Of a stretch of 64,000 nt of DNA, positions 1-64,000 are shown one piece after another (within the stretch, counting starts at the first letter, position 1; each line of letters begins with the position of its first letter). The translations under genes were made by a program, and so were the position numbers. The notes beneath the pieces were generated by a model that searched no databases, was not told where the DNA came from, and saw nothing but the letters and a program-made list of their open reading frames with translations. The stretch comes from Mesodorylaimus sp. YZB2_4 (lineage: Eukaryota > Nematoda > Enoplea > Dorylaimida > Dorylaimidae): positions 1,054,001 through 1,118,000 of the forward strand of contig JASANH010000938.1 in the NCBI GenBank assembly GCA_030248295.1, written 5' to 3'.

Positions 1-3000
1 ATTTCGACGAAGCGATAGTGAAGAGTGAGCGTAGTTGAAAATTTCTAAGACCAGGGTGGGCTGTGGTTTGGTGGAAGTGAAGTGCTAAAAACGCTCATTT
101 TAGGAGTAGCGGCATATTGGAAAATGACTTCAGCGATTCCGATAATTTCAATAATTTGGCTCGCGTCGATCGTGCAAAAGCGTTCCATGAACGATCCACG
201 TCTTTGGATGCAACATTTGTTTTGGAGGATAAACGTCTCAAATTGGTCGGGTAGGTGAAATGTTCTTTAAAAGATTCCAAGAACAAAACCTGAGAATCTG
301 ACTGGGTTTTAGAGTGGGAGAAACCAAATTACGACCGGATGCTGGGGTTGATATGACAGATCGACCAAGACGGCCTTCTTTAGTCCCGATTGTATCGACG
401 ACAGCAAAGGTATGCTTGCGATTCTTTGTTATTTCAAGAAGTGTGTAGTGGGTTTTTCAGGCCGAATTGACCACTCGTTTGAGAAGAGCTGCTTCGAGCG
501 ATCACTTACTCAATAATAATCGAAACATCAGTAGCGTGCACTTGTCGGAGCAAGCGAAGGCGGTGAATGACATGCAGAATGCGGAAAAAACTGGTGGCTT
601 AAGCGTGCCTTTGGTATGCGAACCTAGCGGCTCAAAGTCGAATTCAATAAAATTACAGAAATCGTTGGGATCGCCTAGTGCTGCCGGCGGTCGTGGTTTC
701 GTGAAAGCGAAGAGGCAGCTGAAGGCTTTACTTTGTGAGTTGGCAGAAACACGCTTGAGCTTGACTGATGCCGACTGACGCGTCGATGTTTTCTCCAGCT
801 CGGCGAGCTGAAAGCTTCCACGTGGCGGAAAGCGATGAGGAATACGACGCGGCCACTGGCGAATACGATGCGCACTTGTCAAAGGACGGAAGCAAGGCGG
901 CTCAAACGAAAACGGGTTTGACAGTTCCTACTGCTAAACCAAAATCCTGTAAGTCCTACCAGTCGTTTTTTACCCAACTTGATGTGCATTTTTCACTTTT
1001 AAGTTTCAATTATCCCTGGAGATCGAGCGACATTGGCAGCCTTGAGCGCCGCGTCTGCATCGTCGCACTCGTTCAGAAAGAGCAGCACTCGTCTGCCAAA
1101 CAAAACCGAGACATGCGCTTTGTGCATGAAAAGTGTTGGAGGATTTTTATCGCCGAGTTTCAAGTGTTCGAGTAAGTTTTTAGTTCAACCGCCCGTGTGC
1201 GGGTGTAATATGATACTGGATAATCCTTTTTATAGCGTGCAAATTATGCTTTCACAAAGAATGCGTCGAATTCGCTTGTAAATTCGTTTGTACTCCGCCA
1301 TCGCCGACGTCCACGAAGCCTGGTCGTCCATGGGAGTTGGCGCCATCGCTATATTTGAAAAAATCTTCCGATGTGACGAGGCCGCAATTGAATTTACTCG
1401 AACCAGAACCAAAAGTGACGTGGAATGTGACCCGAACGAGTCAGTTCAATGATCCGACTGATCAGATTTTGGGAACAGTGGAAGATTTACGTCAAATGAG
1501 TATTTTCATTTTCAAGAAGGTATGATTTTGTTGGTGGGTCTTGACAAATCAGTGGAGTGCATCTGCCCGATTTCAGATTATGGATTTGACTTTGAAAAGC
1601 CAGAAGCAAAGAGAAACGACGGCGGATGCAATTTTCAGAAAGGCCTTGGAAGCGTTTCACACTGAATTGCTTAGCCATCAGGCAGCACTGAAGGATGAAC
1701 CGATTCAAGTCAAATACGTGGATTTGAAAACAACCTTTGAAGGTATGCTTTCGAAAGTGAGCAAGCAAGAGAATGTCATTTTTCCTGTCACCGTTGGGGT
1801 CAATGGATTTCGTGGATTTCTTAACGAATTTGTGAATACCAAGAAAAAGAGGGACAAGGCCAAGACTAAAGAGAAGGTGAGTGAATGAGGCTGACGTGGC
1901 CTGTGGGCCCCTTCTGTCAGTGCCAGTATGTCAATTGTTTCCAATTTCAGTTCCAGTCTCTGAGAAAGAAACGTCGGAAATCGGACGTGACTGTAACCGT
2001 ACAAGGACATCGATTCAAGCCGGACTTGGTTCACGTGCCGACCTTTTGCGAGGTGTGCAATCAGTCCATGTGGCATGCTGAGAAGATCTTCATTTGCCTG
2101 GGGTGCCGAATCAGTTGTCACAAGAAATGCCATTCGCGTGTCGTACACCCGTGCCCATCGAGTGGAAGTGAAACGGCTGCGAACTTCGTAGGCCGATTTT
2201 TTGGCGCCGATTTGTCGAGCTTGATCGACGATGATCACCCAACACCCGTAGCGTTCGAGAAGTTGCTGCTGGCCATCGAATTACGCGGTCTGTTCGTCGA
2301 GGGCCTGTACAGGAAGACGGGTTCAGTGGCGCAAGTGAAACAGGTACGCAGGCAAATTGAAGAAACGCCCGACTTCGAGCAGCTATGTTTCGACGAGTTA
2401 CCAGTGCATGTCATGACCACTTTGGTCAAGGCCTTCCTGCGTGAATTGACTGAACCATTGATGACCTACGACTGGTACGAAAATTTTCTGAACGTGTCGG
2501 GTAAGACATTGATTTGTAGCATTTGAAAAAATAAAATTTCGATATGTTTTTTGCAGAGGTGGCGAAAGAGAGCGAACGAATTCGTTGTATTTATTCGATG
2601 GTGGAGTTATTGCCTAAGTCGAATAAGGCCTTATTGGATCGTCTAATGTTTCACTTAGCCCGCGTTGCTCACCAATCCGAAATCAATAAAATGTCCAGTC
2701 AGAATTTGGCCGTCATATTCGCTCCGTGTCTTTTGAAGCGGCAACAGGTTGTGAAAGCCCAAGAGCAATTGGCAGATTGCAGTCGGCAAACGATGTAAGG
2801 CATTGGCCCTTATTTTAAGAGGCTATGTTACAGCGGTTTCCGTTTTCAGGTGTATTCAGACATTGATCGACGAAAAGTTGAAGCATTATCGGACGGCGCT
2901 TTCGGATATAGTACACTTGGAGAATGCTCAGGAGAAGGTCGAGGAGAATTTACGCCTGATCGATGAACATATTTCTTTGAAACGAGGCGAAAGTGATTCG

Positions 3001-3846
3001 TCAGTGGCGCGAGAAATGGAGCAAGCTCGTCTCCTATTCGCGGAACAGTTTGAATTTTTGGATCAAGTTAGGTGAGTAGAGTCGATTAGACACAGTAAAA
3101 GGATCGATCAAGGGCATAAAGCGGACCGAGCTGGCGAACCAATCTTGTGTTCAGTGATGATAGTTCTGGTGTGTTCTGGTCTAACTTATCAGAAATTATG
3201 TTTTAGAGACAAATTGATCGAGGAGTTGCCTCCGTTGGCACCGACCGCCTCGAGTGAAGATGACTGCCTGACATCGAGCGATGAGAACACGGACGACGGC
3301 CCGTGCTCGCACAGAAAACTAGGCAAACATTTGCACCGACAACGATCGACAGCTGAGGAGTACGCTGTCGACATGAGCGTGCCGCGTAAGTACTGCTGGA
3401 ATACATGTAGCTTTGATCCTTCCTGAAAGTACTGCGGGTAGAATACAGCAGCTTTAGGAAAAGATACCATGGAGGGAATCAGACTCTGATCTTATGGTGT
3501 TTAGACTTGCGCTAGTTACTCAGCAGGGCGAAAGAGTAGCCCACCCATAAGACTTCCGGTAGGAGTAGACGGAGGCGGTAGCGGAATCCTTCTCCTCTCC
3601 GCAGCCTATACTAAGCCATATGCTCTCCTAAGTTAACCGACAGGTGGAGGTGCCTGGGATTTTTGGAATCACGTCCACGGGTCTCACTCAATGTGTAAGC
3701 AGGCGTGAACACTGCTTGGTTACAGAGTTCCCAGGCTCAACCTGCATTTTCTGTTTTCAGCTTTGTTTTCAAACCTGGTCCATCTTACCAAAGGACGAGC
3801 CACACGACCGCGTGGTCAGCGAAAGCCTCTGCGATACCACCGTTAG
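1..3846 (+). CDS. myo9: Unconventional myosin IX tail (C1-C1-RhoGAP), 5' end outside window
   Basis: This is the 3' part of a myosin IX gene, a motor whose tail switches off Rho GTPases. Exons in phase: 1-24, 104-250, 313-409, 461-734, 799-948, 1004-1171, 1236-1519, 1577-1876, 1951-2500, 2557-2794, 2850-3071, 3207-3385, 3761-3846 (stop TAG 3844-3846). A degenerate C1 zinc finger (CALC, later FHKEC) spans the exons 1004-1519. A second, complete C1 (HRFKPDLVHVPTFCEVC onward) opens the exon at 1951. The RhoGAP domain follows directly, with the arginine finger in GLYRKTG and the family signature NLAVIFAPCL. After it comes a helical stretch (HYRTALSDIVHLENAQEK) seen in myosin IX but not in chimaerins. 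An FPVTVGVNGFRGFLNEF block before the second C1 also fits myosin IX. Motor and IQ domains must lie upstream of the window. The last exon is basic (GRATRPRGQRK). Chimaerin or RacGAP1 is less likely because of the linker and the twin C1 domains. Confidence 0.88.
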
Positions 3847-4445
3847 ACCGAGTTTGTGTGTCCTCAAATCTTACATATTAATTGATTTCGTGCATGTATG
3901 AAAATTTTATGACGGATTTTTTTAAGTGATGTACGAGCTGCCTTAGCGTAAGATTCTGATTTCATTTGCAATATCGGTGCTTTTACCAATTGCTCTTCTC
4001 GATTTGGTGCCTGCACGAGTATCCGATGCGGCTAGTCAAATATGGCCGAGATGTATTTTTATATCAACGAAAGAGTAGTCCGTTTTTGAGAATGTGTGAG
4101 CGTTGTTCGATGTAAGGCGATGTTGGTAACGGGTCAGTTAGCCGACGTTGAGGGAGGGTACTAACGGCGAGCACAGTCGACGGTCACAGAGGTAAATATA
4201 CGTATTTTGCTTTCATTTTTTTGGCAGACTTGATTTATACTTACTGCTATGCATAATTTGTGTTTGGTGTATTATGAGTGTATGAATGAAACAGCTTTCT
4301 TGCGGGGTCATGAGTCGAGCTTAGTACAGCATCGTGCATGCACGTTAGATGGAAGATTGGTCGAGAGTAGGAAACACATTATCAAGGATTCTAGAAGTCT
4401 AGAGCCCGACACAGCGGTTACAGTATGACAGTGCAGACTAACAAG
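3847..4445. other. Spacer between convergent genes
   Basis: About 600 bases between the 3' end of the myosin IX gene and the 3' end of the secreted gene on the opposite strand. I see no coding potential and no clear repeat here. Confidence 0.6.
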
Positions 4446-5757
4446 CTACAGTAGGTCGCATGTTTTGCATTGATCATCTCCGTAATCGCCAGCATCAAAC
4501 AAGTCTCGGATGACGCCCAGTGTTTGTCGATCGACGCGCATTTGAGCCGAGCCCGGTTTGTCGTTGGGGTCCCTCCGTAATTGCATGGCGATGAACATGT
4601 CCAGCAGAGTGAGAGTAGCAGGCGGGGGCTGGCCATTGTCGACGAAACACGATCGAATGTCCTCGCACGTCTCTTCGGGTCTCCTCCCATTGCCTAGGGC
4701 TGACACCACGTCCAGCACGGGCACACTCGCGCTCTCACGAAGTACGTCCAGCTTTTTCAAAACGTTGATCTGTTTCTCACGACGGCACAGGCACAGGATT
4801 CGAAGGAACTGACGGTGTTGGCGTTTACAGTCCGCGGGTGCACTGAAATGGAAGACAGAGTTGTACTAAACTGGGTCATGGCAAGTCTGGTTTTGGACGG
4901 CGTAGTATGTGGAAACCAAGGGGGTCGCTGATGGAGTCTGGCATGCCTACTGATCCATGCACGTTGAGCGATGCTTACTCAGCTCCATCGCAAGTATTCG
5001 CCGCCTGGCATAGTCGGCGTTGATTGTCCAACGTGGTGGCCAGAATGCATTGCAGGATCGACTTGACTCGCTTTTCGTCGTCTCCTTTCTTTTGCTTGCA
5101 TTCCCGCACGGCTCTGGCAATGCTGACTTGAACAAGGACTGATCGTTTCCTGAAGCAGACTGGAAATTGACGTACGTGCAGTCGGGACACAGAATCCGTT
5201 CGTACCTGTCAGCGGTCATGCCTTGACTCGGGTTCGCGTTTCCGACACCAAAAAAGAACCCGCTAGGGTCAGCGAACACCTGGCTCGAATTGAGTATTTG
5301 GTCAAGCGAACCATTGGTCAGCAGTCTGCCCAATCCGACAGCAGTCACGCATTCGCCTGTTGATCGCGCGAACTTCGCTTTGAGACATTGCTCAACGCGA
5401 GCTGGGGCGATCCCGATTTCCTGTCTCACTTTGTCCACGAAACTGCGAATCGGTTGTGGCAAGTCCGCAGAAGGATCGTGATTAAAGTTGGGGCTTTCGC
5501 AGTCGTTACTAGAGGAAATCATTGCAGACGACCCGATGCCAGTCTCACAGTCGGACTTACAATACTTACTCTGTAAAGCATTTGCCAATTCTCGATTGCA
5601 CCTCCGGATTTAGTAGTGCCTGTTGACTGCTCTGCGCAGCCCCGGTGGTGTCGAGCCTCGTGTAGAGACAACTGGAGAATTCGAGGAAATTGGATGGGCA
5701 TTGTCCACTCGCGACCGTTATGGACATGGAAATAAAGAGAAGATAGTGCAAAGGCAT
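4446..5757 (-). CDS. Secreted Cys-rich protein, 352 aa, family not recognised
   Basis: Four exons in phase on the minus strand: 5757-5570, 5508-5206, 5149-4979, 4842-4446; coding length 1059 nt. The first exon gives a clear signal peptide (MPLHYLLFISMSITVASG) followed by QCPSNFLEFSSCLYTR. Cysteines are spread through all four exons, mostly in helical-looking stretches (for example VRQEIGIAPARVEQCLKAKF, KSILQCILATTL, LCQAANTC). The protein ends in CKTCDLL. There is no membrane segment after the signal, so it is predicted secreted. I do not recognise the family. Spaced cysteines in helices recall nematode DUF19- or CPG4-type secreted proteins, but I could not show a match. The start was chosen because it is the first ATG that gives a signal peptide and the downstream splice phases agree. 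Confidence 0.75.
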
Positions 5758-6926
5758 ATTCAGAGGACAAACCAGCCACGACTCGACTCGACTCTATGCT
5801 GGCACCCAAGGGAATAATGAGTTACTGGTATTCAAGCACCGTATACCTTTGCCCGATGAGGGCGGAACAGAGGGTGCATGGAATGTGTTGATCATCTGAT
5901 CTGGCTGAACCTGTACATACATCCGCAAACGAATGAACAAAATAATGAGCTGTGCTGCCGATTGTGTCGTCCACGTCATCGGTGTGCCAAGAGCTTACTG
6001 ACAAAAGAGGATTAGGCACAGTGCCCATGCTCGATCAGCCAAGACTCGCTACCAATTAGGCTAATTTGTGTTTCCAGAATTTTTAGATAGCGTAAAGTTA
6101 TTTTTACCGAGAATGGCGTGATGTTTGGCCAGCGAGGATAACGACGCGGTATTTTGATAAAAAAACAGCATTCTTACCAATAACTGCACTGGACTTCCAC
6201 AGGGATAGCACAGACAAGGATATTGCATCATACCCTCCTGCACGATTATGAAAATCGTACCCTACCCATACTAGTATCCAATTTTATTTTTTCGACATCA
6301 GTGTTTAAACTCACTTTGTCATTTACGTGTAGGACACCCTCAGCCATGAAATCGCATCCTTTCTGATGCCGCCGATCATGCATGGGATACCCGTGCAGGG
6401 CCTGGCTAGCGGATACATTTGTGTTTAGAAAACGCCGCAAACCAGCGCAGATAACACGTGCTCTGGTGCCAGTTTAGAACACTTCATTGATACTTTTACA
6501 GAATGACTGTTTGCAGGGCTCGCTGTCAATAAACATTATTCATTGCCTAAAACGGGATCCGAACTGGTTTCGATCGGTTCTTCTGATCTATTCTTCAAAT
6601 TTCTTTTCCCGACCGAACAACAGTCTTCAATTTTGTTTACACAGCCTGCATCGCACGACTAAGCCTAACTTTGTAAGTCGAAGTCAAATTTCCAGCAGCA
6701 CCAAACACCTCACCGGGCTGAGGGCCCGCACTTGCTGGCAGTGATTGATCAACTCGCAAGGACCTGCGTCGAAGAGAAAAGGATGACATTGACGAAGAAC
6801 GCGTTCCGTCTTCGGCCCTTAAGCACTTTATCAAATCATTGTCCAAAACGGGCCCAGTTTAAGAACACGCAGGCTACATAATTCAAAGTTAGGACAGCGG
6901 CGTCAGGTCAAGTCCCAACACGCGCA
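5758..6926. other. Spacer between divergent genes
   Basis: About 1.2 kb upstream of two divergently transcribed secreted-protein genes, so it must hold both promoters. I see no convincing exon; the open frames here are short and lack homology I can recognise. Confidence 0.5.
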
Positions 6927-7926
6927 ATGAACTCGCTGCTCCTGACATTTTGTCTTTGGTTTGGTGTTGCGGGTAAGTGAAGGTGCGGCTACATGCCTGC
7001 GCATTAACTGCACGGTGTCTTTCGTTGCAGATAGCTTCTATCTGTCACACCATCTTCTTCGTCACAAGCGGCAAGGGGCGCCCACGGATTCACCATACAA
7101 GGGCTACACGGCCAAACCGAAATTGGAGTTACCCCACGGCTACAACCCTTATCCCGAGCCAAGTGGCGATAGTCTGACATCGACATTCCCCCTGGCCCAC
7201 ACTTACAGCAATGGGGTGGACGTGAATAGGGGCAACATCAACTTCGTGGAGGGCTCTCTCAATGTGCCGATACCCGGATGGGGAATGTGGGATTTGAAAG
7301 GCAGGCAAATCTCGGGGCCGCAGACAACGTGGATGAATTACGGCCACGTCGTCCAACCCGTCAACATGTTCAATTTCACACCCAGCGAAATGAACGAACT
7401 GATAAGCAGCCCTGGTTATCAAGAGTCGAGAGGTTGGTAGAGAAGAGGGCCATGCTCGTCTGTACAGTTTTTTAGTGGCTCTGCCTTTTCAGCCAACGCC
7501 AAGCCAGTGCCCGTCATCACCTTACCCGGCGGTTTCGTGCCGGCCCATTGCAAGCCGCCTATGTGCAACCCGTTCATTCACCAAATGAGTGCCGGAGTGC
7601 AAGCCCTGCCCGGCGACCGCAATGTCCAGTACGATGGACTGCTAGACTTCCCGATACCTACTGGTCCCAAAGGGCGAAACGTCCGCTTACCACTCGAGGC
7701 AAACTTCGCGGGTGGCAAGTCTCCATATATGTACACGCATGGTCACGTGATCAATCCTGTGAACCCTTTCCATAACTACAACCCCTCATCTGGCGCGTCT
7801 GAAAGAGAGGGCACGTCCCTCCTGGAAGAGACCAACTCCAAGTCAGCATTTTCCAGGTCGTCGTCCATGGACAGCGGCACTGGACCCGCCGACTTGCCTC
7901 CCTTTCCAACCGATTGGTCCGGATAG
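6927..7926 (+). CDS. Secreted protein with two copies of a GHVxxPVNxF repeat, 293 aa
   Basis: Three exons: 6927-6972, 7031-7432, 7493-7926 (882 nt coding). The first exon encodes only the signal peptide (MNSLLLTFCLWFGVA); the mature part begins near DSFYLSHHLLRHKRQ, which carries a possible dibasic processing site. The body is an internal duplication split by the second intron. Repeat 1 (exon 2) has GNINFVEGSLNVPIP then YGHVVQPVNMF. Repeat 2 (exon 3) has RNVQYDGLLDFPIP then HGHVINPVNPF. Exon 3 also has a short Cys motif, CKPPMC. The C-terminus is Ser/Thr-rich and probably disordered. From memory it resembles uncharacterised secreted nematode proteins with CKPPxCNP motifs; I cannot name a function. 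A poly(A) signal AATAAA lies at 8309-8314. Confidence 0.8.
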
Positions 7927-9169
7927 GGACTGGAACGGGGACACGACAACATCTCGCCAAGTGCCCTTCCGAGCAGATAGTCTGCTGGCCATGTCGACTA
8001 TGCGGACGAACAGATCTTGCAGATCTGTACCAAAATGCTTAATGTCAGCGTGCGATTAATGTGTGATTGGGACTATGTAAGATGTCGCACGAGTTCCAGT
8101 ATTGCAATGCCATGAGGCAAGTGTTCATCATCATCATTTACTTCTTACCCGAGCAAATAGGGTACACGCACTTGACGGGAGGGACGGGTGTTGTAACGTT
8201 GCAGATGCCCCCAGGCCCTCTCGTTAGCTTTTAGCTTGTACCACTGCACCTGATGAGATCTAAAAGCTGACTCGTGGTGCGCCCGACTGACAGCTGATCC
8301 GTGCAAGCAATAAATCACCTGCCGAGTTACTTACCGCCTCGAGCGAAATATAGGGGTGTGATCTTGGCAAGCGTCGGTGTGCCACGCCAGACGAGCGTGA
8401 GCAGGATTGGCAACTGTTGCTATAACAGGGGATTGTGCATAGAAATGAGACGCGGTGTGTCGAGCATTCTAGCTTACGATTAGACCTGACGTCCCCGTGC
8501 GCCCTATCAAGGCCGCCACAATATTCTGCTGCGATATTCTTATCCACCTCATAGGCTATAAATTTTCGGATTTCTTATTCGTCCACTTTTTAAAGCTTCT
8601 GTCAAGTAAGAAACACTAAGCAGAAAATCATGAGCGCTGTAAAAGTACGAGTTCTAGGCTACGAGTACGAGTACGAGCATGGAGGATCCTGTTTTGCGGG
8701 GGGGGGGGGGTGGCTCGTTACAATAAGAGACACAAGGAAATGGACTCGCAGCCGCCGCCTGCAATTATGATCGTGAGCCCCAATTTTGGAGTGTACAGTA
8801 CATCGCCAGAAACGATGCTGTGCTATGCTTTTCTGCACCAAAAGACTTATCAGTGGACTGACAGAAGTGGAGTGGACTTGTTAGAAGGCACAGCACAATG
8901 GTGAAAACGTAATAAGGCATCATTGCTGTAGCAGGTCACATGTGTAAAACTGGACAAAGCAGAACAGTCCTACATTAGGTCACCAAGACAGGGTACCTCT
9001 CTCTGCGAGAAGGCAGACTTCCCCTGTCGCACACATTGCATCTAGAATCGTGGATATGATATCGTGGGTAACTAGAAGTGTAAAGCTGAGAGTGTAAAAT
9101 GCGTGACGGACGATGACGGGTTGTCTCTCTTTCCGATTCTGTCGTCAGTGCCTCAGCCTTCCGCGGCTT

Positions 9170-9470
9170 GAGCGATCAAAGCAGTCCGTTCCATTTTCAT
9201 ATTTCAGACAAAGAATGCAGCCCAGAATTCATGGCAATGCCATTGCGGACTCGAGGAAAATATAGTGCATCCGTGAAAAAGACTCCGCTGTCAACTTTTA
9301 TGAGTCAAAATTGTCGAAGCAAAAAACCTAGTCATGCGTGTTGTGATATCTCCACTTATGTGATTATGATCAGCTGGCCCAGATATTAACGAGCACCTCG
9401 ATCAAGAAAACGAGATAGTGAGTGGCCTCGAGATCAGTTCAGGCGTGGGATGTTCCTGAACTGATCCCAG
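9170..9470 (-). pseudogene. Decayed partial duplicate of ZIP transporter exon and flanking intron
   Basis: Bases about 9190-9470 align by eye with about 13170-13480, which contains the ZIP exon ending at 13348 and the intron beyond it. Shared blocks include CCATTTTCATA, GTCGAAGCAAAAAA, CCTCGATCAAGAA and CACGAGAAAG-type sequence, then CGAGATCA and TGGGAT, in the same order and orientation. The copy has many substitutions and no open frame across the former exon. Because intron sequence was copied too, this was a DNA-level duplication, not retrotransposition of an mRNA. Confidence 0.7.
9432..9466. repeat. Perfect 12-bp inverted repeat (hairpin)
   Basis: Arms GATCAGTTCAGG (9432-9443) and CCTGAACTGATC (9455-9466) are exact reverse complements around an 11-base loop. 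It lies inside the decayed ZIP fragment, where the parent exon has only one arm-like sequence. Confidence 0.8.
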
Positions 9471-10376
9471 GTCCCAACCATGTCTTGCCGCCATCCGCAA
9501 CAAATCAGCACAATATTGATTTAAAAACCCTGAGTTTTGTGTATCCCAATCAGGTCAAATGCACAAAACTGACTTAAGTTTTGCGGGGAGCCCACTCATG
9601 GGCATTCGTCTTCGACTGCGCACATTCCGCAGTCCGTCTGCGTCCAACAAGTCACCCGCTGCCCACTTTTCGACCTTTGTCACCAGCTTTGGTCTGGTAT
9701 GTGTGGTGTTGTGGACTAACACCTTCCTGGTGCTCCCTCCAACAATATGCTATCGAAATAACCACTTCCATCGCCTGATGCACCCTTAGAGGCATGGCAG
9801 CCACACGCCAGCTTATCACGTAATCACCTCGCGCACACGTGACTCGCGCGACGATTGGCCGAAATCAGCCTTACTGCATTTCGCACAGCCCCCAATCTTG
9901 GTTATCAGTGCGAGGCCAGCCTGCACCCCATCTTATATCGTCATTCGTTCCGTCCATTCCAAGCATGGCGACACCTCATAAAATTCTGATAGCGCTCGTT
10001 ATTTAACCCATGTTACAAAGTCCTGAACTCAACTAGAAGAACATAAAAAATAACCAAATTATCACCCGCATACACCATCATTTCCACACTGCATATACAT
10101 TAAATCGCTGGTTTCAAAGTGGCAAAATCACGGGAGAATCGTCACGAATCAAACATTAACAAAATTCAAATCAAAAACAGCCATTCAAGAAGTTCTATAC
10201 GAAAGAGGGAAAAAGAAGATATGAAAATAAATAATGGCATTTCTACTTCCAGTAACAATACTCGCCATTCCCATCCGCGTTTAACGCCCGAGAAAATTAT
10301 TTTGAACTATCTAGAACAAGACTATACAAACATTTAAGCAAAGCACCTGTCCCTCTTCCACGCCTTCGCTACCCAA

Positions 10377-13300
10377 TTATGATATAACCGAGGCCGTGCT
10401 GTTCCAAGCTTCCGAGAAAGCTACGCTAGTGCTATTCTGGTCGCGGCCATCGTCGCCGTGACTATGCTTGCCCTCCATGGCGCGTAGGCCGGCCATAAGA
10501 ATAAAACCGACCAAAATGGCGAAGAGTTTGAGTAAATTGTTGTGTTCGTTATCCCGTTCGTGAATGAGCACTTCGAAGAAGGTGACATAGAGAAACGTGC
10601 CCACCGACAGACCACTGAAGAACATAATGGTCACGTCTCGAGCTTCCGAATGACCCCACGTCTGTTCAACGGCCACGCCCACCCCGGCGCCGATCGGTGA
10701 CATGAGTGAGACGAGGACGATTGTGACCACCACCAGTAACAGTTGATGAGCGTGTGTTCTCGCCAGCTGCACTCCGGTGGAGAAAATAATGATGCATTTG
10801 TGAATGATAATCCCTAGGAACAGGGCCGTCGTCGATGCCGTCGTGTCTTGGATGCCGAACGCAAGACCCTCTATCAACGAATGAAACGACAGTGCGACGA
10901 CCAGCGTGATCGAACGGACGCCGTGACTGTGAGCGTGAGGACGATAGGCCATCATGATCGGCGGGTCTTCCTTCCTTCCATCGCACGGCCCCTCGCAGCA
11001 TTCCGGCTCAGCGTTTAGTGGCAATTCGATGCCCGGACAATTCCTGAAACGACGGACAGCATCAGTGAGCGTCAGCATCCAAATACAGTACGCCTTGCAT
11101 GCTCCAGACCCACGCTTCATCCTCAGAGTTGAAAACAAAATTATCGAAAGTTTGGCATGCCCCCTTGAATGGCTACATCGTGCAAGACTGACACCATTTT
11201 CACTGCACATATTTAAACAAGGCATGCGCAATCCAAACATGCACCAGCACTTCATGCGCTTGAAACAGAAACCAAACACAGGACGCTTTCCAAGCATGGC
11301 CGGGAAGAATGAGAATTGAAAGAAAAGTAAAGAGAACACAAATACCCGTCCTCGTCGTTGCCGCGGTGGGGCGAATGACGGCTATGCATCCATGGCGATG
11401 TATGGCCTGAGCTCACCACAACAGCACCATTCTGCTGCCTTTTCTTCAATATTAAAGCAGAAACATCCCCATCCACAAAGGTAAATATATCAGCTTGTTG
11501 ACCAAGAGACGGTGATGGATATCCAGAACCATGGTTGTCAGAGGCCTCATGGAAAGCTGTCTTTCCCACTTTACCATCCTTGGTCCCATTTTGACATGCG
11601 TGCCCATTAGCGACCGTGTAAGGAGGCTGCTTGGTCGATGACCAACTATCAAGAGAAACAGTGCGGAAATAAAAGAAAAGAAACAGCACTCAGGAACACT
11701 CGCACCAACAACACCCCGACAAACCATACACTGCATTCCCTCCCAATGCCCATGCCACTCCACACCACACCGCAAGCAAAAACAGCCCGTCGCCTCTTTC
11801 GCCCTCCTCGAAAAGACATCGTCACTTACTCCCCGCAAGGTGATAGAATTGGAAACTGCGGCGATCTTAATTCTGCATTGACGCCCGTGCTGACGATACT
11901 GATCCCATTATCACATCCGACTACTCCTTTGGTCGCCACTGGACCATTACTCGACGCCGTCAGTGCCCTCATTTCGGCCCGTTCATCTTCGTCATCTGAA
12001 CCAGTCATAAAACACGGCGGCGGACATGTCGAAATTTCATCTTTTTTGACAGAATTTTTCCCCGTCGGTGTCGCACCAGATTTTGACGGCGGCGAATTGG
12101 GCGTTTGAACGACGTGAACGTGAACCACACTGAAAGATTGTAGCAATTAGTATAGCACTTTATTTATGACTGAAATTCTCATGCTACAGTCGCCAGTCTC
12201 GCGATTTTGAACAGTGCATACTCATCATATTCAAAAAATCATGAAAAGCTTATGACCTTATGTAGCACTTTATTTATACTAAAATCCTCATGCTACAGTC
12301 GTCAGTCTCGATTTTGAGCAATGCATACTTATGATAGTAAAAAAATCTAGATGAGCCCAGGACGTTATGTAGCTTTTTACTTATGACTGAAATCCTCATG
12401 CTACAGTCGCTATTTATTTACTATTATTTAGTAAATAAATAGCACATAACCATTTACCACGTACATTGTGCATACATTTCACACCTACGTACTACATCGT
12501 ATGTTGCACCTCTAGTACTAGGCAGAAGGGCGTATCCATTCCCAGATGAACCTATTCGCAAACAGATTCTGCAAGTTTCAAACTTAATTTGGTTCCACTG
12601 CCCACAAATCAAGTGCTTTCTTTGATCTTGGGTAAAAACAAGACAACAAAAACATTCTGTTTGCAGAGCTAGCTAAGGGGGCCTTCGAATGTATTCCGCA
12701 CAACGCTGACTGACGGGGCAAGTATGGCTGCTCGTTGTTTTTTCAAACGGATAAAGATAGCAAACAGAGTCGCCTCGGATTGATAAGGAAGACATCTCCC
12801 CGAGGTAAAACAACGCCTCGCTTCATCAACCGGCCTATTGACGTCAATGCGGCTTCGACATTCTGTAAGAAATTAATGGATTTTATAGAAAAGGACCAAA
12901 CTAGATAAGAAAATCAACCATCACGGTGCCGGCCAATGTTTATTTGCTCATTATGGGTCGAGGGAATGCACATCAGAACGTAACAATCCCGTTTACCCTA
13001 TGCTGGTTTTATGCCACATTTATGCTCATTCTGCACACTTGCGCTAAAATTGCTCTGCTTAGCTTCAGTTACGCTACACTGTATGAAACCGGGCGAAGAA
13101 TAGTCCTAGCTCAGCCTGGAGTAGCATACCAAGCGGAACACCGGGAGTATGCAGACCAGTCTAACACTTGTCCTCCCATTTTCATACATTAGACAAACGA
13201 ATGCAGCCTTGCCTTAACGGCGATGCCAACCTGCCACGGGGCTCAAGGATAGAAAGTAAACTGCATGTGTGAATAAGTTATGAAGAACTAGCTTCGGCCA

Positions 13301-13727
13301 TTAAGTTTTACGAGTAAAAAATGTCGAAGCAAAAAATCGAACTATACCTGCCGTGGTGTCCTCCGCTCCCGTGATGATGATGATGTTGGCCCCGGAGGCA
13401 GAGAATGACGAGTTCCTCGATCAAGAACACGAGAAAGAAACCCGCGCACGAGATCAACTCAGCCATGGGATATGAGGACGGCCAGTCGGGGTATTCCCGA
13501 ATAATCTCTTGCATTTTTTCCCTAAAACGAAAAATGTCGTGCGGACAAGAACTTTGAATCCATCAACAAAACACATACGTGACTTCTGGGAGAAGATGAA
13601 GAAAGCATGTGGCCAGAAATACACCTCCCGAAAAACAAGTGACCAAACATAATAACAATGATGGCCATCGCTTGTCTTCTTGAAACTCTGATGCGGACGC
13701 CGCACGTTTTCGTAGAAATTGTAACAG
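10377..13727 (-). CDS. ZIP-family zinc transporter (ZIP1/2/3 type), first exon unresolved
   Basis: A plasma-membrane-type SLC39 zinc importer. Exons in phase: 13727-13579, 13521-13348, 12129-11830, 11645-11346, 11043-10377 (stop). Exon 1 as given holds a membrane helix (LLLCLVTCFSGGVFLATCF, the ZIP TM2 signature with FLHLLPEV). The next encodes TM3 (AGFFLVFLIEELVIL) and a HHHHH cluster. The 12129-11346 exons encode a long hydrophilic loop with acidic and Pro/Ser-rich stretches. The last exon carries TM4-TM8, including the metal-site motifs HSLIEGLAFG and HKCIII, and VLIHERDNEHNN. The first coding exon with TM1 should lie upstream of 13727 but I could not place it. The intron 13347-12130 contains a tandem repeat. 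A decayed copy of one exon lies near 9.2-9.5 kb. Confidence 0.85.
12147..12410. repeat. Tandem repeat, unit about 106-113 bp, roughly 2.5 copies
   Basis: Three copies of a start block (GCACTTTATTTATGACTG and variants at about 12153, 12266 and 12372), each followed by CCTCATGCTACAGTCG; the first two continue through CAGTCTCG and GCATACT. Spacing is about 113 then 106 bases. It lies in a ZIP-gene intron. Confidence 0.85.
12409..12443. repeat. Perfect AT-rich hairpin, 15-bp arms
   Basis: GCTATTTATTTACTA and its exact reverse complement flank a 5-base loop, directly abutting the end of the tandem repeat at 12147-12410. Confidence 0.85.
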
Positions 13728-14886
13728 CTGAAACAAGATAACATTAGAGCGTTTGCACGTTCGAAAAAAGCTTCTTCACCGGTTCTACTCCGCAGTTAGA
13801 TTAAAGAAACAAGCCCTCGTACACGTACACTATGCGGCTTTAGTCTTCCACAAAAACCCAACACCTACACTTTCCACTACGTCGCCAGCTCCCGTTTTAA
13901 AGCAGTCGACAACATCGCCAATTCAACCCCTTTGACAGAAACTTAATTTCCCAAAGCCCCTGCTGAGACCTCTCAAGGCAACAGGAATTTCCATAACAGA
14001 GTCCTCGTCTCCTCCTGCTCAAAAGGCATAAACTTGAATGCAGTAGTTTCTAGTTTCTCCTCTAAAAAAACAAAAGGTTCGTACTTTTAAAGGTAATAAT
14101 CCACAAATAACGGATAACACGAACATCAAACCGATCAAGATCAGTTTCAATACAAGCTGATCCATCACTGATATTGTACCGTTCAAGATCTGAGTCAATT
14201 TTATGCAGCTCGAATTCCTCCGTCCAGCGAAGATTGCTGTTTATTAGAACAAAACGGGAATGCCAAAGTATATAGATCACCGTTGTGCGTCGGCGAAAAA
14301 TCGTTGGCGTATTTGGCGTCAAACGATATTACCCGCCTCGCCGATCCTCAAATCACTTAATAAGTCAGTCGCCACCGGCGCAACCGAGTCTAAAAGCCTT
14401 TTATATATCTAAAAGCTGAAACAAGCAAATTGGCATAATCGAAGACAAGTTTGGAAGGTCGTCTTCCGCCCACAACCACAACCACAATGGCCCAATGGCC
14501 CAGGCTGCGATTTCAACCAAGTGCGAGGGCACTTTGATTTGCAGGTTAAACAGCCTTACCTCAGAGAGCGCGTAATTCAAATTTTAAACTGCTATAACCA
14601 GCGTGAGACTTGACTATTTTTTCTGTTACAGGACAATTCAACTGACGACAAGGTCTGATAACGTACCAGGCACAGGTACAGTGAATCCACTGGCCAGTAA
14701 AATACTACTGGAATCACAGGGGTACTGTAACCGCTACGCTCCGATAATCAAAGCAATGTTTGTGCACATTCCCTCGACTATATATTTCATATTCTACAGT
14801 AAAAGCTGCCCTATTAAGAATAACCTGAACTAATATATGAATAACAGTTTATATAGCCTCTACCAAATTACAGCAATATGGGACGT
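13728..14886. other. Region upstream of the ZIP gene
   Basis: About 1.15 kb between the 5' side of the ZIP gene and the 3' end of the next minus-strand gene. It should contain the missing first ZIP exon and promoter, but no frame here shows a convincing TM1 helix joined to a splice donor of the right phase. Confidence 0.4.
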
Positions 14887-17449
14887 TCAAGAATGACGGG
14901 GTGTCGTGGGCGTCAGAGGGGAGTGCTGGGTGGAATTTTCATCCATGACGTGAACGATGACGGACGGATGCTGCATGATTATCTGCTTGTCATCGGGCCC
15001 ACCAGACTGCTCCTTGAATTTGCGCTCGGTTGGACTGGCCTGCGGTTGCGTCTCTAAGACGTGGCCTTGATTGGGTTGGTGATTGGACAGGACCAGTTGC
15101 TGGTGGGACTCGGCTTCGTGTTGAGTGTGGCTTTGAAACGCGTGTGGTTGTTGGCCATGCTCATGCTCTTGCTCATCCACGCGTTTCCATTGGGACTGGA
15201 AAGGATGCTCTTCTTGGGCCTGCTTCGATTCGTGGTGAGGGTCCTGCTGGGAGAACTGGTGCTGGCCTTCCTGTCCTGTCTGACGAGGTTGAGATTCATG
15301 TCCTTGTTGCGACTGGACTTGTTTCTGCTCGTGGTGCTGTGCTTGGTGATCGTGTTGGGGTTGGCCAGAATCAGGCAGGCACTGGCCATTCACGCAATGA
15401 AAGCCCAGTGCATTGACTCCTTGTGCCTGCGCCTGTCCGAGAACATGTTCTCCTTCTGATTGCAATTGCCTCTGAATTTGATCGATACCATTGCCAATTG
15501 TGTTTGGGGGCAATACAGGGACCCCTGGTGGAGGCTGACCCAGATGACTGGGACCGAATGGATTCTCAGGGACAGTCGGGTGACCACCGAATAGCGCTTT
15601 GTGAAGATCCGAACCAGCTGGTGACCCCGCTCCTGGAGTTGCAGGCGGCGAAACGGAACGCTCTCCAATGGGACTCGCTCGAGGCCATTCGACAAAGGGT
15701 GGTCGTTGAACCGGACCATGGGGAAAGGGAATGCCTGGAAAGTGGCCCTGAAGTTGCTGAGGTGCCAAAAGTGATTGTTGCGGGCTGCCGAATTGGCCAG
15801 TAAGACCGAAGGCTTGTTGGGCTGCCAGCACAGATTGTGATCCAGCAGGTCGCGTAGTTCCTGTCCACAACGACGGGTCCTTCCCATTATCGGACACAGT
15901 CCACGCCTCGACCGGCTGGTCATTGAATATTCGACGCTGACCAAAAACACCCAAAGCACGTCCTTGATCTAAACCTGGTCGTCGAGCCCTGCATTCTTCA
16001 TCAGCACATGAGGCCCGGTATCGGACTGTCAGTCTGAAAATAAATAGCACCTAGTAGCACCATTCATTACAAGTGAGTGGATCCCTGAAGAGGCTCTCTA
16101 GAAATGCAATATGAGCCGCAGCTGGAGATTTCACCCGTCAGGGTCATGTTTGGCATGAACCAGACCAGAAAAACTTAGTTTTTTCAATTTTAAATTTTAG
16201 TGGGCCGAAGCCTGCTTTAGCCAATAGCCAGCCAGCACTCAAACCTTCTAAACGAGGCTGCGCGGGGAGCGGCACACACAGTAGCGTCTGCGTGTGTCCA
16301 CTAGGAGCACCTCCACGCCGAGGGCATCAAGGAATGGACACCGACTTGCTCAGACGACTGCTGGTGGGCTTTGAACACTGTCGGTGCTCGACTACTCCTT
16401 TGACTTCAGGTCTTTCCACTCGGGACACCTCGAGAGTACCGGGTGAGTCACCCACGGCCTAGGGTGCAAGGCTAGCGTGGAGTCCCCAGTGATAGAGGTT
16501 GCGCCTCCATCACTGGGGATCGAACCCGGGATGAGTCCAGCCGCTCGCTCCCAAGCAATACGGAGAGGCAAATGCCGAATCGCTGCACTACCGCGGCCAC
16601 AGAAGACTTGGCTTGCCGCTTTGGGTTTTTTGCGTGGCCACTCTCTCTGGTAATACAGACCAGCTATCGCACAGATAATCTCACTCGCTATGATCGGGAA
16701 TTTGAATTATCTGGTCGGTGACTGCGGCAAATTGTGGGCCTCTCGGATCGATTGATTCCTGCGAAACTCTGAGTTGGTAAACACCGATGGGGTCATCACC
16801 CGAATATCCATCGTCCTGATCATTCACTTCGACCCTAATTATGGTCTCGTGCTGAAAGGATAACTCAAACAATGATCGAGGGTAGCACGGGTTGCATCGA
16901 AGACGCTGCAGCCCCGGGAGGCTGGTCACTCGGACCCATGGTGAGATGTCCCCTGACATGTCCCCTGACATGTCCCCTGACATGTCCCCTGACATGTCCC
17001 CTGCCCCAGTCAGCAGAACGTACCAAGAAAGAACTGATGACGAACGATGTGATCGGGTGGGTTGACGAGTCGGTGAATATCACATCGTCCTCATTCTCCT
17101 TCGCGTAGAATCGATTGATCAGAGTCGAACATTGCTGCCTGCAAGAAGTGAGTTCTCTTTCTTCCTATGGGCCTGCGTGCATACCCATGATGCAAGCACA
17201 GTGCACTCACCCTCCTCGCGGCACTTCAGTACAGTTCTTGACATAGATCACGAAATCACAGGGGTTGTATCGAGGACCGATACTGTCCGAATCACATTTT
17301 GTGCCACCCGCCGCTTTTTCCCGACTCAAAATCCGAAATCGAACCACTTCGAAATCGACAACTGCCAAATAAGCTCGGGTGTTGGAGGAAAGTAAAAAGT
17401 TAAAGAATGTCAACAAGACGACACGTACAAGCAAATCCATTTTGCCCAT
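14887..17449 (-). CDS. Secreted protein, Notch-ligand-like (MNNL/C2) N-terminus and Gln/His-rich tail, 573 aa
   Basis: Four exons in phase: 17449-17211, 17138-17024, 16905-16685, 16033-14887 (1722 nt). Signal peptide MGKMDLLVRVVLLTFFNFLL, then FEVVRFRILSREKAAGGTKC, two further Cys, a C2-like strand pair (IIRVEVNDQDDGYSGDDPIG) and a block SELTVRYRASCADEEC. The order (strand with RxRIL, CxxCDFVIYVKNC, acid-rich C2 strand, then LxVxYRxxC) resembles the MNNL domain and first cysteine of the DSL domain in Delta/Jagged ligands. No complete DSL or EGF repeats follow. From about residue 250 the protein is low-complexity, rich in Gln, His, Pro and Ser. No transmembrane segment is seen. The domain match is my inference from pattern; a generic C2-like secreted protein is the alternative. 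The 650-bp third intron hosts a SINE-like element. Confidence 0.7.
16250..16607 (-). mobile_element. tRNA-derived SINE-like element in intron
   Basis: On the minus strand the element starts near 16600 with an A-box-like GCGGTAGTGCAGCGATTCGG and a B box GGGTTCGATCCCC (plus coordinates about 16513-16526), the two internal RNA polymerase III promoter elements of a tRNA. The downstream body includes a hairpin (CCCCAGTGAT and its complement, about 16479-16517). The far edge near 16250 is approximate. Anticodon and acceptor stems do not fold as a working tRNA. Confidence 0.6.
16945..17004. repeat. 12-bp tandem repeat, about 5 copies, in intron
   Basis: Unit GACATGTCCCCT on the plus strand repeats with period 12. 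It lies in the intron 17023-16906 of the secreted minus-strand gene. Read on the transcribed strand each unit carries a CAG that could act as an acceptor, but only the CAG before 16905 keeps the downstream frame open. Confidence 0.9.
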
Positions 17450-18280
17450 CCAACCCGCACAATACGAAGTTGTGCGCAGGCGACTGAAAAGTCGTTTTCG
17501 CTTCGTTTCAAAATAGCAAAATGGGCGACTCTGAAAATACGGTAATTATGTCCGACGACCGCAAAAATGCACACCCACGTGTGTCACGTTTTGTGTTATG
17601 TAGGCGAGTTTTTGGACACTGCTCTTCTTCTCAAATGAATAGCCGCACAGAATGCAGTACGGCCAGTTTTGACCACCTTTCGTTTGTCCCATTGTGTCAT
17701 TTTAGTGAACACCCTCCCAAAACGCTTATCCGCTCAAAGTTGGAGGTACCTGCTTTTTGCGCATTACTGAGGTCGGCTCGTCTTGCGTGAGAAAGGGAAT
17801 GTTAGGACGACGCTGCATTGCGTCCTCTTAGGAGTACACATGCAGACGAGTGAGGCACTTATGGTTTCCACGCGTCACTAGACAGTATCTGCAGTAACAT
17901 CTCGTGCACAAGATGATGGCCGTGTAGACCAGAGGGTTGCTGGCACAGCCAGAGGCAATGTCCTCTCGTCGCCGATTCGAGCATATCGTCTGATTTGCTG
18001 CGACCTCTCTCTGGGACATGAAAATATAATGAGAAGAAAACTCACAATCAAAAATTGAAGTGTGCCCGCAGTCTACAGTATAAATATCATAATATGGGTG
18101 CAGAAATCTATCGAGCATCTCAAAAGCGAGTCCTTATCACCAAAAAAAGCAAGCCCGAACCCTCCGCCATCAAACATTGTCATCCCGAATGCCGGCTTTG
18201 CGACAACGTTGTCACTCTGTGCATGGAGACTTCAGCCCGCTCGTTGGAAGAGCCTAACAATTGTTTGCTCAGCATCCTTG
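17450..18280. other. Spacer between two minus-strand genes
   Basis: About 830 bases upstream of the Notch-ligand-like gene and downstream of the avidin gene. I see no convincing exon. Confidence 0.5.
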
Positions 18281-19077
18281 TCAAGCACTTTCGACCACGG
18301 TGTTGATTTCGTCAGCGCGACGAGGACCCGGCTTCATGGGAATCCGGGTGAAGATGTCTTCGCCAATCCTGAATAAGAGAGGAGGATCAAATGGAAGGGC
18401 AATATACACGGGGGGGGGGGGGTACCTGGTGGCGGACCAGTAATCCTCGCATCGGCTTGTGGCCGACCTTATCGTCCAGGAAGCCAGGAGAATGTCGCGG
18501 CCACTTCGGAGCCAGCCAAAATCGCAACCCCGTTGACACTGACCAGACCAGGTTGTCACGGCTTTTTTCCCGCTCCAGTAAGCATGCAGCGTGAAAATCC
18601 GGCCGTAGAGCTGGCCGTGAACAGGAACATAGTTCGATCGTTCAGTGTACTCTAAAGAAATGTGCAAAAGACTTTGGAGTAAGGTTTTTTGTGGAACGAA
18701 ACTTCGCTTCGGGAGCCACCGCAGCCCATTCTTACCTTGCGCTTGGCCCCCACCACCCAGCCTAACACCCGTCCGGAATTCTCCAATCAATTTTCCATCT
18801 TCTGTCTGATTTAAGATCAACTCCGAACCGTGTTGATTGTACCACGCTCCTTTCAAATCGCATCCATCACCTACGGACAAGCGTGCCGTGCTCATGCAAG
18901 AAAGCGAACCCTCAAAGGACTGTTACCATGATCCGCAGGTTCGAACAGCTGCTCCGCTTCCTGATTCACGCCACGTTGTGGTGTTCGGTTCTCGTCAAGC
19001 ATGCTTTTTCTCCGTCCATGGTGCCGCTCGCTGCACGAGACAGCAGCGAACAGACACACGAATACGACCAGCCTCAT
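18281..19077 (-). CDS. Avidin-family biotin-binding protein, secreted, 199 aa
   Basis: Four exons in phase: 19077-18927, 18870-18736, 18651-18426, 18368-18281 (600 nt). MRLVVFVCLFAAVSC is a good signal peptide. The mature protein is a single avidin barrel: CDLKGAWYNQHGSELIL aligns with the first strand of avidin/streptavidin (the N and S of WxNxxGS contact biotin), GEFRTGV with the second, VPVHGQ with the loop before strand 5, VTTWSGQC with streptavidin ATTWSGQ (T90 and W92), LLASWTIRS with W108, EDYWSATR with W120 and IGEDIFTRI with the end strand carrying streptavidin D128. The Tyr of strand 2 is Phe, and the Trp at streptavidin position 79 is not clearly kept. Intron 1 is 56 nt. Intron 3 starts GTAC followed by a run of C. 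A longer start (ATG about 19110) is possible. Biotin binding is inferred from residues. Confidence 0.9.
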
Positions 19078-20249
19078 GCTCGTTGCTGGGAGCGTCCTAA
19101 AACTAGACATGAGAAGAAGAGATGTTTCAAACTGGGGTAAATTCAACGCTTTGTCAAGCACTTGCAGGGTACCTCATCCCTTATAAAAATATTCTAGTAA
19201 GCTAGCGAAAACAGGTAATTTATACGAACGGCGATTTCTTGGGGATGGCACAAGGCGTATAGGATTGACATAAGGCATCTTCAGCTAAAAAAAGTAGCAG
19301 ACATGGAGTTGTATTTGGAGCCTGGCAGCTGAGCCCACTTCCACCAGCACTAGACCATATCCTACAGACAAGCAAAGACTGACAGAATAAAGTTTTAGTG
19401 TATGGTTGTGATAAGGCGCTATTTGGACACGTGGCACAGACTGGATGCCTGTCGAAAAGGTCTTATCATTTGAAGGGCAGCTAGGTACGACAGAAAGATA
19501 AGGCAGTGCTAGCAAGGACATCTCTCCTTGATAGGGTCGAAAAATATTCTTATTTTGGTTTAGCTGCAAGTATTGGGAGACTGGTAGCACCAAACCAAAA
19601 ACTAGACACCCTCATCATACTGCCTAAATAAAAGTACAACAGCTTCACCACCAGTTCTGTGCGCGAAAGACGATCAGCTGGCCTCGCTTCCATTGTGACT
19701 CCTCGTTAGTGCGAAACGTGAGCTAGTATGATGGAAGTTTGCCTTGTGTTACTTTGACCTTCATCTGCACAGCGTATGTTCTGACTCGCCAGCTTATTTC
19801 TGCTGGCATAATATCAATGCAGGGCTGGCCAGGCGCGAACGATGTAAGCCGACACCCACTGGCGTTACTTCCGTTGTAAGCTGCAGGAAACGCAGCCAAC
19901 CAGCACCAAACTTGGAAGTGCTTGTTTCTGATTTCAGGTGGCTGGAAAAGTGAATGTGGGCCAGTCCACAAAACAAAACACGCAACACACAGGTTGGAAA
20001 AAGGAGTTGTTCAAAAACACATTCTATCAACCTAGAAAACACTTGTGTACACTGAGCGAGTGCAGCACCAGGGTTATTATAAAGGCGAGAGCTGCTTACT
20101 CGTTATTTACCTTATATGGGCGCTAGAACATAGGCGTGTCTTTTTAGCGATTTCGAAGATTTCCAAAGTCAAAACTCGCCTTTCTGGGAGAAACTGCGCT
20201 GGTGTCGTATGTGGAAGGTTACTGAGAGTGTGACAAAGTCTATGCGAAA
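19078..20249. other. Divergent promoter region, avidin and SOD-like genes
   Basis: About 1.2 kb between two divergent secreted-protein genes. A TATA-like box for the plus-strand gene is noted at 20078-20083. No coding exon recognised. Confidence 0.5.
20078..20083 (+). promoter_or_regulatory. TATA box candidate for SOD-like gene
   Basis: TATAAA followed by GGCGAG, about 165 bases upstream of the ATG at 20250. A similar block (TTTTAAAAGGCGAGCG) sits about 160 bases upstream of the gene at 54848. Confidence 0.45.
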
Positions 20250-20921
20250 ATGATAAAGATACGTTATCTTTTTGGACTCGCATTGATCGTGTCATTTTTA
20301 AATCCTATCCAGACACAGATATTGTGGTATTATGTGACCCGTAAGTATCCAGGGAGGACGAGCGAGTAAAAGCCAAAATCAAATGCATGTTCCAGCCTAC
20401 TTGTCCACGCGGGGTGTCAGTGTGCTGAGAGGCAATGGAACTGGTGCCCCGATCGGAAATATCCAGTTCAGTCAGAATACCTTGTACGGGCCTGTCATCG
20501 TTCAAGGAGCAGTGAACGGCCTGACACCCGGCTTACACCGTGTCATGATCCACCGTTTTGGCGACGTGACCAACGGGTGCCTGAGCATCGGACCTTTGTT
20601 CAATCCTGAGCAAGCCCCCAATGGATGGACAACGGGCATTACTCGGCCCGTGGGTGACCTGGGTGTTGTGCAAGTCGGACTGGTAACTGATTTACCTCCC
20701 ACGATTGTCACGCCCCAATATGTAAACACTTTTAGAATGGCGTGGCCCAACTCTCGCTCTCTGATACCATAATAACACTACATGGACGGAATAACATTAT
20801 TGGACGCACCCTGGCCATCCACGAGTTCAGCGGCCAGGTAACCGCTGGTGGCAATGCCATCGGTAATGTTGGGCCCACTGTGGCCTGTGGTGTCATTGGA
20901 CTGGCTGCAGAGATTCCTTGA
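20250..20921 (+). CDS. Secreted Cu/Zn-superoxide-dismutase-fold protein without an intact metal site, 187 aa
   Basis: Three exons: 20250-20340, 20396-20682, 20736-20921 (564 nt). Signal peptide MIKIRYLFGLALIVSFL. The SOD fold is clear: GNIQFSQ, GLTPGLH, RFGDVTNGC, GPLFNP, PVGDLG, NGVAQLSL, IIGRTLAIHE and VACGVIGLA match SOD1 in order. Against human SOD1 numbering, Cu ligands H48 and H120 remain but H46 is Met and the bridging H63 is Leu. Zn ligands H71 and H80 are Asn and Pro; only D83 is kept. The active-site R143 is Thr. The disulfide pair C57/C146 is kept. It is therefore a probable pseudoenzyme: fold and disulfide conserved, catalysis almost certainly lost. Frame and splice sites are intact, so it is not a pseudogene. 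AATAAA lies at 21120-21125. Confidence 0.9.
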
Positions 20922-22515
20922 AAATGACCAGGTGTATGTTATGTGAGTCATGTAGTTATTCAGTACGTACTGTGGTAGTGCATTGTAGAGCATTTTATCG
21001 CAGCTGTGCTCTTAGCAGAGGGAAATAATGACCAAAGTGAATCATGTTATTGGAGCATCGTATAAAAAACTTTCAAATTTCTGAGGAAGTCGCTGTCTAA
21101 AAGGCACCTAAAGCACTTAAATAAAGATTTTCACGAGATGCGGTTCGAAAGTAGTGCATGATGATGCCTTCTGCTTTCAGCACCAAGCATCCCTGCATTC
21201 CTCATGAGCAAGCCTACACAACCAAGGTAATCCCATTCCTCTAAACCCAGTCCCGTGCCATCTTCTGACATACCATTGAGTACCTCTAACCTCTTGTCAT
21301 CTAGCACATAGCATGGCAACCCGAGAATCCATATCCAAAACATAACTTATTCAAAGTCCACTTCGTTGTCACGCTCTGATGGAATACTCCACCCGTAACG
21401 AACAGCAGCTGTCTGACTCGTCACTCATCCGCGCGGCTTATGAAATTTGTTGTTGCTAAAGTGAGGCTGATGAGGCTAAAAATGGAATGGACGCAGAATG
21501 GTGCCTAAATGTTTGTGCTTAGTAGAGGTGTCAAATGAAAGAGTGGGTGGTGATGATGAACAGAAATGTCTCGATCGCACTCGTGTCATGCCCTTGCGCA
21601 TTGCGTCCTTACCCTTTACCTATGTACATTATATCGAGATGTGATGGATCATGATGGTCTCACTCTCCCACTATGTCAGTCCTGAAAGTCTGGTGACGTT
21701 CCTCACTCGATCATGTACTCCATGTTCGAGTTGATCTTTCTAGAAAACCTCGAACACTCGTGTTACTGTGTTGACATATCTCTGCTCCCTTGTACAAGAA
21801 GTTTATGGGGCGAGCTTAAAAAGCCTCCCCCACTTTTAGCCCGTGCTCGCCAGGCATTTTGCACGTGCTCCTTTATTCACAGTATGTCAGCAGATTTTTC
21901 TGAGCTGGAAAAAATTCCTCGTCAAATACCTTTTGAACATTACTTTTCAGTCTCAATAGCTTTACCTCCTACAGCCCTTAAAATTTCTTAGACGACCCGC
22001 TGCCGGGCACGTGAACGGCTTGCAGTTCCATGGAGACGGGCAAACAAGCACGTGAAAACAGTGAGTGCTGACCAATAGGCTGATTGCTAGCACGACCAGT
22101 GGGCGGGGTGACGAGGTCTGGCTGGCCTATGTATTCACTGGTTTCCTCACTCCGTCGCTCTCTTGTATTGATCACACTCCGTCAAGGCAATCCGTCTCGA
22201 GTCGTCCTGCAAACGTCTGCCCGTTCGAGAACCACGGCAGAGTGAGAAGAGTAATTTAGAAGTTGGGTTCGGCTAATCCAAGCATTAAAAAAACTCGACT
22301 GCCGCGCCTTCTGCCAGCCTAACCTACCTGTCCCTTTTTCATTTTGGCCAATCCCTATTTGGCTTAGCGCTCACGCCGCAGCCTAAGTAAGGCTGGTGTC
22401 TTATCGCCGTTTACTATCTGTAAACACTTGAACTCTTATTCGGGATTATGCAATCCGTCTTGTCTGCAATATAAAACGAGACACCCTCTCTGTTTTTGAG
22501 ATTGCAAAATCGAAG
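20922..22515. other. Spacer and upstream region of the first DUSP gene
   Basis: Holds a poly(A) signal at 21120-21125 for the SOD-like gene and, nearer the phosphatase, CACGTG motifs, a CCAAT box and a TATA-like box listed separately. No exon recognised. Confidence 0.5.
22006..22082 (+). promoter_or_regulatory. E-box and CCAAT cluster upstream of first DUSP gene
   Basis: GGGCACGTGAACGGC at 22006-22020, GCACGTGAAAAC at 22049-22060 and CCAATAGGC near 22072-22080. The same CACGTGAACGGC and CCAATAG sequences occur in the promoter of the second DUSP paralogue (25016-25052). A TATA-like ATATAAAA lies at about 22469-22476, some 45 bases before the ATG. Confidence 0.5.
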
Positions 22516-23244
22516 ATGCCCTCGTTCCAAGTCAATGCTAAATGGGCAGCCATGTCCGAGGTGGTGCCTGGCTTGTACATCAGCGGTGTGTGCGCCCTGA
22601 AGCCGACGACGTTGCAGGCCCTGAACATCAACCTGATCGTGAACTGCACTAAAGAAGTGCCCAACATGAATATGATGCCCCAGTGCGAACGTGTGAAGCT
22701 CTGGCTGGACGACACGGACGATACTGATCTGAGCTGCCATTTGGAGACTGTTTCCGATCACATACGATTCATTCTAAGCGGTGGTGGCCGCGCACTGGTG
22801 CACTGCGTGGCTGGTGTGTCCCGATCAGCCGCTCTATGTTTGGCCTACCTGATGAAATACGAGTCGATGAGCTTACGCCAAGCCTTTCGATACTTATCCC
22901 TGCGTCGACCCATGGTCAGACCTAACTTGGGATTTTGGAAGCAGTTGATCGATTACGAACGCAAGCTTAGACCAACTCGATCATCCAGCGTCCGTATCGT
23001 GGCTGTGTCCACCACTAAGACGGAGGAAGGAGAGGAAATTGTACAGTTTCTGCCGGACGTCTACTTGCAACCAACTAATGCGATCAAGGAAGCTGCAAAG
23101 GACAATCCGGACGAGGACAAGGAAAATGATAGAAAGTCGCCCACTTTCCCGCTATACATCGATCTATACGAGAAAAGGAGGCACAGTTCGGGCAGTGGTC
23201 ATGTCAGATTCGTGCCTCGTTTAGCTTCCGTACCAGAAATCTAA
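22516..23244 (+). CDS. Dual-specificity phosphatase, DUSP14/18-like, 242 aa, intronless
   Basis: A small cytoplasmic-type dual-specificity protein phosphatase in one exon. The start MPSFQVNAKWAAMSEVVPG leads directly into the catalytic domain. The signature VHCVAGVSRSAA carries the Cys nucleophile and Arg; the general acid Asp is in WLDDTDDTD. NLGFWKQLIDYERKL is typical of the DUSP14/18/21 branch, which lacks MAPK-docking (CH2) domains. The C-terminal 80 residues are acidic and basic by turns and not conserved in the family. The close paralogue at 25165-25869 is also intronless and has the same domain limits (MPVFQVNAAWAAMTEIIPN), so the pair arose by tandem duplication. Substrates cannot be told from sequence. 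Confidence 0.92.
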   Translation: MPSFQVNAKWAAMSEVVPGLYISGVCALKPTTLQALNINLIVNCTKEVPNMNMMPQCERVKLWLDDTDDTDLSCHLETVSDHIRFILSGGGRALVHCVAGVSRSAALCLAYLMKYESMSLRQAFRYLSLRRPMVRPNLGFWKQLIDYERKLRPTRSSSVRIVAVSTTKTEEGEEIVQFLPDVYLQPTNAIKEAAKDNPDEDKENDRKSPTFPLYIDLYEKRRHSSGSGHVRFVPRLASVPEI

Positions 23245-25164
23245 GATTTCTACGAAGACTGATGGCTATTGACGCACGCTACTCTCAAAAGCTTATTTTT
23301 CGCATGCTTTGCCCTTTTTTGTATATGCCGTATCTTGCTATGCTGAAAGAATGGCACCGGAAAGTCGTGTTCTTGGTTTTTAGCTTGCCCTTACAAATTA
23401 CCAGCAATCAATAGTTTCATGCAGTTGCCAGAATCGCTTTAGGGACCAAGTGGCTGGTTTGCATCGAAGGGGCAATGGGACAATGAAAGTGGCAGAGTGT
23501 CTTGCAACTCAATCAATAGACTGTGTCGGCTGTTCTTGTCCTTGCCGATAGCAGTTAGGTGAGTCGTGGTTAATAAACCTTTCCTTCGCCGCCTAGCCGA
23601 GTCAGGCAAGCGTGACGTGCGCGTGAATGGTAGTGCCAGCCGCATCCATCACCGCCTCCACCAGATAAGAATTGGCTCAGTATGTGCACTTGCAAGCACT
23701 GCTGCCATAAAAAACGGGTAGGGTGCTCGCCAGCAAGGAGTGACACGCCTTGGAATTCAGCCTTGCTAGCACCGGAAGCTGAGTGATAACATGTGGCGGG
23801 TTATCTGTTCGGCTGGTTAGACACCACGGCGGCGATGGCAACGTGCGGAAGGAGAGAGAACAGGGAAATGAACATAGGCTCATCGTTAGAGGCTAGCAAA
23901 AAATACTTGCTCGAAGACAAAACCAATACAGCTTTGTGATAAGCAGAGCTCATATCACGTAAGTGTGTAATGTATCACCCCTGCAGTAAAATCCAATCCA
24001 TCTCCAGGTTTCTTTGTCGAGCTTGAAAGTTTCTCCCATCTGCATGGGTTGGCATACTAAGAATGGAGAAGCATGACTCAATGCAAGCTATTCAGTTCAT
24101 TACCAACAGCTCAAAGGTCAGTTGTGCAAAAGGACAAGTCTGGGAACCAAAGGCGCAAAGGTCACCTAATGCATCAGTGCATGCAGATGAATGGGCAGGC
24201 TCGCGGTGCAAATTTCATTTTATCATCAAGATTGATTCCAGGGTCCCCTACTTGGACTTTGCACCGTGCGTAACTGCACAATGCCCCCTTCTTGGAAAGT
24301 GCAATGGTTACTGCTAATATTAGCCATTGTCGTGGGCGGAACGACTGTTCGATAGTTCAAAGAACAGTGCCATGGTTACTCGTGCTTCCTCTTTCAGGAA
24401 GTCTAAAAAGAAGAAAACTGAACTCACTATTTTTAAACTTTTTCTAGCAAGCTATTGGCTAGTGCAGTGTTCTATGACAGCTATTGTGAGTTTGTGTAAG
24501 CAATCAGCTTGTGCTACATAAACATATCCGCTCTCTTTTTAAGCTTCTTTGGAAGAAGCCTTGGAAAAAGTCACGTTTTCTGCCCTTTGCTGCAAAGCGC
24601 TCATAAAAATCCAATGTCGGCTGGATATTGTGCAGGTGATGCGCACGTGAACGAAAAGAATTCCGTTCGCATATAAAATTTTTTTTTTTCTCGGAAATGC
24701 TGACTGTGCGTTCACGTGCTGGGGAGATGGTTGAAGGAGCGAGCCAGCCCGGCACCAGTCGGCACGTCGGGAACAGAGCACCGGAAACAGTGTTTACCTG
24801 CACCCTTGATTGGAGCCCTAAAGATGGCCATTGACGATCCCGCTAAGTAAACCTTTAATCATTCATAACAAGCTGAGCAAACAGCGAGCCCAGTGCACTT
24901 TCCCGAGCTCCCCTTTGCGTCATTCGAAGAAGCACGATCAATAAGGTCTAGCAAACCACTGCAGCCAGCCCAGCTAACATATAGCACCCTCCACCCCACC
25001 CTCTTATACACATTGGTCCAATAGCAACGGGTGCGTTCACGTGAACGGCACGTCCTAGTGGGTGCATAGGCGTGCATGTCACGTATATAAGGCCCGGGAG
25101 AACAGCCTGAGCAGTCATTCCGTTCTCTGTCAGACTAAAGAAAAGTGGGATAAAGATACAAAGA
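23245..25164. other. Spacer between DUSP paralogues
   Basis: About 1.9 kb. Contains further CACGTG motifs (24643-24652, 24711-24718) and the core promoter of the second paralogue near 25016-25092. No coding exon recognised. Confidence 0.5.
25016..25090 (+). promoter_or_regulatory. Core promoter of second DUSP gene: CCAAT, palindromic E-box, TATA
   Basis: CCAATAGCAACGG at about 25018, the perfect palindrome GTTCACGTGAAC at 25035-25046 followed by GGCACGT, and TATATAA at 25084-25090, about 75 bases before the ATG. The order CCAAT, CACGTG, TATA is that of a focused, inducible promoter. The binding factor (bHLH-type) is inference. Confidence 0.65.
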
Positions 25165-25869
25165 ATGCCCGTATTTCAAGTCAATGCCGCATGGGCGGCC
25201 ATGACTGAAATCATACCAAACTTGTACATATGCGGAGTGTCCGCCTTGAAGCAAAGTTCTATTCTCGCCTTGAATTTTGATTTGGTGGTGAATTGTACGA
25301 AGGAAGTGCCAAATATGAACTCGCTACCACCAGACGTTGAAAGATTGAAGTTGTGGTTGGACGATACGGAAGAAACGGACTTGGCCTCGTCGTTGGACAT
25401 GGCTGTGGATTACATCAGGATGATCCTCGAGGTCGACGGACGGGTTCTCGTGCATTGCGTTGCCGGAGTGAGCAGAAGTGCAGCCGTGTGCTTGGCTTAC
25501 TTGGTCAAATACGAATCGATGACTCTTCGTCAAGCCTATGAACACATGGCAGCGAGGAGGGCACGGGTTCGACCAAATTTGGGTTTCTGGCGTCAGTTAA
25601 TCGAGTTCGAAATGGAACTGCGAGGAGAGAAGAGTGTGGTCATCAAGAAATGCTTGGGTGACCAGGAGCTGCCCGATGTCTACGAGGGTGTGGTGGAGAG
25701 CCAACTCGATCTGATTCCTCCCCAGCCATTCGCAAAGGAAAATGAACTGTCGCCTTCCTATTGCCAGTCCAAGAAAGAGGAGAGAAAACGACAACGTCAA
25801 TTATCAGACACTGAAAATGGGAAAAGATTTGTGCCAAAGTTGGAACCAGTTATTGAAGTGGAACAATAA
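25165..25869 (+). CDS. Dual-specificity phosphatase, DUSP14/18-like, 234 aa, intronless paralogue
   Basis: Paralogue of the gene at 22516-23244, same strand, one exon. The catalytic loop is VHCVAGVSRSAAVCLAYL, the acid loop WLDDTEETD, and the end of the domain NLGFWRQLIEFEMEL. The N-terminal 20 residues are nearly identical to the paralogue, and the catalytic domain is similar throughout; the C-terminal tails diverge, this one ending in a Lys/Arg/Gln-rich stretch and RFVPKLEPVIEVEQ, while the first ends RFVPRLASVPEI. Shared tail motif RFVPxL suggests a conserved role for the C-terminus. Both active-site Cys and Arg are present, so both are predicted active. Confidence 0.92.
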   Translation: MPVFQVNAAWAAMTEIIPNLYICGVSALKQSSILALNFDLVVNCTKEVPNMNSLPPDVERLKLWLDDTEETDLASSLDMAVDYIRMILEVDGRVLVHCVAGVSRSAAVCLAYLVKYESMTLRQAYEHMAARRARVRPNLGFWRQLIEFEMELRGEKSVVIKKCLGDQELPDVYEGVVESQLDLIPPQPFAKENELSPSYCQSKKEERKRQRQLSDTENGKRFVPKLEPVIEVEQ

Positions 25870-28160
25870 GCCAATAAGTGGCTTATAAAATGGACTTGTA
25901 CATACGATTCCAAAATGTTCTACGGGTTTTCATTTTGGGATTCATTTCATCTTTGATTATGGTTAACATTTTGCTCATTCATAATACGCGCATGCTTGTA
26001 ATTTTTCTTTGAGGACCATACAAGAAATTTATTCACTCTTCAGGCATGCCTTTTTCGTTAGGCGAGGGTTAGGTATTGACGAAACTTGCTGCAAGGCCGC
26101 TGGTGATGGATCTACGCCAGGCCTGACTGCACGCGTGTGACAATGAGATGTACTGACAGATGGGCCCAGTCTGCCATTGACTCTAGTCAGACCAAGAATG
26201 CCCTCAAACTTTCAACCCACTCTCAGCCATATGTCCTCCTTATGACGCTGCTAGCCACCAAAGAGCGAAGCAAAGCTGCCAAGGATTTCAGACCAGCAGA
26301 CGGAGATGGTATCTTTGGGCTGAGCATCATCCCAAAGTGTGCGTGCACTGCGGCTTAGGCTCTCGCCCAAATTTTCCAACGCGCCCAATCCAATCCAGCA
26401 AACACGAGGGCATGGGCGTAAACAGAACAGGAATTGGTTTACACCACGATTCCGGTTAGTGCTCGTAATCGATTTTATGGATGCTCACTTTCTTCTCTAG
26501 CAGGCTGGCACTTGTTCAAGGCGTCGACGTCATACCAGCCGTGCCGGGCCAAGCCGTGCCAGGCACGCCGGCACGATTAATGTCCTCGCCCAGAGTCAGT
26601 ACAAGGCCGTAGGGTAATCAAAGATCTGAGCGTTAGCGAGGCCTGAAAGGCTGGTTTTCACAATTGAAAAACCTGGCTGTGGCAGCGGAAACTGGATGAC
26701 AGACTTCCAGCAACGTGACCAATGTTGCTTTGCCTGCCTGTTGAACACGACCACTCGACTTGTGTGCTGTACTCGAGGACAGAAACATATTTTCAGATTT
26801 GATGTTATGAGACATGCAAGCAGTAGAGACACTGGCCTTTACGCAGGCTCGAGTAACTGTACTGTCCTCCCTGATAGATGGCACTGCGCGAACTTCATCT
26901 CATTACGTGCTTGACGAGCACTAGCGTGCGTCATTGCTGTCCTCGAAAGGCTGCTATTCGAGTAACTGAATGAGACGGTGCCAGCCGCCACTCGGCACCA
27001 TAACCTTATCAGCACACTCAGAAGTCACCCCTCGCTCGAGTCGCACCATAAGCATTGTCTAGTCAGTCAAACACGAGTCACAATCTGCAATTATGTCACA
27101 CGCGCAGTCAAGTCATGCCCCCAACATTTCAATGCCTGACCCACGCACTCCAAAAAAGGCACTTACACAATCTAGACACCTAAATTGTACTTTAGAAAAC
27201 CAGTTTCAAGTGAATAAATGAGAACTTAGCCTCTCCTACAATCTAGGCCTGTTAGAAAGCAAAATTATACTCCCCATCTCACCTGGATAAAGTATTCCTG
27301 ATCGAAATGAGCTGCGACACAGTCGTCCACAAAAAAACCCAGAAAAAAACGAACATCATAAACGCACAAATTCCAAACCGGATTTGAATCCGCATAGCAT
27401 AAACACATTACGACAACGAAGCACTCAATCTCCAAAACAACACATTTTTCCTGCCTCAAATTCAAATTACAAACCATAGGAATGCAAACAAAAAAGAACA
27501 CTCAAAATTTCTCGCCGGCCTGAAATGTATGAACTACCCAAAACACTCATTTGAACACAAGTAGAATTTGCCGCACTCAACAAAATCATGAAATTTCCTC
27601 TCCTAATTGCTATTTCAAAATACCTGAATCAAAAAAAGAAGATCGCAAATCTTGTACTTTCGAAATTTCAAAACCGTCAAATTTAGTCACTTCTCCAGTC
27701 TATTCTGCTTTTTTTCACCTCGAACCTGAAACAACAGAATACAAATTCCAGCCTGGCCTCTGCTCGTTATCACTGCAATTATACAATTCCTTGTCTTATT
27801 CTGTAATTTACGAGTACTGTACTCTTCCTCGTCTAGTTTTTAATGCCCATATCAGCTTTAGCTTAGGTCCTAGCTAGGCCTCCCGCGGCTCGTCAGGGAA
27901 ACATCCATTAGCTAACGTGGTTATCGATTATACGATTGCGCCGAAGGAAAAAACAGGCAGGGGATTTCCCATACGTGCGGGCCTCATAATTGCTTATGCG
28001 CCCGCCACGTGCATCGCTCGTCGTCGCAGGCACTCGTATGTTTACAAAACAACCATCGCACCGTAAGGCCTAATTGCGTGAACAATAACGCATACCACAA
28101 TGTGGAAAAGTCCCCTGTTTCTTTCGAATCATGGCACAGAGATAAAAATGTTTACTTACT
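25870..28160. other. Long intergenic region
   Basis: About 2.3 kb between the 3' ends of the DUSP and Maelstrom-like genes. I see no exon I can support. From about 27,100 to 27,850 base composition becomes AT-rich with short runs of A. Confidence 0.5.
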
Positions 28161-29700
28161 TTAACAATGCGAGAATTCTTCCAGAATACGTTTAGCGTAT
28201 TCACGAGCCACCGATAAGCAGTCGCGTTCCGCAACCCCATTTCCATCCATAGTCTTAAGCAGCACCATTGATTTCGGTTTATCGAACCAATCGCACAGGG
28301 CTCGTATCAGATCGTCCACGTTTGCCAGATTTCGATCGAGACTGATCTGCGATTTCGGGTCGGTCCAGTCAGCCTCAGCAGGCTTTCGTTTATCGACGAA
28401 TGTCAAGGCATCGAAAACAGCTGGCAACTGACCGGGAACAGCGAAATAGATCGGAGCTCGGCCGCCCAAATCTCGTTTAATTTTTGATGCCCAAGTTAAA
28501 ACACGACGAATGGCTTCGTATCGAGCATTGGTCGCTGTATCGACAGGAGCTTCGCTTAAATCAACGTGATATTCGTCGATTATGCCATTGTTCAAACTAA
28601 ACTGGACAATGGCCAAGGCTGTAAATCCACTGCTAGAGAAAAGGCGCTCGGATGCGGCGTTGATGATCAGGAAATGCTCGTTTTTGAGATCTAAAATTGT
28701 AGAGGAAAAGCATGAGAATTTCTGTAAAAGAAGTTCATCATATATATAAGCTCGGCTCGTCCCCAACCTTGACCTGAGATAGCATAAAATGGTGGACACG
28801 AGTATCAGGGATCGACCAGAGAGCCGGACATACAGTACTAGGATGGGTACCAGAATTTTTCCTCTAAAACACGCAATGGCCGCCAAGCCACACTTGAGTA
28901 CAGTAAATAATGGAAAAATAAATGCCATAAAACATGTGTAACCCCTTTTGCCTTGTAAGCCATGGCGAGTGGGACAGCGCAATCGATACTCTCCCCTGGC
29001 TGGGAGACGTCAACCTGTCGGGTTTATCGGGCGATTCAACTTCTCGGGTTGCAGTGCGATTCAGCTTATGGGGTTATGGTTAACCAGCTTAAATAGAACC
29101 CTGTAAGAGCAGCTTCCCCAAATCTAAGACTTTCTACGAACAGTCTTGCAGACTGCCTTGCAGACTTTACAGTTAGGAACAAACAAGATAACGATACCAT
29201 TTCAATGCCAGGAACCAACCAAGAATTAAGACCTGTCAAATTTACCACTATGACAGTCAGGAGACAAAACTTCGGGAAAGACTTTTTGTCTACAACTCAC
29301 CTTTCTTGTCCGAGTACGCCCATGTCCATTTGTCCTTCAGCTCCTTGATATTTCTGTCCCGCTTAAGGTTCAGGTCTTTCAGCATACCCAAATCAGTCGG
29401 GTCGCTATTCGGGTCGCCTCGAGTTCCGTTTGAGTTCTTCATTCTTGACGAGCTGCCTTCTCCGGTGCAACGTTTTCTCTCTTCTCGGTACGTTTCACGC
29501 CATTTCGCCTTCTCCTCATCCGGAAACGTGTTCCATTTTAAGGCGGCGGCTTCGAAGCCTTGTTTTACAGTGCGAAATTGGCGACCACTCTTCACACATT
29601 CTTCGACGAACTCACGACAGAAAAAATAAAATGGTGATACAGTGTGTTGACGACGCTTCGACGACGACGCCGCTTTGGTAGATTCATGACACGACGCCAT
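28161..29700 (-). CDS. mael: Maelstrom-like protein (HMG box plus MAEL domain), 309 aa
   Basis: Two exons: 29700-29301 and 28690-28161 (930 nt), joined in phase across a 610-bp intron. The first encodes an HMG-box-like domain at about residues 15-75 (VSPFYFFCREFVEECVKSG, then WNTFPDEEKAKWRETYREER). The second matches the Maelstrom-specific RNase-H-like fold: HFLIINAAS, then AIVQFSLNNGIIDEYH, which parallels the EFSLxDGIIDxFH core of Maelstrom, and later RAPIYFAVPGQLPAVFDALTF, parallel to the PPxFxK...VxxCLxWL helix. In flies and mammals Maelstrom acts in piRNA-guided transposon silencing in germ cells. The protein is shorter than animal Maelstrom (about 400 or more residues). An HMG-box protein of another kind is possible if the second domain match fails. 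Confidence 0.7.
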
Positions 29701-30747
29701 GATCAACAAACAACTTCTTGGTCTTGAAAAATAAGTACGTAAGCCTAAAAATACAATAAATACAGTACATACAGTACCTATGTAACAGCGAAGTAAAAAA
29801 TTCAAGAACTATCCCGCCACGCGTTTGATGATACAGTAGTCATAACAAAATCAAAAAATAAGCTAATACATGGGCCTATACAAAACCAACTCAGACATTT
29901 GAGTTAGATTTGAAAATTTGACGGTCTGCTGCACAGAGATACTACGACTTATATGTTACATCTCGTATCTATATGTGTATCCCATGATCTGCCGCCGCTC
30001 CAGCACTGCGCCCCCTGCCCCTTCCGAAATCGTAAAGCGCGCTTTTAGCAGACAAACCTGTGTTTTGTACTTGCTGCATGCCGCGCGATTTAACTTGCTC
30101 GTCAAAATGATGGCATCGAGGAGACAAATTTACAGCCGTATAACGAAATAATAGTTATAATTCTGCGGTAATTCATCGTTTACCGTATTTTTCAGACATC
30201 TGAAAAGAGTCAGAGTGGCCTGCAAGTCTAACCCTCCCTCTACCACGCGTAGGCACATATCCCTGTTAGAGTGTCACCTTTATTTCGCTGTGGGCTATTT
30301 ACCTCAGATTTGTCCTGGCCTTTTTTTGTCACACCTTTCCTTTCGAAAGAGTCATAGGCGACGAAGAGGAGCATACATAAAAGGCAGAGGCGAAAATCTT
30401 GCTTTCGAGTTTTGCTACTCATAACTCTGGCTCTCACAAAATTCAATTCAGTTTTTATCGGTAAAAACTATGACTGTTTCAAAGAGTATGCAAAAACCCT
30501 GACACTCAGAACGAGGCGTAATTTATCAGCTGAGCATTCTCACCAAATATAGAATGTGCCTGTGCACTAACAGGACCCAACCAGCTGGTTTTTGTCGCCA
30601 AATCGACTATGATTGTGAAAAACAATTTTAACTGGTTCCGTTACTTGGCCTGAGCACCAACAGGGTCGAGGCCTCTCCAGCCACCATCAGTCTTTACAAG
30701 GCTTTGTTCGACCGCCTTTGCTTGCTTGTCTAACAATCAGCGCCAAG
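29701..30747. other. Divergent region between Maelstrom-like and DEG/ENaC genes
   Basis: About 1 kb; must hold promoters for both genes. No exon or repeat recognised. Confidence 0.5.
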
Positions 30748-31848
30748 ATGAAAGCAACGGCTATGACACCTTTTGTTTTGGAAAATAAGCTTAATATTTT
30801 GCATGGACTGGTCATTGCTGGCTTGACTGGTCTGGCCATCTACAATGGTTTCTGCGTCATCTTCTCCTACCTCTATGATAATGTCATGACCACTGTGCAG
30901 ATGGAGACATCCAACAATATCTTGCCCTTTGTTCAATATGTAACCATAGAATACGAGTTTGTCGAAGATAAGAGCATATTTCCTGACATGTGGGGCCAGC
31001 TTGCAATTAGAAGAGACCAGCAGCAGAATACGAGTACTTCGGGGATCGCACTCTGCGAATTCAATTGTCAGCTCGACTGGATCGTTGAGGACTGCAAATG
31101 TGTGCCGTTCACTTTTCGTCGATTATACGCTGCAGACTCAACGAAAAAGACACTGCCTCCATGCTCGATAAGAGAGCAGGTGGAATGTCTGAATTCAACA
31201 AATAGGCGCACTTTATCGCCGTGCGGGGATGGAAAATCTGTGCCTTGCGTTGTTCAGACAAGCATGCAGAACATCGAGGATGACAGCAATAACACAGGGA
31301 TCCCTGAGAAGTCATATTACCTATTTTATCTCACGATCGTCTGCCAAAGAGGCACCTACGTAGTGTATCAAGCTAAGTACAAGAACTCTTGGATGGAAGC
31401 ACTTGGGCAGCTGGGTGGAAACTTGGGTGTCTTCTTATCTTTCAGTCTGTTCGGGGTTTGGAGAATGGTCATTTACTTGCGTATCCTGTTCGATCGTCGA
31501 CGCCGAAATCGCATCTTGACGTCGCCCTCTTCCCACAGCATTGTGACGACATGGCTACGTTTAGCTCAACTAACAACGGATGCTAGTGCTGGTGGAAACT
31601 GTGCTCGACGTGAAGGGATGATGGAGAAACAGATAGAATCTTTGGCACTAAACATGGAGAAGTTGGATACCGAGTCAAAGGCGGTAACTGCTTCACTTGA
31701 GACAAGGATCGAAGAAATTGAAGAGCTGTTGATCAAGAAGAGGGTCAGATACCAGAATGGAACGAGGCCAAATTGTCCAACAGCCGGTTGCTTAGAGGTT
31801 AACGATAGCCTTGAATTAGATAGCAACATGCAGATTATAATTATATGA
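30748..31848 (+). CDS. Short DEG/ENaC-family channel subunit, 366 aa, intronless
   Basis: One open frame from the first ATG. TM1 lies at about residues 18-44 (LHGLVIAGLTGLAIYNGF). Extracellular signatures follow: NNILPFVQYVTIEYE, the degenerin Cys block CEFNCQLDWIVEDCKCVPFTF, then CSIREQVEC. TM2 at about 215-245 contains GGNLGVFLSFSLFG, where SFS fits the G/SxS selectivity filter; the usual Glu after it is missing. The intracellular tail is about 120 residues with a predicted coiled coil (KQIESLALNMEKLD to RIEEIEELLIKK). The extracellular region is far shorter than usual for this family (about 170 residues against 350 or more), because the segment present in the broken paralogue at 33301-35009 is missing. 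It could be a functional minimal subunit, a dominant-negative form, or an early pseudogene that kept its frame. Confidence 0.82.
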   Translation: MKATAMTPFVLENKLNILHGLVIAGLTGLAIYNGFCVIFSYLYDNVMTTVQMETSNNILPFVQYVTIEYEFVEDKSIFPDMWGQLAIRRDQQQNTSTSGIALCEFNCQLDWIVEDCKCVPFTFRRLYAADSTKKTLPPCSIREQVECLNSTNRRTLSPCGDGKSVPCVVQTSMQNIEDDSNNTGIPEKSYYLFYLTIVCQRGTYVVYQAKYKNSWMEALGQLGGNLGVFLSFSLFGVWRMVIYLRILFDRRRRNRILTSPSSHSIVTTWLRLAQLTTDASAGGNCARREGMMEKQIESLALNMEKLDTESKAVTASLETRIEEIEELLIKKRVRYQNGTRPNCPTAGCLEVNDSLELDSNMQIIII

Positions 31849-33300
31849 GGGCGTAAGCAAACGGTTACTGGGATTTTATGACGGGCTTGGAAAAATAAGC
31901 TACAATGGTGTTATTGACAACGCTGAACACAGGAAGGGGCAGGACATACAGTATTGATGAAGACAGGCCTGCTAAGTGGTCTGGGGATGTGCTACCTTCT
32001 GGTAGACCCGTCTTCACCTACAGGTATACCTGTTCCCAGGACATGAATTTTCACGTGCGCATCCACCATGTTGAATATAGAATTTTTTGTCGTGTCTGTC
32101 CCCTTCAAAGTACAGCGTTGTGCCTTGCGCCTGCTTTTTGCCTCTCTGTGAGAGTGCAAGCTGCTTCACGCCTCACATAGCGTACTACTGTGAATGCCTC
32201 GCAATCACTTTTACTCCTGTGTATGTATACTGTGATAGTGCGCGATACTTACAGCACACATACGGTATGCATCTGTGGAAGGATCCAGAATTTCACTTTT
32301 TCAGGGCCTACGCACAGTGTACGGTAGTTATGTAAGTGCTATTGCTGTCTTATGCCAGTAGCTGGGGTACTAAATCACAGGTCAGGTCGGTGAGCTTTTG
32401 TAGAAAGATTATTCACTCATAAATGTAGCGGGCTAGCAAAGCGGTTGCTTGCACCGAGTGACCGCATACATTACGTGCTGCAAAGCAATTTCACTGACCT
32501 GTTGACCCATTTGCATTTAGACAGCCGTTTTTAGATACGCCGCTGTAATACCTAGCTCAGCTTATCGTTAGCCGTTTACTCGTAGATATGACCTGCTGTT
32601 ACTCTATGTTACGAGACTCACGATCAGATGCTACAGTGGGTGGTGCGTGGCATACACGACAGTGGGCATATCTAAAAACGGGTGTCTAAACGCAAATGGG
32701 CCAGTGAAATTGCTTTGCGGCAGTAAAATGCCACTGATCGCATCACATCACACGGATGATGCATGTGCAATGGTCCACGTCAATGGACTAAATGCGCAAA
32801 CCCTATTGGTCTTCCAGCATTAGCAAGCGAATTACTTTCTTGGCGTCAGTCACATTACAGTACAGTGGTGGCCTTAAAACGAGAGTTCCCCAAGCGATCT
32901 TCTGTCTGGCTTTAACCCTTCCCTGGTCAAACTGTTAGTAACATCAAGTAGCTACTGTACGATACCTGTGCTGGAAGATAGTTCTCGCGGTTCTACCAAA
33001 CTACAGTACTTTACGTTACAAACGAGGTCTATATAGTTCCGGGAAGTTTTTTTCGGCGCCATTCGGGCACCGTCGACGGATTTTGATGAAATTCGACCCA
33101 AGCATGCGGGACATGGCACCCGAGAACCCTACGATGGGATTTCGCGAAATTTTGATCGGTTCGGGAGAAATCGATCAAAAACGACTTCTGAAGTGTGGAC
33201 CCCGCACTGGAGAATACGGGTCCGCAAGTTTGACCAGGGAATCTAAAAAACAGAAAAGCGGGGCTTCTTTGATCCAGTTGCATACCGCATTAAAGGAACC
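31849..33300. other. Spacer between DEG/ENaC copies, with inverted-repeat element
   Basis: About 1.45 kb, including the foldback element at 32479-32718. No exon recognised. Confidence 0.5.
32479..32718. mobile_element. Foldback (MITE-like) inverted repeat
   Basis: Arms 32479-32541 and 32664-32718 are reverse complements (both contain GCAAAGCAATTTCACTG and CCGTTTTTAGATA read outward to inward) and differ mainly by a 9-bp insertion in the left arm. The loop is about 120 bases with no open frame. Size and structure fit a non-autonomous DNA transposon; target-site duplication not determined. Confidence 0.75.
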
Positions 33301-35009
33301 ATGGCTTGGGACTCCATTAAAAGGCAAGTATTGAAAAATAAGCTAAATATTCTTCATGCCATTGTAATTAGCTCCTTGCTTGCGATGGCCATCTACAAGA
33401 GATAACACAATGACGACCGTCAGCCTGAACACGGCAACAAATATTTTGCCTTTTGTTCGGCATATTTCCATAAAGTACGAACTACCCAAGCATCGTAGTA
33501 TATTTCCAGAGACCCTGCAAATCAGCGAGGATGAATACGACGAACTTCCTAGCGACCCTTTTGATCGACTTGACAAAAGAAAACCCCATTGTGGAGCTGG
33601 CCTCCAGAAATGTTTCGACTAATCTATCTTTGGACGATTGTCTCGATATAGCTGCAATGACAGACCTGATAGAGCTGATGGACGAGATTCTTTTTGACCG
33701 TTTTACAAGGAAGGGCATGTTCGATAGCTTAGAAGAGCTGGATAAGGCAGATACAGTCGATAAGTTATTTAAAGAGTTTGATACCTTTCTTGAAAATCCC
33801 CATTCGAACGAGATGGGGAATCAAGTTTTGGGACGTGTGGTACAAGAAGGCCATACGAGCTATTTACTTCGAATGTTAGTTTAAATCAAATGATCCCATT
33901 TACTTTCTCTGTTGACGAACTTGGTCTGTCTGCCATTCAAGTAACTATTCCTCTTTCGTTTTTGCGCAATATGGATTTAGACGAATTCACGTTAGGAATC
34001 GTTCCCCATCACGATGCGAACAACAGCGAAAAATACTCGTGTGACAAGGTCAGCATTTCTCTTTCAAGTTTTAAAGCTCCAAACGAATTAGTGATGGTCG
34101 ATAAGGGTACCGACGACTCGGTAGAGTAGAGGTACTGAAGAATCGAATTGACATATCCAGTTCAGGCGTTCACGATATGACGGCTGTGCGTTCCCCAAAA
34201 GATTGTAGTTCTTTTGAAAATATAATTGATGCCACCCATGGCGAATTCAAATGCTTACTGGACTGGCTAGTGGACGAGTGCGAATGCGTGCCATTTACCT
34301 ACTGTATCGTAGATTATACCTTAATGACCCGGCACGAAATGGACTGCAACGATGTACAGTCGAAAGACATGCGCAATGCCTTCGGAAGTCGACCAGTCGA
34401 AGAATGTCTTTGCCTTGCTAAGGAGAAAAAGCGATACCTTGCGTAAGGCAGACTAATAGCTTTAGCTTTGAAGATAATGAAAATGACATCGATACCTTGA
34501 TAAAAAAGGATCCCAATAGCGAATTTTGGATATATCTTCACATCGTATCCAAGAAAGGAACTTACGTCGAGTTCAATGCAGTGTTTCAAAACACGTGGAT
34601 GGAAATGTTGGGTCAGGTGGGTGGAAATGTTGGACTTTTCTTATCCTATAGTTTAGTCATGATTTGAAAAGTGGTGATTTATCTTCTTTTCAAACGCCGT
34701 CGTAATAAGCGGATCGTGTCGTCTCCATCGTCGCACGATGTAGTCACAACGCGGCTACAAATGACCCACCTAAACCTCGACGGTGATCCGATTAACGATG
34801 ATGATAAGGAGGATGATGATGAAAGCGAAGAAACCAGAGATAAACAAAGCCAAGTCCAACTTAAAAAATTACGTACTGAGAATGAAGCATCGAAGGCAGT
34901 GATTACGGCCTTGGCGATAAGAGTCAACGATCTGGAGGAATATGTGATGAAAAAAGTAAGGCATCGGAGCAAGCAAAATCTGGAAAAGACGGCCGACGAA
35001 AGGTTGTAA
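33301..35009 (+). pseudogene. Broken DEG/ENaC paralogue
   Basis: Tandem copy of the gene at 30748. It begins MAWDSIKRQVLKNKLNILHA (TM1) but after AIYK the frame breaks: about 30 bases present in the intact copy are gone and a TAA follows. Matches then hop between frames: NTATNILPFVRHISIKYE, a long extracellular segment absent from the neighbour (LSLDDCLDIAAMTDL, FTFSVDELGLSAIQ, MDLDEFTLGIVPHH), GEFKCLLDWLVDECECVPFT, then KKGTYVEFNAVFQNTWMEML and GGNVGLFLSYSL before a TGA inside TM2, and finally a coiled-coil tail to a stop at 35009. At least five in-frame stops or shifts separate these pieces. They could not be explained as introns because splice sites of the right phase are missing. AATAAA lies near 35080. 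Confidence 0.85.
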
Positions 35010-35559
35010 AGTCCAGCGTGAAAGTGAAGTGAAAATGAACGCACTAGATCATATACAGATGTAGTGTGCCTGAATGCAACAATAAAGTGATCTCTGGGCT
35101 TTGCTTATTTCTGTATGCACGGCATAGACTAGTTCTATTCAGCTAATTCATTTTTTTTAATCTTGCATCTTAGGCTTCCATAGTGTAATTTTTCACATGT
35201 CTTGGCGCAGCTTGTGCAGGTTCGATCTGATATACCACCTACACTGTAATGTATATACGCAGTACATACAGTCGCGGAATGCATGATAAAAGTTACATTA
35301 TGACTCGCGCTCTCTTCTTTTACTGAGGGCCATCAGACATGCGTGCGTACTCACATTTGGGATTTACTAGATTCACGCCTAAGCGTGTATTTTACTGCAT
35401 TCAACCATGCCTTGAAAGCTTGTATCAAAGAATTCTGCCGTTTCGCGATTGGCAAGAAGTACTTGTAAAAAAATTGTCAATTATGTGTTCCTTAGCCCTC
35501 GAGTGCGCCTTATGGTGCTTGGCTATGGATAAAGTATGACATGACATGACAAGAATCTA

Positions 35560-35620
35560 CACTATGTTTTGGGACCACGGAGGAACCCAATCCATCCTCT
35601 GCATGGCCCAAAACATAGTG
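35560..35620. repeat. Perfect 14-bp inverted repeat
   Basis: CACTATGTTTTGGG (35560-35573) and its exact complement CCCAAAACATAGTG (35607-35620), with a 33-base loop. Confidence 0.85.
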
Positions 35621-36655
35621 AATTTTTGCAGACATACCGTGTGGCTTGGTCAAGAATGACGTTATAACGGGCACCAATTTAGATGTTTGAAAGTTTACAG
35701 GAGGTAGGCAGTAGTAGGCTTACAGTATGTGGATCCTGACTTTGTATCCCCCTCGCTTACTGCACCTTGCTGCCCAAATCTCACCTCGGATCTTCGAAAT
35801 CCTGTATCCCCGCTGTAACGAGTGAGGATTTATACGAAATATGGATAAGCATTCATGTTGCCCAATGTAGAACAGCCACAGCTACGGCAAGAAAATGTCC
35901 CTGACTCCACTGATAAGCTCGCTCAATTGCAAGGAACATTGTTTACTTCAATGAGAGGCGCAACTTGTAAGAATGAATTTCTATGAGTTGTGCACTCCTA
36001 TGACTTCATGCATTTTCTACCTGAGTGGAATTAGAATTTATGCAACGCTGGAACCACATGTGGCCGGAAAGCGATGCTGGATTATTCATAATAACTTGCC
36101 CAGTTATGCCCAGCTTATGCAGCCATACTGTAACTCACCTGGGAGTGACATCAAAATGAAACAGTTTAGTTTACTTCCATAATATCTCTGTTCTAACCAG
36201 CACTTTGACTCCTACTCGATCGAGTGAGGCTCATCGAGAGCTGGCCCTCTAAGCTACAGTAGACACTATTCACACGAACCCCCGACACTACTCATAGTGA
36301 TCGACGTATTTATTATCCCTTGCACTAATTCAGTAATCAAGGGCGCGCGAGCGTGGAAAATGGAGTGTTCTGGACTGGATCTTCAAGTCATATCCAATTA
36401 ATTATGCTGCAACAGATGTCCAAAGTGCAATGGCGCGCGAGTAATTGACGCGGATCGACGGCTATAATCCGCTTGATTAGGCTTTAATGCAGAATTGATT
36501 CGAAAAACGGGTGCCTCGGTCGAGAGGTCATAAATGTGCTCGTCTCTCGGCCACTTTTCCACTTTCACTTCAATTATACGCCGATTTTCCCATCCATCGA
36601 CTTTTCGTCCAGGCCGCCCCTCCCCCGTCGCCACCCCGTCCTAGGTCGTCTAGGG

Positions 36656-36666
36656 TAATTTGATTA
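36656..36666. promoter_or_regulatory. P3-type paired homeodomain dimer site
   Basis: TAATTTGATTA is TAAT-N3-ATTA, the palindrome bound cooperatively by Q50 paired-class homeodomain dimers such as Rx. It lies 620 bases upstream of the Rx ATG in a cluster of single TAAT cores, so autoregulation is possible (inference). Confidence 0.45.
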
Positions 36667-37285
36667 ATGCCCCGTGGCCCTGGACCATTTAGGACTCCGC
36701 CAAGCGTTCTTATTGGTCGATCAAACGCGGGAGAGGAACGAGTTGAACACGTCCACAACAATAATCGTAGATTCCCGCCCCCGAGCACCTTGCCTCCATT
36801 TAGCCGACTCGCAGGCACCAACCGTTTCTCCAAATCTAATCTCGCAGTGGCTGGTAGCTCCCGAGGCCATTTTCCAGAAGAAATAATCATTTCGTGTCAA
36901 CGCGTTCCAATGACTTTTCGCCCGATTCATTAGAGAAATCAGCTCCGACTCTTGCGTCAACGGCCATTACAGTAAGTACGTGCACTGCACTCGGCCCCTC
37001 ACATGCCCAAATGCTATTCTTCTATTGAACAGGCACCCGAGGAAATAGGCTGCGAACCGCGTTACCCACTGCTGATTGTCCCATCGCGCTAGACGAGCCA
37101 AAGTGCCGCCCATTTTCTCAAAAGTTACCCCACGGCCGTCATTGTCGGGTAAGTTTGTACTTGTTCCCAAAAGTCACAAATCGCATTTGTCATAGAAATT
37201 ATTTTTGTGTCACTCGATTACAGGCGAGGAAACGAGTTAAACGACACGAAACTGGGAAATTGAGTCAACTTACTCGAGTCTAAAA

Positions 37286-40200
37286 ATGGCCACCAACGCG
37301 TCCAATGGCGTCATTTCTCGACACTCCTTCCAAGCACCGGTTACTGTAACCGCTCAGTTCCCACCGATCAGCGAGCAAGTCTCCTTCCCGAATTGCGGCA
37401 TGTCGCAAACCAGCCCCTATCATCCAATGCAGCAAGCCGAACAGAGAAGGAATGTGGCTGACAATCATTCTCTGGACACTGGCTCCCCCCGAGCTGGGTC
37501 GGCCTCGTCCACTTCGTCATCATCAGCATCATCGCCCAAGATTTACCGCAGCATCGATGCATTGCTGGGCTTAGGTGGACCTGAATCTTTCGGTATCGCA
37601 AGCGGTGAATCTAATCACATTGGAAATGGTACGTATGCCTTTCTGTGGTTGTGTGGAATGGAAACCCTCAGCAGATGCAGTTTTGCTACTGTACGACTGG
37701 CGATACGCAGATCGCTAGCGTGCACTATAGTCAACACAAGGAGTGCTAACATAATCCTGCCTTTCTGACGCATTATTCATTGCGCACTGCCTGCGGTATT
37801 TGCAGCCTGCTCTCCTAACTGGCTTGCAATGCATTCCAAAATAGGTCTGTTGTTCCTCTGCCCTTCGTTTCTTATCTTCCTGACCATTCTTTCTCCGAAT
37901 TGCTTCTTTTGATCCAATCGGCTTTCCAAAACGCGGTCGGCGTCCCCAAGACGACCCCGAACCAAGGGTGCTCCTGGGAATCTTTGCATATCGAGGGTGG
38001 CCCGTGTTTTCCCATTGACGTCGTTAATGAGTTGACCCGCTTTCATTAAACGCTCTTTGTGTTTCGATTACTCTAAACAATATCTAATTATTGTATGCGC
38101 TCGGGTGCTATGGGACCAGTGCTATGTCTTGAAGACCATGTTCTGGGTCACGGATGAAGACGATAAGGCCTGCTGCTCCAGGCTCCATCTATTGTTTCCT
38201 GGCTTGGCTAGAATGATGTCTCAAGCGAATATCAACGAGACCACAGGGTTTATGACGTGAACTACGAGGACCAGTTGCACTTTTTAGGTCCCAAGGCGGA
38301 CTTGCATCAGTCACCGACTTCAATCGACTTCTTGAAAACGACTCAAAAAAGCAAACATTTGTCCCCCATATCGGCTAAAGAGACTGAAAAGGGGGAACCA
38401 CGTCAGAAAAACAAGAAGCATTGCGCCGATGGTCGCACGAAACAAGACAGCAGTGGTTACGGTAGTCACGCTTCGAGCAAATCTCAAAAAGGGAACAAGA
38501 AAAACGGTCGTTCAGAGGAAGGCGATTATTGTAACGACGGTAGTGGTAACAATAAAGGCCGGCGCAATCGTACCACATTTACCACCTTCCAATTGCACGA
38601 ATTGGAGCGAGCATTCGAAAAATCCCATTATCCAGATGTATACACCCGCGAAGCTCTGGCCGTTAAAATCAATCTGCCCGAGGTCCGAGTCCAAGTAAGT
38701 GCACTTTGTTAATAAAATTCCCTGTATGGTAACTCGATTAGGGCTACAGTAGGCCGTCTTATGCGTACGCTGAACAGCACCGACCACCACCCCTTTAAGT
38801 TTTGTAAGCTCTGCTTGATTTGGCTGATACGTAACCGCCGGCCTTATCTTTCGATCAATCGAAAAATCGGACAAATCGTTTCGCATGTTCTCTTATCGTA
38901 GTCGTCATCGCGCTGATGTCCTTGTCGTGTCTGCCCAGACCACACACAATACAAAAATTCATTTTCCTCGATTCACCTGCCATGTTAGAACATTTCATCA
39001 GGAAAACACTTTCTCCAGACCCCCTGCCCGCCTTGGGCCAGAGGTCGATTCGTCTTCTCACTTGACTAGAGTACATGTCGGCTGGAAAAGGAGGCGCATC
39101 GCCAAAGTATCTCACAGCGGGCTCCTAGAATTGTCCAGAAATCTATTTGGTGTTCTTTTATTGTCCATCGCCTTTTTATTATTCTCCAATTCGATAAAGG
39201 TGCCTGCTGACTGCGGGATATTGACTTGCTCATAATGGTCAAAAAATGCAAGTATAGTGGGTGTAGGATTACTGTAGGGCAGACAGCGCCTTGTAAATAC
39301 TGGGAATCTATGATGCACCTGTCGGCAATGACTAAGTATCTTGAATGGCATGAGCGTGATTTATTGTGGGGGACTCGTCAAATTGTCAACAGGAGCGAAA
39401 TGATTCGCTAAAAATGAACAAGCCGGAGGCTAAGCTTCTTTTGCTCTTTTCACTATTTTCAGAGCGACAACTTGATGATCCTGTGGGCGTCGAAGAGGCG
39501 CACTTAACTCAGCGCATTGAGTGATTTTTGCTGTTCAACTGGGCCATTGTAGTGTAATGAAGAAATGCATTGGTCAACAATCATACGATTATGTTTCGCT
39601 TATTTGCACGCGCGACTAGTTCGCTCAAGGTTATTACTCCTAATGCCTGCCACCCTCGAGCACAGTTAGGGCCAAGCACGTACGACCGAGCGTACATAAT
39701 AGGCCTTTTGTAGAAATAGGTCGACAGTCTTGGTGTTTTTTCATAAATACTCTAATGCCATTTTCTGTGCCCCCAAAACTCGACAATGAAACATGCGAAA
39801 GTTTTCGAATTGAACGGATTCCATTCGATGTCCCTCCAAGAGTTGAAAGAGGCGTGAGAATAGACACGACTCATGTATGGGTAGACATGATGGGAGCAGA
39901 AATTTTTCACCTTGAGTCCTCATTTACAAGATAAGCGGCGCGGGAAAACGTAAATGTTCGCAGACCAATTATATTTTTTTCAATAGCGTGCGAATTTTAA
40001 AAAAGTAACATCTCATAATCCATACTTTGACTGTCTTGAGGGGTTTCTCAATAGTGGTAATATACAACGTGCATTGGCACAATCATGCCTTGTGTCTCGA
40101 ATCAGGGCAGAGTTGCAAATGCCTTTCACAGCTGAGGGAACCACTGATGGCGCAGGAGCTGATAGGATTGTCTACGCACCCAAACACATGAGAGATGGTC

Positions 40201-41217
40201 CATGGGAAAATCTTGAGCAAGACATGATCCATAGTTTGCTAGCTTGAGCTCATGAGGACTGCGCGCGCTCATGAGGGCTTATGTGAGACAGGACATACAA
40301 TGCGTTCTTTCTTTTCAGGTGTGGTTCCAGGTACGCTCAAGCTTCATTATTCTATTGGCACGTGCAGTATACGGAGGTTTAGTGCATGGGTTGAGGCGCC
40401 CTTGGCCTTCTGCAAAGACACGATTTCAGTCCACAGTAACCCTGAAACTTGTTCACTGTCGTAGTGCACCTCACTTCCAGGCGATTGCACTAAGCCTGAT
40501 GCCCCAGACTAATCACGGCTTCATAAGCAGTATGTCCGTTTGTAGAACCGCCGCGCCAAATGGCGCCGTCAAGAAAAGATGGAAGCCAGTGTTCTGGCTG
40601 AGCTACCACCAATCACTCGGCCCACTACTATGCCGGGCGATGGCAACGGAGCCAGTTCGTTATTCCCATACCCAACGTTTGATCCATGGTCTTTTATGGC
40701 GGTCAGCGGCGGCACATTACCGCCAGCTAATCCAGCTGATTCCAATTCAGCCACGAACACGACTCCATCATCGAATTGCAACCAGCCAACAGCAACAGCC
40801 CCGCCACCCTCTTTCTTCGGTAGTTTCCTCTCTTTGCCAAACTCACCGACCTTGCCCAGCTTCCCGATGGGGTCTCCGAACTTACCCGGATTTGGCGCCA
40901 GTGGTCTGGCCTGTTCCAGAGTTCAGCAACAACACGGTGGCATTCTTGACAGCTCCGCGTTCTTTTCTGGAGCTAACCCGAAAAACGGACTACAACCAAG
41001 CTCGACGACGGCTATCAATGGCACATCGCCTGGTTATGGGACGAATCCAATGCATTTCGCCTATCCGACCATGGCCAACTTTCAACTACCGCCCACCAAT
41101 CAGCAGCAGCTGCAACACAATGGAAGCATGACCACCGGGCATGTGATGTCCTATCGTCATGGCAGCCAAAGATCGGAACAGGGCGAGGAAGATGCTTTCG
41201 ATGCCAAGTTGGCCTAA
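37286..41217 (+). CDS. rax: Retinal homeobox (Rx/Rax-type) transcription factor, 477 aa
   Basis: Four exons: 37286-37628, 38288-38694, 40319-40330, 40546-41217 (1434 nt). The N-terminal exon carries an octapeptide/EH1-like repressor motif, [13 protein letters not shown]. The second holds a Lys/Ser-rich linker and homeodomain residues 1-46, starting [21 protein letters not shown] 12-nt microexon supplies residues 47-50 (VWFQ). The last exon resumes at N51 ([15 protein letters not shown]) and continues into a long Pro/Ser/Asn-rich tail. [17 protein letters not shown]50 and RRQEKMEAS are diagnostic for Rx within the paired-like class. In animals Rx controls anterior neural and eye fate; the nematode relative is ceh-8. 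No OAR motif is present at the C-terminus (ends DAFDAKLA), unlike vertebrate Rx. Confidence 0.9.
40319..40330 (+). other. rax: 12-nt microexon encoding homeodomain residues 47-50
   Basis: CTTTTCAG precedes GTGTGGTTCCAG, which is followed by GTACGC. The exon is in phase 0 at both ends and encodes Val-Trp-Phe-Gln. The upstream exon ends at Q46 and the downstream exon starts at N51, so without this exon the recognition helix would lack V47, W48, F49 and Q50. Confidence 0.85.
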
Positions 41218-41895
41218 AATGTGATGACGCCAACTGAGGTACGGTAAGGATCTCTGAATCAGCGCCAGTCCTGGTCGCAATTGTCTGCTAGTAAAGAACG
41301 GTACGAGGCGTACATTATAACTGTGGGCGGCCGTTAAGCATGTGCATTTTTAATTTCTCCCATAATCTTCAATGAGCAATGTAACAATCGATGGGCTTGT
41401 TTACGTATTGTAATGTTTCTGTGTGGTGGAACCGCAAATAATGTCTTTCCTAACGATATTACATAAATGTCTCCGTCAGATCAGTCGGCAAACCTGCTCT
41501 GCTCAAGTTCCAATTGATTACTTTCATGCGTACAATGTCCAACATGCGTAGTTCCAGGGCGTGTCGGCGAAATTGCAGTGCAGTGTGTTTTTGGGTCATA
41601 TTATTTATTCTGGACGGAGTCTTCAAATGAGTGAGACGCATTCTTTCCGCAAGGCTACATTAGACTAGGAGTGGTATACGTACTGTACTTACTAGTTATA
41701 TGTAGTGCAACTTACATCATCAGACCATCAAAGCACGTACATTTATAAGCTATCAGTCGCAGTTGTTTACAGCCATTTTTGAATCACGCAGTACAAGTCT
41801 CTACATGCTGTAGACTCCAAAAAAGTGCGATCTAAAGCAGTGCCTACCAAAAAATCTCGTTCAAAAGAGATGCGTTCAAACAAAGCTTAGGCGTA
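41218..41895. other. Spacer between convergent genes
   Basis: About 680 bases between the 3' ends of the Rx gene and the Cys-rich secreted gene. Nothing recognised. Confidence 0.55.
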
Positions 41896-42886
41896 CTAAC
41901 GTATTGGTAGGGTGGTTTGGTTTCCGTTGTTCTCCAATAGCATGGGATAAGTATTCAAAATCTTCTGATACAAGTTTTGGGCCATTTTGATGGCCAATAA
42001 TGTGATGGCTGGATCGAGGTCTTGGAGGCAAGTGTAAAACAAAGCATGGGCTGGATTTATGTTCAGGGCGCATTCGAGGTATTTTTGACCAACAGCGGAC
42101 GACTCGGCCACCATTTCGCATCTGAAAAACGGATATAAGTCTGGAGTATTCGGCTGATAGGGAAAGTGGTATTAAATGGATCAAAACAGGACTCAGGCAC
42201 AATTTAAAAAAGTTCCCCAAACCACAGTCTACAAGCGGCTTATTGGAGCAAGAAGGGACCCCACACCTTACCCTTCCAAGCACATTTCATATCCAATCGA
42301 GAAACACCTTTGCCAACAGTCCGAGCCTCCCGATTCCCAGGTCTTATTCAATCTCACGCAAGATGTGTCGGCTCCGATGCACTGATGGAATTTCTGCGTG
42401 GTGCGATTATAAGCGGCCACAATGTGTGGTTTTTCTAAACATGTGTCGTATGCCGTTTGGTTTTGGACATTGGCCGAACAGCTAAAAGAAACTCGGGTTG
42501 TGCGTATTAGGCAGTTTAAATGAATGAAAGATGGCTTACTAGCTGCTACATTTCGATCTCATATCAGCCATGCACCTGCTTACTGTGCCGAATGAGCTCG
42601 AATATGGCGCCTTAAACAGAGTAACTGATTTGGTCGTGGGTGGGGGTGGGGGGGGGGGGGGAGGTTGGGGACGGCAGTATACAGTATGACAGGTTTACAT
42701 TACATTGTGTGAGAAATTACCTACTACGTCCCTTACCTACTACGATTCGCATATCCATGCAAAACACTGGCAGGTACCCCAGGTATAATTTTAAAAAATT
42801 GGGTCTTTTCTTACCGCCAAAACAGCAGGTGGCCATAACGGAAGGAGCGAGAAAATGAGGATGGACACAATTGAGAATATACGCAT
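41896..42886 (-). CDS. Secreted Cys-rich protein, 182 aa, family not recognised
   Basis: Four exons in phase: 42886-42815, 42624-42584, 42481-42272, 42121-41896 (549 nt). The first encodes a signal peptide (MRIFSIVSILIFSLLPLW). The 41-nt second exon is the least certain; it was chosen because it alone links the signal exon to the next in phase. The mature protein has about ten cysteines (for example SANVQNQTAYDTCLEK, FHQCIGADTSC, GSDCWQRCFSIGYEMCLEGC, KYLECAL, YTCLQDL), two N-glycosylation sites, and a helical C-terminal third. No membrane segment. It resembles the secreted gene at 4446-5757 in general character only. Function unknown. Confidence 0.65.
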
Positions 42887-43800
42887 GGTTCTAATGTCAC
42901 GACGTTGGGAAGACTGCTCTGGTAAACCAGCATTTACACGTTGGCTGGCTGGGCTAGAATGTTGGTCAGCGTCCTATTCGGTGGCATCGTGAAAATTGGG
43001 CGGGTTCGACAAGAGTGCTAAAAGTTGCTTCGTCGATCGAGGTAGCCAAGTCAAAATGTTTACTCTAGGACCACTGACCGACGGGCAGAAGCGGCTACAC
43101 ACCTCCTATTGAGCAACGAGGTAAGTTCGTGCAGGTTATACCGAGCCGCCAATTTTCACGCCTTGAGCCGCTCCCACGGACATTGACTCGTGTTATTTGC
43201 ATCGACGCCGTTTTGAATAGGCGCTATTTTCGTAATGGCACCAGCGACACGAACTGAGCAGCCCGAACTCCCTGTCGCTTCAACAAAAGTGCAATCCCCT
43301 CTACAATACTGTGCGAGCAAAGAGCAAGCCAGCCTTTGTCAAAGAGAATGCTTGTGTTGTCATCGTGGAAATTTTGGAGAATTTTTTTGCGTTGTAGACC
43401 TGGAGACTCAACTACCTGCGCATCCCCTCTTAGGCATTCCAGCCATATCGTTGGCATGGAGCACTGAAGCGAGGAAAGAACCAACCAAGTCTTCGACGTG
43501 GCATAATCGGTCATGACATATATTGTATGCCATCGCATGACTTCCGTGCTTTCTAGCATTTTCCTGTGGACTGAAAACAGTAGTATGCACCGCATATATT
43601 TATTTGTTACCACACAGCATCCTCTTTGGGCAAGCTACATTATATAACACACACATTAGATACCCGCAAGCAAAAGCAGAGCGAAAACGATGACTTATCA
43701 ATGCCCAAAAACAAGCTGTTCGAAACGAGACAATTGAAGCAGGTAACAAGCGTTCCGCACATGGTTAGGTACAGGTCACTCAATGCGTCCGACAGTGCCC
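42887..43800. other. Spacer between minus-strand genes
   Basis: About 900 bases. TTTATT at 43599-43604 (AATAAA on the minus strand) is a likely poly(A) signal for the basigin-like gene, about 200 bases past its stop. The open frame 43235-43516 (+) has no recognisable features and I did not call it. Confidence 0.5.
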
Positions 43801-45958
43801 CTATGTCTTGCGCTGTCTTAGGCCGTTGTCCTCATTTGAACCAGTGGGCGACCTTTTCCTACAAGCCATCCGTCAGACGAGACCAAAATATGACAAGCTA
43901 GATATGACAAGCTTACCTGTCCCCATCATCGTTCTCTTCTTCCTCGTCCTTGTTGGCGCATCGCTTCTCGTGGATTATAATGATTGCAGCCAACACGATC
44001 AGTTCGGCCATTATACCCAAAAAGGGCCAGAGCGGGGCCAGCTTGCCTGCAAGGGGGAAGACTGGAACATATTTCATCGACTGTCTCCTGAGGACATGCG
44101 TTTTACTTCGAATGCGTAGCAATGTCTTCGCTTCGGGACCGTCTTTGATTTTACAAGTGTAGTAGCCGTAGTCTTCAGGTACTAGGTTTTCTATAGTTAG
44201 GGTAGCAGTCGACAGGCCTATCCAACCGACTGAATACTTGCGACCTGCGTCATCGACTGGGGCTAAAAAATTACAAGAAGTGAAAACACATTGCTGTGAG
44301 AAATACAAAGATAAGGAAGGCCGAGCCGGACTAATGGTAAGAGCTAGACTATGCCTGAAGCAAGGCTGAAGTGCGATCGGAGTCACTGCTGCTGCATCAC
44401 GCGTAGGCTTACAGATTTCATGGAAAACTTGTCTTTATGACTTCTTTGCAGTCGTTGGGTGCGTCATGCGTGAAAAAACATCAACGCAAAATGAAAAGAC
44501 AAGAACAACTTTGCTGCCAGCAAAAGCATATAAGCACTATATCAGCGATGTCTTGTACCCTTGCATGTCGTGAATGTCGTGGTGCCCTGTGTTAACAGAT
44601 TAATACATAGCCTAGGGATTTGATAGCTCCTCAACCTCAGCCTGGTATTTTGAACAGACTTACGCAAGTCTTCGGCTTTCTCCCCATCCCTTGACCACGA
44701 GACTTCGGGTGGTTGTTGTCCCTCGATGTCGCACATTATCGTCACCCTATCGCCTTCCACTTTGTTGTGCGAAGTAGCCAAAGCTTTTATTAAAGGCGCG
44801 CCTGAAAAGCAAAGCTCGAGATAGTCTTACATTAGTGAGGAATGCAAGCAGGATGGGCTTACCCTTCACCTCGTACACGCCGACCACAGGGTCCATCGGC
44901 TGCGAAAGTTTGACATCGCACATATAAATTCCACTGTACTTGTTGCTATCATTCGCATTCTTCATGGTGATTGTCACAGTTAGCTCAGTGCCGTTCATGA
45001 AATGCTGGAAGCGCATAGTCGATATTAGGCCATTAGAGGTGACTAGCGCTGCTGCTAGCACATACGAGACGTACGCGTTTGACTGTTGCATGTGCCTTCC
45101 TCTCTCCCCAAACATGTAGGAGAGCCACCTGAATAATAAAGATGATTTCCCTTCTCTTCCCCCTCCCCCACCCCGTCTCCTGACCTTCAGCTAAAGGATA
45201 TCCCATCTGAGCAAGTAGAGCAGCAAAAACTTACGTGACTATCACTCGACAGCTGCTTTCCATTTCGGTACCAAGTATAGACTGGAACTTCTGTAAAAGA
45301 TCCCAAGGGCGCGGTGAGGTTGCACGATAGAGTAAAATTGGTTTTGTTCGCGGCCAGCATGGTAGGTATGTCCATACTGACACTGCCATCGGACGCTGTG
45401 ATTGTTAGCTTTGCCGAATCTGGAAGAGGTTTCCATGAAATCATGATCCAAAGATACCTCAGACACGTACCAACGAAATACACCAAAGCACTGACGGGGT
45501 TGAAGTGGGGGTCACATGGCTTTGAATTCATACACCGACAAGTATAGTTCTTGGGGGCTTGAGGGACGACTGAAAGATACGATCTAGCATCGGTCGAGTT
45601 GACCCATTTGCAGCTATTTGGATCGTTGGATGGATTAGAGGCCGAGCAGGACACTTGGTTATCGTCGCTTACTATTTCCAAATTATCTTTAAAACTGACA
45701 CCATTTAACCACTTGGGCGCGCAATGCAATTCGAAGCCCTTTCTGCCGGCGATGATCCGAGGATGATGAACGACATCGATAACGCCCTCCAACTGCAGCT
45801 CTTTTTCGCTTTGGCAATCTGAAAACAAGGTAAAGAACACAGTGTTTGGTCGTACAGTACGTCCACCCTAGTTGCCAAAACTCCTACGACTAGTTACCTT
45901 CGACGAAGAAGCCGAATAGGAATACGGAGACTGTGAGCGAGATGTGGATCACTGTCAT
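43801..45958 (-). CDS. bsg: Basigin/neuroplastin-like immunoglobulin membrane protein, 425 aa
   Basis: Seven exons in phase: 45958-45898, 45818-45471, 45419-45235, 45004-44863, 44801-44664, 44262-43917, 43858-43801 (1278 nt). Signal peptide MTVIHISLTVSVFLFGFF; a divergent Cys-rich first Ig-like region (FELHCAPKWLNG to YTCRC, about residues 30-125); a second Ig domain (LSCNLTAP, YTWYRNGK, SGIYMCDV); a third (VTIMCDIEG, VSWSRDGEK, EDYGYYTCKI). The transmembrane segment LAPLWPFLGIMAELIVLAAI, at about residues 366-390, has the PFLGIxAE signature with the buried Glu that marks basigin. The acidic and then basic tail (KDEEEENDDGD, ending NGLRQRKT) also fits. Basigin chaperones monocarboxylate transporters and acts in cell contact. 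Three Ig domains match the long basigin/neuroplastin isoform. Confidence 0.88.
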
Positions 45959-47092
45959 GATCCAGCTTTCACTTTCGTTGCTTCTTTGGTAAAATTGCTC
46001 CGGTTTTCTTAGCGACAACCGGACGTTGAAAACAGTAGTAAGCTGGAAATGCTAGAGCGAGTGAGCTAACATTGGTAAGAGGGGCTCGGCCTTCTTGCCT
46101 AGCTGCGACAATCTAAACGTCGTCTCACCATGGAAACGAGAATCGACGCTCGCGTTTAATCCATACAGGTATGGGAAGACACGCGCATAACACACATCGG
46201 ACAGGACTGGTATTGTTACCCAAAGTGAAAAATCGAATCTCCCCTTGCCAACCACCAGCCTACATACGAAGCGTATGGAAGTAATTCGAAGGCGCATCAG
46301 CGGAGGCTGCCGAATCCGGATGATTAATGGCATGAGATAGGCGCTGTATGGCAGGAAAATCCTTCGAAAGAGGAAGCAAAAGGCATAGGGAACGATTTGG
46401 AGGGGTTTGACTAATACCCATTGCTTCAGGAAGGGCGTATGCTACTGTCTACAAGATTTCTGCCAGGGGTATCGATGAGTCAGGCGGCTTGGTACATGTG
46501 TAGTAGGCGTGTTTGGCCCGAGGAGAAGGTAGTGCATCTGGTTGCCTTAACTGGCCGCCTTATGCACGGAGCAGTATGCGGTTGCCTTGACTGGCCGCCG
46601 CATGCAGCGTATCAGTTGCCTTCGTTGGCCGCTCGATACGCTCCTCCAGGCGAGGCTGAAACCCGTCGGATTGATGTCTCAGGCACCTACCACTAGGTGA
46701 CCTGCCTAGAGGGTTTTTGAGTGCATCCGCCCCCCGCGGTATCTTCTCCAATGTAGGACCATTCCGCCTATCACACATGTGCTCTGTCGGTGGGGTGGTA
46801 TCTGGCAGAAGGTGTCCTGACTGTAAGCATTGCGCCAGCCAGGCACGCAATCCCACGCTAACGCGTAAGCACCAAAACAAAACATTTAGCACTACATCGT
46901 CCGCCTACTTTAGGCAATGCAGTCAGAATATGACAGGCCACTGATCACATAGGTACATTACATGCTGCCCGTCTTGCGCACTATTATTGCACGTGGTGCT
47001 TTTCACGGATCACATTTTAGAGCTCAAAATAATAATGATACGAGTGATACGAGCCATGCAATGTCTGTCCAACGTATTGGTAGGGTTCGGGC
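45959..47092. other. Spacer with short imperfect repeats
   Basis: About 1.1 kb. At 46,530-46,640 a GTTGCCTTxxxTGGCCGCC block occurs three times about 45 bases apart. No exon recognised; the 110-aa antisense frame over this region overlaps the repeat and is not accepted. Confidence 0.5.
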
Positions 47093-48235
47093 TCACACAA
47101 GCGAGTCTTGTCTCATATCGCATGATCTGCTCAGAGAAGACACGTTTCTCATTTCCATATCCAAAGAGTGTTGTCCCGGTTCGCACCTTCGTAATCTGGA
47201 ATACGCTTCTCTGATCGTGGTGTTGCTGAGCATGTACAAGATGGGGAATCCAGTGCAGTTCACGTAGGGCAGAATGTGGACGAAATAGCTGAGGACAATC
47301 ATAATCTGCGACTGCTGAGTCATGCCGTTCTCTTCTATGTCTTGCTCCGACCAAGTGGCGTATTGAAAGATGGTCAGAAAATGGAATGGTGACCAGCACG
47401 AAAGATAGAAAGCCACCAGGAGCATGGCCGTCCAAGACACGCGGGCTAAACGAGCTACGCGCATTTCACGTCCGCCAGTTCCTCGTCGTCGTACCAACCG
47501 CACCAAACTCACGTAAAAGAATGTGAATGCACCAGCCGGCACCACATATCCTAGAACGAATCCGTAAGTAACGAAAGCAGTGAGTACGTGCTGCGGAGGC
47601 AGGAATCCACATTTGGTCACATTCCGAGCTGGGGGTGCTTCGATATCGTGATCGACAGCGATCGAATGGATGTCACCGTACAAGTACAGCGGGGCCGACA
47701 GTAGGACGACCACAACGGCGCAACATACGAACAAACCGATTGTTGTCGATGTCCGAGCGAACGCTTGAGCGCAAGCGTGCTTCCTTCGACTACGAGTGGC
47801 TACCGTAACTGAAGAATAGCAAAATCCGCTCAGCGACAGAAGTAAGAAAGGGGCACCAAATTTGTTCAATCCTTCCGTGCTCAGGTACAAGCGGCATAAC
47901 AAAGACGAAGCCACCATCCATTCCCCAAAAATTAAGTCAGCTAACAAAAACGTCAAAAATATTAGAATAAACAGATCGCATATGCACAAAGAGAGGATGT
48001 ACAGTTGGATCTGCCGTCGAGTTGCGTCTGCTCTGGTGTTCGAATTTGTCTGGCGAGGATTAGATGATCGTCGGAATTGAGAATTAATTAATAGACGGAC
48101 AAGCACGGTGGCCACCCAACCATTGGCCACAAGTCCCACAATGAGCAGAAGACTGTACAAACATATGACGCATATGCGAGTTACATCCATTTGGAAGATG
48201 GGCTGTCTAGCGAGAAACGAGTTGTTCGTGGTCAT
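47093..48235 (-). CDS. Class A (rhodopsin-like) neuropeptide-type receptor, 380 aa, single exon
   Basis: Seven membrane helices can be read in one open frame. TM1 begins ICLYSLLLIVGLVANG with the conserved N; TM2 has LSLCICDLF with D2.50; a Cys before TM3 (SLLCRLYL) can pair with one in ECL2 (NVTKCGF). TM6 has FYLSCWSPFHF, and TM7 HILPYVNCTGFPILYML. The usual DRY at the end of TM3 reads FCY (SLSGFCYSSV), so the key Arg is Cys, and TM7 has FPILY where NPxxY is usual. A signature of 5TM3 basic residues (RRRGTGGREMR) fits G-protein contact. The overall layout recalls somatostatin/allatostatin-C-type peptide receptors. Ligand unknown. N-terminal NNS may be glycosylated. Confidence 0.85.
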   Translation of the reverse strand: MTTNNSFLARQPIFQMDVTRICVICLYSLLLIVGLVANGWVATVLVRLLINSQFRRSSNPRQTNSNTRADATRRQIQLYILSLCICDLFILIFLTFLLADLIFGEWMVASSLLCRLYLSTEGLNKFGAPFLLLSLSGFCYSSVTVATRSRRKHACAQAFARTSTTIGLFVCCAVVVVLLSAPLYLYGDIHSIAVDHDIEAPPARNVTKCGFLPPQHVLTAFVTYGFVLGYVVPAGAFTFFYVSLVRLVRRRGTGGREMRVARLARVSWTAMLLVAFYLSCWSPFHFLTIFQYATWSEQDIEENGMTQQSQIMIVLSYFVHILPYVNCTGFPILYMLSNTTIREAYSRLRRCEPGQHSLDMEMRNVSSLSRSCDMRQDSLV

Positions 48236-49848
48236 TTCTTCCAGCTCGTAGAAAGCGCTGCCGTTTTTTATCTCCAGTTTCGTACGTACTCAAAAAGCTG
48301 TGTATTCTAGAAAGAAGAAGAGAGTTCACACCGCCGCTCGACTCATCCGTCCAAGCTTGGATGTGTTAGCTCAATCAGAGGCGATTTGGTGGAACGTTCG
48401 ACACTTTCCACTTCAATAACCTTGATCTCACCATTAGCTATTCCCCCACATGTGTGATACGTTATATTTAGCCACCCATCGTTAAAACCATGAGACAAAA
48501 GAGGGGCTCGTCGGCGCGTAGGTCTAACAAATCCACTCTTTTATCATTATATTATACGCTTAGCTGAGTTCTGGGTCCTGACATTTAGAGTTTAAAAAGC
48601 TGAGATATCACGAGTCAAAATTTATAAAGAGGAACCCTGGTGAAAGGTCGCATGAGGACGAAGAGTATGATGAGCTAAGCTGATGGGGCATCGATAGAGA
48701 TGGAGACCGTATAATGGCACAGGCGTAAACGTCCAGGACACTGCCCGGGGTCAGAAGTTTCTATAGGAGATGTTTGTCGGCTAGCTCCTAGCGAGCTGTG
48801 ATCTGCGCGGGTAGGCAGATCACTTCGACAACGTATGCACAGAGAGCTCACACATATAACACCCACGAATCTCTACATTACCAATGAGACGCCGGAAGTT
48901 GGGCGCCTTCTCAGCTTCTTGTCGAAGAGTGAACAAAGTTTCTTCATTGGCATCCCATACTCGTAGCTTTGCCTCTTCACTCAGCTTATTGACGGATGGT
49001 CAAATTGAGAAATGCTGGCTCATGGCGCACTGCATCCCATGCAAATGACTGGGTAATTAAAATAGTATGTCGAAATCTCCTACCTTTTCTCACCTTTCTG
49101 ATCACATTGTCGCTCATTCTACGCGAGCTCGCATGAATCCTTGTTTAGCACATCGTGCGCTACAATTTTGACTCGCAGCTTCGCTGGCGTGATCGAAAAA
49201 TGTTGAACGTCATTACCAACAAGCTTTGACATCATTAGAAACTGTTAGACAAACACGCCTAACTCATTTCTTTGAGCTGATCTGCACTATGCTATGTGGC
49301 AGAAACAAGGGGTGGGCTATCGAAGGAGAAATAATTCCCTACTAGTTTTTGGGAAGGAGGGAACAGGAGCGGATAAAAACAAGCCGTTGCTCTCTTTCCA
49401 TAAATGCAAAACAAACTGACTAAGGAGTAAGCACCCGGACTATAAATGAAGCAATGACAAGGAGCATGTTGTTTGTCCCCTGTCTTGGGTGGGAGGCCAT
49501 TGCTGACAAAAAAGGCTACTCAACGGATTGGTGTTGTGTAACCAAGTCTGGCAGGCGTAGGAGGAAGTGTGGCCGACCGAAGTCGGGTACAAAACCGACA
49601 AGTATTGCGAATGGCTGAAACGTGAACCCGAGAGATCGACGTTTCTCAGCCAGGGGAGATCGATTACTCTCTCCAACTCGCCATGGTCTATCAGGCACGA
49701 CGGTTACAGCTGTCATAATCTTACTGAAAAACTGATGGCTCAGGCTTCTAGATAACGTCTAACCTCCTTTGTGTATACGGGTAGTCACCTCACAGACATC
49801 TTTTCGCACATATGCACCAATTGTAAATAGATTAGCATGAACATGTGA
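48236..49848. other. Intergenic region with a possible small gene start
   Basis: About 1.6 kb. On the minus strand an ATG at 49117-49115 begins MSDNVIRK (exon 49117-49094, donor GTGAGA), and a good open stretch at 48984-48882 (LSEEAKLRVWDANEETLF, ending FRRLI before GTAATG) could follow it in phase. I could not find the rest of the gene, and the acceptor AAG is weak. The rest shows nothing. Confidence 0.3.
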
Positions 49849-52831
49849 TCACAGACTTATCAGGCTCCTGTCCAACTCGTTAACCGTGACAGGAGTTAGC
49901 TGTTTGGTAATTAGCGTGCGGGCGTTGACCGAGCTGTCCTCCATCTTGGGACTATGATCGTTGTTATTATTAGTACGTGCCCCCGCACCATCTTGTAATG
50001 CTTGACTGCTTATTAGTTCTCTGTTGAACACTCTCGGCTGGACACCGCAGCCATCGGCGCTGGCTGTGCGTCGCATTCTTTGCAATGCGGCGATTCGTTC
50101 GAGGTGCGTTAGGCCGGGGAGCATTATGTGAGTGGGTGATCGTTGAAAACCGAAGCATGTCACGTCCATACTCGCACTCATCCTAGCTCTGCCCGCAAGT
50201 TGTTCTGCTCTTCTCTGTTCGATGAGTCGCGTGCGCATCTTTGACCAGGCGTTTCCACCGTTTCGGTACTGTTGCGAGGACAGCGACAGACCACCCAGGC
50301 TGCCACCAGTCGTGCAATGACGCGATCCTACGTCAGTTTCGTTGGCCACTCCATCCACCAATTCTATCTCGGTGCCTCCGTGCTCGGACTCAGTAGTTAT
50401 GGTGAATATCTCCTCCAACATACTGTCCGTGCGCTGATCGATAAAGTATAGTCGCCTGTAACAATACGGCACGAAGGCCCCGCCTGTGCCATACATGTCA
50501 CGCATTCCGAAAAAGCCTGGCAAGTGAGTCATCGCCCGAATTTGCTGATCTGTCAAACCGTATCGCCTCTTGACCCAATTAGCGTAACTGATCATATTGC
50601 GGACATTACTAAGTGCTTGTTTGGCGCTTTGTATTTTTCGACCAAAATAGTGAATCTTTTTGATGTACTCGCTGGCGGCTTGGTCGATACTCATGGTTGT
50701 AACGGCTAGGCCAAGGACGATGTAAAGCAGGGTCAAGGCGAAATAGTTCTGCTGAAATGGGTAAAGAGGTCACTTAGATCAGTCGGTGGCAAAAAACATA
50801 CACTTACGTTTAAGGGCACGAAATCGCCGTACCCGATCGTGGTCATGGTAATAAAACAAAAGTAAAATGACTCCGATAGTGACCATGGTTCGGTATATTG
50901 GAATAGACTAGCTCCCAATAATGTATACGCCAAGATGCAAACGAAGATCCATTCGACGGGAAGAGTCGTGGCCAGGCTGGCAGCGACTTCTTGGGCCGCC
51001 TTTGCTTCGTCCTTTGTCTTATCAGCCGCACCCTCATCGCCTTTCTCTTTCGATTTCGTATCATTCTCCGTCGCTTCGGCTTCCTGCATCTTTTCCTTCT
51101 TTTCATTTTCATTCGTTTCAGTCTTATCATTATTTTCGTTTTGGGCTTCCTCGTCCTGGTTCTGCAGTTCGTAGTGGTTCGATTTTCCGATGCATTTTCG
51201 CATGCGTGCTAGGACACTTCCGCGGAACTGAGTGCATAAGCGATAGAGACGCTTTAGTCCTTCACCCAAGAATTTTCCAATGTCGGCGATGGTCATGAGC
51301 GTGAGAGGGATGCCTGAAAACAATCTTGCTGCGATGATGTTTGACCTTGTTGCCCCTGCTGTGCCTTCACTCTCTTTGCATGGCTGCCGTTTCACATAGA
51401 ATTGTCACAGAAGGCAAGCTGAAGGGCACAAACGCTCCACCTTACCCAGTAATCCAAAACAAACACAGAGTAATCTGCCTTCAGTCGTCACTGGGGCGAT
51501 CTGGCCATAACCAACTGTCGTCAGTGTAGCCGTAGCAAAGAAGAGGCAACTCAGAAACGACCACATGTCTGGCAGCACAGTCTCATTCCGTTGCACAGCC
51601 GTCTCAATCTGGGCAATCTTGTCTCCTTTCTGTTGTCTGGCTGCCTCTGCCTCGAATATTGTACTCACTGACACCAAATGATTCACGACGACTGGTGACA
51701 TGTAGCCACCTTCATCCAAACCTTCAAAAAGTGCTTTTATGAAAGCATCCGACTTCTGGAAAGCTATTTCACGGAATTGCTGTTTCGTGATCGTTTGATC
51801 AAGCGATATTTCCCACATATCATGTAGGATACTTTCTCGAATAGTTTGCAGCGTATGCAGGTTGCGGTTGCGGACTCGATGCTCCTGAGGACGTTCGATC
51901 AGATAGAAGACAGTAGCACCAGTTACTGCGTATATCATGCACATGATGACCATGCCAACGTGAGGAAGGACGACACGGACGTACTGAAAAGCGAGAGAGG
52001 ATTTGGAGCAAGACTGGAGCGGCTTATCGTTGATCCCCTACAGTACACTGCTGTTGGTATTCGTATTAGAGGAAGCATTGCATATAGTCTAATGTACTGT
52101 ATTCCTAACGCCCCTTATCATACACAAATCTGCAGGAAACTTCCGTTCAGCAGAACCTTTTTTCTGGCGGCTCGTGCGCTGCGTCTTTGACTTTTTCTTG
52201 CTGCCGAATACCCTCAAGTATTAAAATAAACAGATGAATCCCAAGTGATTATGCAACAGACAATTCAACCATCGCTATTCCGTTGATGTCAAACTGCTCT
52301 CTCGTTCGAAATAGAGATCAGCGGCCTCTTGGGCCCAGGCGAAAGCAAGACCGAAAAAAATGCTGTGGGTGGAGTTCCCATTCAGCGTTTTAGTGTGGTC
52401 AGTGAGCACACCAGCCACCACCAGACCCCCGTGCAAACTATCGTGGCGCAACGCAGCTGATGGCTTAAGCTTGTGTAGGGTGGTAGTCAGAATCTGCCAC
52501 TTACCTGCATCCAGCCGCTTTCAGCCGGCTTCGATCCTCGACGTTTCCGATCCTTTGCGCCTTCTTCTGCCTCTGGAACCATAGCAGATAAGGCTTTCAC
52601 ATCGGTATCAAGATTGTGATTCGGATTGAGGGGGGCTGTATCGTCGTAGTGATCATGAGACAATGCCTCTGTACTCGGCTCCACTGGTGTCCCAGCATCT
52701 CTTTCCAATTTTGGACTCCCCGTTGGAGGCGTCGATTGTTCTTGAATAAGTTGCAGATTAGACGACGATCGACGTGTCGATTTGCTTTTGATCGTACTGA
52801 TGCTGCTACGTTTGCTACCCTGAGAAGACAT
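49849..52831 (-). CDS. twk: Two-pore-domain (TWK/K2P) potassium channel subunit, 757 aa
   Basis: Four exons in phase: 52831-52505, 51983-51446, 51313-50808, 50751-49849 (2274 nt). A 110-residue Ser/Thr/Pro-rich cytoplasmic N-terminus precedes TM1 (VIMCMIYAVTGATVFYLIER). A long extracellular cap follows, then pore 1 with selectivity filter TTVGYGQ (residues near 265) and TM2 (LLCVCFGLLGIPLTLMTIAD). The cytoplasmic linker is long and strongly charged (Glu/Lys/Asn-rich). TM3 (EWIFVCILAYTLLGASLF), pore 2 with TTIGYGD, and TM4 (LTLLYIVLGLAVTTMSID) complete the K2P unit. The 270-residue C-terminal tail is unconserved. These leak channels set resting potential. The subfamily of TWK cannot be told here. 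Confidence 0.92.
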
Positions 52832-53814
52832 TTTTCAGGCTCAGTCTATCCGAAATTCGCTCTTTGAAGACGCCGATCGACAAACCGACTGCAGGGAGCA
52901 CAAAGCGGGGGCCATAAAGCCTCCCAATCGGGGCGGACACTGATGGAATTTGCTAGCTATTTGTCGACTTGCGTCCTCTTGCCCGCTCGACCTAAGCGTT
53001 TCTCAAGTTTAGGATTGCCCGTGCGAAAAAGTTAAGGCGGGAGTGGGTGAGGTGGGCGGCAGTTTTTCTTGGCCTAGCTGCCTATAATGTAGTTTCGGGT
53101 GTTACAGCGGAAATCAATGGATTGTAGTCAAACGTTGTAACTCGATGTGCCAAAGCCCCAAGTCGACGAGGTGGGCGCCCGAACGGGCGAGCTAGGATTA
53201 ATAGGCATGGAAGCTCTAACGACGAGGAGCCTTCTTTGACCGTTCTTGGGCACGAGCCCAGCCAAGTGCAGAATTAATGGCATGCAATCCATAGACAGAG
53301 AGATAAAAATTGGTCAGGGGTGGAATATGAAGGATGACTTACTGCTGTCCTCGATGACAACATCTAATTCTAGCCAGCTATACGCATATGCTCATGCCGT
53401 TCTGGCCAAGGTATACAACAACGTGCTGCCTGATTTGCTTGTTTTTCTGAGAGATTATTCTCAAAGGACGTAGAACCTAAAAACCGGCCAAAAGGGTTTT
53501 TTTGAAAAAAAATTGCATCTATTATGCATAAAACAGAGTTGCCCGTGTCCAGTACATGAGCACTAGAGGGAGAGAAGTTCATGATCCATCAGGGGGCATA
53601 TGAGGGTAGCCAGCTGCTGATCGTCATCGCTGCCACGGTTTTATGTCAAGAGCATACACGATTCAAGGAGATACCATATGAGATCCTGGTATCGCATTCA
53701 AACAACTTAGCCCAAGAAAGCCTAATAAGACGGTTTCCTAATGTAAATCTTTTTGTTAATACATTCCGCAGGTGCCACTGGGTTCTGTAAGGAGGTGCAG
53801 GTGTTTGCCTCGTT
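52832..53814. other. Upstream region of the K2P gene
   Basis: About 980 bases, 5' of the K2P gene. No exon recognised; a putative promoter for the channel must lie here. Confidence 0.5.
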
Positions 53815-53986
53815 CATTCATGTTCATGTTGATGTTTTACCACATCACCAAACGCTTATGCGCACTCGAGGGTGAAGGGACACATTTTACACGAAATGAT
53901 TTACTGGCCCGCGAGTCGAACACTCGCCCGTAACCCGCGCACCTGGCGTGAGAGTAAGACGCCTAACCCACCAGGCCACGAGGCCA
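53815..53986 (-). mobile_element. SINE with tRNA-like head
   Basis: Minus strand, head at 53986 to about 53905 with an A-box-like GGCCTGGTGGGTTAGGCG and B box GTGTTCGACTCG; the sequence around CTCTCACGCCAGGTG recalls tRNA-Glu. The body (53904-53815) contains GTGTCCCTTCACCCTCGAG and ends in repeats of CATGAA. A second body-only copy at 57923-58014 shows it is dispersed. The tRNA head lies immediately 3' of a Pol III T-run of the tRNA-Ala-like gene. Confidence 0.75.
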
Positions 53987-53996
53987 GAAAAAAGGG

Positions 53997-54071
53997 TGGA
54001 GCTGCGTGGTATCGATCCCCGTACCTCTCGCATGCTAAGCGAGGTCTCTAACATGTGTGAGCTGCAGCCCC
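53997..54071 (-). tRNA. tRNA-Ala (AGC)-like gene or pseudogene
   Basis: A 75-nt cloverleaf on the minus strand: acceptor GGGGCTG/CAGCTCC with the G3:U70 wobble that identifies tRNA-Ala; anticodon stem CTCGC/GCGAG with loop TTAGCAT, anticodon AGC; discriminator A73; T-run (TTTTTT) terminator follows three bases later. Departures from a normal tRNA: the D loop (ACACATGTTA) lacks the GG pair, the D stem has one mismatch, T54 is A in the T loop (ATCGATA), and the T stem has a G-A mismatch. Identity elements are kept while tertiary contacts are damaged, so it may be a decayed gene. Flanking complementary bases extend the acceptor helix. Confidence 0.6.
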
Positions 54072-54847
54072 CACCTAGTTGACTGCTGCTGGCACGTTTA
54101 CTTCCAAAGCGAATAAAACACGAGAACAATGACGCCGATTTATCAGAAAACCTGTCGTCTTCCACACATAAACTGCTAAACCTGTCGCAAATACAAGGAG
54201 CTTCTTTAAAGCTTTTATTGTCAGCTTCATAGGACCTTCTACGGTGGAAGTGATGATAGAAAGTCCCCAGCGCATAATCTTCGGGCTTTGTTCGCACTGG
54301 TGGTGGAAAAACATGCGTTTTAGGATAGCAAGTTACCGATTACATAAACTACAGTAGATACTGTATCATGGATAATCCAATTATTTATTTTCGACCAGCA
54401 CAGTTCTTTCCTTTTTGCTCGTACCCGTAAGTTTATTAGTCGTTTAACCCGCCACTCTGTAGAGTAACAATATTTATTTCTCGCTGGCCATGGCATCTGC
54501 GGAGTGCATTCTTATAATACTACATCAGAATTTTCCAGCCTTAAACCTCCAGAACTTTTGGGGCGATCGGTTCGACATCTTGAATCTTTAGCTGCTTTGC
54601 GGCAGTTTACACTCTGTGGAGCCTAATTGACTCTGGAGTACGCCTTCGCACGCGAATAATACGAGCACTGTCGCACGAGCTTTTAAAAGGCGAGCGACTG
54701 ATAAGAACTTCCAAATAAAATGAATCGTTTGTAGCCCACGTCTTCGTCAAACACCGACTTTTCTACAGCGATAAGACAGTGCAGCTGCACAACAGCGAAA
54801 GCAGTTATTTTGTGTCAGTCGCTCGAATATAGTTAACCGACAGACGT
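54072..54847. other. Upstream region of the single-pass membrane protein gene
   Basis: About 780 bases. TTTTAAAAGG at 54681-54690, about 160 bases before the ATG, is a TATA-like promoter element, followed by GCGAGCG. No exon recognised. Confidence 0.45.
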
Positions 54848-56864
54848 ATGGCTGTGCCTTCTACAGTCATTCCTTTTTTCGTCTTCCTGTTGGTTTTTGA
54901 TTTAGTAAATGCCAGTGTGGCTCGACCTCGTCTTCTCGAAGATCGTGAGGAAAGCCGAAATTATGTACCTGGTAAAAGTGGGAGCCCTGAGTCACTGGCA
55001 GCGGAGGAGCTGGAATTGGATAATGACCCGTATTACATTCCAACTCGGGATGATTGGGTGCCACGTTGTGGGGTTGCTTTACTATCCGATCCACCTGATA
55101 TTTCAATCGTAAATGAGGAAAACGAGTAAGTCGGGCAAGGATGTAGTGATAATGCTTGGTGTACAGTGCGGCCAGTGTATACTTAGGTTGACCGATTTGC
55201 GTGAGCTCAGGAGCGACTAGACGACAAATTCCTTCTCTCTACTCTGAATTTCCAACCCAAATGTAGGTGCAAAAAAGTTCTATTATTTCTAAAAAAAAAC
55301 CTGTAATCAGACAACAAAAAGGTTTGCCCAGCCACCCTACTCTAACCAACTGCAAGGCGAGACGAGGTTGGCTGGGCTCCCTCGGCGGCCTTTGTAGAAA
55401 ATTGTGATCAAACAGAATTGCTACTGTCACTAAAAGAGTGTAACAGGGCGTCCCCTACCTCAGCCACTTCGTTCAGGCGATAGAAATATGGCAACACAAG
55501 GCCCGATGGTCGTTCTAGTGCAGAAGGTTGTACGCCTAAAGATTAGCAGGCTGGCTCCACAGAAGCTGAATTTCCTGTTATAGTGTCACTGGGTAGGTGT
55601 TACACATTCAGTACTCACGGCAGATGCAACCTTACTGCAGCAAGTCCTCACTCTTTCCCAAGTAAGTTCAAGGTAACAGAAGGCACTCGTATTACAAAAC
55701 AACAAACTTCCAAACTTACTACAAAATACGTGCACAGTAAGTATATTCATGTGGATAATAGCCTTTAACAAAACACCAAGAACAAAACATAGGCATGCAT
55801 CGTGGGTAGATATATCACGCTAGGATAAGTATAACCCACTCAAGCAAGTGTCGCCGAGGGAGCCCAGCCAGCTTCGTCTCGCCTTTCATTTGGTTAGAGT
55901 AGGCTGGCTGGGCTAACCTTTTTGCTCTCTGATAACAGATTTTTTTTAGAAATAATGCTTGGTGTACAGTACGGCCAGTGTATACTTGGGTTGACCAAAG
56001 TCCGGTGCTGTGATCACAGCCGGGCTGTCAGACACTTTACTCCTATGCGATGGACCGGGGGGAGGGGGTGTACCCGTTCTAGCTTTGATTCTAGTTGAGA
56101 TGTCGGTTCCGAAACTGTGAAGTTCTCTTTAGTCGTCGCATCCTGCTGCTGTCGCGGATACACCAGTGGTAGTAAAGAGACTGAAGTCTAGACTCTACTG
56201 GACACAGGAAGGATAAAATCTATCAGAACCAGAGTCAGTCTTCTGCATGGCCCAGTCTATGAAAATTCAGATGGCTCCAAATGTCTCACAACGTACTCTG
56301 TGTATGCAGACAGAGGGCAAAGCTGAATGCTACCGTGATTGGCGACCTCAGCACTTTCAGGCTTTTGGTTTGACTGCTAGTATGTACAATATATCAAACT
56401 GCGTATAGCAAATCCTAGTTCCGACAATATGGGCTGTTTGACCATCTCACGATCTGTGGTCCCCCTGCTCAACTTCGCTTCTTTGTTATAGCCTAATTCA
56501 ATATCAAGTCACTCCAGTCAATTCGGCTTTTCAAACCGATTCTTTCGATCGTTCTGACAATGAAAAAAGCGATTCTGCAGAAGAGGACGAAACACTCAAC
56601 GACTTTACCTTGACCGCTTCTACACTCTTAACGCCATCAGAAGTTGAAGCTGAGCGCACAGTGGCTTTCGCTCTAATCACCGTCTTCAGTGCCGTGTGTG
56701 CTGGCATGGCTGTCATGTCTTTGATCGTCTTTATCATTTACTACAAACGGAACATTGGCTCATTTGCTCGTGGAAGGGTATTCGTTCAGAACGGCCATCG
56801 CCTCCTTCGCTCTGCAACCGATCCAAGATTGTTGCCTGATGAGTCAAAGATTATGGATTTTTGA
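54848..56864 (+). CDS. Small type I membrane protein, 216 aa, family not recognised
   Basis: Two exons: 54848-55125 and 56492-56864 (651 nt) separated by a 1.37-kb intron. Signal peptide at the N-terminus (MAVPSTVIPFFVFLLVFDLV); an acidic extracellular region (ESLAAEELELDNDPYYIP, then two Cys-poor segments); a single transmembrane helix of about 25 residues (FALITVFSAVCAGMAVMSLI); and a cytoplasmic tail of about 45 residues (KRNIGSFARGRVFV, ending ESKIMDF). No known domain is evident. The intron contains an inverted-repeat element (55288-55950). AATAAA at 57004-57009 lies 140 bases past the stop. Confidence 0.75.
55153..55995. repeat. Inverted-repeat element with flanking direct repeats, in intron
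   Basis: Segments about 55288-55390 and 55848-55950 are reverse complements (GCCGAGGGAGCCCAGCCA and its complement among others, about 100 bp each). Each arm itself begins and ends with AGCCCAGCCA and its complement. A 43-bp sequence (AATGCTTGGTGTACAGT onward) occurs in direct orientation at 55150-55192 and 55953-55995. Together they suggest a duplicated foldback element, perhaps two copies in opposite orientation. Confidence 0.75.
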
Positions 56865-57681
56865 CATTGTGACTGAAGATTTTCGCAGCATCGTTTCATG
56901 ACGGGAATTCGAAATTTAGATAATCTGTACTGTAAATTGTAATTTTTTTGTGTGATGTGACTTTGGACATGCCTTGTAATTACCGTAACTCAAGTAAAAT
57001 TCTAATAAAATTGTTATTTTTTATGGAAATAACTAAGGAAATTAATATGCAAACACCTTGGAAACTGGGGAAATTATAATGCAAACACTGTGGAATCTGA
57101 ATTCTAGCAAATCCATGATCCCCATACACTCGAAGTACATGCGGCCCTCCAGAAAAACAGTATCTACAGCGAGACATAAAGTTTTGTTTCAAGGCATAGC
57201 TTTCCAAAAGGATTTGCCGCAATCTTTTTCCGTTTGGGCTCTACTCGTACTACGTGTTTGTAACGAGCGCAAAGGCTGAGCGAATACGGGCTACAAACTT
57301 CTCGGACAAACTCCCTCAAAAGCAAAGCTCTTCCAAGAAAAATGGAAAGGTGGCGTGGCTGAAACATCAAATCGACAGGTTTGACGAACATCCCTCTCAA
57401 CTCCCACAAAGAATGTCAACATTGCCTTCCACTATGGTAAGTACATGCAGGCCCTGACCACGTAGCTAGTCTACCTTATTAGTGTTCACCTCTGGTTTGA
57501 ACCATTACAAATGATAGATAAACTCATGTGTTAGCGGTAAATCAAATTCTTTATTTCATCAAATCGATGGGAAATTTTGATCTTTTTTAGCAATCCGTCA
57601 GAGTTCGAACAGTCCATTGAGAGAATCAAAAGTTTATGGTAAAGCCCTAAGATAAGACACACCAGGGAATGAGGCGATAAT
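56865..57681. other. Spacer between convergent genes
   Basis: About 820 bases, with the AATAAA at 57004-57009. No exon recognised. Confidence 0.5.
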
Positions 57682-58260
57682 CTACTTGTCAATCTTCGGA
57701 AGCAAGGGAACCAGCAATCGCGAAGAAGTGTGCCTTAAAAATACGAATAGGGCATTATGCAACATCCTATAGTTATCGACCGTAGCAGGCACTTTACACA
57801 TGCGCATATTTTGCAACAGGAGCATGCTCACGATCAGTGTCATGAACAAGGGCTTAGTTTGCAAGAAATCTATTTCTTGCAAGCCTGAGGTACACGAGGC
57901 CAGCCACTTGCGGCATGACCTTCTTGATGTTCATGTTCATGTTCATGTTTTACCATATCACCAAACGCTTATGCGCACTCGAGGGTGAAGGGACACATTT
58001 TCAACGAAATGATTTCCACTTTATCAGTCATCCTGGGCCAGCCTGCTCCAAACGCGTATCAAATCACATAAACTACCTTTTACCTTTTCCAGCTACAATT
58101 AGTAATTGTTTTCTAATTTCATAAATGGTGTTTTTATTCGCCAAATGAAAGTTCCAGTAAAGAGACGGAATCCGCTCCAAGAGCGCAACTTTTTTGCTTC
58201 TTCGGCCTCCGGAATCGGAAACATCGTCACTGTGGTGTCCGCATAATAAGACATCACTCA
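57682..58260 (-). CDS. 3' part of a small protein gene, 126 aa readable, function unknown
   Basis: Two exons in phase on the minus strand: 58260-58084 and 57884-57682 (stop TAG 57684-57682). The joined protein reads SDVLLCGHHSDDVSDSGG, then KKVALLERIPSLYWNFHLA, IYEIRKQLLIVAGKGLQEID and, in the second exon, FMTLIVSMLLLQNMRMC, ending LLVPLLPKIDK. The first exon opens TG after a CAG acceptor, so the preceding exon must end in one base; if that base is A, the start codon is split by the splice. I could not place the first exon. The sequence is not low-complexity and the frame is continuous, so it is likely real. No family recognised. A hydrophobic segment in the second exon could be a membrane helix or a buried helix. 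Confidence 0.55.
57923..58014 (-). mobile_element. Headless copy of the 53.8-kb SINE
   Basis: Matches the body of the element at 53815-53904 over about 90 bases (minus strand AAATCATTTCGT to the CATGAA repeats), but the tRNA-like head is missing. It sits in the intron of the 57682-58260 gene. Confidence 0.8.
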
Positions 58261-58939
58261 CTGCCAGAAAACGTAGGGTACAGTAGGCCTCAAACTGACC
58301 GTGAGGAAGCTATTCGATGGGCAGGGAAAAGAGAGGAAAAGCAAATGAGTATTTACGGAACACTACGTAATTGAGTGCTGGGGCGTGAAGGCCTGTGGCC
58401 ACAGCCGCTTGTGACCTAGACCTACATAACATATCCAGTTAGTATCAGAAAAAGTGTGGGCACAGTTTTTGGGTTCATAAAAATGCGTGCATCGCTTCTT
58501 TTTTCAAACGAGTGTCCCTAATCAAATTGAGCGCTAGGAAACGAGTATAGAGGTCGAAGTTTAAATATTCAGCCGTGTCTCTTGCTCCCTTATCCACTTC
58601 CTATCAATATCGAGATATAGCGCTGTTGAAGGGGGCAAACTAGTAAGTGGAGAGCTCTCATTATTACCTCCAAGATTTATGACCACCACACCCTCTCACA
58701 GTAGCTGTGCTCATTATGGAGATGGCCCGTATATCACGGCTCAGTTTTGTGCGCAAAAGTCATTAATACTGTAGGCGTCGAGTCTGTAAATTGATTGTCC
58801 GGCCCAACGGTGAGCTAAGAAGATGACGTGATCTCGGTTCTCACGTCAACGCTCTCGTCCAAGCCGAACTATAAAACAAGAAATTGAATAAGAGTTTGTG
58901 TATTAGCCACGTTTTACTTGAAGCTGGCCTTATGTTTCC
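58261..58939. other. Region between divergent small gene and anoctamin
   Basis: About 680 bases; should hold the missing first exon of the small minus-strand gene and the anoctamin promoter. No exon proved. Confidence 0.4.
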
Positions 58940-61900
58940 ATGGAGCCAATCCTCCAGCGGTCGCCGCCGATAGGCGACCGAGATCGAAAAGCTGAGTCCA
59001 AGCTGGGCACATGCATTTGCTCAGTAGGTCCTATTCGACTACGTTCTGTAAGCGGTTCCGGCGACCCGGCGAGAAAGGACTTGACGCTGTATTTGTAAGT
59101 GTTTTATCAGAAACTGGCCAAACGCAGTGGTAACAATTTATAGACTACAAGGAAGTCGAGCGGCGGCAGAGCCGTCGTCGAAGATGGAGTACATGTCTCA
59201 AATGCCCACCGACATGGTCTTGGATGATCGACCGATAACCAGGGTCAAGTCATTGCACCTGATGCAGTCTAGTAACGATAGTTTGCGACATAGTAGTCGA
59301 GAAATGAACAAGGAAACTCCGATGAACACCTCCAGCGACTCGGCAAACAGTCGCCAGCAGTCCATGGCAGTCCTTGCAGGAATATTCTCAGCACACGGTT
59401 TACAATCGGAGCCGGGCCCAACCGAGAATGGTTTCACCTCAGCGGTGGAAGGCAATAACGTCAAGGACCTGCCCGCGCAACCAAACTTTGGCCAAGCGAT
59501 ATTTGCTGCCACAAATATTATTATCACTGCGCTGGAGGATGGAGAACCAAAGTCGGGCGCTTATTTCAGCGATGGAAAACGGCAAGTAGATTTCGTATTA
59601 GTCTATGAGCAAGGCCTGCACAAAGTGGCCAATGACCCTAGCAATCGAGTTGGCCACTTCATTGACAAAGATCAGCAAAGAGCATTTTTCGAACGAAACC
59701 TAATCGAAGCGGGCCTGAATCTGGAAGAGGACGCACATTTGTACGAAAGTGGTCATCGGTCTCGGAATCATAGCCGGCAGCCGAGTCCCGTTCCATCCGC
59801 CAGACCCGATGTACCAGACCTGAATCCCAGACACGCTCTCCGTTCGACCATATTCGTCAAAATCCACGCCCCTTTCGAGGTATTGTGCATACAGGCTGAA
59901 AAATTGAAGATGAAAGTCCCCATGAAACTGACCGATCCATTCGTGGCTGGGAGCAAAGAGGGCGAGGACGAGGACGATGGCGAGGAAGGAGAGAGCGTCT
60001 TTGTACAATTTTTTCGATGCTTAAAAAGAATAGGACGCAGTTTCCACAATAAGTCTGGCCTGACTGACGGGATGACGACGATGACGCCCACCACTTCTCA
60101 TGGTTTTGGCTCAAATGGGTCGCCTCATTTGGCCAAGTCGTCAACGAAGAAGATCACTTGGGCATTTAGTCGAAAACGCACAGAGCTGTTCGACCTGGGA
60201 GAAAACCCTTCAGTGACCTTCTTCACGCCTACGCAGGTGCGTGATTTTCCAAATTCGGACATCGTAAAAATGTATAAAAGTTATGGTTTCTAGAGATTGG
60301 AGGCTGTGTGGAACTTGTTGCAGCAAGCTCGTAATGATCCCGAAGACGAAAAGAGGCGAGGAATCGAAAGATTATTGGACACTGGTGTGTACGAAAAAGC
60401 GTTTGCTCTCCATGATGGAGAGTACGAACGTCGGGGAAAGGCCGGCGACTATTCACCCACTTGCCAAAGGGAGAAGCTTCGTCAACTTTGGGCCAATTGG
60501 AGAAGCGCATTTAGGAGACAGCCATTGCACCTGATCAGAAGGTACGCTTGGGAGGCCGTGCTCGGCGGAGGGACGGGTAGTTCAATAACGTAAGCAAGTG
60601 TGACGCACATTGTCAGAGGTCCCAAAAGAGTTCACTCACAGTACAATGTGCTAGGAACCATCGCAGATGCGCGAGGGAGAAGGCTCGTAGCGTGAATGAA
60701 GCGTGCATTTTTGGATCAAGAAATCCACTCTTAATTGGTTTTTCTTTTAGGTATTTTGGTGAAAAGGCTGGATTCTACTTCGGTAAGTTACCCCTAGCCA
60801 TCCTTTTATTCTCTTCGGCCACTCATAATTGTTTTAGCTTTTCTTGGGTTTTATACCAAAATGCTGGTCTTCCCAGCCATATTTGGTCTTTGCTCCTTTC
60901 TGTTTGGCATGTTTAACACGACCGATGACGTAATTGTCAAGGACATATGCGATGGAAGCAGCGCCCCTGGTAACTATATCATGTGCCCCTTGTGCCAACC
61001 ACCTCATTGCCACTTCACTCAATTGTCGGACGGATGCGAGAATGCTAAATGGGACTACCGAATGGACAACGAAGCCACCTTGGTCGTAGCTTGTCTGACC
61101 GTCGTCTGGTCGATCATCATGTTAAAAATGTGGAGGCGAAGGGAGGCCGAGTTGGCCTACCTGTGGGACACGTACGACGTGGAGCAGGAAGACGTGGTCA
61201 TCAGACCGGAGTTTGAGGAACGGGCACCAACCAAAAGGCGAAACCCGATAACCCGCGAAATGGAACCATATGTGCCTCCGATGACCAGGGCCAGGTAAGC
61301 CATATTCGAGTGCCCTAACTCGTACACTCATGGTTTCATCTCTTTCAGTTGGATTTTGGCCTCGTGCTGCGTTACCTTATTCGTCCTATGCCTGGTCGGA
61401 GTGGCCTTAGCCTTGCTGGTCCTAGCACGCATAGCCCTCTACGGCGCCTTTCAACCCATCGTGACCGAAAACGTGGAGTGTTCCCGATGGTTTGTGCACG
61501 GTCTCATCTTCATAGTGGTGTTCATATTCGAGAAGGTGTACCACAGTTTGGCTCACAAGCTGACATCGTTGGAGTGCCCTAGGACGCAAGAGGCATGGCT
61601 GTCAAGTTTCTTGTGGAAAGTGTTCATTTTCGAATTGCTCAACGACTTTGTGCCAATCGCCTACGCTGCTTGGGCCAAGGGAAAAATTATACAGACACCA
61701 CTTGACCTAAGCTGGCACTCGGAGCTGTGTGATACTGGCGGATGTAGGTTGCCATCGATACCGTGCAGACTGTTCAGCCTGCTGTACGCCTTCATTTTAG
61801 GCATGGGCGAAGTGACCGAGTTGACAGCGGTCCTGCTACTCATGAGAATGGTGATCGGCAACGCTGCCGAGATCGGATGGCCATTGGCCAAAAACTTGTA

Positions 61901-62817
61901 CAAGCAGTTTGTTGAACACAGGCAAGAAATTTCAGTTCCGGACGCCTCTCATCCCGCAGGCAATAATCACTTGGTCAACGAGGTTGAACACGAGAACAAG
62001 AAGACGAGATGGAATTCCGACTACCTACTCAACGATCCAGAATTAGACGGGGTGGCTGAAGAGTACATGGAAATGATGATACAGTTTGCATTTTGCACAC
62101 TGTTCGTGCCAGCCTTTCCACTCGCTCCCCTGGTTTGTCTTTTGAATAACATCGGTAAGTGGTTTCAGGTCCCAGTCAAACCTTGCCTGACAGCACACCT
62201 GTTTAGTGGAAATACGGGTGGACGCTGTGAATTTCATAACTGCCACTCGTCGACTCATCCCAATCCGAGTATCGGGCATCCAAATATGGAATCAGTTCCT
62301 GTCCATTATCTCAAAATTGGCCATCATCTGCAACGCGGGTTTGATTGCTTTCACCAGCACCATCGTGCCACGTCTTTACTACAAGTACGCCTTCAGTGAT
62401 ACAGGCTCCTACGAAAACTATACCATGTTCAGTGTGTCGAAAATTCACGGGTACGCTTGGAAGAAAGAAGAAGTCAAGAACGCCTTCGATCACCATAATA
62501 TTAGCGAGTGTTATTACGAAGACTACCGACAATCAGAACCTCCGTACGAACGAGTGCAGCACTGGTGGGAGGTGACGTGTGTGCGATTGGCCGTCTTCTC
62601 CGTGTTCGCTTTGCTCGGTTTCACTTTCGAGTGGTTGTTCAACTTTGTCGTCGATGACACGCCATCGCACGTCACTCTGAACATACAGCGGAGACGCCAC
62701 TTCGTCAGCAAGGCCATGGAGGCCTACGAGGAGAAGAGGGAAAAGAATAAGGCTGGCCTTAGTCAGGTCGTCGAAGCAGCGACTTTGGCCAAACCAGGAT
62801 CACTCGATCAGTCGTAG
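58940..62817 (+). CDS. Anoctamin (TMEM16) family channel/scramblase, 1133 aa
   Basis: Seven exons in phase: 58940-59094, 59144-60236, 60294-60541, 60751-60782, 60838-61294, 61349-62154, 62207-62817 (3402 nt). The cytoplasmic N-terminus has the anoctamin dimerisation-domain strands (QVDFVLVYE, FVKIHAPFEVLCIQAEKLKMK). RYFGEKAGFYFGFLGFYTKML marks the start of the membrane region. Membrane helices follow through SWILASCC, EKVYHSLAHKLTSLE and KVFIFELLNDFVPIAYAAW. Residues equivalent to the TMEM16A calcium site are all kept: N and E in GNAAEIGWP, both E in EEYMEMM, E and D in VEIRVDAVNF. A Ca-gated anion channel or lipid scramblase is predicted; the two cannot be told apart here. A 32-nt exon lies at 60751-60782. 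An out-of-frame ATG at 58932 overlaps the start. Tail ends GSLDQS. Confidence 0.93.
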
Positions 62818-63324
62818 GAATAAGTTGGCGGATTGGCTATGTCAGGCAAAATAAGCACTGATATACTGTACTCTACACAGTTTGTTTCCGAGTAACATGC
62901 GCGGAATGCGCTAGCTAAAATGTGAGTACTGTATGGTTCGTTTCACATCTATTTGACAGAATAGAAGCGAAGTGTATTATTCAGGATCACATATACGTCA
63001 ACCCGGCACCTACACATCATATATGTAGTATTGGCAGTGTTTGTACATAAATCTGTCAGCCTAAAGGATCACCTTATGAAACAGCTTGGTTGTTAGAGAC
63101 ATGGTAAGATGCGTAACCTCCCTTTACTTTATCCGCATTTGCTAAAGTGAGTTCCCATTTCCGCTTCCCACTAGCGATATATTGCTTTCAGCTTTAGGCC
63201 AGACTTCATGCATAAATAGCGTTACACCATACGAAGACCATGGAAACATCCTGCCATAATAACTGACAAAAAAAGAAGAAGACCAACTCCCTATCCAAGT
63301 ATCAAAATAGTTCCATCGTTCGCA
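62818..63324. other. Spacer between convergent genes
   Basis: About 500 bases between the anoctamin stop and the stop of the proline-rich gene. Nothing recognised. Confidence 0.55.
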
Positions 63325-64000
63325 TCACGGTTTCTCTGGCATCCCCAGTGGCGGTGGCGGTGGCGGGGCGCCGGCCCCCGCACCACTCGGTCCATCCGGA
63401 GTTTCAGGCTGTTGAGGTTGAGGCGGTGGTTCAGGATGTTGAGGTTGAGGCGGTGGTTCAGGATGTTGAGGTTGAGGCGGTGGTTCAGGATGTTGAGGTT
63501 GAGGCGGTGGTTCAGGATGTTGAGGTTGAGGCGGTGGTTCAGGATGTTGAGGTTGAGGCGGTGGTTCAGGATGTTGAGGTTGAGGCGGTGGTTCAGGATG
63601 TTGAGGTTGAGGTTGAGGCGGTGGTTCAGGATGTTGAGGTTGAGGTTGAGGCGGTGGTTCAGGATGTTGAGGTTGAGGTTGAGGCGGTGGTTCAGGATGT
63701 TGAGGTTGAGGCGGTGGTGGCGGGGTACCGGTCCCCGTACTGCTCGGTCCATCCGGAATTTCAGGCTGTTGAGGTGGTGGTGCTCCGTCTCCGCTTCCGC
63801 CATCCCCAGCGTCAGGTGCCTTTGGGGAGGTCCTCGCACCCTCATCATCATTCCTTCCACCATCGGGGTTTCGAGTCGTTCGACGTGGGATCCCGTCCCC
63901 GCCAACACCCACTGCACCGTCGGGATTCTCATGCGGTGGAGGAGGCGACCAGACTGGAGTAGTAAAGCGACTTTGACTGGTGGTGTTGACGGTCGTAAAC
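63325..64000 (-). CDS. Proline-rich tandem-repeat protein, partial, runs off window
   Basis: The minus-strand frame is open from the window edge to a stop at 63325-63327, so the 5' end is missing. From the edge it reads Thr/Ser-rich (TTVNTTSQSRFTTPVW), then Gly/Asp-rich, then about eleven units of a nine-residue repeat PEPPPQPQH, three of them with an extra PQ, then PSGAGAGAPPPPPPLGMPEKP. The flanks of the array are near-copies (PEIPDGPSSTG and PETPDGPSGAG). The repeat unit is 27 bp, so all frames stay open; the proline frame was chosen because its flanks are also proline-rich and it ends cleanly. An extracellular or structural role is possible. No domain recognised. Confidence 0.6.
   Translation of the reverse strand, partial: FTTVNTTSQSRFTTPVWSPPPPHENPDGAVGVGGDGIPRRTTRNPDGGRNDDEGARTSPKAPDAGDGGSGDGAPPPQQPEIPDGPSSTGTGTPPPPPQPQHPEPPPQPQPQHPEPPPQPQPQHPEPPPQPQPQHPEPPPQPQHPEPPPQPQHPEPPPQPQHPEPPPQPQHPEPPPQPQHPEPPPQPQHPEPPPQPQQPETPDGPSGAGAGAPPPPPPLGMPEKP
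63410..63720. repeat. 27-bp minisatellite (with 33-bp variants)
   Basis: About eleven copies of GGCGGTGGTTCAGGATGTTG plus seven bases, with three adjacent copies carrying an extra six-base GAGGTT. The units are nearly identical, so copy number is likely variable in the population. Confidence 0.9.

Follow-up and report, generated by a model that had tools for sequence, protein, structure and literature searches.

Within the window (the whole stretch of 64,000 nucleotides analysed here) lies an intact, spliced gene encoding a member of the avidin family, biotin-binding proteins whose most familiar examples come from egg white and Streptomyces. The gene is unexpected in a nematode, yet it belongs to a well-known family and represents no new kind of system. 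Its product is likely a secreted avidin barrel that would bind biotin more weakly and reversibly than streptavidin, most plausibly withholding it from other organisms. Animal avidins are named from vertebrates, sea urchin and lancelet in PMC8033661, to which a published snail sequence can be added (PMC3963999). No nematode avidin was present among the literature matches listed, although one may still exist in publications or databases beyond those matches. A nematode member extends the known family to a moulting animal, and bears on the question of an ancient animal origin of avidin followed by many losses.

Gene structure and family membership

The gene lies on the minus strand of the window (19077-18281), with its ATG at 19077 and its stop codon ending at 18281, and comprises four exons encoding 199 codons. 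The three introns measure 56, 84 and 57 nt, lie in phases 1, 1 and 2, and are all bounded by GT-AG. According to the gene model and a hydropathy computation, exon 1 (18927..19077) encodes the predicted leader MRLVVFVCLFAAVSC, with a hydropathy peak of 3.3, followed by a polar linker of 36 residues that includes the basic segment GRRKS and reaches residue 52, and it ends in phase 1 at intron 1 (18871..18926). Exon 2 (18736..18870) encodes the predicted barrel strands 1-3, from CDLKGAWYNQHGSELIL to GEFRTGV, with the equivalents of Cys4, Asn12 and Ser16, and is separated by intron 2 (18652..18735) from exon 3 (18426..18651), which contains the segments TTWSGQC, ASWTIRS and EDYW and the equivalents of Trp70, Trp79, Cys83, Trp97 and Trp110; both assignments combine the gene model with alignment and the Pfam match. 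Intron 3 (18369..18425), with a run of 13 C, precedes exon 4 (18281..18368), which by gene model and alignment encodes the predicted final strand IGEDIFTRI, with the equivalent of streptavidin Asp128 and chicken Asn118, the C-terminal tail and the stop. The lengths of introns 2 and 3 are divisible by three and neither contains a stop, intron 2 being open by chance, so that exons 2-4 also fall within a single open frame of 213 codons. Both were taken as introns because of their splice sites and of the alignments to chicken avidin and xenavidin, which run gap-free across the site of intron 3; the site of intron 2 falls in a loop of variable length. An acceptor-like TTTTAG located 19 bases before the ATG would be compatible with trans-splicing or with a leader intron.

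The original prediction of a spliced avidin with a leader and three introns is borne out by the four-exon frame, the GT-AG sites, the hydrophobic leader and a match to the Pfam Avidin family (PF01382) spanning residues 56-178 and profile positions 2-116 of 116 (E = 5.6e-20; 72.3 bits, with a curated cut-off of 24 bits). Searching the PDB with the window protein returned 166 distinct sequences at E-values up to 1, led by an engineered double-chain chicken avidin (61.2 bits) and xenavidin (52.7 bits), and the names among the best 60 of the 166 were avidin, xenavidin, zebavidin, tamavidin, streptavidin and engineered forms of these. The predicted structure model, built from the unspliced frame, was poor (mean pLDDT 43.7); in a Foldseek search with it, avidin-family chains nevertheless accounted for all five matches at E ≤ 0.001, with tamavidin on top. 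The leader indicates that the product is probably secreted. Two N-glycosylation sequons are present, at residues 30 and 71. Cys54 and Cys134 align with chicken avidin Cys4 and Cys83, and Cys138 and Cys163 may form a second bridge.

Related copies and the origin of the gene

A Pfam search of the assembly identified one avidin locus besides the window gene (C59:59089-59286; listed as L004 with bounds C59:59077-59289), which is open and lacks the 5' exons. A search with the two exons of this copy added a truncated copy with one stop (L005, C59:65721-65816) and another with two stops (L057, C83:425986-426141); the stops of the latter fall in exon 3, and from its sequence it reads as a pseudogene. 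In the first C59 copy, exon 3 is open and starts in phase 1, and the last exon is split at the phase-2 position of window intron 3. No exons 1-2 of this copy were detected in the approximately 19 kb upstream with an N-terminal-half profile (top hit at E = 0.42, noise), nor in the 2.6 kb upstream that were read in three frames. A weak match on contig C4 (E = 1.05) was discarded as an avidin copy, since a profile scan gave no support. The search scores best candidates only and the copy count is hence a lower bound; among the copies found, the window gene is the only full-frame avidin gene.

Like the window protein, xenavidin and chicken avidin consist of a single avidin domain preceded by a leader, with the Cys4-Cys83 pair and the four aromatic positions of the pocket, and the chicken avidin gene is likewise divided into four exons by three introns (PMC1082904). 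Identity to these two proteins is 28-31% (BLAST), and the window protein differs from them in having Asp for Asn118, Phe33, Ala75 and His14, longer loops that carry two additional Cys, the 36-residue linker and an intron 2 that is apparently placed elsewhere. Judged by its published description, zebavidin of zebrafish shares with the window Trp at 79, Asp at 118, a Lys near Ser73 and four exons, but keeps Tyr33 and Leu16 in that paper's numbering (PMC3811995). The zebrafish exons are given there as 87, 211, 120 and 42 bp (PMC3811995), lengths which would place the third vertebrate intron within a few bases of window intron 3 and the second at no matching position. Streptavidin and the bacterial avidins (L006-L020) share with the window the TTWSGQ-type strand, Asp128 and the pocket Trp residues, Trp120 being absent from L018; the bacterial avidins differ from it in their continuous, intron-free frames, the absence of the Cys pair and an identity of 27-32% (BLAST). 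Tamavidin, from a fungus, belongs to the same family but has no Cys pair, unlike the window protein. It is cytoplasmic in the mushroom and toxic to nematodes (PMC6238071).

The TTWSGQ strand and the Asp had been put forward as features closer to streptavidin than to chicken avidin. This reading is not supported: zebavidin has Trp78 and Asp117 at these positions (PMC3811995), xenavidin has the Trp, and the authors describing zebavidin regard both substitutions as common within avidins (PMC3811995). Because the fish protein shares both residues, they do not demonstrate a bacterial origin.

Two origins were weighed, and both are compatible with the proposed function. We favour, with some reserve, an old animal avidin that was inherited vertically and lost in many lineages. 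Among 18 sequences compared by BLAST, xenavidin scored highest against the window protein (51.0 bits), followed by Actinosynnema L017 (49.5) and chicken avidin (40.4), with the others lower; chicken avidin, in an engineered double-chain form, and xenavidin also lead the PDB matches. Cys4 and Cys83 are present in the window protein, chicken avidin and xenavidin, and neither occurs in any of 11 bacterial rows or in tamavidin. The Cys pair and the xenavidin score thus point weakly to animal descent. The Lys at or next to Ser73, as in zebavidin, points the same way, with the loop alignment unsure, as does the publication of a snail 'exported avidin family protein' (PMC3963999). A 15-row tree, which omits zebavidin, the Streptomyces near-copies L008-L010, L015 and L016 and the partial C59 copy, gave the window sequence a long branch and no firmly supported place; the best tree has it on one side of a branch with chicken avidin and xenavidin, with a support of 71/62, which is not significant. 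Also at odds with descent, the two other readable copies carry Phe (C59) and Tyr (C83) at position 83, as bacteria do, versus Cys in the window, and intron 2 lies off the place implied by the vertebrate exon lengths.

The alternative, in which an ancestor of the nematode captured a bacterial avidin gene that then gained introns and was duplicated, is the less probable of the two, at roughly one chance in three. It draws on the proximity of L017 to xenavidin in score, above chicken avidin, on the lack of Cys83 in the C59 and C83 copies, and on a constrained tree joining the window sequence to L017-L020 (four bacterial sequences that do not belong to the streptavidin clade), which was not rejected (p-AU 0.161). 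Two peptide patterns applied to the genomes of 84,980 species yielded 33 stretches and 14 confirmed loci, with no close donor among them: the 12 loci compared all lie near 27-32% identity to the window protein, the maximum over these 12 and two plasmid rows being 32% (BLAST), and the identity rises to at most 36% in a MAFFT alignment of some of these sequences. Against 72,556 plasmid records, the window protein gave no match at E 0.01; a streptavidin query matched 42 plasmid records. The 21 pattern stretches found in viral contigs included no relative, and among 396 actinobacterial genomes sampled for avidins the only positive was the sampling centre itself. A further point against capture is that the window gene and the C59 copy have the place and phase of intron 3 in common, and therefore at least this intron is older than the duplication. 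On balance, the origin leans to animal descent.

The biotin pocket and possible role

Most biotin-contact positions had been predicted to be kept, in agreement with a 16-row alignment in which the window protein carries the streptavidin or chicken residue at 10 of the 16 streptavidin positions listed for the pocket (23, 27, 45, 47, 79, 90, 92, 108, 120 and 128, streptavidin numbering). The kept residues include W79, W92, W108, W120, N23, S27, T90 and D128. The departures are His at 25, Phe at 43, Gly at 49, a gap at 86, Ala at 88 and Ile at 110, among them the changes Y43F, S88A, L25H and L110I; in the same alignment, positions 88 and 110 of the C59 copy remain Ser and Leu. A Lys lies at or beside the position of Ser73, where the loop alignment is unsure. 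Since Asn23, Ser27, the four pocket Trp and Asp128 are retained, the window avidin is likely to bind biotin. Weaker and more reversible binding is expected because of the changes from Tyr43 to Phe, Ser88 to Ala and Leu25 to His, which would make it a real but weaker binder, nearer to zebavidin, which is reported to release biotin about 100,000-fold faster than the extrapolated rate for chicken avidin (PMC3811995). An avidin fold without biotin binding, serving in oligomer formation or storage like the avidin domain of fibropellin, appears unlikely: the Phe, Ala and His substitutions and the Lys near the valerate end speak for it, and fibropellins illustrate that binding can end through few changes (PMC8033661), but the four Trp, Asn23, Ser27, Thr90 and Asp128 are all retained, and the window protein shows neither of the fibropellin changes, Trp70 to Arg and Trp110 to Lys, with which chicken avidin loses almost all binding (PMC8033661).

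For the favoured reading, a weakly binding secreted avidin, the following sequence of events is proposed. The leader would export the protein from the cell, with the polar linker perhaps trimmed, and the domain would fold into an eight-stranded barrel closed by a disulphide of the Cys4-Cys83 type, as in vertebrate avidins. Dimers or tetramers would form in which Trp110 is lent to the neighbour's site. Biotin would be held between Trp70, Trp79, Trp97 and the Trp110 of the neighbour, while Asn12, Ser16 and Asp118 would contact its ureido ring. The absence of Tyr33, Ser75 and Leu14 (chicken numbering) would render binding weaker and more reversible than in streptavidin, and nearer to zebavidin.

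The most likely use of such a protein would be the withholding of biotin from microbes or egg eaters, in secreted fluid or in the egg. Avidins are thought to guard eggs against microbes, and those of lancelets increase with bacterial and heat stress (PMC8033661); among BlastX-matched genes specific to the haemocytes of resistant snails, the one for the snail avidin showed the largest change (PMC3963999). Zebrafish avidin, however, is reported to be needed neither for development nor for resisting one pathogen (PMC13425791), and a role in defence can therefore not be taken for granted. The nematode genome yielded no match to the BATS domain of biotin synthase, which was detected in 8 of 14 control genomes, and a single match to the biotin/lipoate ligase family, with stops when introns are ignored. 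This profile suggests that the nematode likely depends on outside biotin; lacking the BATS domain, the worm would have to keep its avidin away from its own biotin, and secretion would keep the protein from its carboxylases. With tamavidin 1, fewer than 4% of the nematodes counted in the control were left (PMC6238071), and a nematode with its own avidin is paradoxical given that a fungal avidin is toxic to nematodes. As a tentative and rather doubtful extension, a biotin-dependent nematode may secrete its own reversible avidin to defend its eggs or body surface, in a phylum where a fungal avidin poisons the members tested, with the other members of a once larger nematode avidin family decaying in the same genome.

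Host genome and neighbouring features

The assembly (145 Mb, 1067 contigs) contains 133 matches to Col_cuticle_N, a domain typical of nematodes, versus none in the 14 prokaryotic control genomes. The window contig, C2, holds six of the cuticle-collagen matches (27158, 30289, 188368, 535951, 1130010 and 2181763), one of them 12 kb outside the window, and a further one lies on C59. In one of 20 contig-end stretches examined, the start of C17, a 632-base array of CCTAAG units was found (73% matches); (TTAGGC)n is described as the canonical nematode repeat (PMC10844300). The collagens and the TTAGGC-type array uphold the claim of a nematode-like genome, and the six collagen matches on C2 assign the window contig to the nematode. 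Bacterial contamination is rejected in view of the three introns and of the nematode-type genes with which the avidin gene shares its 2.45-Mb contig, and a tardigrade origin, raised by the altered superoxide dismutase near the avidin gene, in view of the cuticle collagens and TTAGGC-type repeats.

This neighbour (20250-20921, plus strand) is a spliced, leader-bearing relative of Cu/Zn superoxide dismutase, with introns of 55 and 53 nt. Several metal-binding His are missing in its alignment to human SOD1 chains, with Met at 46, Leu at 63, Asn at 71 and Pro at 80, and the product is probably no active dismutase. Elsewhere in the assembly, COX3-like stretches (L060, C225:58067-58609; L061 and L062, C96:2719-3337) contain several stops when read in the standard code; they may be mitochondrial DNA within nuclear contigs, or the stops may be due to the mitochondrial code. 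The window also contains two neighbouring plus-strand frames with dual-specificity phosphatase domains (22432-23241 and 25111-25866), about five copies of the 12-base repeat TGACATGTCCCC (16942-17003) and an array of 11 copies of a 27-base unit (63403-63718).
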